Shown piece by piece: positions 1 to 64,000 of a stretch of 64,000 nt of DNA. This DNA is from an alpha proteobacterium SCGC AAA536-G10 (lineage in GTDB: Bacteria; Pseudomonadota; Alphaproteobacteria; Puniceispirillales; Marisalimonadaceae), in the NCBI GenBank assembly GCA_905182395.1, contig CAJJBL010000018.1:1-64000 (forward strand), given 5' to 3'. Position 1 is the first letter of the stretch. Each line of letters opens with the position of its first letter. Position numbers and translations under genes: made by a program. Under the pieces are notes generated by a model. That model searched no databases. It saw nothing but the letters and a program-made list of their open reading frames with translations, and was not told where the DNA came from.

Positions 1-104
1 TTCCAATTAGAAATTGCAGAAGATTTTATTTTTAAGTGATGGGCAACTTGACCTGTACCGCCAAGAAGAGAAATTAAATTTGAAATTTTATCATCTAAAG
101 TCAT
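1..104 (-). CDS. YdaS/Cro-like helix-turn-helix small protein, truncated at window edge
   Basis: Reverse-strand translation from ATG at 104: MTLDDKISNLISLLGGTGQVAHHLKIKSSAISNW..., resembling the LGGxxxVAxxLgikxSaISNW pattern of YdaS-type HTH proteins. Absent from the ORF track. Confidence 0.6.
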   Translation of the reverse strand, partial: MTLDDKISNLISLLGGTGQVAHHLKIKSSAISNW

Positions 105-171
105 GTTTTTCTCATAAATATTTATAATACATTAATATAATGAATAAATTATGAATATAATATGAATTATT

Positions 172-1620
172 TCATTTTTTGCTAATTAAATTGTCTATTT
201 TAAGTATTATTTCAGGTAATTTAAGTAATATTAGTTTGTTTTTATGAAACCATTCTTCTAAAATATTAAAAGGATCATTAGTTTCATCAATCCATTTTTT
301 TATTAATGGCCTAGATAGCTCCCACATATTTGTTTCTGGACTAAGTCCCCTTGCCGTACCTTCAGCCATTAACATTGTTTTTTGTAATAAAGAAAATTGT
401 GATTGAATCTCAATATTATACAATTTAGAAAGACCTAAAATTTGACCAAGTAATTTAGCTAAAGAAATATCACCTATAGGCTTGTTTAAAATAGGTGTTG
501 ATATGGCTCTAATTGCAAGAGCTAATTGTTCATGCGAAACATCTGATCCTAACATGTTAGCTTCAGAATGAATTTCAACAACTTTTTTATAATTTTTATC
601 TAGTAAATAAGTTAATAGAAGTGCAAGAAATTGACGATCTTTACTATTTAATCTTCCCATAATACCAAAATCTATTGGGATAAGCTTACCTTTTTTATCT
701 ATAAAAATATTTCCTGGATGCATATCTCCATGAAAAAAGCCATCACGAAAAACTTGAAGAAAAAAAACTTCAGCAGAAATATTTGTAATTTTATTAATAT
801 CATGATTATATTTTTTTAATGCAGGTAAATCGTCAATTTTTATTCCTTCAATATATTCTAAAACAAGCACTTTTTTACTTGTTAGGTTCCAAAAAATTTT
901 AGGTACTCTAAAGTTTGAATGATTTTTAAAATTTTCTGCTAATTCATCTGCTGCAGAAGCCTCCATTGTTAAATTTATTTCATTTAAAGAAATGTTAGAA
1001 AAAACTTCTACAGTTTGTGATAATTTTAATCTTTTACCTTCAGGTATTAAAAATTCAATACATTTTGAAGTCCAATAAAAAAATTTAAAATCTCTAAATA
1101 ATGTTATTTCAATTTTAGGCCTAAGAATTTTAATAGCTACTTTTTCACCATTTTTAAGAATACCTTTATGAACTTGAGCAACTGATGCCGCAGCAATAGG
1201 GGTTTCATTAAAAGACATAAATATATCATTTATTAATAATTTAGTTTCATTTTCAATAATTTCTTTTGCTATCAAACTAGAAAAAGGTTTGATATTATTT
1301 TGTAAATTTTTTAAATGTTTTGTTACTTCCGGCCCTAAAAGATCTGATCTGGTGGATAAAGCTTGCCCAAATTTAATATATCCAGGCCCTAATTCAACAA
1401 GACATTTTAAAAGTTTACTTCCTATTTCTTCATCATCATTTTTATAAATAAAAAAATTAAAAGTTCTAAGTATAAATTTTAATTTTTTAGGAATAATTTC
1501 AATATTTAAAATTAAAATTAAAGCCCCTGCTCTTGTTAATTTTATAAAAACTAAAATACTTTTTATAAAAAAAAAAGGTGTTTTCCATATGGAGGATTTT
1601 AATTTATTTTTAATATTCAT
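172..1620 (-). CDS. ubiB: UbiB/ABC1 family kinase-like ubiquinone biosynthesis protein
   Basis: LGPGYIKFGQALSTRSDLL, AAASVAQVHKG, GDMHPGNIFID and PIDFGIMGRL motifs. Start probably the internal Met (MNIKNK) at 1620; the track ORF begins at 1632. Confidence 0.93.
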   Translation of the reverse strand: MNIKNKLKSSIWKTPFFFIKSILVFIKLTRAGALILILNIEIIPKKLKFILRTFNFFIYKNDDEEIGSKLLKCLVELGPGYIKFGQALSTRSDLLGPEVTKHLKNLQNNIKPFSSLIAKEIIENETKLLINDIFMSFNETPIAAASVAQVHKGILKNGEKVAIKILRPKIEITLFRDFKFFYWTSKCIEFLIPEGKRLKLSQTVEVFSNISLNEINLTMEASAADELAENFKNHSNFRVPKIFWNLTSKKVLVLEYIEGIKIDDLPALKKYNHDINKITNISAEVFFLQVFRDGFFHGDMHPGNIFIDKKGKLIPIDFGIMGRLNSKDRQFLALLLTYLLDKNYKKVVEIHSEANMLGSDVSHEQLALAIRAISTPILNKPIGDISLAKLLGQILGLSKLYNIEIQSQFSLLQKTMLMAEGTARGLSPETNMWELSRPLIKKWIDETNDPFNILEEWFHKNKLILLKLPEIILKIDNLISKK

Positions 1621-2360
1621 TAAAATTTCCAACCAGAATGTAACGCAACAATCCCATTAGATAAATTTCGATATCTTATTCTAGAAAAACCTGCTTTAGA
1701 AAACATTTCTGATAGCTCAATTTGTTTAGGAAACATCCTTATTGATTCAACTAAGTATAAGTAAGCTTCTTTATTACCAGTAATTTTTTCTCCAATAAAA
1801 GGCATAAATTTAAATGACCACGTATCATATAGTTTTTTAAGAGAATCATTTTCAACTTTACTAAATTCTAAGCAAATGAAACGACCGCCTGGCTTAAGTA
1901 TACGAAAAATTTCTTTTAATGCTTTATCTCTATTTGTAATATTTCTAAGGCCAAAAGCAATACTTGCTCTATCAAAGCTGTTATCTGGTATTGGAATATT
2001 TTCGGCACTCGCAGCAACCCAGTGCATATTTATGTTATTTTCTTTATGTTTTAAGCCAGCACTTATCATTTCAAAGTTGACATCAATTACATATGCTGAT
2101 CCTCCACCGTATTCTATGAATTTTCTAGCTATATCTCCTGTGCCGCCAGCAATATCGGCTAATTTTTGATTTTTTTGAGGCGAAATCCAATTAATAAGTT
2201 CATTTTTCCAGATTCTATGGATCCCAAAACTAGTTAAATCATTCATTAAATCATATTTTAATGCAACAGAGTCAAAAACATTTTTTACTAGCTTTTGTTT
2301 TTCTTGTTTATTAACAGTTTGAAAACCAAAATCTATATTAGAGTTATCTGTAGATGACAT
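1620..2360 (-). CDS. ubiE: Demethylmenaquinone/ubiquinone C-methyltransferase
   Basis: VFDSVALKYDLMNDLTSFGIHRIWK, LADIAGGTGDIA and FGLRNITNRDKAL are UbiE signatures. Confidence 0.95.
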   Translation of the reverse strand: MSSTDNSNIDFGFQTVNKQEKQKLVKNVFDSVALKYDLMNDLTSFGIHRIWKNELINWISPQKNQKLADIAGGTGDIARKFIEYGGGSAYVIDVNFEMISAGLKHKENNINMHWVAASAENIPIPDNSFDRASIAFGLRNITNRDKALKEIFRILKPGGRFICLEFSKVENDSLKKLYDTWSFKFMPFIGEKITGNKEAYLYLVESIRMFPKQIELSEMFSKAGFSRIRYRNLSNGIVALHSGWKF

Positions 2361-2445
2361 TATACCCTCAATTCCTATACAATAATAAATGAATATACTT
2401 TTTTTATAAACTATAAAAGATACTTAATTTAGAAAGAATGTAAAA

Positions 2446-3279
2446 ATGCCAGAATTACCTGAGGTTGAAACTGTTAGAATTGCTCTTTCTAAAATTATCT
2501 CAAGCTCAAAAGTAAAAAGTGTTGAAGTTCTAAGAAAAGACCTGAGATGGGAAATACCCGAAGATTTATCAGAAAAACTAAAAGATGATATTCTAGAAAC
2601 TCCTCTCAGAAGAGGAAAGTATATACTAATACCAACTTATAAAGGGAATATTTTATTAATACATTTAGGTATGAGTGGCCAAATCAAAATTCAGAATACT
2701 ATTCCTGATCTTCTAAAACATGATCATGTAAGAATTATAATTGAAAAAGGTAATAACAAATATTACTCTATTACATATAATGACCCACGAAGATTTGGGT
2801 ATATAGATTTATTTAAAAAAAAAGAAATTAATCAACATTTTCTATTAAAAAATTTAGGTGTTGAACCTCTTGATCAATTTTTAACAGTAGAATATTTACA
2901 ACAAATTTTTAAAAACAAAATTATTAATATAAAAAATGCATTATTGGATCAAAAAATTATTGCTGGAATAGGGAATATCTATGCAAGTGAAATTTTATAT
3001 AAAGCAAAAATTAGACCTGATAAAATTGTAAATAAGCTTAAATCAAAGGATTTAAGCTTATTAATTACGGCTACTAAAGATATTCTTGAGAAATCTATAA
3101 AAAAGGGTGGAACAACAATTAAAAATCACAAACAACCTAACGGAAAATTAGGATATTTTGTTCAAGATCTTTTAGTCTATGGAAAGAAAAACACTAGATG
3201 TAGTAATTGTAATAATATAATAGAATTTAAAGTAATGAATAACAGATCAACTTACTTTTGTAATAAATGTCAAAAATAA
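2446..3279 (+). CDS. mutM: Formamidopyrimidine-DNA glycosylase
   Basis: N-terminal MPELPEVETVR, GIGNIYASE, and a C-terminal zinc finger CSNCNN...CNKCQK. Confidence 0.96.
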   Translation: MPELPEVETVRIALSKIISSSKVKSVEVLRKDLRWEIPEDLSEKLKDDILETPLRRGKYILIPTYKGNILLIHLGMSGQIKIQNTIPDLLKHDHVRIIIEKGNNKYYSITYNDPRRFGYIDLFKKKEINQHFLLKNLGVEPLDQFLTVEYLQQIFKNKIINIKNALLDQKIIAGIGNIYASEILYKAKIRPDKIVNKLKSKDLSLLITATKDILEKSIKKGGTTIKNHKQPNGKLGYFVQDLLVYGKKNTRCSNCNNIIEFKVMNNRSTYFCNKCQK

Positions 3280-3320
3280 TATTTTTAATATATCAAACAA
3301 ATTAATTGAATATTTAAAAC

Positions 3321-3347
3321 TTGACATAAAATCTATAATTATATATT
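3321..3347 (+). promoter_or_regulatory. Candidate sigma70 promoter for rpsT
   Basis: ttgaca (3321-3326), 15-nt spacer, tatatt (3342-3347), about 35 nt upstream of the rpsT ATG. The spacer is short. Confidence 0.3.
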
Positions 3348-3382
3348 TGCTTATCAAAGAATATAAAAAAAAGGTTTTTTAA

Positions 3383-3646
3383 ATGGCAAATCATATTTCA
3401 TCCAAAAAAAGAATAAGGCGCAATTCTAGGATGGAGATAGTTAACAAAGTTAGAAAAAATAGAGTTAGGACCTTCATTAAAAAAGTAGAGCTAGCTATTT
3501 TAAATGGTGACAAATCTTTAGCAAATAATGCATTTAAAGTTGCTCAACCTGAAATGCATAGATCTGTTACTAAAGGCGTTTTTAAAAAAAATACGATATC
3601 ACGAAAATTATCAAGATTATCAACTAGAATTAAAAATATAGCTTAA
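3383..3646 (+). CDS. rpsT: 30S ribosomal protein S20
   Basis: MANHISSKKRIRRNSRMEIVNKVRKNRVRTFIKKVE... S20 pattern. Confidence 0.96.
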   Translation: MANHISSKKRIRRNSRMEIVNKVRKNRVRTFIKKVELAILNGDKSLANNAFKVAQPEMHRSVTKGVFKKNTISRKLSRLSTRIKNIA

Positions 3647-3675
3647 TAATTTCAATAAATATAAAAAATAATTTT

Positions 3676-3698
3676 GGGGCTTTGCCCCTTTTTTTTTA
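3676..3698 (+). terminator. Intrinsic terminator downstream of rpsT
   Basis: GGGGC-ttt-GCCCC stem followed by a run of T. Confidence 0.9.
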
Positions 3699-4165
3699 TA
3701 AAAAAACAATCAAATTAACGATTCGGACCAACTCAATATTATTAATTGTATTAATAGTAAATCATTAATAAATAAAATATTTATAAACCTTTTATATTAT
3801 TTATTTATTCTCTGTTTTAAATATAGAGAATCATAATAAATTCAACGTTATATGAATAATTTTTCAAAAAATAGATTAAGTATTTAATTTCAAAAAATTA
3901 TTAGTAAAAATTTTTATAAATTTTTATAAATTTTTATAAATTTTAATACGTTGATTCTATTATATTTTTTTATCAATTTTAAAAATCAATTCTTTTATTT
4001 TTTTTATTATTTAATCTTGGATTGCGATTAGTTTACAGCAATATATATTAGTAAAAAACAAACAAATTAATTTGTTGCAGATTTAATAATACATGTTTCA
4101 ATAACAATTATATTGTTTGTAAAAGACTACATAATAGCATTTTCTTATAGAGACATATAATTACA
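3699..4165. other. Candidate origin of replication region (rpsT-dnaA intergenic)
   Basis: Long, very AT-rich non-coding gap immediately upstream of dnaA, with tandem AT repeats and dyads. No consensus TTATCCACA DnaA box was seen by eye. Confidence 0.4.
3911..3944. repeat. Tandem 10-bp repeat tttttataaa (3 copies plus a partial)
   Basis: Read directly: tttttataaa tttttataaa tttttataaa tttta. Confidence 0.85.
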
Positions 4166-5611
4166 ATGACACAAAATGAAGAACATAAAGAATTTGAAGA
4201 AAATAAGAAAAATTCAGATTTTTCTTATTTAAAAGATATTGTTTTTGATGGACAAAATTTATGGGAAGAAGTTAAATTTGAAATATCTCAAGATGTTAGA
4301 TCTATAGTTTGGAAAGCTTGGATAGAGCCACTTAAATTTATAAAATATGAACGTTCAATCCTTTATATTTCTGCAGAATCATATTTAATGTCAAGCAGAA
4401 TAGAAACACATTATTATGAAAAAATATTTTTAAAAGCAAAGAACAAATATCTTGATATTACAAGAATTGAAATCGTAAATATTAAAAATAGTCAGCTAAT
4501 TGATAAAAAAATAAATAAAGAAAAAAATACTTTTACTAGCTCAAATATTGATTTCGAAATTGATGAAAAAAAATCTTTTCTTACTAGTGCATCTATGCAA
4601 TTAAATTCAAAACTTACTTTTGATAGCTTTGTTGTTGGCAATTCTAATCAAATGCCATATGCAGCATCAAAAAGAGTTTGTGAAGCTTCATCTGAATATT
4701 ATAATCCCCTTTATCTTTATGGCCAAGTTGGTATAGGTAAAACACATTTATTGAATGCTATAGCTTTGGAGATAAAACAAAAATTTCCGAAACGTAAAGT
4801 TGTTTATATGTCAGCAGAAAGATTTATGTATCAGTTTATTAAATCTATTAGATCAAAAAACACAATACAATTTAAAGACGAATTTAGATCGGTGGATGTT
4901 TTGATGATTGATGATATCCAGTTTATTAGTGGAAAAGGATCTACTCAAGAAGAGTTTTTCTATACGTTTAATGATTTGATAGATCAAAAAAAGCAAATAA
5001 TAATTACTTCTAATAAAGCACCCGTAGAATTAACCGATCTAGATGAAAAGCTAAGATCAAGATTGGGAGGAGGTCTTGTTATTGATTTCAGACCAACTAA
5101 TTTTGATTTAAGACTTAAAATATTAAATAAAAAATCACATGCTTTATCTTTATTGCTACCACAAGAAGTTTTAGAATTTTTAGCGAATAAAATTGTTAGT
5201 AATATTAGAGAATTAGAAGGAGCGTTAAACAGAATATGTTCACATCATGAATTGACTGGTAAGGCAATAAGTATAGAAAATACAGAAGAATTATTATCAG
5301 ATTTATTAGCTGTAAATGAAAAACAAATTTCTATTGAATTTATTCAACAAAAAGTGTCGTCTTATTTTAATATAAATGTGTCAGAGATGGGGTCTCCAAG
5401 GCGTTCTATAAGTATTGCAAGGCCAAGGCAAATAGCCATGTATCTATGTAAAAAAAATACTAGTTTTTCTTATCCTGAGATAGGAAGGTCTTTTGGAGGG
5501 AAAGATCATACAACAGTAATACACGCAGTTAAAAAAATTGAAACGTTATCTAAAAAAGATAATAAATTACAAAATGCATTAGTAGATTTAACAAAGTTAA
5601 TGAGAACCTAA
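4166..5611 (+). CDS. dnaA: Chromosomal replication initiator protein DnaA
   Basis: LYGQVGIGKTHLLNA (Walker A), LMIDDIQFI (Walker B), and C-terminal FGGKDHTTVIHA DNA-binding motif. Confidence 0.98.
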   Translation: MTQNEEHKEFEENKKNSDFSYLKDIVFDGQNLWEEVKFEISQDVRSIVWKAWIEPLKFIKYERSILYISAESYLMSSRIETHYYEKIFLKAKNKYLDITRIEIVNIKNSQLIDKKINKEKNTFTSSNIDFEIDEKKSFLTSASMQLNSKLTFDSFVVGNSNQMPYAASKRVCEASSEYYNPLYLYGQVGIGKTHLLNAIALEIKQKFPKRKVVYMSAERFMYQFIKSIRSKNTIQFKDEFRSVDVLMIDDIQFISGKGSTQEEFFYTFNDLIDQKKQIIITSNKAPVELTDLDEKLRSRLGGGLVIDFRPTNFDLRLKILNKKSHALSLLLPQEVLEFLANKIVSNIRELEGALNRICSHHELTGKAISIENTEELLSDLLAVNEKQISIEFIQQKVSSYFNINVSEMGSPRRSISIARPRQIAMYLCKKNTSFSYPEIGRSFGGKDHTTVIHAVKKIETLSKKDNKLQNALVDLTKLMRT

Positions 5612-5737
5612 GTAAGTTTTTATATTTTATTTTTTACTATACATCATCTATGTAATTACTTGCTGTAATAAACAAAAAAATGCTATATATAGTATTAATT
5701 ATATAATTTATTTATTTATAGATTTTGAGGTTTCAAC

Positions 5738-6847
5738 ATGAAATTTACGATAGATAGAAGTTCATTTCTAAAACCCTTGGGACATATTTATTCTGTAGTA
5801 GAAAGAAGAAATACTATACCAATTTTATCAAATGTATTGATAGAGAGCGACGCTTCAAAAGTTTCTTTTACAGCAACAGATATGGATATGGATATTGTTG
5901 AAACTGTAGGCTGCATAGTATCAAGTCAGGGAAAACTTACTGTATCGGCACATACTTTATATGACATTGTTAGAAAATTACCTGATGGATCTGAAATTCA
6001 GATTGAGCTTATTGATTTAAATGTAGAAGTTTCGGCTGGTAAGTCTAGATTTATCCTTCCAACTTTACCAGTTGATGATTATCCAGTAATGACAGAAATA
6101 GAAAAAGGGAATGAATTCTCATTAGAAGCAGTTGATTTGGCTAATTTAATAGATAACACAAAGTTTGCTATTTCTTCAGAAGAAACAAGATATTATTTAA
6201 ATGGTATTTATTTACATGTGCCAGATATTAAAAGTGATAAATTAAGAGCTGTCGCTACTGACGGCCATCGTTTAGCTCAAGCAGAGGTTCCTATCCCTAA
6301 AGGTGCTGAAAATATGCCAGGGGTTATCCTTCCTAGGAAAGCAGTTGGAGAGGTAAGAAAACTAATAGATAGTACAGATGGATTAGTCACTATTATAATA
6401 TCTAAAACAAAAGCAAAATTTATTTTTCCTACCTCAATTTTAACTACAAAGTTAATAGATGGTTCTTTTCCGGATTATCAAAGAGTGGTTCCTAAAGAAA
6501 ACCTTAATAAGTTACTGGTTTCAAATTCTCATTTTTCTAAAGCTATTGATAGAGTATCAACTGTTTCAATGGAAAAATCTAGAGCTGTAAAATTATCTTT
6601 AAGTAATAATGTATTATTATTACAAGTTAATAGTCATGATCTTGGAAATGCGTCTGAAGAACTAGATGTAAATTATACTTCTGATCCCATAGATATAGGT
6701 TTTAATGCACGTTATCTTTTAGATATATCTGGGCAAATACAAGGTAAAGATATTGAACTATCATTATCAGATTCTGCTTCACCTGCATTAATTACCGATC
6801 CAGATCAGGAAGGTGTTATTTTTGTTTTAATGCCTATGAGAGTTTAG
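5738..6847 (+). CDS. dnaN: DNA polymerase III beta subunit (sliding clamp)
   Basis: MKFTIDRSSFLKPLGHIYSVVERRNTIPILSNVLIE, ATDGHRLA, C-terminal VLMPMRV. Confidence 0.98.
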   Translation: MKFTIDRSSFLKPLGHIYSVVERRNTIPILSNVLIESDASKVSFTATDMDMDIVETVGCIVSSQGKLTVSAHTLYDIVRKLPDGSEIQIELIDLNVEVSAGKSRFILPTLPVDDYPVMTEIEKGNEFSLEAVDLANLIDNTKFAISSEETRYYLNGIYLHVPDIKSDKLRAVATDGHRLAQAEVPIPKGAENMPGVILPRKAVGEVRKLIDSTDGLVTIIISKTKAKFIFPTSILTTKLIDGSFPDYQRVVPKENLNKLLVSNSHFSKAIDRVSTVSMEKSRAVKLSLSNNVLLLQVNSHDLGNASEELDVNYTSDPIDIGFNARYLLDISGQIQGKDIELSLSDSASPALITDPDQEGVIFVLMPMRV

Positions 6848-6855
6848 TTTTTTTT

Positions 6856-8112
6856 ATGAAAAACTCTAAAAAAAAAACAAATATAAATGTGAATAACAAT
6901 ATTTTAAATTTTTTAAAAAAACCTAACAATAATAAAATCTCAAATAACTTTTATTTACAAAAATTAAATTTAAAACGATTTAGAAATCATTCTAAATTAA
7001 ATCTTGTCCTTCCAAATTCACCTGTTTTAATTTATGGAGAAAATGGTTGTGGTAAAACCAATATCTTAGAAGCAATATCGTTGTTAAATCCTGGAAAAGG
7101 TATTCGTAAATCAAAAACAGAAGATTACTTATTTAAAGATTCTTTGTCAGGCGATGATAATCAACTTTGGGGAGTAAATGCTGATTTATTTACACCTAAT
7201 GGTATAGTAAATATAGGAACTGGATCTAAAGAGAATTCATTCAATAAGTCTAGAAATATTAGAGTAAATTTTGAAAATAGCACTCAATTAACTGTTGGAA
7301 AAATATTTAAAATATCTTGGGTTACTCCACAAATGTGTATGTTATTTCAAGCAAGTATGAGTGAAAAAAGACGTTTTATTGATAGGCTTACTTCAGCATT
7401 AGACGCGTCTCATATTAATAGAATTTTTAGGTATGAAAAACTTCTTAGAGAAAGATCTAATATAATTCTACAATTTAAAAATGAAACCTTATGGTTGGCA
7501 ACCATAGAAAAACAAATTGCAGAACTAGCAGTGTCTATTATTGCTAGTAGGCAAAGTTTAATACAATTGTTAAATAGTTTGTATGAAGATGAATTAAATA
7601 GCCATTCTATAATACAAGACTTTCCTCCAGTTGAAATAAAAGTAAAAGGGGATATAGAAGATTTACTTTTAAAAACCTCTGCATTAAATGTTGAAGATAA
7701 TATTAAAATAGATCTTAAAAAATTAAGAAGTTCTGGAGACCTGTCTTTTGCTGGCCCGCATACTTCTCAGATTGAAATAATAAATAGAAAAAGTAATAAA
7801 AAGGGAGAAATGTCTTCAACTGGTGAACAGAAATTAATGTTAATTTCTATTATTTTGTCACATGCAAGGATGTTAAATATTCAATTTAATATGGCGCCAA
7901 TTTTATTATTAGATGATATAGTAGAGCATCTTGATGAAAAACATAAATATGCTTTATTTTTAGAAATATCAAAACATTATGCGCAGTCATGGTTTACAAG
8001 CACCAGTAAGGATGCATTTGAATTTTTTCCTAAAAACATAGAAAAAATTTTTCTTCCAAAAGTAATAAAAAGTTCTAATGGTTATTATGATTATCAAAAT
8101 GGAGACACATAA
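6856..8112 (+). CDS. recF: DNA replication and repair protein RecF
   Basis: LKRFRNHSKL, YGENGCGKTNILEAI, and a STGEQKLMLISIIL ABC-type signature. Carries an Asn/Lys-rich N-terminal extension. Confidence 0.93.
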   Translation: MKNSKKKTNINVNNNILNFLKKPNNNKISNNFYLQKLNLKRFRNHSKLNLVLPNSPVLIYGENGCGKTNILEAISLLNPGKGIRKSKTEDYLFKDSLSGDDNQLWGVNADLFTPNGIVNIGTGSKENSFNKSRNIRVNFENSTQLTVGKIFKISWVTPQMCMLFQASMSEKRRFIDRLTSALDASHINRIFRYEKLLRERSNIILQFKNETLWLATIEKQIAELAVSIIASRQSLIQLLNSLYEDELNSHSIIQDFPPVEIKVKGDIEDLLLKTSALNVEDNIKIDLKKLRSSGDLSFAGPHTSQIEIINRKSNKKGEMSSTGEQKLMLISIILSHARMLNIQFNMAPILLLDDIVEHLDEKHKYALFLEISKHYAQSWFTSTSKDAFEFFPKNIEKIFLPKVIKSSNGYYDYQNGDT

Positions 8113-10548
<2,436 letters not shown>

Positions 10549-10553
10549 TAATA

Positions 10554-11786
10554 CTATTTTACTAAATTATCTTTTCTAACAATATGGTCAGATATTTGTT
10601 GAGCAGTAAAAGCGCTTAGTGTCCATCCCAGGTGACCATGACCTGTATTATAAAAAATACCTGGCAATTTCCCACTTCCCACTTTTGGAATCATACTAGG
10701 GGTCATTGGTCTTAGTCCAGCCCAAGGTATTGCATGTTCTGTTGAAATTAAGGGAAATAATTTATTACACCAATTGATTAACGGATTAATTCTATCAGCT
10801 CTTATATCTTGATTATATCCATTAAACTCTGCAGTTCCGGCAACTCTAAATCTATCTTTTCCAAGTCTGCTAGAAACTATCTTAGCTTTATCATCTAATA
10901 ATGATACATATGGAGCATTTTTAACACTTTTAGCGTCATTAAGAAGTAAAGTAATAGAATAGCCTTTAACAGGATAAATATTAACGTTATCACCTAATTT
11001 AGAAGCAAATTGTTTGCTCATAACGCCTGCACAAATAACAACACCATCATAATTAGTTTTATATTTTTTATTTTCAATTTGAAAATGAATTATAGGATTT
11101 ATTTTATTATGATCAATTAATGAAATTTCTGTATCATAATTAAATTTAACACCTTTTTTTTGACAAGCATCTGCTAGTGACTTTGTAAATTTATGAATGT
11201 CACCTGACATATCACTTTTAGTATAAAATCCACCTATAAAGCTTTTAAGGTTTATTGTTGGTTCAATTTTTTTAATTTCATCTAACGTTACTTCTTGTCT
11301 GGTTAATCCAGCTTCTTTTAGCCATTTACTTACTTCTCGCCCATGTTCTAGAGCTTTACGGTTATCACAAAGATGTAATATACCTTTTTCTTCAAGATTT
11401 AATTCAATATTTTCTGCTTTTAATATTCTTTTGAATTCAACTCTACTTTCAATAGCCATTTTGGCTGTTAGAATAGTATGATTTTTATGGTTAGGGATAT
11501 TGCTTATAAAACTAAATAACCAACTGAGTTTATGAAAACTAGGCTTAGGATTAAATAAAAGAGGCGCATCTTTCTGAAGCATCCATTTTAATCCAGTAAC
11601 TATAGTAGACCAACTATTCCATACTTCAGCATTACAAGCTGAGAGTTGTCCACCGTTGGCAAAACTAGTTTCCATTGCTGCATAACGGTTTTTTTCGAAT
11701 ACAGTAACTTCATATCCTTTTTCTAAAAGTTGATAAGCGGTAGTAATACCTGTTATACCAGCTCCAACAATAGCTATTTTTTTCAT
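10554..11786 (-). CDS. dadA: FAD-dependent D-amino acid dehydrogenase-like oxidoreductase (DadA/DAO family)
   Basis: N-terminal GAGITGITTAYQL Rossmann motif, TSFANGGQLSACNAEVW and GHGHLGWTLS are typical of DadA. Confidence 0.85.
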   Translation of the reverse strand: MKKIAIVGAGITGITTAYQLLEKGYEVTVFEKNRYAAMETSFANGGQLSACNAEVWNSWSTIVTGLKWMLQKDAPLLFNPKPSFHKLSWLFSFISNIPNHKNHTILTAKMAIESRVEFKRILKAENIELNLEEKGILHLCDNRKALEHGREVSKWLKEAGLTRQEVTLDEIKKIEPTINLKSFIGGFYTKSDMSGDIHKFTKSLADACQKKGVKFNYDTEISLIDHNKINPIIHFQIENKKYKTNYDGVVICAGVMSKQFASKLGDNVNIYPVKGYSITLLLNDAKSVKNAPYVSLLDDKAKIVSSRLGKDRFRVAGTAEFNGYNQDIRADRINPLINWCNKLFPLISTEHAIPWAGLRPMTPSMIPKVGSGKLPGIFYNTGHGHLGWTLSAFTAQQISDHIVRKDNLVK

Positions 11787-11821
11787 AAAATTTACTCCGT
11801 AACAAGCGTTGTATAATTACA

Positions 11822-11993
11822 ACTTACCCCATCTGTCACGGAACCTGAAAGATTGACCAAGATTAAACTTAGCTTACCCCTTCGGTGGATGATTGATATC
11901 ATCTCTCTCCAGATTGTCTACTTTTGATGTTTCGGGTGCCTGAGAGTTTCCGGGGTGGTTGCTCCTTCGGCGGCTATAAAATAACTCTCTCAC
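11822..11993 (-). promoter_or_regulatory. Tandem glycine riboswitch upstream of the DadA-like gene
   Basis: Reverse strand reads gagagagtt..gccGCCGAAGGAGCAAcc..aaACTCTCAGGCAccc..TCTGGAGAGAGATGAT..ccaCCGAAGGGGTAAGC..aatctTTCAGGttccgtgACAGATGGGG, matching the two aptamer cores of glycine riboswitches, about 35 nt before the start codon. Confidence 0.88.
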
Positions 11994-12046
11994 AAAAAAA
12001 GACTAAGACAATTATCATTTTACAAATTTTATAATTAATAACAAGT

Positions 12047-12922
12047 TTATTTTTGTTTAATAGAGTTATTTTTTGTAACTATAAATACACCAATACTAGA
12101 TAAGAAAAGGCCAAAAATATCCAAGTGAGTAAAATTTTCTTGGAGAATTAAATAAGCCATAATAGCTGAAACAGGAGGAATTAAAAAAAATAAAGTAGAT
12201 GTTTTACCTGCATCATTATATTTCAGCATCCACATTAAAATTAAAAAAGCACCAAGAGAAATCACTAAAACTTGCCAAGTCATTGCTATTAAAAAAGATG
12301 ATGTAAAATTTATAAAATAATTTTCAAAACATATTGCCAATAATAAATGAAAAATAGAAGCTCCTAATGCTTGAAGAAAGTTATTAGCTGATAAAGACAA
12401 ATCATTAACAATTCTTTTTTGCCAAATTATACCTATAGAAGATGAAATTAACCCAACTAATCCAGAACATAAAGCTAAAATAGTTAAGTCATCATTTAAA
12501 TCGGATACAATCACTATAGCCGCTCCTAAAAAACCTATTAATATACCAAACCATTGGATTTTAGATAAAAATTCTTTTAAAATTTTTTGTGCAAGGACAG
12601 CCGTCATAATAGGTTGTAAAGATACAATCAATGCAATTATGCTCGCAGAAGCTCCTTTAGATAAAGCATAGAAAACTCCACCTAAATAGAAACCATGAAA
12701 AAGTATACCGCTAACTAAAGCTTCTAAAACAGATTTAAAACTAAAAAATTTTCTCTCAGAAAATAAAATAAAAAAAACAAAGAAAATAAAGGCAACTATT
12801 ATAAACCTGTAAGATAAAGCTATAAAAGGAGATGCATCTTCTACAATGATTTTACTAGTTATAAAAGCTGAAGACCAGAGTATAACAAAGATTAAAGGAA
12901 AAAAATTATTCAATTTAAGCAT
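12047..12922 (-). CDS. EamA/DMT-family transporter
   Basis: About ten hydrophobic segments; ILWSSAFITSKIIVEDASPFIALSYRF and the EamA duplication. Confidence 0.88.
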   Translation of the reverse strand: MLKLNNFFPLIFVILWSSAFITSKIIVEDASPFIALSYRFIIVAFIFFVFFILFSERKFFSFKSVLEALVSGILFHGFYLGGVFYALSKGASASIIALIVSLQPIMTAVLAQKILKEFLSKIQWFGILIGFLGAAIVIVSDLNDDLTILALCSGLVGLISSSIGIIWQKRIVNDLSLSANNFLQALGASIFHLLLAICFENYFINFTSSFLIAMTWQVLVISLGAFLILMWMLKYNDAGKTSTLFFLIPPVSAIMAYLILQENFTHLDIFGLFLSSIGVFIVTKNNSIKQK

Positions 12923-12961
12923 ATAATTATTTCATATAAGATATTGTATTTATAGTGTTAT

Positions 12962-13357
12962 TTATTTTTTAGGTTCAATAGGACCGTTTAATTCTAGCCA
13001 TCGAGAGAATCCTCCAAGTATATGAGAGGCATTAAGAAGTCCCATATCATTTGCTGTTTCAGTTGCTAATGCGGATCTCCAACCAGATGCACAATAAAAA
13101 ATAAAGTGGTAATTTTCATTAAAAATTTTTTTATGATAGGGACTATTAGGATCTATCCAAAATTCTAACATTCCTCTGGGAACATGCTTTGCATTTAAAA
13201 TACGACCTGAATTAGATATTTCTCTGATATCACGAAGATCAATAAATAAATTATTTTTATCAGAATGCATTTGAATAGCATTCTCAACAGATAAATTATT
13301 TATTTTACTTTTAGCATTTTCAACTAATTCTAAAACAGATTTTTTTATTTGGATCAT
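12962..13357 (-). CDS. Rhodanese-like domain protein
   Basis: LFIDLRDIREISNSGRILNAKHVPRGML...FIFYCASGWRSALA with the active-site Cys loop. Confidence 0.88.
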   Translation of the reverse strand: MIQIKKSVLELVENAKSKINNLSVENAIQMHSDKNNLFIDLRDIREISNSGRILNAKHVPRGMLEFWIDPNSPYHKKIFNENYHFIFYCASGWRSALATETANDMGLLNASHILGGFSRWLELNGPIEPKK

Positions 13358-13407
13358 TATTATATTCGCTAAACAGTTAAAATTTAATTGAAACTTACTG
13401 AAACTTA

Positions 13408-14361
13408 TTAGTTTAGTCTATGAAATATTAATTCAGCAGCTTTTTCGCCAGATATAAAAGCAGACTCAACCCTAGATCCTTCCATGAAATCGCCAGCTAT
13501 AGCTATAGGATAATTAGGATCAATCTGAATCCCTTTAGCAATATTATTTACTTTAGCATATTTCCAAAAATGTAGTTTACTATAGACAATTTGTGAACTA
13601 ATTAAATGATCAGATAGTTTAAAAATTTTAGGTAATTCATTAAGTATTTGGTCTTTAATAAAAAATTGATCTTTTATAAAATTTTCATTTGAAAAAATAG
13701 CATTGGCATGGATTGTCCAGCAATTTTTATCATTACTAGAAGCTAGCCAGCTAAGAATATTTGATTTATTTTTAGATAAGTCAAAATAAGAAGGAATAGT
13801 ATCAGGTAGACTTTTAAAAGCTAACATTAATGCAATGCAAGAATCATAGGAAGCTGTAGATAATACTTTGCTGAGATAAGGAAATTTGGTCATCAATTCT
13901 ATATTTTGAGGGGCTGGTAATGTAGATATTACAGCATCATAAGTATCTTCTTTTGAAGAATTTTCATACAAAACATTAATTTTTTTATTATTTTTAAATA
14001 TTCCAATTACTTTAGTTTTTTGTTTAACATAAATTTCATTTGATATAGAGCTTAAAAAATTTCGCATAGTTGGAAATCCACGGTATCTTTGTGGAGAAAA
14101 ATTTTCATATTTTTTAATATAATTTTTATTTATGTCCGACTTTAAAAGTTGATTAAAGTTTTTTGATCGAGCAGTAAAAAATTGAGCTCCATGAAAAAAG
14201 GTAAATTTATTATTTTCTTTTTCTTTAATATGAGTTGCTATCCTTCCACCTATGAAATCACCTTTATCAACAATGATTGTTTCCAATCCATATGATTTAA
14301 GCTTTCTTGATGCAGAAATTCCTGCTATTCCTGAACCAATAACAAGTATTTTTTTTGACAT
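13408..14361 (-). CDS. NAD(P)/FAD-binding amine oxidase-like protein (renalase-like)
   Basis: ILVIGSGIAGISASRKLKSYGLETIIVDKGDFIGGRIAT and C-terminal AIAGDFMEGSRVESAFISGEKAA. Confidence 0.8.
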   Translation of the reverse strand: MSKKILVIGSGIAGISASRKLKSYGLETIIVDKGDFIGGRIATHIKEKENNKFTFFHGAQFFTARSKNFNQLLKSDINKNYIKKYENFSPQRYRGFPTMRNFLSSISNEIYVKQKTKVIGIFKNNKKINVLYENSSKEDTYDAVISTLPAPQNIELMTKFPYLSKVLSTASYDSCIALMLAFKSLPDTIPSYFDLSKNKSNILSWLASSNDKNCWTIHANAIFSNENFIKDQFFIKDQILNELPKIFKLSDHLISSQIVYSKLHFWKYAKVNNIAKGIQIDPNYPIAIAGDFMEGSRVESAFISGEKAAELIFHRLN

Positions 14362-14415
14362 AATATCCCTTATATAAAGTTAAAAAATAGGATTTACTTA
14401 CTAGGATTTAAAAAA

Positions 14416-15411
14416 ATGAGTAATTACAATATAAAGACTGAATTTATACTAGAGAAATTTCAATTTGAAAATCAATTTTCTTTACCAATATCTAAAAATA
14501 TAAACGCGGAATCTGTAGTAAATATATATGAAGCAATGAGAAGTTTTTTTCCAATTTATCATAATTCAGAAAAAGAAACAATCGTAGCTCCAAGATTAGA
14601 AAATATATTAGAGAGCTTTGATGGTTTATTTTTAGACGCGTTCGGTGTTTTAAATGTTGGGCCTAAACTTATACCTGGCATTATTAAAACAATTGATAAA
14701 GCAAGAGACATGGGAATTACATTATTAGTTGTTACTAATGGAGCAAGTAATGACACTTCAAAGAAAAGAGATCAATTGTCATCGTTAGGATTAGAGTTTT
14801 CTTATGATGAAATAATTTCAAGCAGAGATGCCGCAGAAGTATTTTTATCATTTAATAAGCCAGAAGGTCCTCTAGGAGTTTTAGGTAATATTGGAAATAA
14901 ATTTACTATTCCAGATTTAGAATGTGTTGAATTAGAGCAAGACTATTCAATATTTGAAGAAATGAGTTCTTTTATACTTCTTGGAACGACTATGTGGGAT
15001 ACTATGTGGCAAGATATGTTGTTAAATTCATTAAAAGATAATCCTAGACCTTTATTTGTAGCTAATCCTGACATAGTGGCACCTCATGAAAATAAATTTA
15101 GCATGGAACCAGCTTATTTTATATCACATTTAATAGCTAATGGTGCCCATCTGCCTTTTTGGCTTGGCAAACCATTTCCAACAATATTTGAGTTAGCACT
15201 TAACAGAATGACAGAGTTAGCAGGGAGGCACTTGAATCTTTCAAGAATTGGAATGGTAGGTGATACTCTTCATACAGATATTTTAGGATCTAATAGTATT
15301 GGATTGAAGTCAGTTTTAATGACAAATCATGGTCTTTTTAGAAATGAAAATATTGCTAAAATGATAAAAAAAACTGGTATTATACCTGATTTTATTATTG
15401 AAGGACCATAA
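14416..15411 (+). CDS. HAD-IIA family sugar-phosphatase-like hydrolase
   Basis: DGLFLDAFGVLNVG, TNGASND, and MVGDTLHTDILGSNSIGLKSVLMTNHG motifs. Confidence 0.88.
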   Translation: MSNYNIKTEFILEKFQFENQFSLPISKNINAESVVNIYEAMRSFFPIYHNSEKETIVAPRLENILESFDGLFLDAFGVLNVGPKLIPGIIKTIDKARDMGITLLVVTNGASNDTSKKRDQLSSLGLEFSYDEIISSRDAAEVFLSFNKPEGPLGVLGNIGNKFTIPDLECVELEQDYSIFEEMSSFILLGTTMWDTMWQDMLLNSLKDNPRPLFVANPDIVAPHENKFSMEPAYFISHLIANGAHLPFWLGKPFPTIFELALNRMTELAGRHLNLSRIGMVGDTLHTDILGSNSIGLKSVLMTNHGLFRNENIAKMIKKTGIIPDFIIEGP

Positions 15412-15414
15412 CAA

Positions 15415-16197
15415 ATGATGGAATCATTAAAAAATGATTTAATTTTTAAAAACATATGTTTTTCATATTCATCAATGCAAAATAACATATGTGATAATTT
15501 AAATTTAACAATAAAAAGTGGTAAATTTACAAGTATATTAGGTCCCTCTGGGTCAGGTAAAACTTCTTTATTAAAGTTAGCTTCTGGGCTTCTAGAGCCC
15601 ATAAGTGGTAACATCAAATATAAAAATAAAAAAATATCTGAGTGTCCATTAAACGTTACTTTGGTACAACAAAACTCTTCATTAATGCCATGGTTAAGCG
15701 TATATAGAAATATAATATTAGGTAATAAAAATTATAAAAGTTCATTAGGTAATAAACTAATAAAGGATGTTGGCCTAGAAGGCTTTAAAGATTTTTACCC
15801 TCACCAGTTATCTGGAGGAATGTTACAAAGAGTTGCTATAGCAAGGGCTTTGATTTTTAAACCTAGACTTCTTCTATTGGACGAACCATTTGGTGCTTTA
15901 GATAATTTGAGTAGAGAATTAATAGCAACGGAACTTGTGGGAATAATTAAAAAAGAATTAGGAACTGTAGTAATGGTAACTCATTCAATTGAAGAAGCTG
16001 CTTTATTAAGTGATGAGGTATTAATAATGGGTAGAAATCCATTATGTTTAATAAAACGATGTACTCCTCCAAATATATCTGGCTCTAAATCATGGCAGAA
16101 ATTAGGTCTAAGAAAATCATTAGAGGTAAAAGACTTTCAAAACTATTTAAAAATAATAAGAAAAATATCATATGAAATAATAGAAAAAGGATTGTAA
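15415..16197 (+). CDS. ABC transporter ATP-binding protein (SsuB/TauB-like subgroup)
   Basis: LGPSGSGKTSLLKL, LSGGMLQRVAIARAL, LLLLDEPFGALD. Confidence 0.93.
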   Translation: MMESLKNDLIFKNICFSYSSMQNNICDNLNLTIKSGKFTSILGPSGSGKTSLLKLASGLLEPISGNIKYKNKKISECPLNVTLVQQNSSLMPWLSVYRNIILGNKNYKSSLGNKLIKDVGLEGFKDFYPHQLSGGMLQRVAIARALIFKPRLLLLDEPFGALDNLSRELIATELVGIIKKELGTVVMVTHSIEEAALLSDEVLIMGRNPLCLIKRCTPPNISGSKSWQKLGLRKSLEVKDFQNYLKIIRKISYEIIEKGL

Positions 16198-16200
16198 ATT

Positions 16201-16974
16201 GTGATTTATAAAAATCAGACAATTTTAGTTACTGCATCAGCTAAAAGATTAGGCAAACATATCGTAACTGATTTAGTTAAATCTGGTTGGAATATTGCTT
16301 TACATTATAATCAGTCAAAAATTATTGCTGAGGAGACAGCTCATTCCTTAATTAAAATTGGTGGGAAGGTGACCTTGCATCAAGCTGATTTGTCAAAGTC
16401 AGATCAACTTACAAATTTAATAAATAATGTTAAGAAACTTAATTCACAATGGATTGGCTTAATAAATAATGCTGGATTATTTAAATATGATGATGGAATA
16501 AACTTTGATTTTGAAAATTTAAATGATCACATGTCAGTTAATTTTATAGCCCCCGCTATCTTAACTCAAGCTTTAGCAAGGTTTACAATTGAAAAACAAA
16601 AACAAGATAAAAAATTACAAGGAATGGTAATTAATATTTTAGATGCTAAAATATTTGGATTAAACCCAGATTACTATAGTTATACATTATCAAAGCAGGC
16701 CCTTTATGGTCTTACTAAAATGTCAGCCCTTTCATATGCGTCGTCTATAAGAGTAAATGGAATTGCTCCAGGTATTACTCTGCCCGCTCCTGGGCAAGAT
16801 AAAAATTTATTCCAACGTTCTCATAAACAAAACTTACTAAAATCATCAGCTACTGTAGAAGAGATTTTAAACGCTATTCAATTCTTAATTATATCTAAAT
16901 CTGTCACAGGTCATGTAACTCTTCTTGATGGAGGAGCTCATCTTGCCCCACCAAGAAGAGATGTTGGATTGTAA
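16201..16974 (+). CDS. Short-chain dehydrogenase/reductase, FolM/pteridine reductase-like (GTG start)
   Basis: ILVTASAKRLGKHIV, INNAGLF, YTLSKQALYGLTK, VNGIAPG. Immediately upstream of folB. Confidence 0.85.
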   Translation: MIYKNQTILVTASAKRLGKHIVTDLVKSGWNIALHYNQSKIIAEETAHSLIKIGGKVTLHQADLSKSDQLTNLINNVKKLNSQWIGLINNAGLFKYDDGINFDFENLNDHMSVNFIAPAILTQALARFTIEKQKQDKKLQGMVINILDAKIFGLNPDYYSYTLSKQALYGLTKMSALSYASSIRVNGIAPGITLPAPGQDKNLFQRSHKQNLLKSSATVEEILNAIQFLIISKSVTGHVTLLDGGAHLAPPRRDVGL

Positions 16975-16999
16975 TAAAAATTTCAAAAAAGAGAAAAAA

Positions 17000-17359
17000 A
17001 TGTTAAACATTAGAAAAAGAAAAATATTTATAAATAATTTTGAATTAATGGCATCAGTTGGTGCGTATGAAGTAGAAAAAGAACAAAAGCAAAAAATAAT
17101 TATAGATTTAGAGATTTATCTTACAAATGATTCTGAAACTAAAACAGATGAATTAAATCAAACCCAAGATTATAGCCAATTCAGAACATTAGTTAAAGAT
17201 ATTATCAATAGTAGACACTTTCAATTACTTGAAATACTTACAGATAAAATTTATGAAGAAATCATTAAAAATGAATTTGTTTTAGGAGTAAAAGTTAAAA
17301 TTACTAAACCTGATATATTTTATGATTGTGAAGTAGCCTACCAGCTTTCTAATATTTAA
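17000..17359 (+). CDS. folB: Dihydroneopterin aldolase
   Basis: IFINNFELMASVGAYEVEKEQKQKIIIDLEI and VKVKITKPDI. Start chosen at the internal Met at 17000. Confidence 0.87.
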   Translation: MLNIRKRKIFINNFELMASVGAYEVEKEQKQKIIIDLEIYLTNDSETKTDELNQTQDYSQFRTLVKDIINSRHFQLLEILTDKIYEEIIKNEFVLGVKVKITKPDIFYDCEVAYQLSNI

Positions 17360-18120
17360 AAGTTATCTTTTTGAGTTCGGATAGATTTAAAAATTTCTGA
17401 TGGGCTGCTTAAATTAAGTCCTATGGAAGAAGCAAAAGAATTTTCATTAGCTCTTAAAAATGGATTAATTTTTTTTTCATCTCCTAATAAGAATGGAATA
17501 GTTGGCAGTCCCTCATTTCTTTTATTATTAATATTGTTGTAAGCTTGTTTTAGTAATTGGTTATTAGGATCTATATGAATAGAAAATTTTGCATTAGATA
17601 ATGTATATTCGTGGCCACAGTATACTGTAGTATCGTCAGGTAGTAATTTTAATTTTAGAAGGCTATTCCACATTTCTTCCATCGTTCCTTCAAAAACTCG
17701 ACCACATCCTAAGTAAAACATTGTATCTCCTGAAAAAAGATATTTTTCTTCTGGTATATAAAAACATACATGACCTAAGGTATGCCCTGGGGTATGAATT
17801 GCTTTAGAATCGGCTCCTGCTATAGATATAGTATCACCATCTGAAACAAAAATATCTATATCTGATATACGGTCCTTTTCATACAAAGGTGCAATTAATT
17901 GTGATTTATATATTTTTTTAAGTTTAGAGTTACCACCGGTATGATCATGATGATGATGAGTATTAATAATTTGATCTAAATTCCAGTTTTTAGCTTTTAA
18001 GACCTTTATTACTGGATCAGCTTCGCCTGGATCTATTACAGCAGTAATATTTTGTTTATCATTATGTAATAAATAGATGTAATTATCAGACAAAGCGCTA
18101 ATTAGTTCTATATGAATCAT
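17356..18120 (-). CDS. gloB: Hydroxyacylglutathione hydrolase (glyoxalase II)
   Basis: NTHHHHDHTGGN, HTPGHTLGHVCFY, YCGHEYT. Confidence 0.95.
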   Translation of the reverse strand: MIHIELISALSDNYIYLLHNDKQNITAVIDPGEADPVIKVLKAKNWNLDQIINTHHHHDHTGGNSKLKKIYKSQLIAPLYEKDRISDIDIFVSDGDTISIAGADSKAIHTPGHTLGHVCFYIPEEKYLFSGDTMFYLGCGRVFEGTMEEMWNSLLKLKLLPDDTTVYCGHEYTLSNAKFSIHIDPNNQLLKQAYNNINNKRNEGLPTIPFLLGDEKKINPFLRANENSFASSIGLNLSSPSEIFKSIRTQKDNF

Positions 18121-18267
18121 TTTTTTCCTATTTAGTTAATTGATTTAAGTATTGGTTTTTTAAAAACATTAATTTAAAATAAAGCATATTTTTATAATTA
18201 TTATAATCAAAAAGTTTATTTTATTAATTTTAGGTATATAAGTTAAAAAATAATAAAAAGGAATGAA

Positions 18268-18795
18268 ATGAATAATATAGAATTAGATACTCTTCGAGTC
18301 AAAATTGATGATATTGATTTTCAATTATCAAATCTATTAAAAGAAAGACAATCTTTAGCATCTAAAATAATGATTGCAAAAAAAGGAAATTCTCCTTTTG
18401 ATCCTGAAAGAGAAGAAAAAGTTATAGAAAAGGTAGTTACTTTTGGGTTAGATAAGTTTTTAGTTGAAAAAATATGGCGTCAGATAATATCATCAAATTT
18501 ATCATTACAAAAAAAATTAAAAATAGGTGTGGCAGGTAATGATGATGAAATTAAATCTTCTTATTTAGGCCATTTTGGTAATTATTTTGATACAACTTAT
18601 TTTTCTAGTGTTATCAGTTTATTAGCTTCATTAGAAAAGAAAGATATAGAAATAGGCTTTATAAATAATGACAATATAAAAAAAATTGAAAATGAAAGCG
18701 ATATTAAAGTTAACTTTCAAGTTATAGCTAATATTCCGTTGTATAAAAAACCTGATCAACAACAATATAATATTATTAAACTTAAAATGAATTAA
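18268..18795 (+). CDS. AroQ-type chorismate mutase with a short C-terminal extension resembling truncated prephenate dehydratase
   Basis: N-terminal LRVKIDDIDFQLSNLLKERQSLASKIMIAK...DPEREEKVI, followed by LKIGVAGNDDEIKSSYLGHFGNYFDTTYFSSVISLLASLEKKDIEIGFI. Confidence 0.83.
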   Translation: MNNIELDTLRVKIDDIDFQLSNLLKERQSLASKIMIAKKGNSPFDPEREEKVIEKVVTFGLDKFLVEKIWRQIISSNLSLQKKLKIGVAGNDDEIKSSYLGHFGNYFDTTYFSSVISLLASLEKKDIEIGFINNDNIKKIENESDIKVNFQVIANIPLYKKPDQQQYNIIKLKMN

Positions 18796-18811
18796 TTATA
18801 GGTATTTATCA

Positions 18812-19900
18812 ATGTTATTTCCTTCTGTGAAAAGCAGTATAGAAAATTTAAAATCTTATAAACCCAATTTTGGAAAAGTCAAAAATATAAAAGTAATTAG
18901 ACTATCCGCAAATGAAGGTGCATTGGGCACTTCAGCAAAGGCAATTAAAGCAATTAATTCTTTTTCTACTGATTTACATAGATATCCTCCTCAAGTAAGT
19001 GAAGATTTAGTTAACGCAATTGCAAAAAGATATTCTCTTGATAGAGATAAAATTATTTTAGGAAATGGTTCAGATGAATTAATTGCAATTATAGCACAAG
19101 CCTATCTTAGTTCGGAGGATGAAGCTATTTATACAGAGTATGGTTTTTTACAATTTCCACAACAAATTTCAATTGTTGGCGCAAAAGGCGTAATAGCTAA
19201 AGATAATAAATTAACAGTTAGTGTTGATAATATACTTTCTAAAATTAACAAGAAAACAAAGTTAGTTTTTCTTGCTAATGCTAATAATCCTACTGGTACA
19301 TTTATATCAAAAGATGATATAATAAGGCTTCATCAAGGCATGCCTTCAAATGTTTTGCTTGTTTATGACGCAGCTTATAGTGAATTTATTATTGACCCTG
19401 ATTATATTGATGGAAGCTATTTAGTCAATCAATATGACAATGTCATTATGTTAAGAACATTTTCGAAAATGCATGGTTTAGCTTCATTAAGGCTTGGTTG
19501 GGCATATTGTTCTAGCTATATTTTAAATAATCTTATGAAGGTTAGAGGGCCATTTAGTGTTAATGTTGCTGCCATGATAGCGGGAAAGGCTGCAATTGAA
19601 GATATTGATTTTCAGAAAAAATCAGTAGAGCACAATATAAACTGGATGGCTTGGATAAAAAAAGAATTAAAAAAAATAGGGTTAACATATCAATCATCTG
19701 TTACTAATTTTCTACTAATAAAATTTCCTTGTGAAAAACAAAAAACTGCTGAAAATGCAGAGATTTTTTTAGCAAAGCGTGGAATTTTAGTTAGAAATAT
19801 GTCTGGATATAATTTACCAAGCTATTTAAGAGTTTCATTAGGTACAGAAGAGGAAAACATGATTTTTATAAAAGAATTAAAAAGCTTTATAGATAATTAA
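18812..19900 (+). CDS. hisC: Histidinol-phosphate/aromatic aminotransferase
   Basis: LSANEGALGTS, ILGNGSDELIAII, NANNPTGTF, RTFSKMHGLASLRLGW. Confidence 0.93.
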   Translation: MLFPSVKSSIENLKSYKPNFGKVKNIKVIRLSANEGALGTSAKAIKAINSFSTDLHRYPPQVSEDLVNAIAKRYSLDRDKIILGNGSDELIAIIAQAYLSSEDEAIYTEYGFLQFPQQISIVGAKGVIAKDNKLTVSVDNILSKINKKTKLVFLANANNPTGTFISKDDIIRLHQGMPSNVLLVYDAAYSEFIIDPDYIDGSYLVNQYDNVIMLRTFSKMHGLASLRLGWAYCSSYILNNLMKVRGPFSVNVAAMIAGKAAIEDIDFQKKSVEHNINWMAWIKKELKKIGLTYQSSVTNFLLIKFPCEKQKTAENAEIFLAKRGILVRNMSGYNLPSYLRVSLGTEEENMIFIKELKSFIDN

Positions 19901-19902
19901 TA

Positions 19903-20781
19903 ATGGCTTTAATTTATAAAAAGGTATGTGTAATAGGATTAGGACTTATTGGAACTTCAATTCTTCATGCTATTAAAGCAAAAGAAGATAAGAATATTAT
20001 TACTTTGGCATACGACATTAACTCGAATCATAGAGACATAGTTTCTAAAATGAACATTGCCTCTCTAGTCTGTGATAAAATAGAAAATGCTATTAACGAT
20101 GCTGATTTAATTATTTTATCAATCCCTGTAGGCTCAATGTCTAATGTAGCAAAGTTAATATCCTCATATTTAAAAGAAGGTGCTATAATTACAGATACTG
20201 GTTCTACTAAACAATCTGTAATTAAAGATATACAGCCAAACCTTCCAAAAAACGTTCATTTTATTCCTTCTCATCCACTTGCAGGGACAGAGTATTCAGG
20301 TCCTCAAGCAGGGTTTGGAACTTTATTTGAAAACCGTTACTGGCTTTTAATATCTGATATAGAAACAAAAAAAACAAAACAATTAGGATCTTTTTTCACA
20401 AAATTAGGAGCAATGGTAGAAATAATTAATGCTAATTATCATGATAGAATTTTAGCAATTACATCTCATTTACCACATTTAATTGCTTATACTATAGTTG
20501 GAACAGCTTCCGATTTAGAATCTGATTTAAAAAATGATGTTATTAGATACTCAGCATCAGGTTTTAGAGATTTTACTAGGCTTGCTTCATCAGACCCAAT
20601 AATGTGGAGAGATATTTTTATTCATAACTCTGATGCTGTTCTAGAGATGCTTCAGAGATTTAATGAAGATTTATCGGATTTACAAAAAGCTATTAGAAAG
20701 CAAGATGCAGACAAGCTGCATTCATTTTTCTCAAGAACAAGGTCCATTAGAAAAAAAATAATAGATGCTGGTCAAAGTTAA
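19903..20781 (+). CDS. tyrA: Prephenate/arogenate dehydrogenase
   Basis: VCVIGLGLIGTSILHAIK, TDTGSTKQSVI, FIPSHPLAGTEYSGP, ITSHLPHLIAY. Confidence 0.93.
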   Translation: MALIYKKVCVIGLGLIGTSILHAIKAKEDKNIITLAYDINSNHRDIVSKMNIASLVCDKIENAINDADLIILSIPVGSMSNVAKLISSYLKEGAIITDTGSTKQSVIKDIQPNLPKNVHFIPSHPLAGTEYSGPQAGFGTLFENRYWLLISDIETKKTKQLGSFFTKLGAMVEIINANYHDRILAITSHLPHLIAYTIVGTASDLESDLKNDVIRYSASGFRDFTRLASSDPIMWRDIFIHNSDAVLEMLQRFNEDLSDLQKAIRKQDADKLHSFFSRTRSIRKKIIDAGQS

Positions 20782-21405
20782 TTAAAACAGAATTTTAGAA
20801 ATGTTAATTCTTGATTTGGCTATTAGAAATTTACAGTATTCTAATAATATTAATGAAAATGTTTCATATGAATATATCCAATTATTAATATTGTGTTTTT
20901 CAGGAGTAATAGGGTATTTAATAATTTTTAAGTTAGGCATTTTATTTTTAAATTCTAAAACAGCTCTTGGCATATGATAGTTACTAGTAATAAGAATAAG
21001 TTGTTTTATATTATTTTTATTAACCCATATCAGGGTTTCTATTGCATTCGAACGAGTGTTTTGAGATTTATTATCTAGTTCTAGGCAGCATTCAATAAAT
21101 ATATTCAGTGGATCATTTTTTGATAATAGTTTATTTACATTTGATTTTGTAAAACCTTTGCCAGTACCACTAATAAGTATATCAATATTCATTGATCCCA
21201 ATTTACTAAAATTTTTAATTAATTTTAACCCTTCCTTAATTCTATTTGATCCCCCTGTTAGAATGACAACGTTCTCTGCTTCTTTAATAGAATATTCTGT
21301 AAGAGATTGAACTTGCTCTTTATACTTTAATAATCCAGTACAAAAATAAATAAATATAATTATAAAAATTAGTAAAAAAAATACTTTAAAAATATGTTTG
21401 TTCAT
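20782..21405 (-). CDS. YdcF/ElyC family (DUF218) membrane protein
   Basis: N-terminal TM; NVVILTGGSNRIKEGL, NTRSNAIETL, ILITSNYHMPRAVLEF. Confidence 0.87.
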   Translation of the reverse strand: MNKHIFKVFFLLIFIIIFIYFCTGLLKYKEQVQSLTEYSIKEAENVVILTGGSNRIKEGLKLIKNFSKLGSMNIDILISGTGKGFTKSNVNKLLSKNDPLNIFIECCLELDNKSQNTRSNAIETLIWVNKNNIKQLILITSNYHMPRAVLEFKNKMPNLKIIKYPITPEKHNINNWIYSYETFSLILLEYCKFLIAKSRINISKILF

Positions 21406-21497
21406 AAATATATCATTCTAATAGTTTGAAACATGTTGGCAAAAAAAAATTGGTTAGTATATAATAAAAATATATTTTATTATTTCTAAGGGTACTA

Positions 21498-22379
21498 TTG
21501 ATGAGAGAGACGTGTAAGTCATGTGGAACTGTATTTGATTTAGATGAAAACACGCTATCTAATGAAGTGCATTGGTTAAAATGTAGTGTTTGTAATGAAA
21601 AGTGGATTCCATCAACTAAAAATAATAATACAACAATAGAAAATAAAATCACTACAATTGATTATAAAGAAAAGTTAAAAGAAGCACCGTCTAAAAGTTT
21701 CAATAATAATGAAATTAATAAAGTTAAAAATGAGCTTGCTTCAATTAAATTTGCTGTAGAAAACAACTCTAAAAAAATGTCTGATTCAAAAAATTCTATA
21801 TTAAATCTAAAAAACCAATCTGTTGCAGAAATTGCTAATGAACTGGCTGCTTCAAAATTAAAAAATGATCCTTTGCAAGAAAGTAAACGAAAAGAAAAAA
21901 ATAATGTAACTAAAACTAAAAAAATTAAAATTTATCCTTTAGTTTTAGTTACATTATTTTTTTCTTTAGGAGTATCTGTTTTTTTTAGATCTGCCATTCT
22001 TGGTTATAGTTATAAATACTTGCCGTCACATACTAAAGAATATAATCAAAAAATTAATGATTTTTTTCAATTTATTAAATTACCAATTATGGCTGAATTA
22101 AATCATATTAAAATAGTAGACTTCAGTGCAACTTTTCAAAAAAATACTGTCAAATTTATAGGTATCCTAAAAAATAATTCGTCTAGGCCAATTTTAGTAC
22201 CAAAGATTAAAGTTATAGCAGTTACTGAAGATGGAAAAATTTTGATTGAAAAAATTATACCATTGATAGCTAAAGTATTATTGCCATTTTCTCAAATTGA
22301 ATTTAATGATGTTATAAAAACAAAATTTAAACAGGAAAATATAAGAGTAAGAGTAACTCTTTTAAAACAAGTATTTTAA
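21498..22379 (+). CDS. MJ0042-type zinc-ribbon protein with a TM segment and DUF3426-like C-terminus
   Basis: CKSCGTVFDLDENTLSNEVHWLKCSVCNEKWIP zinc ribbon, Lys/Ser-rich linker, TM IYPLVLVTLFFSLGVSVFF, and a C-terminal periplasmic domain. Confidence 0.8.
   Translation: MMRETCKSCGTVFDLDENTLSNEVHWLKCSVCNEKWIPSTKNNNTTIENKITTIDYKEKLKEAPSKSFNNNEINKVKNELASIKFAVENNSKKMSDSKNSILNLKNQSVAEIANELAASKLKNDPLQESKRKEKNNVTKTKKIKIYPLVLVTLFFSLGVSVFFRSAILGYSYKYLPSHTKEYNQKINDFFQFIKLPIMAELNHIKIVDFSATFQKNTVKFIGILKNNSSRPILVPKIKVIAVTEDGKILIEKIIPLIAKVLLPFSQIEFNDVIKTKFKQENIRVRVTLLKQVF
21891..21967. repeat. Perfect 30-bp inverted repeat with 17-nt loop, inside a CDS
   Basis: Left arm 21891-21920 aaagaaaaaaataatgtaactaaaactaaa; right arm 21938-21967 tttagttttagttacattatttttttcttt. 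Checked base by base as reverse complements. Confidence 0.93.
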
Positions 22380-22381
22380 TT

Positions 22382-23644
22382 TTAAAAATATTTTAACAAA
22401 ATTTCTTTTTTAATTAATTTTTCAATACTTTCAGTTTTTTTAATTAAATATTCTTTATTATTATATATTATAATTTCATTAGCGTCAGCTCGGGCATTAT
22501 AATTGGAACTCATTACTGAAGCGTATGCTCCAACAGTCCTTATTGCTAAAAAATCATTATTATCAACACTTTGAATTTTTCTATCTAAAGCTATAAAATC
22601 TCCAGTTTCACAAATAGGGCCTACAATATCAGCTGTGATTTTATGATTATGATTAATATTAACAGGTTCTACTTCATGAAAAGCTTCATATAAGGTTGGC
22701 CGAATTAAATTATTCATTGCGGCATCAACTATAATAAATTTTTTATCATTGTTTTTCTTATTTCTTATTACTTTTGTTACAAGAATACCTGCCTCAGCAA
22801 TTAAACTTCTTCCAGGTTCAAAACTAAGATTATAGTCAGAGTTTAAAAATAAATCAGTGACAATTTTTCTGTATTTTGAAAAATCAGGAGGGATATTATT
22901 TTGATAATTGATCCCAATGCCGCCTCCAAGGTCTAAGCTTGGTACTTGAAAGTTATTTTTTTTTAATTCATCAGCCAAAGACTTAAGACTAGAATATGCT
23001 GTAAAAAAATAATCAAAATCAAAAATTTGTGACCCAATGTGAACGGCTAATCCAACGGGATTAATGTAATCTAAATCATGAAGTCTTTGGTATATTGTCT
23101 TTACATTTTCAAAGTTAATGCCAAACTTTGTACTCTTTTCTCCTGTAGATATTTTTTTATGTGTATTAGGAGAAATGTCAACGTTTATTCTAAGACATAT
23201 GTTAGCTGTAATTTTAAGTTTAGAGGCTATTCTTTGAATATCATTAAGTTCTTCTTCAGATTCAATATTAAATTGTAAAATATTATTTTTAAGAGCTAAT
23301 TCAATTTCGGTATTTTCTTTTCCTACTCCTGAAAATATTATTTTTTTTGGAGAAACACCCGCCGCAATACATTTTTTAAATTCTCCAATGGAAACTATGT
23401 CTGCCCCACATCCTAATTTTGCGAAATAACTAATTATACTTATTGAATCATTTGCTTTAACAGCGTAATGTATATTCCCTTTTACAGGACTAACTGCATC
23501 TAAAAATGCTTCATATCTTTGTTTCATTAAGCCGGTATCGTATATAAATAATGGAGTGCCGTATTTTTTAGCTAAATCACTAATTTTTAAGTCTTGCACG
23601 CAGAGTGTTTGATTATGATCTCTATAGAAACCTGGTAAATTCAT
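22382..23644 (-). CDS. lysA: Diaminopimelate decarboxylase
   Basis: HYAVKANDSISIISYFAKLGCGADIVSIGE, LGGGIGINY, CETGDFIA. Confidence 0.95.
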   Translation of the reverse strand: MNLPGFYRDHNQTLCVQDLKISDLAKKYGTPLFIYDTGLMKQRYEAFLDAVSPVKGNIHYAVKANDSISIISYFAKLGCGADIVSIGEFKKCIAAGVSPKKIIFSGVGKENTEIELALKNNILQFNIESEEELNDIQRIASKLKITANICLRINVDISPNTHKKISTGEKSTKFGINFENVKTIYQRLHDLDYINPVGLAVHIGSQIFDFDYFFTAYSSLKSLADELKKNNFQVPSLDLGGGIGINYQNNIPPDFSKYRKIVTDLFLNSDYNLSFEPGRSLIAEAGILVTKVIRNKKNNDKKFIIVDAAMNNLIRPTLYEAFHEVEPVNINHNHKITADIVGPICETGDFIALDRKIQSVDNNDFLAIRTVGAYASVMSSNYNARADANEIIIYNNKEYLIKKTESIEKLIKKEILLKYF

Positions 23645-23653
23645 TTTATTAAC

Positions 23654-23764
23654 TTAATTCATTTTAATAATTTGAGATGGCTTTATAGGATCAGATTTTC
23701 TCCCGCAACCTGAAAATGATATAGATATCAATAATACAGAAATAATGATTATAACTTTACTCAT
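23654..23764 (-). CDS. lptM: LptM/YifL-like small lipoprotein (36 aa)
   Basis: Reverse-strand translation MSKVIIIISVLLISISFSGCGRKSDPIKPSQIIKMN*: lipobox FSGC followed by GRKSDP, between lysA and argH. Below the size cutoff of the ORF track. Confidence 0.88.
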   Translation of the reverse strand: MSKVIIIISVLLISISFSGCGRKSDPIKPSQIIKMN

Positions 23765-23775
23765 AATTTATTAAT

Positions 23776-25206
23776 TTAATCCTTTAAAAATCTTTTTTTT
23801 GCTTCTTTAACAGCGTTCATTACGTTTGTAGGTGCTGTACCTCCATATGAAACTCTACTTGCAACAGAATTTTTAATTTTTAAAACTGCTAATCCACTTT
23901 TATCTATTGTTGGTATAATATCTTGCATTTCTTTTAAAGATAGATCTTCAAGATTACAATCTTTTTTCTCCGCTAATAAAACAATTTCACCTGTAATTCT
24001 ATGAGCATCTCTAAAAGGAATTTTTAATTTAGTCACTAAATAGTCAGCTAAATCTGTCGCTGTAGGAAAACCTTTTTGAAGAGCAGACAGCATATTTTTA
24101 GGAATGGGCTCTAAACCATTAATCATTCCTTCCATATTTATAACACATAATTTTATTGAGTTTACTGTATCAAAAATAGGCTCTTTATCTTCTTGCATAT
24201 CTTTTCCATAAGTCATCGGAAGACCTTTTAAAACTGTCATTAAGTTTATTAAATTACCAAAAATTCTTCCTGGTTTAGCTCTTATCAATTCTGCTGCATC
24301 AGGGTTCCTTTTTTGAGGCATAATACTTGATCCAGTAGTATAGTTTTCAGGTAATTTAATAAAATTAAATCTATCTGATGACCAGATAACTAATTCTTCA
24401 GCTAATCTAGATAGATGTATTGCTATTAAAGAAGCTGATGAAATAAATTCTACTGCAAAATCTCTATCAGAAACTGCATCCATAGAGTTTGCAGTAGGTC
24501 TATCAAAATCAAGTTTATCAGCTACAAAGTGACGATCAATAGGATAACTTGTGCCAGCTAATGCGGCAGAACCAAGAGGAAGTTCATTTAACCTTTTTCT
24601 ACAATCTACTAATCTACTTCTGTCTCTACCTAGCATTTCTACATAAGCAAGAAGATGATGCCCAAATGTAACTGGTTGAGCAACTTGTAGGTGAGTGTAC
24701 CCAGGCATTAATAAATTATAATGAAGTTCTGCTTTATAGATAAGGGCACTTTGTAGTGATTTGATATCAATTTCAATTTCATCTATTCTTTTTCTCAACC
24801 ATAATTTTATATCTGTTGCAACTTGATCATTTCTTGATCGTGCTGTATGAAGTTTTTTCCCTGGCTCTCCAATTATATCAACTAATCTTGTCTCGATATT
24901 CATATGAATATCTTCTAATTTTATAGAAAAAACGAATTTATTATCTGTTATTTCCTTTTTAATTTGATTAAGACCATTTTTAATTAAAGTGTAATCTTTT
25001 TTAGTAATAATTTTTTGGTTAGATAACATTTCTGCATGAACAATTGAACATTCAATATCTTCAATATAAAGTTTTTTATCAAATTGAATTGATGCATTAA
25101 ACTCTTCCATTAATTCATTTGAGGATGAAGAAAATCGTCCTCCCCAGATTTTACTATTATTTATTTTATCAATGTTTTTTTTTGTCATGTATATATCTGT
25201 TTTCAT
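23776..25206 (-). CDS. argH: Argininosuccinate lyase
   Basis: WGGRFSSSSNELMEEFNASI, TARSRNDQVATD, GSSIMPQKRNPDAAELIR. Confidence 0.97.
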   Translation of the reverse strand: MKTDIYMTKKNIDKINNSKIWGGRFSSSSNELMEEFNASIQFDKKLYIEDIECSIVHAEMLSNQKIITKKDYTLIKNGLNQIKKEITDNKFVFSIKLEDIHMNIETRLVDIIGEPGKKLHTARSRNDQVATDIKLWLRKRIDEIEIDIKSLQSALIYKAELHYNLLMPGYTHLQVAQPVTFGHHLLAYVEMLGRDRSRLVDCRKRLNELPLGSAALAGTSYPIDRHFVADKLDFDRPTANSMDAVSDRDFAVEFISSASLIAIHLSRLAEELVIWSSDRFNFIKLPENYTTGSSIMPQKRNPDAAELIRAKPGRIFGNLINLMTVLKGLPMTYGKDMQEDKEPIFDTVNSIKLCVINMEGMINGLEPIPKNMLSALQKGFPTATDLADYLVTKLKIPFRDAHRITGEIVLLAEKKDCNLEDLSLKEMQDIIPTIDKSGLAVLKIKNSVASRVSYGGTAPTNVMNAVKEAKKRFLKD

Positions 25207-25291
25207 TAAAATTTTTAAGTGTTTAAGTACTATAATAGTTTATAGTATTTCTTTAAAAGAAATTAGTATTTATTTTAAAGAAAGGCAAACA

Positions 25292-25828
25292 ATGAAGATA
25301 TTTGGAATTCGTCAAAAAAAAATATTTATATTTATATTTATTTTGATTATCAGCGGTAATGCTTTAGCTAATGATGTGTTAAAAAAAACAGATCTAAATT
25401 CAAAGTTTCCAATTATCAAAATAATTAATAATCAAGGTAACCCTTTTACTTTAAAATTTGATAATTTTTCAAAAAACAATGGGTACGTAATAAATTTTTG
25501 GGCAACATGGTGTGTGCCTTGTAAAAAAGAATTACCTGATCTTAATTTGCTACACTTAAAGCTTATAGAGCATAAAATTGATGTTATTACAGTTTCAATT
25601 GATAATAAAAGAATAGAAGAACAGCTAGTTTTTTTGTCTGACAATGGAGCTTCAGATTTAGTAAGTGTTTTTGATAAAAAAATGGCCTTATATAAGGCGT
25701 TGAATTTAAGAGGTATTCCAACAACTCTTTTAGTAGACAGAAATGGTTACATAGTATCAAAACACGAGGGAATTTTAGAATGGGGAAAGCCAAGAGTTAT
25801 TAGTAATATTTTGAATTTATTTAATTAA
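25292..25828 (+). CDS. TlpA-like thioredoxin-fold protein
   Basis: Signal peptide, then NFWATWCVPCKKELPDLN and RGIPTTLLVDRNG. Start set at 25292, after an RBS-like aaagg. Confidence 0.9.
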   Translation: MKIFGIRQKKIFIFIFILIISGNALANDVLKKTDLNSKFPIIKIINNQGNPFTLKFDNFSKNNGYVINFWATWCVPCKKELPDLNLLHLKLIEHKIDVITVSIDNKRIEEQLVFLSDNGASDLVSVFDKKMALYKALNLRGIPTTLLVDRNGYIVSKHEGILEWGKPRVISNILNLFN

Positions 25829-26746
25829 CTTTTCTAATTCTGGAACCGCTTTAAATAAATCATCTGCAAGCCCGTAATCAGATACTGTAAAAATTGGAGC
25901 GTCCTCATCTTTATTGATTGCCACAATTACTTTACTATCTTTCATTCCTGCTAAATGTTGAATGGCTCCTGAAATTCCTGCTGCTATGTAAAGATCTGGT
26001 GCCACTACTTTTCCTGTTTGACCAACTTGCCAGTCATTGGGAACATATCCCGCATCAACGGCAGCTCTACTCGCACCCATAGCCGCACCTAGTTTGTCGG
26101 CAAGTTTTTCAAGAATTTGAAAGTTTTCACTTGAACCAAGGCCTCTTCCACCAGAAACCACAATATCTGCAGCTGTTAATTCTGGGCGTTCATTTTTTGA
26201 CAGCTCTGAGCTAATATATTTAGTTAAATTAGTTATTTCAGAAGATAAAATTTCTATTTTTGCAGCTTCTTTTTCACCAAACGTTGCTTTTTCAAAAGCT
26301 GTTGTTCTAACAGTTATAACTTTACATGTATCACTACTTCTAACAGTTGCAATAGCATTTCCTGCATATATAGGCCTTTTAAAAGTATTATGATCAATTA
26401 TTTCTATGACATCTGGGATTATCATGACATCTAAGAGAGCAGCTAAACGAGGTGCAGTATTTTTCCCATTAGCGGTGTTTGCAAAGAATATATGAGTATA
26501 ATCTTTAGATACGGATTGAATAAGAGTAGAAATATTTTCTGCTAAAGGGTTTTCGTAAACTTTATTATTACAAAATAATACTTTATTTAAACCTTCAATT
26601 TTATTTCCACTATCAATAACATCTTGGCAATCATTTCCTATTACAAAAAGGTCAACTGTACCAATTTGTTTTGCTGCATTTACAGCATTTAAAGTTGCAG
26701 GTAATATTTCATCATTATTATGTTCTGCAATTACTAAAACATTCAT
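25817..26746 (-). CDS. etfA: Electron transfer flavoprotein alpha subunit
   Basis: VSGGRGLGSSENFQILEKLADKLGAAMGASRAAVDAGYVPNDWQVGQTGK, and IAAGISGAIQHLAGMKDSKVIVAINKDEDAPIF. Confidence 0.97.
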   Translation of the reverse strand: MNVLVIAEHNNDEILPATLNAVNAAKQIGTVDLFVIGNDCQDVIDSGNKIEGLNKVLFCNNKVYENPLAENISTLIQSVSKDYTHIFFANTANGKNTAPRLAALLDVMIIPDVIEIIDHNTFKRPIYAGNAIATVRSSDTCKVITVRTTAFEKATFGEKEAAKIEILSSEITNLTKYISSELSKNERPELTAADIVVSGGRGLGSSENFQILEKLADKLGAAMGASRAAVDAGYVPNDWQVGQTGKVVAPDLYIAAGISGAIQHLAGMKDSKVIVAINKDEDAPIFTVSDYGLADDLFKAVPELEKLIK

Positions 26747-26766
26747 GTTTAATATCCTTTATAATT

Positions 26767-27516
26767 TTATATAACTTTTGCTTCATTTTGTAATTTATCA
26801 AACAGTTCTTCTACTGTTTTAACCATTATACCAGCTTCTCTTTTTGAAGGCTCTTCAACTTTTAAGATTTCTAGTTTTTGTGTAATATCTATTTTGAGGT
26901 CATTTACTTTAATTTCATTAATTGGTTTTTTCTTTGCTTTCATAATATTAGGCAGACTAGCATATCTTGGCTCATTTAATCTTAAGTCAGTAGTTATAAT
27001 AGCTGGCAAAGTAATTTCTATGTTTTCAGTTCCACCGTCAACTTCACGGCTTACCTTTGCTGTTTTATCAGTAATTTCAACTTTACTTGCAAAAGTGGCT
27101 TGTGGCCAATTTAATAGAGCTGAGATCATTTGGCCGGTAGCATTCATGTCATCGTCAATAGCTTGTTTGCCTAATATCATTAAATCAATATTTTCTTTTT
27201 TAGCTATAGAGGCAATTATTTTAGCAACCGTTAACGGTTCTAAAGTATCATTAACTTCAACAAATATCCCTGAATCAGCTCCCATTGCAAGAGCATTTCT
27301 AATTGTCTCTTGAACTTGAGTAACGCCTATTGAAATAGCTATTACTTCTGATGCAATTCCTTTTTCTTTAAGCCTTAATGCTTCTTCTACTGCAATTTCA
27401 TCAAAAGGATTCATAGACATTTTAACATTATCTAATTCTATGCCAGATTCATCGTTTTTAACTCTAACTTTAACATTATAATCGACAACTCTTTTAACAG
27501 GAACAAGAATTTTCAA
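26767..27516 (-). CDS. etfB: Electron transfer flavoprotein beta subunit
   Basis: [76 protein letters not shown]. Confidence 0.97.
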
Positions 27517-27551
27517 GTTAAACTCCTTTAATATAACTTTTGTATTTTAAA

Positions 27552-28136
27552 TTACTTTTGATTTAAACCAGGTATCCATAAAACATCATTTTTTCCGTTT
27601 TCATTCATAACGCGACATAAAACAAAGAGCAAGTCTGATAATCGATTTAAATAAATTAAAGATTGATTATTAATCATCTCATTATTAGCTAATGATGAAA
27701 CTATTCTCTCTGCTCTTCTTGCAATTGTTCTAGCTAAATGCAACCAAGCGGAAGCTTCAGAGCCACCTGGTAAAATAAAAGAATTTAGTGGATTTATATT
27801 ATTATTGTATTCATCAATTTTTTTTTCAAGAAGTGTAATTTGGTTTTCTTTAATTCTAAGAGGAGGGTATTTAGGTTTTTTTTCAGATATTGGAGTAGAC
27901 AAATCAGCTCCTAAATCAAATAAATCATTTTGAATATCTCTAATTAATTTTTGTATCCCTTCATTATGATTACTTTTTTCTATATAAAAATATACTAAAC
28001 CTAAAGTTGAGTTTAATTCGTCTACTGTTCCATATGCCTCAGGCCTTAAAGAGTGTTTTGAAACTCTACTACCATCAGTCAAGCCTGTTGTTCCATCATC
28101 TCCGGTTCGTGTGTATATTTTATTAATTTTAACCAT
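27552..28136 (-). CDS. PduO-type cob(I)yrinic acid a,c-diamide adenosyltransferase
   Basis: YTRTGDDGTTGL, GTVDELNSTLG, ARTIARRAERI, NRLSDLLFVLCR. Confidence 0.93.
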   Translation of the reverse strand: MVKINKIYTRTGDDGTTGLTDGSRVSKHSLRPEAYGTVDELNSTLGLVYFYIEKSNHNEGIQKLIRDIQNDLFDLGADLSTPISEKKPKYPPLRIKENQITLLEKKIDEYNNNINPLNSFILPGGSEASAWLHLARTIARRAERIVSSLANNEMINNQSLIYLNRLSDLLFVLCRVMNENGKNDVLWIPGLNQK

Positions 28137-28332
28137 TTGTATACCTTTTGTACAATAATAGACAAACGAAAATAAGAATTGCTATTGCTTGAAAAACAAT
28201 GCGGTATCTCATTATCAAATTGCTTTTAGATTTATTATATTCTCCACCTCTTACCATAGTTATTAGGCCCCAAGCAAGAATGGCTACTACTACAAATAAA
28301 GAGATGAATAACGTAACATTATACCAATCCAT
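28129..28332 (-). CDS. HIG1-domain twin-transmembrane protein
   Basis: Two TM helices with GLITMVRGGEYNKSKSNLIMRYRIVFQAIAI, next to the adenosyltransferase and etfBA. Confidence 0.8.
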   Translation of the reverse strand: MDWYNVTLFISLFVVVAILAWGLITMVRGGEYNKSKSNLIMRYRIVFQAIAILIFVCLLLYKRYTNG

Positions 28333-28334
28333 TA

Positions 28335-29252
28335 CTACATACTTTCCAGAATATTGATAAAAGGATCTTTTTTATTAAGAAATGCAGCTTTAAGAGTATT
28401 GTGCATTAAACACGCAATTGTCATAGGACCTACGCCACCAGGAACAGGAGTTATTTTATCAACAATATCAAACACTTTATTATAATTAACATCGCCAACT
28501 AACTTTGATTTATTATTTTTTATAGAAAGATCGTTTTGTTCTATTCTATTAATTCCAACATCAATGATAATTGCATTTTTTTTGATATAATCTTCATTTA
28601 TCATTTCAGGCTTACCTATAGCAGCAATTAATATGTCTGCTTTTTTACAAGTTTCAATAAGATTTATTGTTTTTGAATGAGCTATAGTTACTGTACAGTT
28701 TGATGATAATAATAAAGATGCCATAGGTTTGCCAACAATATTTGATCTTCCTATGATGACAGCATTTTTACCTGTTAAATCGGGTATTTCTTTTTTTAAC
28801 ATATAAAAACAACCAAGGGGTGTGCATGGTATGAAACTAGGACTGCCCATAAAGAGATTGCCATAGTTAGTTGGATGAAATCCATCAACATCTTTTTCTG
28901 GATTAATAGTTTGTATTACTAATTTTTCTGATATGTGTTTCGGAAGAGGGAGCTGAACCAAAATTCCATGAACATCAGGGTTATTATTTAATTCAATAAT
29001 TTTATCCAAAAGTATATTTTCATATACTTCGTTAGAAAAAGTTATTTTCAGAGAATTTATGTTGTTTTTATTAGCGGTTATTATTTTATTTTTTACATAA
29101 ACTTCACTTGCGGGATCGTTGCCTATTAAAACAACAGCTAAAGTAGGCTTTTTGCTATACTTTTTAATATAATCAACACTTAATGGGTAAATTTTCTTGA
29201 GAAGATTGTCTGCATGAATTTTTCCGTTTATAATTTTATCATTAGTTTCCAT
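28335..29252 (-). CDS. folD: Methylenetetrahydrofolate dehydrogenase/cyclohydrolase
   Basis: VLIGNDPASEVYVKNK, ILVQLPLPKH, PEKDVDGFHPTN, IIGRSNIVGKPMA, PVPGGVGPMTIACLM. Confidence 0.97.
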   Translation of the reverse strand: METNDKIINGKIHADNLLKKIYPLSVDYIKKYSKKPTLAVVLIGNDPASEVYVKNKIITANKNNINSLKITFSNEVYENILLDKIIELNNNPDVHGILVQLPLPKHISEKLVIQTINPEKDVDGFHPTNYGNLFMGSPSFIPCTPLGCFYMLKKEIPDLTGKNAVIIGRSNIVGKPMASLLLSSNCTVTIAHSKTINLIETCKKADILIAAIGKPEMINEDYIKKNAIIIDVGINRIEQNDLSIKNNKSKLVGDVNYNKVFDIVDKITPVPGGVGPMTIACLMHNTLKAAFLNKKDPFINILESM

Positions 29253-29261
29253 AAATTATTT

Positions 29262-29546
29262 TTATAACCCTAATCTAAAGTCATTCAATAAATTTTTTAA
29301 AAAGCTTAACAAAAGAATGACAATAACAGGTGATAAATCCATGCTACCAATCATTGGAATATATCGCCTAATTTTACCTAACACAGGTTCATGAATACTT
29401 AAAAGTGCGCGAAAAATAGTGCTTATCAGTTTGTTGTTGCTATTAATCAATTGAAATTGGATTAACAGTCCCATAATTACATATGCAAATAATGTGTATA
29501 AATAGAGAGATATAATTTCATTTATCAATATTAATAGAGCATTCAT
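29262..29546 (-). CDS. YggT family membrane protein
   Basis: ALLSIHEPVLGKIRRYIPMIGSMDLSPVIVILLL. Confidence 0.87.
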   Translation of the reverse strand: MNALLILINEIISLYLYTLFAYVIMGLLIQFQLINSNNKLISTIFRALLSIHEPVLGKIRRYIPMIGSMDLSPVIVILLLSFLKNLLNDFRLGL

Positions 29547-29685
29547 TTTTTCTAATTTTCTTAATTTTTAATTAATTCTTTTGTTTTAAATAGTGTTTAA
29601 AAATAATTTTACTATAGTTAAATTCAAATGTTTGTCTATTATATATTCTTATATCTAGAATACAAAATTTAACAGGTTTTTTATA

Positions 29686-30960
29686 ATGAAAAATATTAAA
29701 AGTAAAAGAAATTCCTATAAATTATTCTTTAATTTTTTTTTTCTAATATTTATTTATTGCAACCCTATCTTTGCTTTAGAAAATGAATCTCAATCTATAG
29801 AAAATAATATAAAAATTAATGATAATTGGAAAATTATATTAAATAAGGCTTCAGGCAAAACTATTTTTTTTCATGCATGGGGTGGAGGAAAAAATATTAA
29901 TTCTTATATAAAATGGGCTTCTAAAGAGGTAATGCAGAGATATAACATTAAAGTTAATCATGTAAAAATTTCTGATACATCTAATGTTGTTGCTCGAATA
30001 TTATCAGAGAAAACAGCAGGGAAACATAAAAATGGTGCTGTCGATTTAATTTGGATTAACGGTGAAAATTTTTCTTTTATGCAAAAACATAAACTACTTT
30101 TTAAAGATAATTGGATAATGAATTTACCCGAGACAAATAACATGGATTTTATAAGTAATCCTAGCTTACTTAACGACTTTGGAATACCAACAAATGGAAT
30201 GGAGATGCCATGGGGTGTATCTCAATTAAACTTTTATTATGATAGTAAATATTTAAAATATCCTCCTAAATCGGCGATAGAACTGAAAAAATATATCATT
30301 AATAATAAAGGTAGATTTACATTTCCACAACCGCCAGATTTTGTAGGCACAAGTTTCTTAAAACAAGTTTTAATTGAATTAATTGAAGATAAATCTGTTT
30401 TAAAATCAACTTATGTTAAAGACAGGCACGAAGATTTATTAACTCCTTTATGGACGTGGTTAAATGATGTAACCCCATTTCTTTGGAGAAAGGGAATAAA
30501 TTATCCAACAAATTATATGTCATTAACACAATTGGTTGCTGATAGAGAAATTGATATTGGAATGGCATTTAATATTGCACATGCATCCAATGCTATTTCA
30601 GAGGGAAGATTACCTAAAACTATTCGAGGGTACATTCACAAAAAAGGTACTTTAGCCAATGTACATTTTTTATCAATACCTTACAATTCTTCTAAAAAAG
30701 CCGCTTCACAGGTTTTTATAAACTTTTTAATTTCTCCTGAAGCACAAATAAAAAAACAAAACAAAGATATTTGGGGAGACCCAAGTGTGTTATCCATGAA
30801 TAAAATGCTTCCAGAGTGGAAAAATAAATTTAAAAACCTTTCTAAAGGAATAGCAACATTGAGCAATGAAGAATTACAACTTAAACTTGAAGAGCCCCAT
30901 CCTTCTTGGGTAAAAGTGATTGAAAGTAAATGGATAGAAAAGTTTGGCTCAAGTAAGTAA
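29686..30960 (+). CDS. ABC transporter substrate-binding protein, YnjB-like
   Basis: Signal sequence; IFFHAWGGGKNINSYIKWASKEV, DLIWINGENFSFMQ, MPWGVSQLNFYYD. Confidence 0.83.
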   Translation: MKNIKSKRNSYKLFFNFFFLIFIYCNPIFALENESQSIENNIKINDNWKIILNKASGKTIFFHAWGGGKNINSYIKWASKEVMQRYNIKVNHVKISDTSNVVARILSEKTAGKHKNGAVDLIWINGENFSFMQKHKLLFKDNWIMNLPETNNMDFISNPSLLNDFGIPTNGMEMPWGVSQLNFYYDSKYLKYPPKSAIELKKYIINNKGRFTFPQPPDFVGTSFLKQVLIELIEDKSVLKSTYVKDRHEDLLTPLWTWLNDVTPFLWRKGINYPTNYMSLTQLVADREIDIGMAFNIAHASNAISEGRLPKTIRGYIHKKGTLANVHFLSIPYNSSKKAASQVFINFLISPEAQIKKQNKDIWGDPSVLSMNKMLPEWKNKFKNLSKGIATLSNEELQLKLEEPHPSWVKVIESKWIEKFGSSK

Positions 30961-30967
30961 TTATTGA

Positions 30968-32653
30968 ATGAAAACAAAATATTATAATAGATTGTTAAAG
31001 TTTATTTTATTTTTATTTACTTTAATTATATTGTCTCCAACTTTTATTGGTTTTTTAGGAGTTCTTTTTCCAGCTTTTGGATATTTTCCTGCTCTAGGAG
31101 GCAATTATTTTTCGTTGAACTTCTTTAATGATTTATTTTTAATTCCAGGAATAAAAAAATCATTACTGTTATCTCTTTTTATAGGCTTTTTTTCAACTCT
31201 TTTAGCCTTATTTTTTTCTCAGTTAATTCTTTTATATATTTTTAATACCAAAATTTTTTATTACCTTAAAATTATAATATCACCTCTTGTAGCTTTGCCT
31301 CATATTACAATGGCCGTAGGCTTGCTTTTTCTGCTTTCACCAAGTGGCTTTATTGTTAGAGCATTATCTCCATGGTTAACCGGTTATGATAGGCCTCCTG
31401 ACTTTTATCTTATTCCTGATGAATTTGGATTAAGTTTGATTTTAGGTTTAGTGCTGAAAGAAATCCCATTTTTTTTATTAACTTCGATTGCAGCACTAGA
31501 GCAGTTTCCAGCAAAAAAGCTATTTAACGTTGGAAAATCTTTGCAACATTCTAATTTTTCAACATGGTGTCTAATAATTTTTCCTAATTTATATAATAAA
31601 ATTAGATTAGTTATATTTATTGTTATGGCGTTTACTTCTTCGGTTATAGATATGGCTTTAGTGTTATCTCCATCAACTCCATCAACATTATCCATCAGGA
31701 TTTTACAATTTTATCAATCAACAGAAACCAATTCTATTTTTATTGCGTCTAATTTAGCTTTAGTTCAAGTAATAATTATAATTATTCTTATGCTAACTTG
31801 GAAATTAATAGAAATGATTATAAAACATAATTATTTTTTCTTATTTTCAATAAAATTTTTGCCCCGTAAAAAATATTTTTTAGAAAAATATTTTTTTAGT
31901 TTAGGTCTATTTTTAATATTCTTGTCAATATTAGGTATAATCAACTCTTTCTTTTGGGGAATAGGTAATAATTGGTATTTTCCAAATGTGTATCCTGAAA
32001 CATATACTTTAGATCATATCATAAGTTTTTTTAATGAAAATAAAGTTATAATATTAAACTCTTTGTCTATAGCTTTGATTGTTTCTATTTTATCAATTTT
32101 TATTATCATAATCTGGATAGAATCTTGTGATTATTTAAGTATTAATAAACCTTATTTAGAGTTTCTAATATTCATCCCATTATTTATTCCTCAGATTTCA
32201 TTATTAATAGGCCTTCAAACTTTTTTAATTAAAGTAGGGTTCCAAAATTATTTTTTTTCATTGATTTTTATAGAAATTCTATATGTTATTCCATATTGTT
32301 TGATATTATTAGGGCCAGCATTAAGGGGAATAAATAAAGATTTTTTATCTATAGGAGCAAGTTTAGGTAAGACAAGAATTCAAAGATTATTCCTAATAAA
32401 AATACCTTTGATTGTATCCACATTGTTAACTTCTTTTGCCATTGGCATCATTATTTCTTTATCATTATACACACCTGTTTATTTTATTGGGGCAGGGAGA
32501 ATAACAACTCTAACAGTTGAAACTTTAAATTTAGCAACAAGTGGTTTAAGACAGGATCTTGGTGTAGCAACAATTTTTCAGATAATCATTCCTATTTTTA
32601 TACTTTTAATAGTAGCTTATCTTAATAAGAAATTTACTAAATGGGTTTTTTAA
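30968..32653 (+). CDS. ABC transporter permease with duplicated membrane domain, YnjC-like
   Basis: About twelve TM segments; LVLKEIPFFLLTSIAAL and SIGASLGKTRIQRLFLIKIPL EAA-like loops; follows the substrate-binding gene. Confidence 0.85.
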   Translation: MKTKYYNRLLKFILFLFTLIILSPTFIGFLGVLFPAFGYFPALGGNYFSLNFFNDLFLIPGIKKSLLLSLFIGFFSTLLALFFSQLILLYIFNTKIFYYLKIIISPLVALPHITMAVGLLFLLSPSGFIVRALSPWLTGYDRPPDFYLIPDEFGLSLILGLVLKEIPFFLLTSIAALEQFPAKKLFNVGKSLQHSNFSTWCLIIFPNLYNKIRLVIFIVMAFTSSVIDMALVLSPSTPSTLSIRILQFYQSTETNSIFIASNLALVQVIIIIILMLTWKLIEMIIKHNYFFLFSIKFLPRKKYFLEKYFFSLGLFLIFLSILGIINSFFWGIGNNWYFPNVYPETYTLDHIISFFNENKVIILNSLSIALIVSILSIFIIIIWIESCDYLSINKPYLEFLIFIPLFIPQISLLIGLQTFLIKVGFQNYFFSLIFIEILYVIPYCLILLGPALRGINKDFLSIGASLGKTRIQRLFLIKIPLIVSTLLTSFAIGIIISLSLYTPVYFIGAGRITTLTVETLNLATSGLRQDLGVATIFQIIIPIFILLIVAYLNKKFTKWVF

Positions 32654-32726
32654 AATTATTTACATTGCTTGAAAAGCTAACTTAAATCTTTTATAGAACG
32701 ATCATATAACTTTTTAGGAGAATATT

Positions 32727-33287
32727 TTGTCAAACAGATCAGCCTTCAAGGGTAAAAAAATTGCTATCATGGTCGCAAGTGGTTTTAATGAAGAACAATT
32801 TTTAATTATCCAAAAAACATTGTTAGCAGCTGAAGCCTCTTATGTAATTATCTCAAGAGATATAGGCACTACAAATGGTTGGGCTTCTAATCAGTGGGGG
32901 TTATCTTATCCAGTTGATAAATCTCTCTCCGAAACTCTAGCAATTGATTATGATGCTTTGATTGTTCCTGGAGGGTCCAATCAAATTGACACATTAAGTA
33001 ATGATCTTCATGCCAGAAGAATTTTAAGAGCATTTTTGAGAGAGCATGAGCCAGTTGCTTTGGCTGGAATTTCAACAATGTTGTTAACTACTATTGATGC
33101 TGCAAAAGATAGAAAGATAGCGGCATCAGATGCTGATAGCGCATTATTAATAGCAGCAGGCGCTGAAATAATTGATAAACCTACAGTCAGAGATAAAAAC
33201 TTGATAACTGCAACTAGTGGTGATGCAGGTATTTCTGAGCTTTTAGATATGTTAGCCCAAGCAATTGAAGAAACTAAAAATAATTAG
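32727..33287 (+). CDS. DJ-1/PfpI-fold protein resembling the C-terminal domain of large catalases (TTG start)
   Basis: KKIAIMVASGFNEEQFLIIQKTLLAAEA, DYDALIVPGGSNQIDTL, VALAGISTMLL. No Cys in the whole protein. Confidence 0.75.
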   Translation: MSNRSAFKGKKIAIMVASGFNEEQFLIIQKTLLAAEASYVIISRDIGTTNGWASNQWGLSYPVDKSLSETLAIDYDALIVPGGSNQIDTLSNDLHARRILRAFLREHEPVALAGISTMLLTTIDAAKDRKIAASDADSALLIAAGAEIIDKPTVRDKNLITATSGDAGISELLDMLAQAIEETKNN

Positions 33288-33296
33288 AGACTTATT

Positions 33297-33494
33297 TTGA
33301 TAAAAAAAAAATCTATTAATAGAATCAGTCCTTGCATTGGAATATGTGTTTTGGATATTGATACTGACTTTTGTATTGGTTGCTTGAGATCTAGTAAAGA
33401 AATTGCTATTTGGTCTCAAATCGATGATAAAAAAGCAAGACATATTATGAAAGAGATAAAAAATAGAAATATTAATAAAAATTTATCAAGTTAA
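33297..33494 (+). CDS. DUF1289 small Cys-rich protein (TTG start)
   Basis: RISPCIGICVLDIDTDFCIGCLRSSKEIAIWSQIDDKKARHIM. Confidence 0.85.
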   Translation: MIKKKSINRISPCIGICVLDIDTDFCIGCLRSSKEIAIWSQIDDKKARHIMKEIKNRNINKNLSS

Positions 33495-33512
33495 AAATCA
33501 TAGGAATTTAAA

Positions 33513-35282
33513 ATGCATAAATATAGAACTCACAAGTGTAACCAACTTAGATATGAAGACGTTAAAGAAATTGTTAGATTATCAGGCTGGGTTCATAGGA
33601 AACGAGATCATGGACAACTAATATTTATAGATTTAAGAGATCATTATGGCCTCACTCAAGTTGTTGTAGATTCTTCAAATACATATTTCTCAATTGTTGA
33701 AAACATTTCTCTCGAAAGTGTAATAACTATTACTGGAACGGTTGTTAAAAGATCAGATGAAACAATTAATAAAAATTTGCCAACGGGAGAAATTGAAGTA
33801 AATTTATCTGAATTAGATATAATCTCAAAAGCAGAAAATTTGCCGTTACAAGTTAATTCTGAAGAAGATTATGGCGAAGAAACCAGAATGAAGTTTAGAT
33901 ATCTTGATTTAAGAAGAAATAGACCGCATTCAAACATAGTTTTAAGATCAAACGTAATACAGACTATTAGAAATAAAATGGTAGATTTAGGTTTTATTGA
34001 ATTTCAAACACCTATTTTAACAGCCTCAAGTCCTGAAGGAGCAAGAGATTTTTTAGTTCCATCAAGATTAAATAAAGGAAAATTTTATGCTTTACCACAA
34101 GCACCTCAACAATTTAAACAGCTTATTATGGTTTCTGGTTTCGATAAATATTTCCAGATAGCTCCTTGTTTTAGAGATGAAGATAGTCGAGCCGACAGAT
34201 CTCCAGGTGAATTTTATCAATTAGATCTAGAGATGTCATACGTTCAACAAGAAGATGTTTTTGAAGTAGTTGAACCGGTTATTAGAGAAGTTTTCGAAAC
34301 ATTCTCCTCAAAAAAAATAGATAAAATCTTTCCTACAATCACCTATGCAGAGTCAATGTTAAAATATGGTAATGATAAACCTGATCTAAGGTTTAAATTA
34401 GAAATTAAAGATGTCACTGAAATTTTTAAAGATTCAGGGTTTAGTATATTTGCTAATTCTATTGAGAAAGGTTCATTGGTTAGAGCTATTCCTGGTCCTG
34501 GATGTGGATCAAGATCTGTTGCTGACAGAATGAATAGCTGGGCTCAATCTGAAGGTGCCCCGGGAATGGGTTATATAATTTATAATGAAAATACTGCAAA
34601 AGGGCCTGTTGCTAATGCTTTAGGGATAGAAGAAGCTATGAGTATGAAAGAGTTATTTCATTTAAAAGATGGTGATGCCTTATTTTTTTCATGTTCAACT
34701 GAAATTGAAGCTGCGAATTTAGCTGGAAAGGCGCGAGTAAAGATTGCAACAGATCAAAAGTTAATTGAAGAAGATGTTTTTAAATTTTGCTGGATAGTTG
34801 ATTATCCTATGTTTGAAAAAGATAATAATACAGGTAAAATTGAGTTTTCACATAACCCTTTTTCTATGCCTCAGGGTGGAATGGATGCTTTAGAAACAAA
34901 AGACCCTCTCGACATATTAGCTTTTCAATATGATTTAGTTTGCAATGGTATAGAGTTGTCTTCAGGAGCCATAAGAAACCATGTTCCAGAAATTATGTAT
35001 AAAGCTTTTGAAATTGCTGGTCATAAACCTGAAGTTGTAGATAATAAATTTCCTGGATTAATCAGTGCATTTAAATTTGGAGCGCCTCCTCATGGAGGAA
35101 TAGCTCCAGGTATAGATAGAATAGTAATGATGTTAGCTGATGAACCAAATATTCGTGAAGTAATTTTATTTCCTATGACAGGCAAGGCTGAAGACTTAAT
35201 GATGAATGCTCCAAGTCACGTTAATGAATTGCAGCTTAAAGAGCTTGGAATTAAATTAGATAATAAAATTAAAATGAATTAG
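33513..35282 (+). CDS. aspS: Aspartyl-tRNA synthetase
   Basis: [63 protein letters not shown]. Confidence 0.98.
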
Positions 35283-36329
35283 TTACTGTTTTAGTAAATA
35301 AATTCTATGTATACTGAATGTCAAAATTAAAAATAAAATAATGGCACCTGTTTGGTGAAGAACACCTAAATGTACGGGCACCATTTTTATTAAAGTAATA
35401 ATGCCTAAAAAGAATTGAATGGATACTGTAATTCCCAGTAACAAGATAATTCTTTTCATTTTTATATCATTTTTATAGTTATAATTCTTAAAACCAAAAA
35501 TTAATATATTAATCAAAGTAAATAGAGCTAGGTGTCTGTGATGAAATTGAGCAGATGCAGGGTTTTCAAAGGGATCTAGTAATTTATATTCACCATAATT
35601 TTCTGGAATAAAGCCATCTCCCATAAAAGGATACTCATTATATAGTAATCCTGCGTCCATTCCTGCAACAAAAGCTCCGGCAATAATTGTAATTGAGAGT
35701 ATAGCTAAGATAAAAAAATTATAATTAAGTTTCATCTTTACTGAACCTTCTTGTAAATCAAGAAATGTCCAAGTTAAAAGAAATAATATTAAAAAAGCAT
35801 TAGATAAATGTATGGCTAATCGGTATTGAGAAACAGTTGGATCATTAACTAATCCTGACTTTACCATCCACCAACCTATTAGACCTTGAATTCCACCAAG
35901 AAATAAAATAAAAATTGTTCTTTTCAATAGAAATTTAGGAAAAATTTTAACAGTTATAAAAAAGATAAAGGGGATAATAAATATAATTCCAATCAATCTT
36001 CCCCATAATCTATGAAAGTATTCCCAAAAGAAAATATTTTTAAAACTAGATAAATCCATTCCATTGTTTTTAAGAATATATTCTGGTGAAGTCATATATA
36101 GATTAAAAATTCTATTCCATTCAGCATCATTAAGTGGAGGAAGAAAACCCCATAAAGGTCTCCATTCTACCATTGACAGTCCTGATTCTGTTAATCTTGT
36201 TATTCCTCCTATACTAATCATAAGTCCTACCATAATTATCAAAGTAATAAGCCAATAGGAAATATATCGTGATGACAGAAAATCAGCATTGTCAAAATTA
36301 ATACTGTGTTTGTTTAATTTTTTATTCAT
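35283..36329 (-). CDS. ctaA: Heme A synthase (COX15/CtaA)
   Basis: IGGITRLTESGLSMVEWRPLWGFLPP, EYFHRLWGRLIG, AQFHHRHLAL, HQTGAI. Confidence 0.96.
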   Translation of the reverse strand: MNKKLNKHSINFDNADFLSSRYISYWLITLIIMVGLMISIGGITRLTESGLSMVEWRPLWGFLPPLNDAEWNRIFNLYMTSPEYILKNNGMDLSSFKNIFFWEYFHRLWGRLIGIIFIIPFIFFITVKIFPKFLLKRTIFILFLGGIQGLIGWWMVKSGLVNDPTVSQYRLAIHLSNAFLILFLLTWTFLDLQEGSVKMKLNYNFFILAILSITIIAGAFVAGMDAGLLYNEYPFMGDGFIPENYGEYKLLDPFENPASAQFHHRHLALFTLINILIFGFKNYNYKNDIKMKRIILLLGITVSIQFFLGIITLIKMVPVHLGVLHQTGAIILFLILTFSIHRIYLLKQ

Positions 36330-36389
36330 AGCTAATAAATGATATATAATTTTAAAAAAACAATCTTTTTAATATTTTTTTTATTTAAT

Positions 36390-36417
36390 CTTGAAAGATG
36401 ATATTTTTTTCTTATTT
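36390..36417 (+). promoter_or_regulatory. RpoH (sigma32)-type heat-shock promoter for groESL
   Basis: CTTG (36390-36393), N17, CTTATTT (36411-36417), matching the alphaproteobacterial RpoH consensus CTTG-N17/18-CYTATNT, about 65 nt upstream of groES. Confidence 0.7.
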
Positions 36418-36482
36418 AAGACACATCAGTAATATTATTGTTATTGTTATTAAATTAACTTAATTAATTAGGGAGATACGGC

Positions 36483-36770
36483 ATGAAGTTTAGGCCACTT
36501 CACGATCGAGTTGTTGTAGAACGTCTCGAAGCAGAAGAAAAAACTGCAAGTGGAATTATTATTCCAGATTCAGCGCAAGAAAAGCCAATGCAAGGAAAGA
36601 TTGTTGCTGCAGGTTCAGGAGCGCGTGACGAAACAGGTAAAATTCAGCCTTTGGACGTAAAAGAGGGTGATGTTGTTCTGTTTGGAAAATGGTCCGGTAC
36701 AGAAGTTAAGCTTGATGGAAAAGATCTGTTGATCATGAAAGAAAGCGATATTATGGGAATTATGGGTTAA
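36483..36770 (+). CDS. groES: Co-chaperonin GroES
   Basis: [44 protein letters not shown]. Confidence 0.98.
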
Positions 36771-36807
36771 TTTAATCCATTAAATGAATAATTGAATTAT
36801 AATTTGA

Positions 36808-38496
<1,689 letters not shown>

Positions 38497-38520
38497 CGCT
38501 ATCTAAAAATATTAATTTAA

Positions 38521-38558
38521 AAAAACACCTCTTTACTTTTTTAGAGGTGTTTTTTTTT
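38521..38558 (+). terminator. Intrinsic terminator downstream of groEL
   Basis: ACACCTCT / AGAGGTGT stem (38525-38532 / 38543-38550) followed by T8. Confidence 0.93.
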
Positions 38559-38644
38559 GCTAAAAAATGTAAAAAATGAAAATTTGTTGCGTCAGTTGAC
38601 TATCTAAGTTAGCAATAATAAACATTTTATAAGAAGATGAAATC

Positions 38645-40246
38645 ATGATTAGTATTGAAACTCAAGAACTAGCAGAAAAAGCTAATTCTTGGCCATTTGT
38701 TGAAGCTAGGAATTTAAGAGATAGATTAATTAAATTTAATTCTTTAGCAGGATTACCAAATGAACAACCAGTATTATTTGAAACTGGTTATGGTCCATCA
38801 GGACTTCCTCACATTGGAACATTTGGAGAGGTTGCTAGAACTCGAATGGTACAATATGCATTTCAAGTTCTAACCGGAAGAGAAACAAAATTAATATGTT
38901 TTTCTGATGATATGGATGGTTTTCGTAAAGTTCCTGAAAATGTTCCAAATCAAGAAATATTAAAAAATTATCTCGAACAACCTTTAACTAAAGTTCCAGA
39001 CCCTTTTAATCAATATGATAGTTTTGGAAATTATAATAACGCTAAGCTCAAAGAATTTCTTGATAAATTTGGGTTTAAATATGAATTTATCTCTGCCACT
39101 GATTATTATAAAGCAGGTAAATTTGATGATGCATTGAAGCAGATTTTAAAAAATTATGAAAAAATAAAAAGTATAATAATGCCTACTTTAGGAAAAGAAA
39201 GGCAAGAAACATATAGTCCTTTTTTACCAATTTGTCCTATTACGGAAAAGGTTTTGCAAGTAAATATAACATCTATTAATATTGAAGATTCAACTATTAG
39301 TTATATTGATCAGATTTCACAAGATTTAAAGACGGTTTCAATCCTTGGAGGCTCATGTAAGTTACAATGGAAATGCGACTGGGCTATGCGATGGTTGGCC
39401 TTAGGTGTCGACTATGAAATGGCAGGTAAAGATTTGTCTGAAAGCGTTATACTTTCTAGTAAAATCCTTAAAGTGCTTGGTAGAAATCCGCCTTCGGGAT
39501 TTTCTTACGAACTTTTTCTCGATAGTAATGGAGAAAAAATATCTAAATCTAAAGGAAATGGATTATCGATTGAAGAATGGTTGAGATATGGAACTCCTGA
39601 ATCTTTAAGTTTATTTATGTTTAATAATCCTAAAAGAGCTAAAAAACTATATTTTGATATAATTCCAAAAACAACAGATGAGTATTTTTCTCATCTTAAA
39701 AAATTTTATGAACAAACAATTGATCAATATATAGAAAATCCTGTTTGGCATCTTCATCAAGGAAATCCTCCAAAGATAGAATTTCCTGTAACTTATACTT
39801 TATTATTAAATTTAGCTTCTGTCTGTCACGCAGAGGATAATGATATAATATGGGGTTATATATCAAGATATGAACCGAATTTAAAAAAAGATAAAGAGTT
39901 AGACGCGTTGATATCTTTGGCAGTAAATTATTATAATGAAAAAATTGCACCTACAAAAAAATATAGATTGCCTTCTGAACTTGAAAAGAGAGGTATATTG
40001 CAATTAATTGAAGCTTTATCCAAATTAGATGACACTGTTTCATCAGATGAAATCCAATCAATCGTATTTTCTATAGGTAAAAATTTAGAATATGAAAATT
40101 TACGTGATTGGTTTAAAGGTCTATATGAAACAGTTTTAGGTCAATCGGATGGCCCCAGAATGGGCAGTTTTATAAAATTATATGGTATTTATTCAACTAA
40201 AGCTTTGTTAGAGCAAGTTTTAGAAGGTGCTTTAGTAAAAAGTTAG
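38645..40246 (+). CDS. lysK: Class I lysyl-tRNA synthetase
   Basis: GYGPSGLPHIGTFGEVARTRMVQYAF (HIGH-like), ICFSDDMDGFRKVP, and EKISKSKGNGLS (KMSKS-like) of class I LysRS. Confidence 0.93.
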   Translation: MISIETQELAEKANSWPFVEARNLRDRLIKFNSLAGLPNEQPVLFETGYGPSGLPHIGTFGEVARTRMVQYAFQVLTGRETKLICFSDDMDGFRKVPENVPNQEILKNYLEQPLTKVPDPFNQYDSFGNYNNAKLKEFLDKFGFKYEFISATDYYKAGKFDDALKQILKNYEKIKSIIMPTLGKERQETYSPFLPICPITEKVLQVNITSINIEDSTISYIDQISQDLKTVSILGGSCKLQWKCDWAMRWLALGVDYEMAGKDLSESVILSSKILKVLGRNPPSGFSYELFLDSNGEKISKSKGNGLSIEEWLRYGTPESLSLFMFNNPKRAKKLYFDIIPKTTDEYFSHLKKFYEQTIDQYIENPVWHLHQGNPPKIEFPVTYTLLLNLASVCHAEDNDIIWGYISRYEPNLKKDKELDALISLAVNYYNEKIAPTKKYRLPSELEKRGILQLIEALSKLDDTVSSDEIQSIVFSIGKNLEYENLRDWFKGLYETVLGQSDGPRMGSFIKLYGIYSTKALLEQVLEGALVKS

Positions 40247-40253
40247 GTTTATT

Positions 40254-41372
40254 ATGATTTGGAAGTTTATAACTTATTTTGTTCGTAAGCTAAATCCTGA
40301 AACAGCTCATAAAATAAGTTTGTTATCTCTTAAAATAGGCTTTAGTCCAAAATTAAATCTTATTGTTTTACCAACAACTATAAAATCAATTAACTTTAGC
40401 AATCCATTGGGATTAGCTGCTGGTTTTGATAAAAATGCTGCCGTTATTAAAGGTGTGCATCATTTAAATTTTGGCTTTATGGAAGTTGGGACAATAACTC
40501 CACTTCCACAATATGGTAATCCTAAGCCTAGAGTATTTAGATTAAATGAAGATCAAGCAATCATTAATAGAAATGGTTTTAATAATATAGGAATGATTGA
40601 AGCAAGAAAAAATTTAGTTGAATATAGAAAAAAAAATCCAGTTGGAGGAAAATTTATTGTAGGTATTAATATTGGACCTAATAAAAATAGTAGCGATAGA
40701 GTGAATGACTATAAATTATTATCACAAGAGCTATCTCAATTTGCAGACTATATTTCAATAAATATATCATCTCCAAATACACCAAACTTAAGAGATTTTC
40801 ATGAAGCTAAACAGTTAAAAAAAGTAATTGATGCTGTAAAAAATGGTCTTGTAAACTCTAATAAAAATAATATTCAAGTTCCTATTTTTTTAAAAATTGC
40901 TCCAGATATTGATGATATTAGTCTAGATCAAATAATAAAAACTGCTCATTTGCAAAATCTTTCAGCGTTAATAATATCAAATACAACTATAGAAAGACAC
41001 TCTAGCCTTCAATCAAAAAATATTTATGAAATAGGAGGTTTATCCGGCAAACCTTTATTTATGAAATCTACTAATTTATTATCTAAAGCAAATCAAATTA
41101 TTAAAGCAAAGAATTATAGTCTTCAATTAGTAGCAGCTGGAGGAGTTTCTGATCATTATACAGCTTATGCAAAAATATTATCTGGAGCTAATCTGGTTCA
41201 ACTTTATACTGCAATGACTTATAGTGGACCAATGATTGGAGATAATATTATTAATGGTATTATCAGTTTGATGAAGCGTGATAAAGTTTCAGACTTAAAA
41301 AATATAAGAGGCATTGCATCTGACGAAAATATTGCTATAAAAATGGCTAAGAATGGAATTCAATCAGTATAA
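40254..41372 (+). CDS. pyrD: Dihydroorotate dehydrogenase (quinone), class 2
   Basis: NPLGLAAGFDKNA, GFMEVGTITPLPQYGNPKPRVFRL, NRNGFNN, NISSPNTPNLRD, GLSGKPL. Confidence 0.96.
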   Translation: MIWKFITYFVRKLNPETAHKISLLSLKIGFSPKLNLIVLPTTIKSINFSNPLGLAAGFDKNAAVIKGVHHLNFGFMEVGTITPLPQYGNPKPRVFRLNEDQAIINRNGFNNIGMIEARKNLVEYRKKNPVGGKFIVGINIGPNKNSSDRVNDYKLLSQELSQFADYISINISSPNTPNLRDFHEAKQLKKVIDAVKNGLVNSNKNNIQVPIFLKIAPDIDDISLDQIIKTAHLQNLSALIISNTTIERHSSLQSKNIYEIGGLSGKPLFMKSTNLLSKANQIIKAKNYSLQLVAAGGVSDHYTAYAKILSGANLVQLYTAMTYSGPMIGDNIINGIISLMKRDKVSDLKNIRGIASDENIAIKMAKNGIQSV

Positions 41373-41408
41373 AATTTAATGTTAATATTAGTGATTATTT
41401 CATTTTAC

Positions 41409-41437
41409 TTGACCTTTATTCATGCATAATTTATATA
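41409..41437 (+). promoter_or_regulatory. Candidate sigma70 promoter for rpmB
   Basis: ttgacc (41409-41414), 17-nt spacer, tatata (41432-41437), about 30 nt before the ATG. Confidence 0.4.
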
Positions 41438-41468
41438 AACAATCTCAATTACTTAAAGGTTAAAAATA

Positions 41469-41753
41469 ATGTCTAGAGTTTGTGAAATTTCTGGTAAAAG
41501 TGTAATGAGTGGTAATAATGTTAGCCATGCAAAAAATAGAACTAGAAGAAAATTTTTACCTAATCTTCAAAACGTAAAGCTATATAGTAAAATTTTAGAT
41601 GCCTTTATAAGCATGAGAATTTGCGTTCGTTCTTTAAAGACTGTCGAGAAAAACGGCGGCTTAGACAATTATTTAATGAAGTCAAGTAATAGAGTTTTGG
41701 CACCTGAAGCACAAGCAATTAAAAAAACAATGCTTAAAGCAGGAAAAAACTAA
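41469..41753 (+). CDS. rpmB: 50S ribosomal protein L28
   Basis: MSRVCEISGKSVMSGNNVSHAKNRTRRKFLPNLQNVKLYS. Confidence 0.97.
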   Translation: MSRVCEISGKSVMSGNNVSHAKNRTRRKFLPNLQNVKLYSKILDAFISMRICVRSLKTVEKNGGLDNYLMKSSNRVLAPEAQAIKKTMLKAGKN

Positions 41754-41764
41754 TCTGAAAATAT

Positions 41765-43603
41765 TTAGGTTTTTTCTTCATTAAAAAGATCAGCTAATTG
41801 TTCTATTAGTGCTCCTCCCAATTGTTCAGCATCTGTAAGTGTTACAGCTTTATTGTAGTATCTTGTAACATCATGACCAATACCAATAGCAACTAACTCA
41901 ACAGGTGATTTATTTTCAATAAAAGAAATAACTTGTTTTAGATGCTGTTCTAAATAGTTGCCGCTATTAGAAGATAACGTTGTATCATCTACAGGAGCTC
42001 CATCGCTAATAACCATTAAGATTTTTCTATCCTCTAATCGCCCTAATAATCTTTCATGAGCCCATAATAAAGCTTCTCCATCAATATTTTCTTTTAAAAT
42101 TCCTTCTCTAAGCATTAAACCAAGTGAGTTTTTTGCTCTCCTCCATGGGGCATCTGCAGCTTTATAAATAATATGTCTTAAATCGTTTAATCTTCCTGGA
42201 TAAGCAGGTTTGCCATCATTAATCCATTGTTCTCTGGATTGACCACCTTTCCAGGCTTTAGTAGTAAACCCAAGTATCTCAACTTTAACTCCACATCTCT
42301 CTAGAGTTCTAGCCATTATATCTGCGCATATAGCCGCTATTGTGATTGGTCGACCTCGCATTGAACCAGAGTTATCTATTAATAAGGTAACTACCGTATC
42401 ACGAAATTTCATATCTTTTTCTTGTTTGTAAGAAAGTGGAAATAAAGGTTGGGTAATAATGCGAGCTAGCTTTCCAGCATCTAACATTCCTTCTTCAAGA
42501 TCAAAATTCCAAGATCTATTCTGTCTTGCTTGTAATTTTCTTTGAAGCTTATTTGCTAATCTTGCTATTGCGCCTTGTAATGTTTCTAATTGTTTATCTA
42601 AAGTGCTTCTAAGTCTATTTAACTCTTCTTCCTCACAAAGGTCTGTGGCATTAACAATTTCATCATATTTTGTAGAAAAAACTTGATAATGATAATTAGC
42701 TTTGTTTTTATCTGAATTATGACCTGTAAGTGGGTTAGATGCTACTTCCCCTTCTCCTTCCCCATCTTGATTTTCAGTTTCAGAGTCTTGGGTTTCTCCT
42801 TCTATTTCGCTTTGATCATCATTAGCATCACTTCCTCCATCTAGCCCCGCTTCTTGATCATCCTCAGATTCACCTTCAGCTGATGAGCTGCTATCTTCAT
42901 TTTCATTTTCATCAGAATTATTATCTTCATTATTATCTTCATTATCTCCGTCATTATTAGTATCATTCTCTCCAATTTCTGCTTGTAAGGCAGCCAATAG
43001 CTCTCTTGTTTTTTTTCCAAAAATTTCTTGATCAGAAATATTTTCGGATAACTGATTTAATATATTACCAATTCTACTGTTGATCCAAGGACGCCATTTC
43101 TCTAAAGAAATAGATGTATTTTTAGGAGGCTTAGTGCCAGAAATTTTTTCTCTCATTACTAGATGTAAAGCATTAACTAAAGCTTCTTTATCATCACCTC
43201 CAGGAATGGGTAAAATTTTTTCTTTAAACTTATTGTCTAGTAAGCTTTTTAAATTATTTTTTAATCCGGTAAGATTTTTGCTTCCAACCGCCTCAATACG
43301 GGCTTCTTCAGCAATTTGAAATATTTGAGATGATAGATCAGAGTTAGGTGATAGCTTTGAATGTAAAACAGGATCATGATACCTGATTTTTAAAGCTATT
43401 TGATCAGACTCGCCTCTTATTTTAGATATAGTCTCTTGATCTAATTCTTTAATAATTTGAGGTAATCTTATTTCTTTAGAAGATAATTGGCTACTTGTGC
43501 CAGAGAATTTAATTTCTCTTTCATTAATTTTATCCCCTGAAATTGCTTTTAATGTGGCAGCAGTGGCAATTTGAAATTGAGTATATTTTGATTTTTCATT
43601 CAT
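41765..43603 (-). CDS. cobT: Cobaltochelatase subunit CobT-like (VWA domain)
   Basis: [55 protein letters not shown]; acidic Asp/Glu/Asn-rich linker. Confidence 0.93.
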
Positions 43604-43614
43604 ATTAATATTTG

Positions 43615-44646
43615 TTAATCATTATTTGCATTAACTGTAATAATTAAATCTCTTCCAAAACATCTTTGATAATATTCAGACACTATTGGTCTTTCCATTT
43701 CATCACACTTATTTAAGAATGTTAGTTTAAAGGCTAAATCTATATCTTCAATAATATTAGTATTTTCAGCCCAAGTAATTACTGTTCTTGGAGACATAAC
43801 AGTTGAGAGATCCCCTGACATAAATCCATTCCTAGTTAATTCAGCAATAGCTACCATTGATTTTATTTTTTGTTTTCCTTCTTCATTATTAAAGTTTGGA
43901 ACCTTCGAAATGACAATTTTTTCTTCAGCTTCTGAAGGTAAATAATTTAAAGTAGAAACAATGGACCATCTATCCATTTGGCCTTGATTAATTTGCTGTG
44001 TTCCATGATATAATCCAGTTGTATCACCTAATCCAACAGTATTAGCTGTAGCAAAAAGTCTAAAGTTTTGATGAGGAGTGATAACTCTGTTATTATCTAA
44101 AAGTGTTAACTTACCCGCAACTTCTAGTACTCTTTGGATTACAAACATAACATCAGCTCTTCCTGCATCATATTCATCGAATACAATTGCTACTGGGTTC
44201 TGTAATGCCCATGGAAGAACACCTTCTCTAAATTCGGTAATTTGTTTGCCATCCTTAAGAACAATAGCATCTTTACCAACTAGATCTAAACGGCTTATGT
44301 GGCTATCTAAGTTTACCCTAACGCATGGCCAATTTAATCTTGCAGCAACTTGCTCTATATGAGTGGACTTACCTGTACCATGATAGCCTTGTATCATAAC
44401 TCTTCTGTTATATAAAAAGCCAGCGAGTATAGCTTTTGTAGTTACTTCATCAAATAAGTAAGAATTATCAATTTCTGGAACAAACTTAGTTTTCTCTTTA
44501 AAACCAAATATTTTCATATTCGTTTTAAAGCCAAATGTTTTTTTAGAGTCTAATTCTAGGGAAAGAGATTTAGGAAACGTATCACTTTCAAAATCCATTG
44601 TGTTAGTTAAACTAACTTCATTCATAATATTATCTCCAAATTTCAT
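43615..44646 (-). CDS. cobS: Cobaltochelatase subunit CobS-like (MoxR-type AAA+)
   Basis: [67 protein letters not shown]. Confidence 0.94.
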
Positions 44647-44650
44647 TGTT

Positions 44651-45193
44651 TTATTTATTTTTTTTTGATTCTGTAAATGATTTTATAATTATTTTATAGG
44701 CATTTGATATAATAACAAATTTATCTTTGTTAATTTCATTTTTAATATTTTGTTGAGCATCTGGATGCCACTTTTTAGCTAGTACTTTATATCTAGTTTT
44801 AACTTCTTTCAAGGTGCTATCTTGATTAATTCCAAGAACTTTAAACGATTCATCTAATTTCTTATTTTTAACCTGGTTTTTAACTTTATTTTTTTGTTGA
44901 TCAAAAAAATCAAATGCCTTTTGAAAGTTTTGGTTTATAGGCATGGTTCCAAACTTCCAACTTGGTCTGTCCCAGGTAACTGCCTTTCTTATCTCAATTT
45001 CCAATTCTTCTGCGTTTAATCCTTCAAAATAATTCCATGATTTATTAAAATCTTTAACATGATCAATACAGAAATAAAAATATTCATTAAGCTTTTCTCT
45101 AGATTTAGGGGCAGGATATATTCCTATTTCATCACAACTTTGATTTTCACAAATTCTATCTATAATTTCTTTTTGTTTTTTATTTTTTAACAT
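44651..45193 (-). CDS. J-domain (DnaJ-like) protein
   Basis: C-terminal SFKVLGINQDSTLKEVKTRYKVLAKKWHPDAQ with an HPD motif. Confidence 0.87.
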   Translation of the reverse strand: MLKNKKQKEIIDRICENQSCDEIGIYPAPKSREKLNEYFYFCIDHVKDFNKSWNYFEGLNAEELEIEIRKAVTWDRPSWKFGTMPINQNFQKAFDFFDQQKNKVKNQVKNKKLDESFKVLGINQDSTLKEVKTRYKVLAKKWHPDAQQNIKNEINKDKFVIISNAYKIIIKSFTESKKNK

Positions 45194-45286
45194 AATTAAT
45201 CTTTAAATTTTTTTTAACTATAGAATTCTGATTTAGCACGTGCAACAGTGTATTTCATTTTTTTTAAATTAAATGGAGTTTCAATT

Positions 45287-45565
45287 ATGAATAGAAAAGC
45301 AAGAATAGAAAGTCTGATTATAAATGAAATTAATCCAGAATTTTTTTCAATTAAAGATGTATCTGAAGAACATAGAGGTCATCGAAGCTTTAAAGATGGC
45401 GTAGAGAGTCATTTTGATATTACTGTAGTAACAGATAAGTTTTCTGATAAAAATAAGATTGAACGTCATAGGATAATTAACAAGCTCTTAAAAGAAGAGT
45501 TTTTATTAGATTTGCACTCGGTAACTTTAAAGGCTTATTCTTTAAAAGAGTATAATAAAGGTTAA
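45287..45565 (+). CDS. BolA family protein
   Basis: RKARIESLIINEINPEFFSIKDVSEEHRGHRSF...ESHFDITVVTDKF...RHRIINKLLKEE. Start set at the internal Met after ggag. Confidence 0.9.
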   Translation: MNRKARIESLIINEINPEFFSIKDVSEEHRGHRSFKDGVESHFDITVVTDKFSDKNKIERHRIINKLLKEEFLLDLHSVTLKAYSLKEYNKG

Positions 45566-45572
45566 GAATTTA

Positions 45573-46841
45573 TTATAATTCAGTATTAATTCCAATTTCA
45601 TTCCATAAACGTAATTGAGAAATATAATTACCTTTTTTTTGTAAAACTCTAAATCTAATTTCAAAAAATCTAAACTCTTGTCCAGGCTCAGGTATTGTTT
45701 TAGATTCATGTAATATTAATCCAGCTATAGTATTTGCATTTTCATCTGGTAAATTCCAACCTAAGGATCTATTTAAATCTCTTATTGTGACAGATCCATC
45801 CGTGATAAGAGAGCCATCTGGTTGGAGTTTAACTCCTTTGACATGAATATCTGTTTCATCGTCGATATCACCAACAATTTCTTCTAAAATATCTTCTAAT
45901 GTAACAATTCCTCGAAAATCACCATATTCATCAACAACAACAGCAAAATGTTCTCTTCTTGCTCTAAATATTTCTAATTGATCAAATAGAAGTGTGGTTT
46001 CAGGAGCAAAATAAGGTTGAATCATTAACTCAGATAAATTTATTGTATCTAGATTTTTAAAGTTTCGTCTCCTAAGACTCCTAAATAATTCTTTTGCATG
46101 TAGAATTCCAATGATATTATCAGGGCTTCCTGAATATATAGGAAGTCTTGTAAAAGGACTTTCCCCTACAAGTTTAAATATTAATTCAGGTGGAGACTTC
46201 GAGTCAATCATGGTCACAGCGCCACGATGTGTCATCACAGCTTCAATAGTGACGGCGTCCATGTCAAGCATGCTTGACATCATTTTCCCTCTCTCTTTAG
46301 CTTTTATTTCATTGCCTGCATGTAATCTAATCATGCCCCTTAGTTCTTCAGTTTTGGCTTCTTCATCCTCAACTTTAGGTCCAGACACAAATTTAGCTAG
46401 TCTTTCTGTGATAATGGTAGCAGGAGTTAAAACAAAGATAATAATATTTATTATTGGAGCAACAGTTAATGCCAATTTATCTGCATGACTGAATGCATAT
46501 GTCTTTGGAATGACTTCAGCAAAAATGACTAATATAACAGTCATTAAAATCGTTACAAAAATTAATCCAAAATCAGAAAAATAATTAATAGCAAAGCTAG
46601 TGGAGTATACTGAAGCAATTACGTTTACTAAATTATTACCAATAAGCAGTGAACTTATCATTTTTTCTTTTTTTATTAATATTTTTTCAATAATGACTGC
46701 TCTTTTACTACCCTGAAGAGCAAGTTCATGAATTCTTGCCTCAGAAACAGCGGTGAGAGCTGTTTCTGAACTAGAAAAAAATGCAGATAAAATAATTAAT
46801 ATTATAATAATTGAAATAAAAACGAAAGTTTCAGGCATCAT
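45573..46841 (-). CDS. CNNM/CorC-type hemolysin-family transporter
   Basis: DUF21 AFFSSSETALTAVSEARIHELA, CBS pair, FAVVVDEYGDFRGIVTLEDILEEIVGDIDDETD. Confidence 0.93.
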   Translation of the reverse strand: MMPETFVFISIIIILIILSAFFSSSETALTAVSEARIHELALQGSKRAVIIEKILIKKEKMISSLLIGNNLVNVIASVYSTSFAINYFSDFGLIFVTILMTVILVIFAEVIPKTYAFSHADKLALTVAPIINIIIFVLTPATIITERLAKFVSGPKVEDEEAKTEELRGMIRLHAGNEIKAKERGKMMSSMLDMDAVTIEAVMTHRGAVTMIDSKSPPELIFKLVGESPFTRLPIYSGSPDNIIGILHAKELFRSLRRRNFKNLDTINLSELMIQPYFAPETTLLFDQLEIFRARREHFAVVVDEYGDFRGIVTLEDILEEIVGDIDDETDIHVKGVKLQPDGSLITDGSVTIRDLNRSLGWNLPDENANTIAGLILHESKTIPEPGQEFRFFEIRFRVLQKKGNYISQLRLWNEIGINTEL

Positions 46842-47971
46842 ATTTCTTCAGTTAAAAAGTTTTTTATAATTTCTGTGTTGACGTCTTTTTTAATAAAAGA
46901 TTCTCCAATTTTATTATTTAAAATAAAAGTTAATTTATTATTTCTAGTTTTTTTATCATATTTAAATTTATCGAACATTTCATCGGATGAAAATAGTAAA
47001 TTAGGTATATCTTTTATAGCAGTAGGAAGGCCAGATTTTTTAAACAGGGCTTTTACTCTTTCAACTTCAGATTCTAAGCAAAACCCTAATTTTTTAGAAA
47101 AGCTGAATGCCATGCAAATTCCTATTGCTACGGCTTCTCCATGAATTATTTTTTTGTCATAATTTCCAATTGATTCTATAGCATGCCCAAAAGTATGACC
47201 AAGATTTAATAGTGCTCTTTTGCCGATTTCTTTTTCATCGTCTTGTATAATATCAGACTTTATAGAGCATGATGTAATTATTACTTTGTTAAGACTTATG
47301 TCATTAAGATTTAAGATTTTTTCAAAATTATCTTCTAACCAAATAAAAAAACTTTTATCTTTAATTAGACCATATTTAATGACTTCTGCAAAACCAGCTC
47401 TTAATTCTCTTCTTGGAAGAGTTTTGAGAATTGAAGTGTCAGCTATTACGGCTAATGGTTGATGAAATGTTCCGATTAAGTTTTTACCTAAACTACCATT
47501 CACACCTGTTTTTCCTCCAACAGAACTATCTACTTGAGATAATAAAGTAGTAGGTATTTGTATAAAATCTATACCTCTTAATAAAATAGATGATGCAAAA
47601 CCCGCTATATCTCCTACAACTCCTCCTCCAAAAGCTATTAAAAGAGTATCTCTATCAATATCAAAAGATAAAACACTTTCTAAAATATTAGTAAGTTGAG
47701 ACATGGTTTTAGTTTTGTCTCCCCCTGAAATTGCCATCAGATTTACTGAGGCAGCCTCTTTTTTTATTGATTGAATAAATCGATCAAAATGACTGTTAGT
47801 ACTTTTATTAATTGAAAAAAAATCATCATGAATAACAATCAACTTTTTATTGTTAATATATTTTTTTAATAGCTCTCCAGCCTGAATTAATAAATTATTA
47901 CCAACAAAAATAGGATATGAAGATTTGTTAATTTTTTTATTTATATTAACATTTATAATTTCTGGATTCAT
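46838..47971 (-). CDS. aroB: 3-dehydroquinate synthase
   Basis: AFGGGVVGDIAGFASSILLRGIDFIQIPTTLLSQVDSSVGGKTGVN, LNLGHTFGHAIES. Confidence 0.97.
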   Translation of the reverse strand: MNPEIINVNINKKINKSSYPIFVGNNLLIQAGELLKKYINNKKLIVIHDDFFSINKSTNSHFDRFIQSIKKEAASVNLMAISGGDKTKTMSQLTNILESVLSFDIDRDTLLIAFGGGVVGDIAGFASSILLRGIDFIQIPTTLLSQVDSSVGGKTGVNGSLGKNLIGTFHQPLAVIADTSILKTLPRRELRAGFAEVIKYGLIKDKSFFIWLEDNFEKILNLNDISLNKVIITSCSIKSDIIQDDEKEIGKRALLNLGHTFGHAIESIGNYDKKIIHGEAVAIGICMAFSFSKKLGFCLESEVERVKALFKKSGLPTAIKDIPNLLFSSDEMFDKFKYDKKTRNNKLTFILNNKIGESFIKKDVNTEIIKNFLTEEI

Positions 47972-47994
47972 TTTTAAAGTCTTTTTTTAATATT

Positions 47995-48546
47995 TTATTG
48001 TGCGCTTATTTCTATAATCTTATCTATTATTTGTTTTGTTGAAAGTGTATCTGTATCTAATTTATAATGAGCTAAAAGATAATGCTTTGTCCTCTTTTTT
48101 AAAATTTTATTTAAAGATGCTTTGATATCTCCCTGTATCATAGGTCTTTTTGAGGCATCTCCAACCCTTTTAATTAAAGTGCTAATAGAAGTGTTTAGCC
48201 ATATTACTTTTGTGTATTTTAGTAATAAGCTTCTAGTATCTGGATTATCAAATCCACCTCCACCAATACTAATTATTGCTTTCTCATTCTTTTTTTTAGA
48301 TTGTTCAATAGCATTCCATATCTGTTCTTTTTCAACTTTTCTAAAAAAAATCTCGCCATGAATTGTAAATATGTCTCTAATAGTTAAACTAAATTTTTTT
48401 TCAATTAATACATCACTATCATAAAAACTATAATCGAGCTCATGAGCAACTAAATTTCCAAATTTAGTTTTCCCTGTGCCCATCATTCCTATTAAGGTTA
48501 TTAGATTATGTTCATTTTTTATTAGTTTATTGATATTTTTTAACAT
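47995..48546 (-). CDS. aroK: Shikimate kinase
   Basis: LIGMMGTGKTKFGNLVAHELDYSFYDSDVLIEKK, ISIGGGGF, RPMIQGD. Confidence 0.94.
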   Translation of the reverse strand: MLKNINKLIKNEHNLITLIGMMGTGKTKFGNLVAHELDYSFYDSDVLIEKKFSLTIRDIFTIHGEIFFRKVEKEQIWNAIEQSKKKNEKAIISIGGGGFDNPDTRSLLLKYTKVIWLNTSISTLIKRVGDASKRPMIQGDIKASLNKILKKRTKHYLLAHYKLDTDTLSTKQIIDKIIEISAQ

Positions 48547-48704
48547 TTAAATCAACTAAATCAAATATTTTTATTTGTACATTATATTATTAAAAAAATT
48601 TTAATGTATAATTAAATATTAGAAATAATCAATATTAAATATTTTTAGACAAAAACTCGCCATAATTTAAAATTATAAGTTAATCGAATATATATAGGAA
48701 AAAA

Positions 48705-48845
48705 ATGAAAAATTATAAGTTAATAGTAATATTTTTTATCATATTTGCTGGTGCATTAACATTTTTGATAACATCTATAGAAATGCCTGTTCCTAAAAAA
48801 GAGATAACTAAAACATTAGACATTAATCATGATTCAGTTAAATAA
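48705..48845 (+). CDS. Small single-pass membrane protein (46 aa), unknown function
   Basis: ATG with upstream agga; translation MKNYKLIVIFFIIFAGALTFLITSIEMPVPKKEITKTLDINHDSVK*. Missed by the ORF track; lies in an otherwise empty gap. Confidence 0.65.
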   Translation: MKNYKLIVIFFIIFAGALTFLITSIEMPVPKKEITKTLDINHDSVK

Positions 48846-48852
48846 ATTATTT

Positions 48853-50520
48853 ATGCGTAATTTTTTTGTAAAAAACACTTTCAAATATTGTTTCTTAATT
48901 TTTTTAATTCTGCCAATAAATGTTTCTCTTTCGCAAGAAAAAGCTATTAAAAAAGATAAACTTTCATCTGTTAGTAAAAAACTTAATGTTTCAGTAAGTA
49001 ACTTAGATACGCCTTCAATAGGATCTATAGGAGTTAGAACAAGAGTAAATGATGTTATGCAATTAGATGTCTGGCAAGACATGAGCGCATCAGAAATTAT
49101 TCAACAATTAAATGATATACCTGACGTTGTTTCGAGTCATAATCTTCAATCTCTATTAATCGATTTATATTTGAGCACATCTAATCCACCTAAAGGGAGT
49201 ACAGATGAAATCATTAAATTTGTAGAGACTAAGCTTATCAAAATACGTAATAGCGGTCAAAATGATAAATTATATCAAATTATTAAACAATTACCTCAAG
49301 GAAAAAGATGGGAAATATGGAGACGTTGGTTAACTGAATATGAATTTTTAACTCATCGGGATAAAGAAACATGTGAACGAGTGAAAACAGAGTTGGCAAA
49401 TAAGAATGATTATTTCTGGCAAATGAGTCGAATATTCTGTCTCTCAATAGAAAATAAACTTAGTCAAGCTCAGCTTACATTGGATTTAATTAAGTCTAAA
49501 GGGTTTTCAAATTTAGCATTTGAAAATTTATTTAAAATTATAAATGGTGAGAAAATAAATTTTGTTTTTGATAATAATAATAATTTTAAAATGGAACCCA
49601 TTCATATTATTATGATGGATACCCTTAAAATTCCTATAAAAGTGAATTTTATTGCTGACTTTGGTGTAGAGTATACTAGTGCTCTTTTGGATTTGATATA
49701 CCTGTCTCCTAAAGCAAGATCCTTTCTGTTAGATAAACAAATAAATTACCAACAAGTTTCTTCAGAAACAATTATTGAGAACTATAAATCTGTAAGTAGT
49801 GGCTCTTTAGATATTCAGAAAAACTTTTCTTTATTTTTAGAGAGCCCTACAGGATATAATAGGGCTAATGTTTGGTTGTCAGTTGTGGCATTAAATGATG
49901 ATATCAAGAAAGCTGAAATAATTCTTAAGATAATCAAACATGAAATGACCCTGGGTAGATTGTCATATGTAATTAATATGTATTTACCTGTATTAGAAAG
50001 TATGAATAGTGCCTCATTAACAAAAGAGTTAAATGTATCAATACAAAAAATAAAAATAGCAGCTAATCCTAGTGTATTTTTAAATGACAATCTTGCAAAT
50101 ATTATTATGTTAAAAAAAGATACCGAATGGAATTGGGATATACTTTTAAAAGAAAACGCTTGGCAGTTAATTCCAGTTTTCGAAAATGCTGGCATGCTTC
50201 AACCTAAGTCTTTAAATTGGCTTAATGTTCTTAATAAAAATAAACAAGAAAATGTAGAAGAGCAAAAGTATAATAAATGGAATATAAACTCTAGTTTAGA
50301 AACATTTCTTTTAACGAAAGCTATCGAAGAAGCTTCTAATAATGATAATAAAACATTAGCATTAATTTTATTAGCTAGGTTAATTGGTAACAATCCTTTT
50401 GTAGATTTTGATATTAGTCAGCTTTTAACTATTAGAAAATCTTTATATAAATTAGGATTTGTAGATTTAGCAAATAATCTTACTGTTGAAATAATGACTG
50501 CAAAATTAATAAAATTTTAG
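48853..50520 (+). CDS. Conserved secreted/periplasmic protein of unknown function, upstream of xerD
   Basis: Long intact ORF; signal peptide MRNFFVKNTFKYCFLIFLILPINVSLSQ if started at 48853. Repetitive helical body. Confidence 0.75.
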   Translation: MRNFFVKNTFKYCFLIFLILPINVSLSQEKAIKKDKLSSVSKKLNVSVSNLDTPSIGSIGVRTRVNDVMQLDVWQDMSASEIIQQLNDIPDVVSSHNLQSLLIDLYLSTSNPPKGSTDEIIKFVETKLIKIRNSGQNDKLYQIIKQLPQGKRWEIWRRWLTEYEFLTHRDKETCERVKTELANKNDYFWQMSRIFCLSIENKLSQAQLTLDLIKSKGFSNLAFENLFKIINGEKINFVFDNNNNFKMEPIHIIMMDTLKIPIKVNFIADFGVEYTSALLDLIYLSPKARSFLLDKQINYQQVSSETIIENYKSVSSGSLDIQKNFSLFLESPTGYNRANVWLSVVALNDDIKKAEIILKIIKHEMTLGRLSYVINMYLPVLESMNSASLTKELNVSIQKIKIAANPSVFLNDNLANIIMLKKDTEWNWDILLKENAWQLIPVFENAGMLQPKSLNWLNVLNKNKQENVEEQKYNKWNINSSLETFLLTKAIEEASNNDNKTLALILLARLIGNNPFVDFDISQLLTIRKSLYKLGFVDLANNLTVEIMTAKLIKF

Positions 50521-50531
50521 CTAGGAATTTT

Positions 50532-51491
50532 ATGATTACAAACAATAATTCTGAAGATAAACATGGAAGTGATTTGATTCAAAAATTAATTAACACTCTA
50601 AGTCTAGAAAGAGGGCTTTCTGAAAACACTAAAAAGGCATATAAAAATGACTTATATTATATGATTAAGTCATTTTCTAATCAAGGCATAAGCTTTATTA
50701 ATGCCAACGAAACTGATTTCCAAAAATTATTTACTACTTTTAAAGCTAAGAATTTGAAAGTTACTTCATTAAGTAGAAAGCTTTCTTCTTTCAAATGCTT
50801 TTATCAATTTTTAATAGAAGAAAATTATATTAGTGTTAATCCTTTAAATAACATTGATGGCTTTAAATATCAAAAAAACTTACCTAGTGCATTATCAGAA
50901 AATGAAATATCTTTACTTTTAAAAAAAGCTAGAGAGGATTTCAATAACTCAAATAAAAAATTAAAATCTTTAAGAACATTAACAGTCCTAGAAATTTTAT
51001 ATTCAACAGGCATGCGGGTCACCGAACTTTTAAATCTTCCACTATCTGATTTTATTAATTTAAATGACAAATTACAAATAAAAGGTAAAGGTGGAGTTTT
51101 TAGAATTGTTTTTTTTAATAAAGAGGCCAAAAGCATTATTCATTCGTGGATAAAATATAGAGATAGGGAAGAGTTATTTAATAATAACAGATATATGTTT
51201 CCAGAACGAGAAGGTTTAGGCCATATATCAAGACAAATAATATATAAAGATTTAATGGATTTATCAATTAGTATAGGTTTTAATATTAAAAATGTTTCAC
51301 CGCATAAAATCAGGCATTCATTTGCAACTCATCTACTTAATCGAGGAGCAGATCTTCGTTCTCTGCAAAAGCTTTTAGGCCATGCTGATATAAGTACTAC
51401 AGAAATTTATACATTAGTAGAGCCTGATAGGCTTTCAGGGCTGGTAAAAGATATTCATCCTCTTCGTAACATTGAATTTAAAAATAAATAA
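50532..51491 (+). CDS. xerD: Tyrosine recombinase XerD-like
   Basis: ILYSTGMRVTELLNLPLSDF, SPHKIRHSFATHLLNRGADLRSLQKLLGHADISTTEIYTLV. Confidence 0.93.
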   Translation: MITNNNSEDKHGSDLIQKLINTLSLERGLSENTKKAYKNDLYYMIKSFSNQGISFINANETDFQKLFTTFKAKNLKVTSLSRKLSSFKCFYQFLIEENYISVNPLNNIDGFKYQKNLPSALSENEISLLLKKAREDFNNSNKKLKSLRTLTVLEILYSTGMRVTELLNLPLSDFINLNDKLQIKGKGGVFRIVFFNKEAKSIIHSWIKYRDREELFNNNRYMFPEREGLGHISRQIIYKDLMDLSISIGFNIKNVSPHKIRHSFATHLLNRGADLRSLQKLLGHADISTTEIYTLVEPDRLSGLVKDIHPLRNIEFKNK

Positions 51492-51502
51492 GGTTTATAA
51501 TT

Positions 51503-52447
51503 ATGATTAGACATTTTTTGTCATTCGAAAAACAAATTTCAGATTTAGAAGGTAAAATAGAAGAGTTGAGACATATTTCTTCTGGAAGCAACATAAATAT
51601 TTCTGAAGAAATTGGTAAGTTACAAAGTGCAGTTTCTAGTGAATTAAAATCAACGTATTCACAATTAAGTGCGTGGCAGAAAGTTCAAGTTGCAAGACAT
51701 CCAGAAAGACCACATTTTCAAGATATAATAAACTATTTATTTGATGATTACATACCTTTATCTGGAGATAGAAGTTTTGCTGATGACAATGCATTAACAG
51801 GAGGGACAGCTTTTTTTAGAGGTAAAAGTGTTGTCATTATTGGGATAGATAAAGGCAAAGATACTAATGATAGAGTATTTAAAAATTTTGGTATGGCAAG
51901 ACCTGAAGGCTATAGAAAAGCCGTTAGATTGATGGAGCTTGCAAATCAATTTTCTATGCCTGTATTAATGTTTGTGGATACTGCAGGAGCTTATCCTGGC
52001 AAAGGGGCTGAAGAGAGAGGACAAGCTGAAGCAATAGCTAAATGTATTCAAAAAAGTTTAGAAATAAGTGTGCCAACAATTTCTGTAATTACAGGAGAAG
52101 GAGGTTCTGGTGGTGCTATCGCTTTAGCCGTAGCAAATAATATTTTAATGTTAGAGCATGCAATTTACTCTGTAATATCTCCTGAGGGATGTGCATCTAT
52201 TTTATGGAGAAGTGCTGGCAATGCTGAACAAGCGGCTGAAGCATTAAAGTTAACAGCTCAAGACATGAAGAAGTTTAAAATAATAGATGAAATAATTCCA
52301 GAGCCGATCGGAGGGGCTCATAGAGACCCTAAAGCTGTCATTCAAAAAATAGGAGACGTTCTTGAACGAAGATTATTGAACTTATTATCATTAAAAAAAG
52401 ATGAATTGTTATTATTAAAAGAAGAAAAATTTCTACAAATCGGTTAA
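51503..52447 (+). CDS. accA: Acetyl-CoA carboxylase carboxyltransferase alpha subunit
   Basis: WQKVQVARHPERPHFQDII, GMARPEGYRKAVRLMELA, DTAGAYPGKGAEERGQAEAIA, GEGGSGGAIALAVAN. Confidence 0.98.
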   Translation: MIRHFLSFEKQISDLEGKIEELRHISSGSNINISEEIGKLQSAVSSELKSTYSQLSAWQKVQVARHPERPHFQDIINYLFDDYIPLSGDRSFADDNALTGGTAFFRGKSVVIIGIDKGKDTNDRVFKNFGMARPEGYRKAVRLMELANQFSMPVLMFVDTAGAYPGKGAEERGQAEAIAKCIQKSLEISVPTISVITGEGGSGGAIALAVANNILMLEHAIYSVISPEGCASILWRSAGNAEQAAEALKLTAQDMKKFKIIDEIIPEPIGGAHRDPKAVIQKIGDVLERRLLNLLSLKKDELLLLKEEKFLQIG

Positions 52448-53275
52448 GTATTTTCTTTGTGCATTCAAATTAGGAATGGCTAATCTTGCTTCTTTAACTA
52501 TATCTAAATTAATTTTGGCATTTATTAAATTTGTTTCTTTTTTAGCATCTGCTATAATTTTTCCCCAAGGTGAAATGATTAAAGAGTGACCATAAGTCTT
52601 TCTTCCTTTGCAATGGGTACCAGTTTGAGCAGGAGCTATGATAAAACATCCTGTTTCAATTGCCCTAGCTCTAAGTAGTGTATGCCAATGAAGTTTTCCT
52701 GTATTTTTTGAAAAAGCAGAAGGAACAGTAATTATTTCTGCACCATTAATAGCTAAATCCTGAAATAGTTTTGGAAATCTAAGGTCATAACAAATTGTCA
52801 TTCCTATTTTTACTATTTTTTGGAGCTTAACTTTGGCCAAAACAGCTTTAGACCCTGGAGAGTAAGTATCAGATTCTTTGTAACTTTCACCATTAGGTAA
52901 ATTAACATCAAACATATGTATTTTATCGTATTTATAGAGTGTCTTTCCATTTGGTCCAATTAAGAAAGATCTGTTAGTTATTTTGTTATTTGTTTTTATT
53001 GGCAAAGAGCCAATTAAAATATGAACTGAGTTGGTTTTAGCTATTTCTTTTAAAATTTTTAAACTTATATTTTCAGACTGAGTTTTGGCTAATTTTATAG
53101 TATTTAAAGGATCTCCTTGTATAGCAGTGGCACACTCAGGTAAGGCAATAATGTCAGAACCTAAATCAATAGCCTTATTTATTAAAGGTTTAATCATTTC
53201 TAGGGTATGTAATTCATTTGTTGTGGAAGTGTATTGAAGACATGAAACAGAAATTACATTTGATTTATCATACAT
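52433..53275 (-). CDS. Nitrilase-superfamily amidohydrolase (Nit-like)
   Basis: IIALPECATAI, YDKIHMFDVNLPNG, GMTICYDLRFPKLFQDLAINGAEIITVPSAF. Confidence 0.93.
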   Translation of the reverse strand: MYDKSNVISVSCLQYTSTTNELHTLEMIKPLINKAIDLGSDIIALPECATAIQGDPLNTIKLAKTQSENISLKILKEIAKTNSVHILIGSLPIKTNNKITNRSFLIGPNGKTLYKYDKIHMFDVNLPNGESYKESDTYSPGSKAVLAKVKLQKIVKIGMTICYDLRFPKLFQDLAINGAEIITVPSAFSKNTGKLHWHTLLRARAIETGCFIIAPAQTGTHCKGRKTYGHSLIISPWGKIIADAKKETNLINAKINLDIVKEARLAIPNLNAQRKYLTDL

Positions 53276-53531
53276 TTAATTCTTCTAATTTACCTAGTTT
53301 TTCAAGATTGAATAAATCATCACATCCTCCAATATGTTTTTTTCCAAAAAATATTTGTGGTACTGAAGTTTTCCCATTGGATTTAGCTATCATTTCTTTT
53401 TTTAGATTATAGTCTTCATCAACATCAATTTCTTGAAATGGAATGTTTTTATTTATTAATAAATTCCTTGCTTTGTAGCAATAACCACATAATGAACTTG
53501 AATACATAATAACTTGGGAGTTTTTTATCAT
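53268..53531 (-). CDS. grxC: Glutaredoxin 3 (GrxC)
   Basis: YSSSLCGYCYKARNLL, TSVPQIFFGKKHIGGCDDLFNLE. Confidence 0.94.
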   Translation of the reverse strand: MIKNSQVIMYSSSLCGYCYKARNLLINKNIPFQEIDVDEDYNLKKEMIAKSNGKTSVPQIFFGKKHIGGCDDLFNLEKLGKLEELNV

Positions 53532-53562
53532 AAATAATCCTTTAAATTATAAATCTTATTAT

Positions 53563-53985
53563 TTAATTTAATAATAAATCTTGTAAACTATAAATTAAAG
53601 AATCATCTGCTGGAGGCATATTATATTCTCTTAACTTATTTGCTTTAACCCATTTTATAGGATTGTTTTCCATAGACATAGGCGTTCCATCCCATCTTCT
53701 ACAAATATATAAAAGTAACAATAAATTAAATTCCTCATACTTAAATTCAGAAAAGGTAAGAGGTGCAATACACTTATTGTTAATGTTAATATTCAACTCT
53801 TCTTTAATTTCTCTTACAAGAGCATTTTCAGGGCTTTCATTTTTTTCTATTTTTCCACCAGGAAATTCCCATAATCCAGCTAAGTGTTTTTTCTTTGGTC
53901 TTTTTGCTATTAACACTTGATCATTGGCGTCTATTAAAGCAATAGCAGCAACAATTATTAAATTTTTAGGATCTGTAATCTGCAT
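53563..53985 (-). CDS. mutT: MutT/NUDIX 8-oxo-dGTP diphosphatase
   Basis: GLWEFPGGKIEKNESPENALVREIKEELNI Nudix box. Confidence 0.93.
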   Translation of the reverse strand: MQITDPKNLIIVAAIALIDANDQVLIAKRPKKKHLAGLWEFPGGKIEKNESPENALVREIKEELNININNKCIAPLTFSEFKYEEFNLLLLLYICRRWDGTPMSMENNPIKWVKANKLREYNMPPADDSLIYSLQDLLLN

Positions 53986-55198
53986 TTATACTAATATATT
54001 CATGAGTTAAGTCACAAGTGTAAACAGTTGCACGTGATTTTCCTACTCCAACGTCAGCAGAAATTATAATTTCTTTTTCTTGAAGATGCTTTGTTGCAAT
54101 TATTTCTGAATAGTTTTCTGCTTTCATTCCATTGTTTGTAACTAGTTCATCACCTATATAAATCTTAATTTTATCTCTATCTGCTCGTTCACCAGATTTT
54201 CCAATTGCCATTATAATTCTACCCCAATTTGCATCTTCCCCAGCTATAGCTGTCTTAACTAAAGGAGAGTTGGCGATAGAAAAACCAATTTTTTGAGCTG
54301 CCTTTTTTGAACTGGCGCCACTTATATTAATTGTTATAAACTTTGAAGCTCCTTCTCCATCTTTTACTATTAGCTTTGCTAAGTCTAGCATTAGACTGTT
54401 TAGATTTTCTTTAAAATTATTTAAACGCTTTTCAGATACATTTTTAATTTGATGATGTTTTGCTTTTCTTGTTGAAGCAAATAAAACAGTATCGCTTGTT
54501 GAAGTGTCGCTATCCACCGTAATGGAATTAAAACTTTTTTCATTAGCTTTTTGGAGTAATTGCTGGAGGATATCAGATGAAATATTAGCATTCGTAAAAA
54601 TAAAACCTAACATTGTAGCCATATTAGGTGCAATCATGCCTGATCCTTTAGCAATTCCAATTATATCAACTTCTACATCATCAATTAAACATTTTCGTGA
54701 TGAAATTTTTGAGAAAGTATCAGTAGTTCTAATGGTATCTGCAGCTTTTAGCCAGTTTGTTTCATGATTAGAATTCATACCTTTTAGGCCATTAATAATA
54801 AGTTCTGGATTTAAAACTTCACCAATAACTCCAGTAGAAGCCATAAACACTTCATGAGGGTTACAGTTTATTTTGTTAGATAAAAAATCAGTAACAATAT
54901 CAACAGTTTTTTCGCCTAAATGACCAGTAAATGCATTGGCATTCCCAGAATTAACTATAATAGCTCTAACTGATGGTTTTTCAGATGATATTAAATTATT
55001 TTTACTGTGAATGACTGGAGCACTGGCAGTTAATGATTTAGTGAAAACTCCTGCTATAGCACTACCTTCATCAAGTTGAATTAAGAGAAGGTCATCTTTG
55101 TTTTTAAAGGGTTTTTTTATGCCTGAAAAAATAGTAGATAATTTAATACCATCTAAATTATTTGTACTTTCAACTTCATTGCTTTTGTTTTTATTCAT
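53966..55198 (-). CDS. argJ: Bifunctional ornithine acetyltransferase / N-acetylglutamate synthase
   Basis: AIIVNSGNANAFTG, MASTGVIGEVL, GMIAPNMATMLGFIFTNA, NWGRIIMAIGKSG. Confidence 0.97.
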   Translation of the reverse strand: MNKNKSNEVESTNNLDGIKLSTIFSGIKKPFKNKDDLLLIQLDEGSAIAGVFTKSLTASAPVIHSKNNLISSEKPSVRAIIVNSGNANAFTGHLGEKTVDIVTDFLSNKINCNPHEVFMASTGVIGEVLNPELIINGLKGMNSNHETNWLKAADTIRTTDTFSKISSRKCLIDDVEVDIIGIAKGSGMIAPNMATMLGFIFTNANISSDILQQLLQKANEKSFNSITVDSDTSTSDTVLFASTRKAKHHQIKNVSEKRLNNFKENLNSLMLDLAKLIVKDGEGASKFITINISGASSKKAAQKIGFSIANSPLVKTAIAGEDANWGRIIMAIGKSGERADRDKIKIYIGDELVTNNGMKAENYSEIIATKHLQEKEIIISADVGVGKSRATVYTCDLTHEYISINADYRS

Positions 55199-55216
55199 AG
55201 CATTGCTTTTTAAAAA

Positions 55217-56056
55217 TTAATTGTTGACCTTCTTAGCCACATCTTCAAATTTATTTATTATAATTTTTTGATTTTTTTTAATTTCTTTTTCTAAATTAAC
55301 CAATGATTTTTTTTTAATCATATTTATAATTTCTGGTTCTATTTCTGTAAAATTTTTAGGTTGAGATATTCTAACGTCATTTAATTTAATAATATGAAAC
55401 CCAAATTTAGTTTTGACAGGTTCCTTTGTAATTTGACCCTTATTAAGTATAAATGTTGCCTTTTCAAATTCTTTAACCATTTGTCCAGAACTAAACCAAC
55501 CTAGTTTGCCTCCAGTTTTCCCAGAAGGTCCAACAGAGAATTCTTTTGCCAAGTCAGAGAATGAGGCTTTATTATTTAATTTTTTAATAATATTTAAAGC
55601 CTCTTTTTCTTCTTTTACTAGAATATGGCTCGCATTATATTCTTTTGAAGATTTAAACGATTTTAAATAATTATTATAAAAATTTTTAAGATTTTTTTTA
55701 TCTAATTTCTGGCTTAGATAACTGTTAAGCCAATACTTTGCCATTATTTGTTCTTTACGTTTGTTAATTTCAGAAAGAACTTTTTTGTTTTTATCTAAGT
55801 TTTCTTTATAAGCTTGTTGAGCAATAAGATGTTGATTGATTAGTTCGTTAACTATGTTTGGATATAAACTAGGAAGAGGTTGCTCTTTAATTTTTGAAGG
55901 CAACTTTTCAAGAGCCATTAAAACATCTTTAGCTGAAATAATGTGATCATTGACTTGTGCTGCAATGACTTTGTTTGGATCTTGAGCAAAAGCAGAATTA
56001 AATGATAAAATAAAAAGTAATTTGATAATAATAAAAGTTTTTTTTAAACAAGACAT
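55217..56056 (-). CDS. Periplasmic parvulin-type peptidyl-prolyl isomerase
   Basis: Signal peptide; YNASHILVKEEKEALNIIKKLNNKASFSDLAKEFSVGPSGKTGGKLGWFSSGQMVKEFEKATF, KTKFGFHIIKL. Confidence 0.93.
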   Translation of the reverse strand: MSCLKKTFIIIKLLFILSFNSAFAQDPNKVIAAQVNDHIISAKDVLMALEKLPSKIKEQPLPSLYPNIVNELINQHLIAQQAYKENLDKNKKVLSEINKRKEQIMAKYWLNSYLSQKLDKKNLKNFYNNYLKSFKSSKEYNASHILVKEEKEALNIIKKLNNKASFSDLAKEFSVGPSGKTGGKLGWFSSGQMVKEFEKATFILNKGQITKEPVKTKFGFHIIKLNDVRISQPKNFTEIEPEIINMIKKKSLVNLEKEIKKNQKIIINKFEDVAKKVNN

Positions 56057-56140
56057 TCAATTATATTCCAACTATAAGTTTTTTTATAATTTTTTACATT
56101 TTTTTTCTATGCTATACAAGAAATCATGATTTTTATTTAT

Positions 56141-56181
56141 ATTATTTAAAGAATATATGAAATAAATATTCTTTAAATAAT
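56141..56181 (+). promoter_or_regulatory. Perfect 16-bp inverted repeat (hairpin) in the secA upstream region
   Basis: attatttaaagaatat (56141-56156), loop atgaaataa (56157-56165), atattctttaaataat (56166-56181). It ends a few nt before the ggag Shine-Dalgarno of secA. Confidence 0.75.
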
Positions 56182-56193
56182 TGGAGTTCTATA

Positions 56194-58791
56194 ATGTTCA
56201 AAAAAATAACGTCCAAATTTTTTTCTTCATCCAATGATAGGCAAATTAATAAATTTAGACCTATTGTTGATAAGATTAACAAGTTTGAAAATCAATTAGC
56301 TGTGTTAAAAGACAAAGAATTAAAACTAAAAACTATTGAATTTAGAAACCGATTATCAAAAGGAGAAACTTTAGAAGACATTCTTCCAGAAGCTTTTGCT
56401 ACAGTTAGAGAGGCGGCTAAAAGAACTTTAAATCAAAGACATTTTGATGTTCAGTTAATAGGAGGTCTCGTATTACATAATGGAAAAATAGCTGAAATGA
56501 AGACAGGTGAAGGTAAAACTTTAGTTGCTACATTGGCTTGCTATCTTAATGCATTAGAAGGAAAAGGGGTTCACGTTGTTACAGTTAATGATTATTTAGC
56601 AAAAAGAGATTCTGAATGGATGGGAAAAGTTCATGAATTCTTGGGTATGACTGTAGGTTGTGTTGTTTCTGAGATTGATGATCAAGAAAGAAGATTGGCT
56701 TATAAGGCAGACATAACTTATGGAACCAACAATGAATTTGGTTTTGATTATCTTAGAGATAATATGAAATATAGTTTGGATGAAATGGTTCAAAGGCCGT
56801 TTAATTTTGCTATTGTTGATGAAGTTGATTCTATTTTAATTGATGAAGCTAGAACACCATTAATTATTTCAGGCCAATCAGAAGATTCTTCTATATTGTA
56901 TAAATCAATAGATAAATTTATACCTTCTCTTGAAAAAGATGATTATGAATTAGATGAAAAGCAGAGAACTTGCAACTTAACTGATAAAGGCATTGAGAGT
57001 ATTGAAGAATCTTTAAAAAAAGTTGGTTTAATTGAAGATGGCACTCTCTACGATATAAAAAATATTTCTTTTTTACATCATATAAACCAAGCTCTAAGAG
57101 CTCATATGTTATTTAAAAAAAATACGCATTATATGGTTAAAAATGATAATGTTATCATAATTGATGAGTTCACTGGACGAGCTATGGAAGGTCGTAGATT
57201 TGGAGAAGGTCAGCATCAGGCAATAGAAGCGAAAGAAAATGTTACTGTTCAGGCTGAAAACCAAACATTAGCAAGCGTTACTTTTCAAAATTATTTTAGG
57301 ATGTATCCAAAATTATCAGGAATGACAGGAACTGCCTTAACAGAAGAAGGTGAGTTCTCCGAAATATATAAGTTAGATGTTATAGATGTTCCTACTAATT
57401 TAAAGGTTGCTAGACTAGACAGCAATGATGAGATTTATAAAACTAATGAAGAAAGAGATGATGCTGTTGTTAATCTAATTGAAGAATGTCAAAAAAATAA
57501 CCAGCCAGTTTTAGTTGGAACAGTTTCTATAGAGAAGTCTGAAGTGTTATCAAAATTACTTAGTCAAAAGAAAATTATACATGAAGTTTTGAACGCTAAG
57601 TTTCATGAACAAGAGGCTAAGATAATTGGATACGCTGGAATGCCTAGAGCAGTTACAATTGCTACTAATATGGCAGGAAGAGGAACTGATATTCAATTAG
57701 GTGGTAATTTAGAAATAAGGCAGTCTAAAGAAATTGATTTATCATCTAAAAAATATGAGCAGGAATTGCAAGATTTAAAATTAGATATTGAAGAAAAAAG
57801 AAATGTGGCTCTTGCTGGCGGTGGTTTATACGTTATCGGAACAGAACGACATGAAAGTAGAAGAATAGACAATCAATTAAGAGGAAGAACTGGACGTCAA
57901 GGTGATCCAGGCGCCTCAAAGTTTTTGTTGTCTTTACAAGATGACTTGATGAGAATTTTTGGATCTGATCGTTTGGAATCAATGTTAAGTAAGCTGGGTC
58001 TAGAAAAAGGTGAGGCGATTGTTCATCCTTGGATTAATAAAGCTGTAGAAAAAGCACAAGGTAAGGTTGAGGCTCATAATTTTGAAATTAGAAAGCAGTT
58101 GTTAAAGTTTGACGATGTTATGAATGATCAAAGAAAAGTTATCTTTGATCAAAGAAAAGAAATTATGAGATCTGATGATATTAGTGAAATGGTTTCAGAT
58201 ATGCGTCATGAAGTTATTGAGAATTTCGTTGTGCAATCTATTCCTAGTCAAAGTTACCATGATCAATGGGATGCAGATGGGCTTAATGAAAACATAACAA
58301 ATCATTTAGGTCTAAATATTCCTGTAAAAAATTGGATTAAAGAAGATGGAATTGTAGAGCAAGAAATTATTAATCGCTTAAATGATATGTCAGATAAATT
58401 CATGGCCGAAAGAGCTGTTAATTTTGGTATAAATTTGTTTAGGCAGGCAGAGAAAACTTTATTGCTTCAAGTATTAGACCAATGTTGGAAAGATCATTTA
58501 TTAATGTTAGATCAAATGAGACAATCTATTGGCTTAAGAGCGTATGCGCAAAAAGATCCATTAAATGAGTATAAAAGAGAAGCGTTTGAACTTTTTGAAA
58601 ATATGCTTGAAAAACTAAGAAAAACAATCACAGCGGTTTTGTCTAACATTCAAATAAGTAAAGAAGAAACAGTTTCTAATTCACAAATTGATGAAAACAA
58701 AGATGTAATCAATAATGGCAAAACTTCTAGAAATGCAATTTGTCCATGTGGTTCAGGAAAAAAATACAAGCATTGTCATGGTAAATTTTAA
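56194..58791 (+). CDS. secA: Preprotein translocase ATPase SecA
   Basis: [63 protein letters not shown]-terminal [14 protein letters not shown]. Confidence 0.99.
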
Positions 58792-58805
58792 ATTTAATAA
58801 ATAAA

Positions 58806-59288
58806 ATGATTAAATACACACTTAAATGTAAATCGACATATTGTTCAAATCAAAATAATTTTGATGGTTGGTTTCGAAACATGGAATCTTTTGAAAAGCA
58901 AAAATCTAAAGATTTAATACTTTGTCCATTATGTGGAAGTGATGACATTATAAAATCTTTATCAACTCCTGCTTTAAGCTCATCTAAAAATAAATTGTCT
59001 GCTGCTCAAGTAGAGAAAGATGACAGAGGAGACAAAAAAAATACTTCTTCAGTTGAGGTAAACGACAAAATGAACAAAGCTTCAATAATTTTAAGAGCTA
59101 TTAAGAAAGAAATTCAAAAGAACTCAGAATATGTAGGCAATAATTTTGCAAAAGAAGCTCGTTCAATTAAAGAAGGTGAAACCAAAGAAAGATCTATATA
59201 TGGTCATGGCACAAATAAAGAAATTGAAGAGTTAAAAGACGAAGGTATTAATATTTTAAATATTCCCTGGGTTCCTGATGACCATTAA
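58806..59288 (+). CDS. DUF1178 family protein
   Basis: MIKYTLKCKSTYCSNQNNFDGWFRNMESFEKQKSKDLILCPLCGSDDIIKSLSTPAL. Confidence 0.88.
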   Translation: MIKYTLKCKSTYCSNQNNFDGWFRNMESFEKQKSKDLILCPLCGSDDIIKSLSTPALSSSKNKLSAAQVEKDDRGDKKNTSSVEVNDKMNKASIILRAIKKEIQKNSEYVGNNFAKEARSIKEGETKERSIYGHGTNKEIEELKDEGINILNIPWVPDDH

Positions 59289-59298
59289 ATCATTTGAT

Positions 59299-60072
59299 TT
59301 ATTTTATATTAATGCCTGCTAATCCATAGTTTACCTGTATATTCCTCGATAATTTAAATTCACCAAATTCTTTATTTATCAAGTTATGCATTTTAAAAGT
59401 AGGAATAAATCCAGTTTTGTCATCTAAAATTATTTTATGTTTTGCTGCTTCTTCTATAAGTTGATTAGGAGAAATAAATTTTTTAGGATCGTGAGTTCCT
59501 TTTGGAAGGATACTTAATACGTCTTCAGCAAAAAATTTTCCCAATAAAACACCTAAAACTGACTGATTTATTGTAGTAAGAACTACTAAGCCACCTGGTT
59601 TAGATAGCTTTGAGATGTCTGATAAAAACAAATCTCTGTTATTCACATGTTCAATAACTTCTGATGCAATAACGATATCAAATTGATTATTTAGATTTAA
59701 ATTTTCAGATTTAATTAATGCAGCTGTGTCCATGCATTTAAAATCTATTTGTAATCTACTTTTTTGTGAATGCAAGGTAGCTGATTTAATTGCCATATCA
59801 GAGGCATCTATGCCTGTTACTTTAGCTCCAAGTCTGCACAATGGTTCTGATAAAATCCCTCCTCCACAACCAATATCTAAACATTTTAAACCTTTAAGTA
59901 TGTTGCCTTCAGAATTATTTTTTGAAGAAACTCTTTTAGAATTTCTTAAAATAAACTCTATTCTTGCTCTAGACATTTTATGTAAAGCTGAAAATGGGCC
60001 TGATTTGTCCCACCATTTATTGCTTAATGCAGAAAATTGTTCTATTTCTTTTTGGTCTATTGTATTAATCAT
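59299..60072 (-). CDS. ubiG: Ubiquinone biosynthesis O-methyltransferase
   Basis: FSALSNKWWDKSGPFSALHKMSRARIEFI, LDIGCGGGILSEPLCRLGAKVTGIDAS, GTHDPKKFISPNQL. Confidence 0.96.
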   Translation of the reverse strand: MINTIDQKEIEQFSALSNKWWDKSGPFSALHKMSRARIEFILRNSKRVSSKNNSEGNILKGLKCLDIGCGGGILSEPLCRLGAKVTGIDASDMAIKSATLHSQKSRLQIDFKCMDTAALIKSENLNLNNQFDIVIASEVIEHVNNRDLFLSDISKLSKPGGLVVLTTINQSVLGVLLGKFFAEDVLSILPKGTHDPKKFISPNQLIEEAAKHKIILDDKTGFIPTFKMHNLINKEFGEFKLSRNIQVNYGLAGINIK

Positions 60073-60143
60073 TTTTTGAATACTTGTACTTATTTAATTT
60101 AAATTGATAAACATAAATTTTAAAACAGAAAGATAACAGAGAT

Positions 60144-61364
60144 TTGGAATTATTGGTATTGAAATTTGGAGGCACTTCTGTCGCTAATATTGATCGAATA
60201 AAAGCTGTGGCATTAAAGATAAAGTCAGAAGTAGAAAAAAAAAATAAGATTATTGCAGTGGTTTCGGCTATGTCAGGTGTAACAAATGATCTTGTTAGTC
60301 TTGTAAAACAAGCTTCTGAAACTTACGAATCATCTGAGTATGACGCGGTTTTATCTTCTGGAGAACAGGTAACATCTGCCTTGTTATCAATAGCTCTTCA
60401 ATCTCTTGGAATAAAATCTCGTTCATGGCTCGGTTGGCAAATACCTATTATTACTAATGACGTTCATGGGAATGCTAGAATAAAAGAAATTAAGAAAGAA
60501 AATATCTTGAAATCGCTAGATAATGGATTTGTAACTATCGTTTCTGGGTTTCAAGGGATTTCAAGCAAGAATAGAATTACTACTTTAGGTAGAGGTGGAT
60601 CAGATACATCTGCGGTAGCTTTGGCGGCAGCATTTTCAGCTGATCGATGTGATATCTATACAGATGTTGATGGTATTTATACAACAGATCCGAGAATAGT
60701 AAAAAATGCAAAAAAATTAGATTATATCACCTATGAAGAAATGTTAGAGCTTGCATCTCAAGGAGCTAAAGTCCTTCATACAAGATCTGTTGCTTTGGCT
60801 ATGAAATATTCAGTTAAGCTCAGAGTGTTAAGTAGTTTTCAAAACCTACCTGGAACGACTGTTGTTAATGAGGAGCATAATATGGAAAAATCTGAAATTA
60901 TTGGGATAGCTCATAACCCTAATGAAGCTAAAATAACAATTTCTATAGTGCCTGACAAACCTGGGCAGGCTGCATTGATTTTTGGAGCTTTAGCTGACAA
61001 AGGAATAAATGTAGATATGATTGTTCAGTCATCAACAATTGATAACAGTTCAACTGATATAACTTTTACTATTCCAGAAAATGATTTAATTTTAGCTCAA
61101 GGTATTCTTAAAAACATTCAGAATGAAATTGGATTTTCTCAAGTTACTAGTGATATTAACGTTGTTAAAATTTCTATAGTAGGTAATGCTATGAGAAGTC
61201 AGCCAGGTATAGCAAAAACTATGTTCGCAACTTTAGCTAATAACCAAATAAACATACATGTTATTTCAACTAGTGAAATTAAAATATCAGTGCTTGTATC
61301 TTCAGATTACACGGAATTAGCCATGAGGTCTCTTCACACAGCCTTTAGTTTAGATAAAAAATAA
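60144..61364 (+). CDS. lysC: Aspartate kinase (TTG start)
   Basis: LVLKFGGTSVANIDRIK, TLGRGGSDTSAVALAAAF, TDVDGIYTTDPRIV, two ACT domains. Confidence 0.97.
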   Translation: MELLVLKFGGTSVANIDRIKAVALKIKSEVEKKNKIIAVVSAMSGVTNDLVSLVKQASETYESSEYDAVLSSGEQVTSALLSIALQSLGIKSRSWLGWQIPIITNDVHGNARIKEIKKENILKSLDNGFVTIVSGFQGISSKNRITTLGRGGSDTSAVALAAAFSADRCDIYTDVDGIYTTDPRIVKNAKKLDYITYEEMLELASQGAKVLHTRSVALAMKYSVKLRVLSSFQNLPGTTVVNEEHNMEKSEIIGIAHNPNEAKITISIVPDKPGQAALIFGALADKGINVDMIVQSSTIDNSSTDITFTIPENDLILAQGILKNIQNEIGFSQVTSDINVVKISIVGNAMRSQPGIAKTMFATLANNQINIHVISTSEIKISVLVSSDYTELAMRSLHTAFSLDKK

Positions 61365-61464
61365 TATTTTACTACTTTATATTGCATTAAATTTACACAT
61401 AATAAATCATTGGTTGATTTAAGATCAAACTCAATATAAAATATAACAAATTTATGGAGCGCAC

Positions 61465-62529
61465 ATGGATTCTGATAATAGCAAGGAAAACAAAACTTTG
61501 TTAGATCCTTCTTCTATTAATGATACATCTGTATCAGATAGGATAACTGAGGCATTTGACACTGTTCAATTATCTGCTATTGGCAAGATGTGTTTAGACG
61601 CTAGAGTTAAAAAAAGTTTAACACAAGAGCAAGCAAGTTCAATACTTAAACTTAGAGTTAAAATTATAAAAGACTTTGAAAACGGTGATGATATTGAATT
61701 ACCTGGATTAACTTATAAAGTAGGTTTTGTCAGATCTTATGCTCGTTTATTAGGTTTAGATGGAGATTATTTAGTACAAGAATACACATCTAGTATAGAA
61801 TTGGGTGGCTTGAAAGAAGAATATAATTTTCTTACCCCAAGAGTTGAAAGAAAAAAACTTTTACCTTTGGGAGCGCTCTTTTCTTTTTTTGTTGCTTTAA
61901 TTATTTATTCTGGTTGGTATTATAGTGAACGAGTTCAAATAGTAGAAAGTAAAAATAGCGATATGGCTATGAAAGAATTCGAAAATTATGAAATAATACA
62001 AGAAAATAAAAAAAAATATGAAGATGTTATAATAAAGCAAAAGCAAGATGAAAGCTTACAAGTTTCTAATTTATCTAAAGAGATTTTATTAACTAAAGCA
62101 AAAACAGACCTTACAAATTTTTTGGGGAATTCAAATTCAACTATTTCTAATATAAAAGATAATGAAAAAATAATTTTTAAAGATGATATTAAGCCTATTA
62201 TTAATACATCTAAAAATATATCAAGTGAATTGTCTGCTATAGCTAAAGAAAGAGATCCAAGTTCAGAAATGATAATTAAAGCCTTTGGCAATAGTTGGAT
62301 TGAAATTGAGGATATAGATGGTCATATTGTAATGACAAGGTTAATGAGGCCTGGTGAAACTTATGTAGTTCCTAAAAAGAGCGGCTTGACTTTTAATACG
62401 GGGAACGCTGGAGGTCTATCATTATCATATGGTAATATTACAATACCTTCTTTAGGTAAAGTAGGAGAGATAATTAGTGCTCGTCCATTAAATATTGAAG
62501 CCTTTAAAGACAAACAAATTATCAATTAA
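61465..62529 (+). CDS. RodZ-like helix-turn-helix/TM protein
   Basis: MCLDARVKKSLTQEQASSILKLRVKIIKDFENGDDIELPGLTYKVGFVRSYARLLGLD (HTH_25), TM LFSFFVALIIYSGWYY, DUF4115-like C-terminus; upstream of ispG. Confidence 0.87.
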   Translation: MDSDNSKENKTLLDPSSINDTSVSDRITEAFDTVQLSAIGKMCLDARVKKSLTQEQASSILKLRVKIIKDFENGDDIELPGLTYKVGFVRSYARLLGLDGDYLVQEYTSSIELGGLKEEYNFLTPRVERKKLLPLGALFSFFVALIIYSGWYYSERVQIVESKNSDMAMKEFENYEIIQENKKKYEDVIIKQKQDESLQVSNLSKEILLTKAKTDLTNFLGNSNSTISNIKDNEKIIFKDDIKPIINTSKNISSELSAIAKERDPSSEMIIKAFGNSWIEIEDIDGHIVMTRLMRPGETYVVPKKSGLTFNTGNAGGLSLSYGNITIPSLGKVGEIISARPLNIEAFKDKQIIN

Positions 62530-62592
62530 TTACTTATTATAAACAATAAGTAACCACTTATTTATTAAATATATTGGTTTCAAGGAAATTTA

Positions 62593-63690
62593 ATGAGCAT
62601 TAGACCATATAGAAACATAGAACGAAGAAAATCAAGAAAAATTAAAGTAGGTAATATTTTGGTTGGAGGAGATGCTCCAATTAGTGTTCAGACTATGACT
62701 AATACTCTTACCACTGATATAAATGGAACAATTAAGCAAATTGAAAAATCAGCAGAGGCAGGAGCTGATATTATAAGAGTTTCTTGTCCAGACAAGGAAT
62801 CAACCATTGCATTGCGTCAAATAGTTAAGTTATCGCCTATTCCAATTATTGCTGATATTCATTATCATTATCTTAGAGCTGTTGAGGCAGCGGATGCGGG
62901 TGCTGCATGTTTGAGGATTAATCCAGGTAATATAGGCAACGTAGATAAAGTAAAAGAAGTTATTAATGCAGCTAAAGTTAATGATGTTTCTATTAGAATA
63001 GGTGTAAACGCCGGATCATTAGAAAAAAAAATTCTTGAAAAGTATGGAGAGCCAACGCCAGAGGCGCTTGTTGAATCTGCTTTAAATCATATTCAAATTT
63101 TAAAGGATCATGATTTTGATCAATATAAAATTAGCGTAAAGGCTTCAGACGTGTTTTTAGCAGTAGCAGCATATACTCAACTAGCGGATATTGTTGATTG
63201 TCCCTTGCATATTGGTATTACAGAAGCTGGAAGCCTTAGATCTGGGACAATTAAGTCAGCGATTGGATTAGGAAATTTATTATGGGCTGGAATAGGAGAT
63301 ACGATAAGAGTATCTTTGTCTGCAGAACCTTATGAGGAAGTTAAAGCTGGATACGAAATTCTAAAATCTTTAGGGCTACGAAGAAGAGGTGTAACTGTTA
63401 TTTCTTGTCCATCATGTGCTAGGCAACAATTTGACGTGATTAGAACTGTCCAAGAAGTAGAAGAAAGACTTGAGCATATAACTGAATCAATAACAGTTTC
63501 AATTATTGGCTGTATTGTTAATGGACCTGGTGAAGCAAGAGAAACAGACATAGGATTAACAGGCGGAGGAAAAGGTTCTCATCAAATATATGTAAATGGT
63601 ATTACAGATCATATAATCAGGAATGAAAATGTTGCAGATTATATAGTCGATTTTGTACAAGATAAGATCTCACAAAGAAATATAAGTTAA
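62593..63690 (+). CDS. ispG: 4-hydroxy-3-methylbut-2-enyl diphosphate synthase
   Basis: [56 protein letters not shown]. Confidence 0.97.
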
Positions 63691-63735
63691 AATTAAAATG
63701 TATAATGTTTTATTTATTAATATCATGGACTTATA

Positions 63736-64000
63736 ATGGATAAGCTTAGGACAGTTAGAGGTGTTAATGACTTATTAGCTGAAACTCTAAATAATCATAA
63801 CTTTGTAATAAATAAAGGTTTAAATATTTCTAAGAAATATTGTTATTCTCAAATTGATACACCTATTTTTGAATTTTCTGAAATTTTTACAAAACCATTG
63901 GGTAAAACTAGCGACATTGTAACAAAGGAAAATTATACCTTTGAAGATAGAAGCGGTGATTTATTAATGCTAAGACCTGAGGGCACCTCAGGTGTTGTAA
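63736..64000 (+). CDS. hisS: Histidyl-tRNA synthetase, N-terminal fragment truncated by window end
   Basis: MDKLRTVRGVNDLLAE...QIDTPIFEFSEIFTKPLGKTSDIVTKENYTFEDRSGDLLMLRPEGTSGVV. Confidence 0.9.
   Translation, partial: MDKLRTVRGVNDLLAETLNNHNFVINKGLNISKKYCYSQIDTPIFEFSEIFTKPLGKTSDIVTKENYTFEDRSGDLLMLRPEGTSGVV

Follow-up and report, generated by a model that had tools for sequence, protein, structure and literature searches.

We report a perfect 30-bp inverted repeat inside a protein-coding gene of the alphaproteobacterium SCGC AAA536-G10, and we propose that it was produced by template switching during replication (quasipalindrome correction), a reading to which we assign a probability of roughly 0.72 on the basis of sequence comparison. 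The repeat lies in the 64,000-nt stretch of contig CAJJBL010000018.1 that was analysed here (hereafter, the window). In the sister species we found a covarying version of the hairpin, shifted in register, and the hairpin is absent from the 36 orthologues scored in three other genera of the family. One process, the copying of one arm from the other, would explain the origin of the stem, the paired changes, the register shift and the cluster of differences between the two species. The mechanism itself is already known, and the repeat represents an unusually long and clear example of it in bacterial coding DNA.

Results

The repeat and its gene

The repeat search of the window identified two arms that are exact reverse complements over 30 of 30 nucleotides and enclose a 17-nt loop (Table 1), as an earlier sequence-only reading of this DNA had stated. 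Both arms lie within an intact ORF of 292 codons, from an ATG at 21501 to a stop codon at 22377-22379. The encoded product consists, from the N- to the C-terminus, of a CxxC-CxxC zinc ribbon, a Lys/Asn-rich linker, one predicted transmembrane (TM) segment and a conserved C-terminal domain. It had previously been labelled as a zinc-ribbon/DUF3426-like protein. The first half of this label holds, since Zn_ribbon_4 matched above its cut-off (E=8.6e-8) in our Pfam search of the window protein, but it was the only model to do so and DUF3426 gave no match.

The right arm does encode the beginning of the TM segment, as had been noted, but it does not coincide with the ten codons of LVLVTLFFSL. It is instead out of codon register: its first base is the final T of a Pro codon (CCT), the nine codons of LVLVTLFFS follow, and it ends two bases into the adjoining Leu codon. 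Third codon positions face each other across the stem, and first positions face second ones. The stem is composed almost entirely of A-T pairs, and its T run sits within an arm.

Regarding the surroundings of the gene, lysA (22382-23644, minus strand) is convergent with it, and the two stop codons are separated by 2 nt (22377-22384), which leaves no room for an intergenic terminator. On the opposite side, a divergent gene (20782-21405, minus strand) encodes a protein with an N-terminal hydrophobic segment that appears YdcF-like by eye only and had no NCBIfam match. The window also contains a glycine riboswitch aptamer at 11823-11922 on the minus strand (Rfam RF00504, 59 bits).

Table 1. Position of the inverted repeat and associated features in the window.
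Feature	Coordinates	Strand	Basis and remarks
Repeat-bearing gene	21501-22379	+	ORF; Pfam Zn_ribbon_4; family orthologues; alignment
Left arm	21891-21920	+	Repeat search; Lys/Asn linker, encodes KEKNNVTKTK
Loop, 17 nt	21921-21937	+	Contains AAAATTAAAATT
Right arm	21938-21967	+	Repeat search, alignment; start of TM helix
Raised-divergence segment	21921-22040	+	17 differences in 40 codons

A covarying and shifted hairpin in the sister species

Our family set comprised 58 genomes, with the gene present in 46 and one other genome belonging to the same genus. In this sister species, where the gene is ~93% identical at the DNA level, a hairpin occurs at the same site with 29 of 30 positions paired, an 8-nt loop and an altered sequence. 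When each arm was compared with its counterpart in the other species, we observed four differences between the right arms and three between the left arms. All three left-arm differences are exact complements of right-arm ones, three of the four right-arm changes being thereby mirrored; the probability that three left-arm changes would all fall by chance on the partners of four right-arm changes is ~0.001. The mirrored pairs (A-T to G-C, G-C to A-T and C-G to T-A) are all transitions. The arms fit each other at 30/30 and 29/30 positions within a species, against 26/30 and 27/30 across species. Moreover, six out of six paired changes are nonsynonymous and located at codon positions 1 and 2, and none is found at the ten wobble-wobble pairs, an absence that has a probability of ~0.3 by chance given only three events.

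The sister left arm is located 9 nt closer to the right arm (loop of 8 vs 17 nt), and other length changes are found upstream. Aligning the two linkers linearly requires awkward gaps, with the arm itself preserved at a different distance. The 9-nt shift and the upstream length changes together indicate that plain inheritance plus point mutation does not account for the left arm. The motif AAAATTAAAATT, which precedes the right arm and belongs to the loop in the window, has a sister homologue that is partly within the stem; this motif is a plausible seed of the repeat. Between the two species, divergence reaches ~14% in the segment listed in Table 1, compared with ~4% elsewhere in the gene, and this clustering is supported by codon permutation (best 34-codon window, p=0.012).

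Distribution in the family and origin of the arms

None of the 36 scored orthologues from three other genera of the family carries a comparable hairpin, and no further relatives were found in viral contigs. Matches between linker and TM in the other-genus orthologues measure 7-12 nt, as composition predicts, apart from the best one, a perfect match in another genus (L022 gene, codons 115-155) that measures 18 nt and has a loop of 85 nt. In L023, the sister of L022, right-arm changes occur without matching left-arm changes. Given its absence from the scored orthologues, the long loop of the L022 match and the unmatched changes in L023, an older, family-wide hairpin was rejected. This distribution suggests that the hairpin arose on the branch leading to the genus, either as a single event or independently in the two species, or that it was lost elsewhere.

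Alignment with relatives had been put forward as a way to recognise the ancestral arm. The TM segment is homologous throughout the orthologues, while the linker is variable in length and sequence and has diverged far in other genera. For this reason, the left (linker) arm is probably the re-written copy and the right (TM) arm its template.

Discussion

Template switching as the probable origin of the repeat

Two features expected of template switching are found at this locus, namely a closely spaced inverted repeat beyond chance and, relative to a close relative, changes copied between arms (three of the four in the right arm). The comparison with the sister species further suggests that switching was repeated, rather than being a single accident. 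Of the three origins suggested by the sequence-only reading, the best supported is therefore the one in which a template switch caused one arm to be overwritten from the other and the linker and TM codons absorbed the change.

We suggest the following model. An AT-rich Lys/Asn linker (AAA, AAT) lying beside a Phe/Leu/Ile TM segment (TTT, TTA, ATT) is partly self-complementary by nature and could act as the seed. Most likely in the genus ancestor, the nascent strand would have folded back on itself at an imperfect repeat of this kind, used the TM-coding strand as a template so that the linker received its reverse complement, and then resumed synthesis on the original template, leaving behind a hairpin of ~30 bp. 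The linker may tolerate this rewriting, being free in both sequence and length. The process would subsequently recur, point changes in one arm being copied to the other, and the 9-nt displacement of the left arm probably stems from at least one such rewriting.

Some considerations weigh against this model. All three mirrored pairs are transitions, which could pass through G-U as in slow RNA compensation; the hairpin is carried by two species only; and the events described in yeast genes have shorter arms, of 7-16 nt. In addition, the 0.92 Mb examined contained no other case as large, which indicates that the process seldom leaves such traces here, and some retention by selection is possible.

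A broader proposal, which we put forward tentatively and hold to be rather doubtful, is that of a self-perpetuating coding hairpin. In AT-rich genomes, the point where a Lys-rich linker meets a TM segment would then constitute a standing hotspot of template switching, with the linker being repeatedly rewritten as TM antisense, so that two parts of the protein would evolve in concert by mutation and not by selection.

A selected mRNA hairpin as a rival reading

The strongest competitor of template switching, although we judge it unlikely, is a selected mRNA hairpin (involved in translation pausing, RNase III processing or attenuation), in which compensatory substitutions would maintain the pairing. 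Folding against controls gave a predicted energy of -40.8 kcal/mol vs -16.1 +/- 3.3 for dinucleotide shuffles (z -7.5), and the sister version is predicted to be stable too (-35.4). The three covarying pairs and the presence in both species of a structure that is unique in the sampled genome would also agree with RNA selection. However, three paired changes are equally expected of arm copying and of RNA compensation, and the hairpin is absent from the scored orthologues of the three other genera; being found in two species only, the structure is not conserved across lineages more than the sequence. All the covarying changes alter the protein, and they leave untouched the wobble-wobble pairs, at which selection on the RNA would barely affect the protein, an argument that is weak with three events. 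Neither the loop length nor the arm position is conserved, and the region diverges faster, not slower, than the rest of the gene. Furthermore, a pause at the base of the stem would precede the TM codons, and would thus occur before the TM segment is made.

At the locus we found no terminator-like site, that is, no G+C-rich stem followed by a T run. An intrinsic terminator or attenuator was accordingly rejected, the stem being almost all A-T with its T run inside the arm, and so was a known RNA family or riboswitch, as the locus had no Rfam match. The earlier proposal of a selected hairpin or attenuator is disfavoured as an explanation by the lack of a terminator-like site, the absence from three genera and the nonsynonymous nature of the paired changes.

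Mobile element, artefact and chance as improbable alternatives

Two other explanations appear very improbable, and to a similar extent. The first is a mobile palindromic element inserted in frame, similar to those of Rickettsia, which would fit an in-frame palindrome within a gene and close to a tolerant linker. Searches of both genomes, however, revealed no second copy, returning this locus and short AT-rich matches (20-70 bp, 74-100% identity), and a Rickettsia-type element was rejected for want of dispersed copies. Besides, the right arm corresponds to the TM segment that is homologous among the orthologues and is not an insert. The second is a foldback artefact of amplification or assembly. 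Artefacts are known to take the form of perfect inverted repeats, and both sequences come from draft, fragmented assemblies. Nevertheless, the two separate genomes differ in sequence and loop while the reading frame is intact, and covarying versions are not expected of an artefact. The different hairpin version in a second, independently assembled genome contradicts the foldback that had been considered as a possible origin.

As for the genomic background, the 30-bp hairpin is the strongest in the ~0.92 Mb of the genus that we examined. The runner-up perfect hairpin in the window (56141-56181) has 16-nt arms and a 9-nt loop. Our survey of inverted repeats with a span of up to ~220 nt covered 0.85 Mb (0.20 Mb from this genome, 0.65 Mb from its sister), in which no other repeat scored above 19; the 30-bp repeat is not a dispersed one. 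In order-2 Markov sequences, top scores were 17 with the window composition (60 x 64 kb) and 19 with the local, more AT-rich composition (30 x 64 kb), vs 30 for the real arm, and no equally long repeat was seen in them. Extrapolating from the simulated fall-off of ~0.4 per added base, we expect ~1e-6 such repeats per 64 kb. Permutation of the linker codons gave a best score of 17, which together with the Markov maxima agrees with the prior claim that the repeat lies beyond what AT bias would give by chance. Synonymous-codon shuffles reached maxima of 29 and 27, but they are a poor control, as the amino-acid sequence almost dictates the repeat. That Lys codons and Phe/Leu codons in AT-rich DNA happen to be complementary by chance is the least credible explanation and can practically be set aside, even though composition does lift the background, as seen in the linker/TM matches of the orthologues.

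Two further observations are worth recording. An identical 23-nt inverted repeat with a 104-nt loop (ATCTATGAGGCTAAATGGCTTGG) is present in both species (L071, 389-538; L049, 138-287); it is less AT-rich than its genome and is possibly a conserved RNA or regulatory element. In the sister genome, four of the seven strongest hairpins are located on a single 14.7-kb contig, L051 (5945-5993, 7578-7682, 14336-14378); this contig could represent a foreign or mobile replicon.

Implications and comparison with known systems

Paired changes in a stem are usually read as proof of RNA function. The locus described here offers a natural case, in a coding gene, in which paired nonsynonymous changes more likely derive from a copying mutation, and it calls for caution, as covariation or clustered amino-acid change need not signal selection or RNA function. 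It is also a locus where strain-level sequencing could tell template switching from RNA selection.

In a survey of prokaryotes, the excess of short inverted repeats seen in coding sequences is cited as a possible product of template switching (PMC4060949). Rickettsia palindromic elements are in-frame palindromes in bacterial genes, but they are dispersed selfish insertions, whereas our repeat is single-copy and one of its arms is native TM code. The mitochondrial coding palindromes of nematomorphs (PMC6649704) are perfect inverted repeats in functional protein genes and are thought to be actively homogenised; they are numerous and up to 284 bp long, compared with the single 30-bp bacterial case reported here. 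Template switching has also been shown to generate RNA hairpins and to preserve them through paired, seemingly compensatory changes (PMC8794818). As proposed for our repeat, those stems are made in one step and kept perfect by multi-base paired changes that mimic compensation, but they belong to RNA genes, and ours to a coding sequence without known RNA function.

In coding genes of Saccharomyces cerevisiae, template switching homogenises the arms of inverted repeats, producing clusters of nonsynonymous changes and repeated events at one locus (PMC8604942). Our repeat appears to follow a similar pattern, with the difference that the arms measure 7-16 nt in yeast and 30 nt here, in a bacterium and with a register shift. 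Finally, template switching turns quasipalindromes perfect in E. coli (PMC7202029), and the quasipalindrome mutations known from bacteria (Ripley model; E. coli thyA hotspot; lacZ QP reporters, PMC7202029) share with the origin proposed for our repeat the copying of one arm from the other, the passage from imperfect to perfect and the local clustering of mutations. Those are single mutations in laboratory strains, whereas the 30-nt arm described here is carried by two diverged species of an uncultured lineage.
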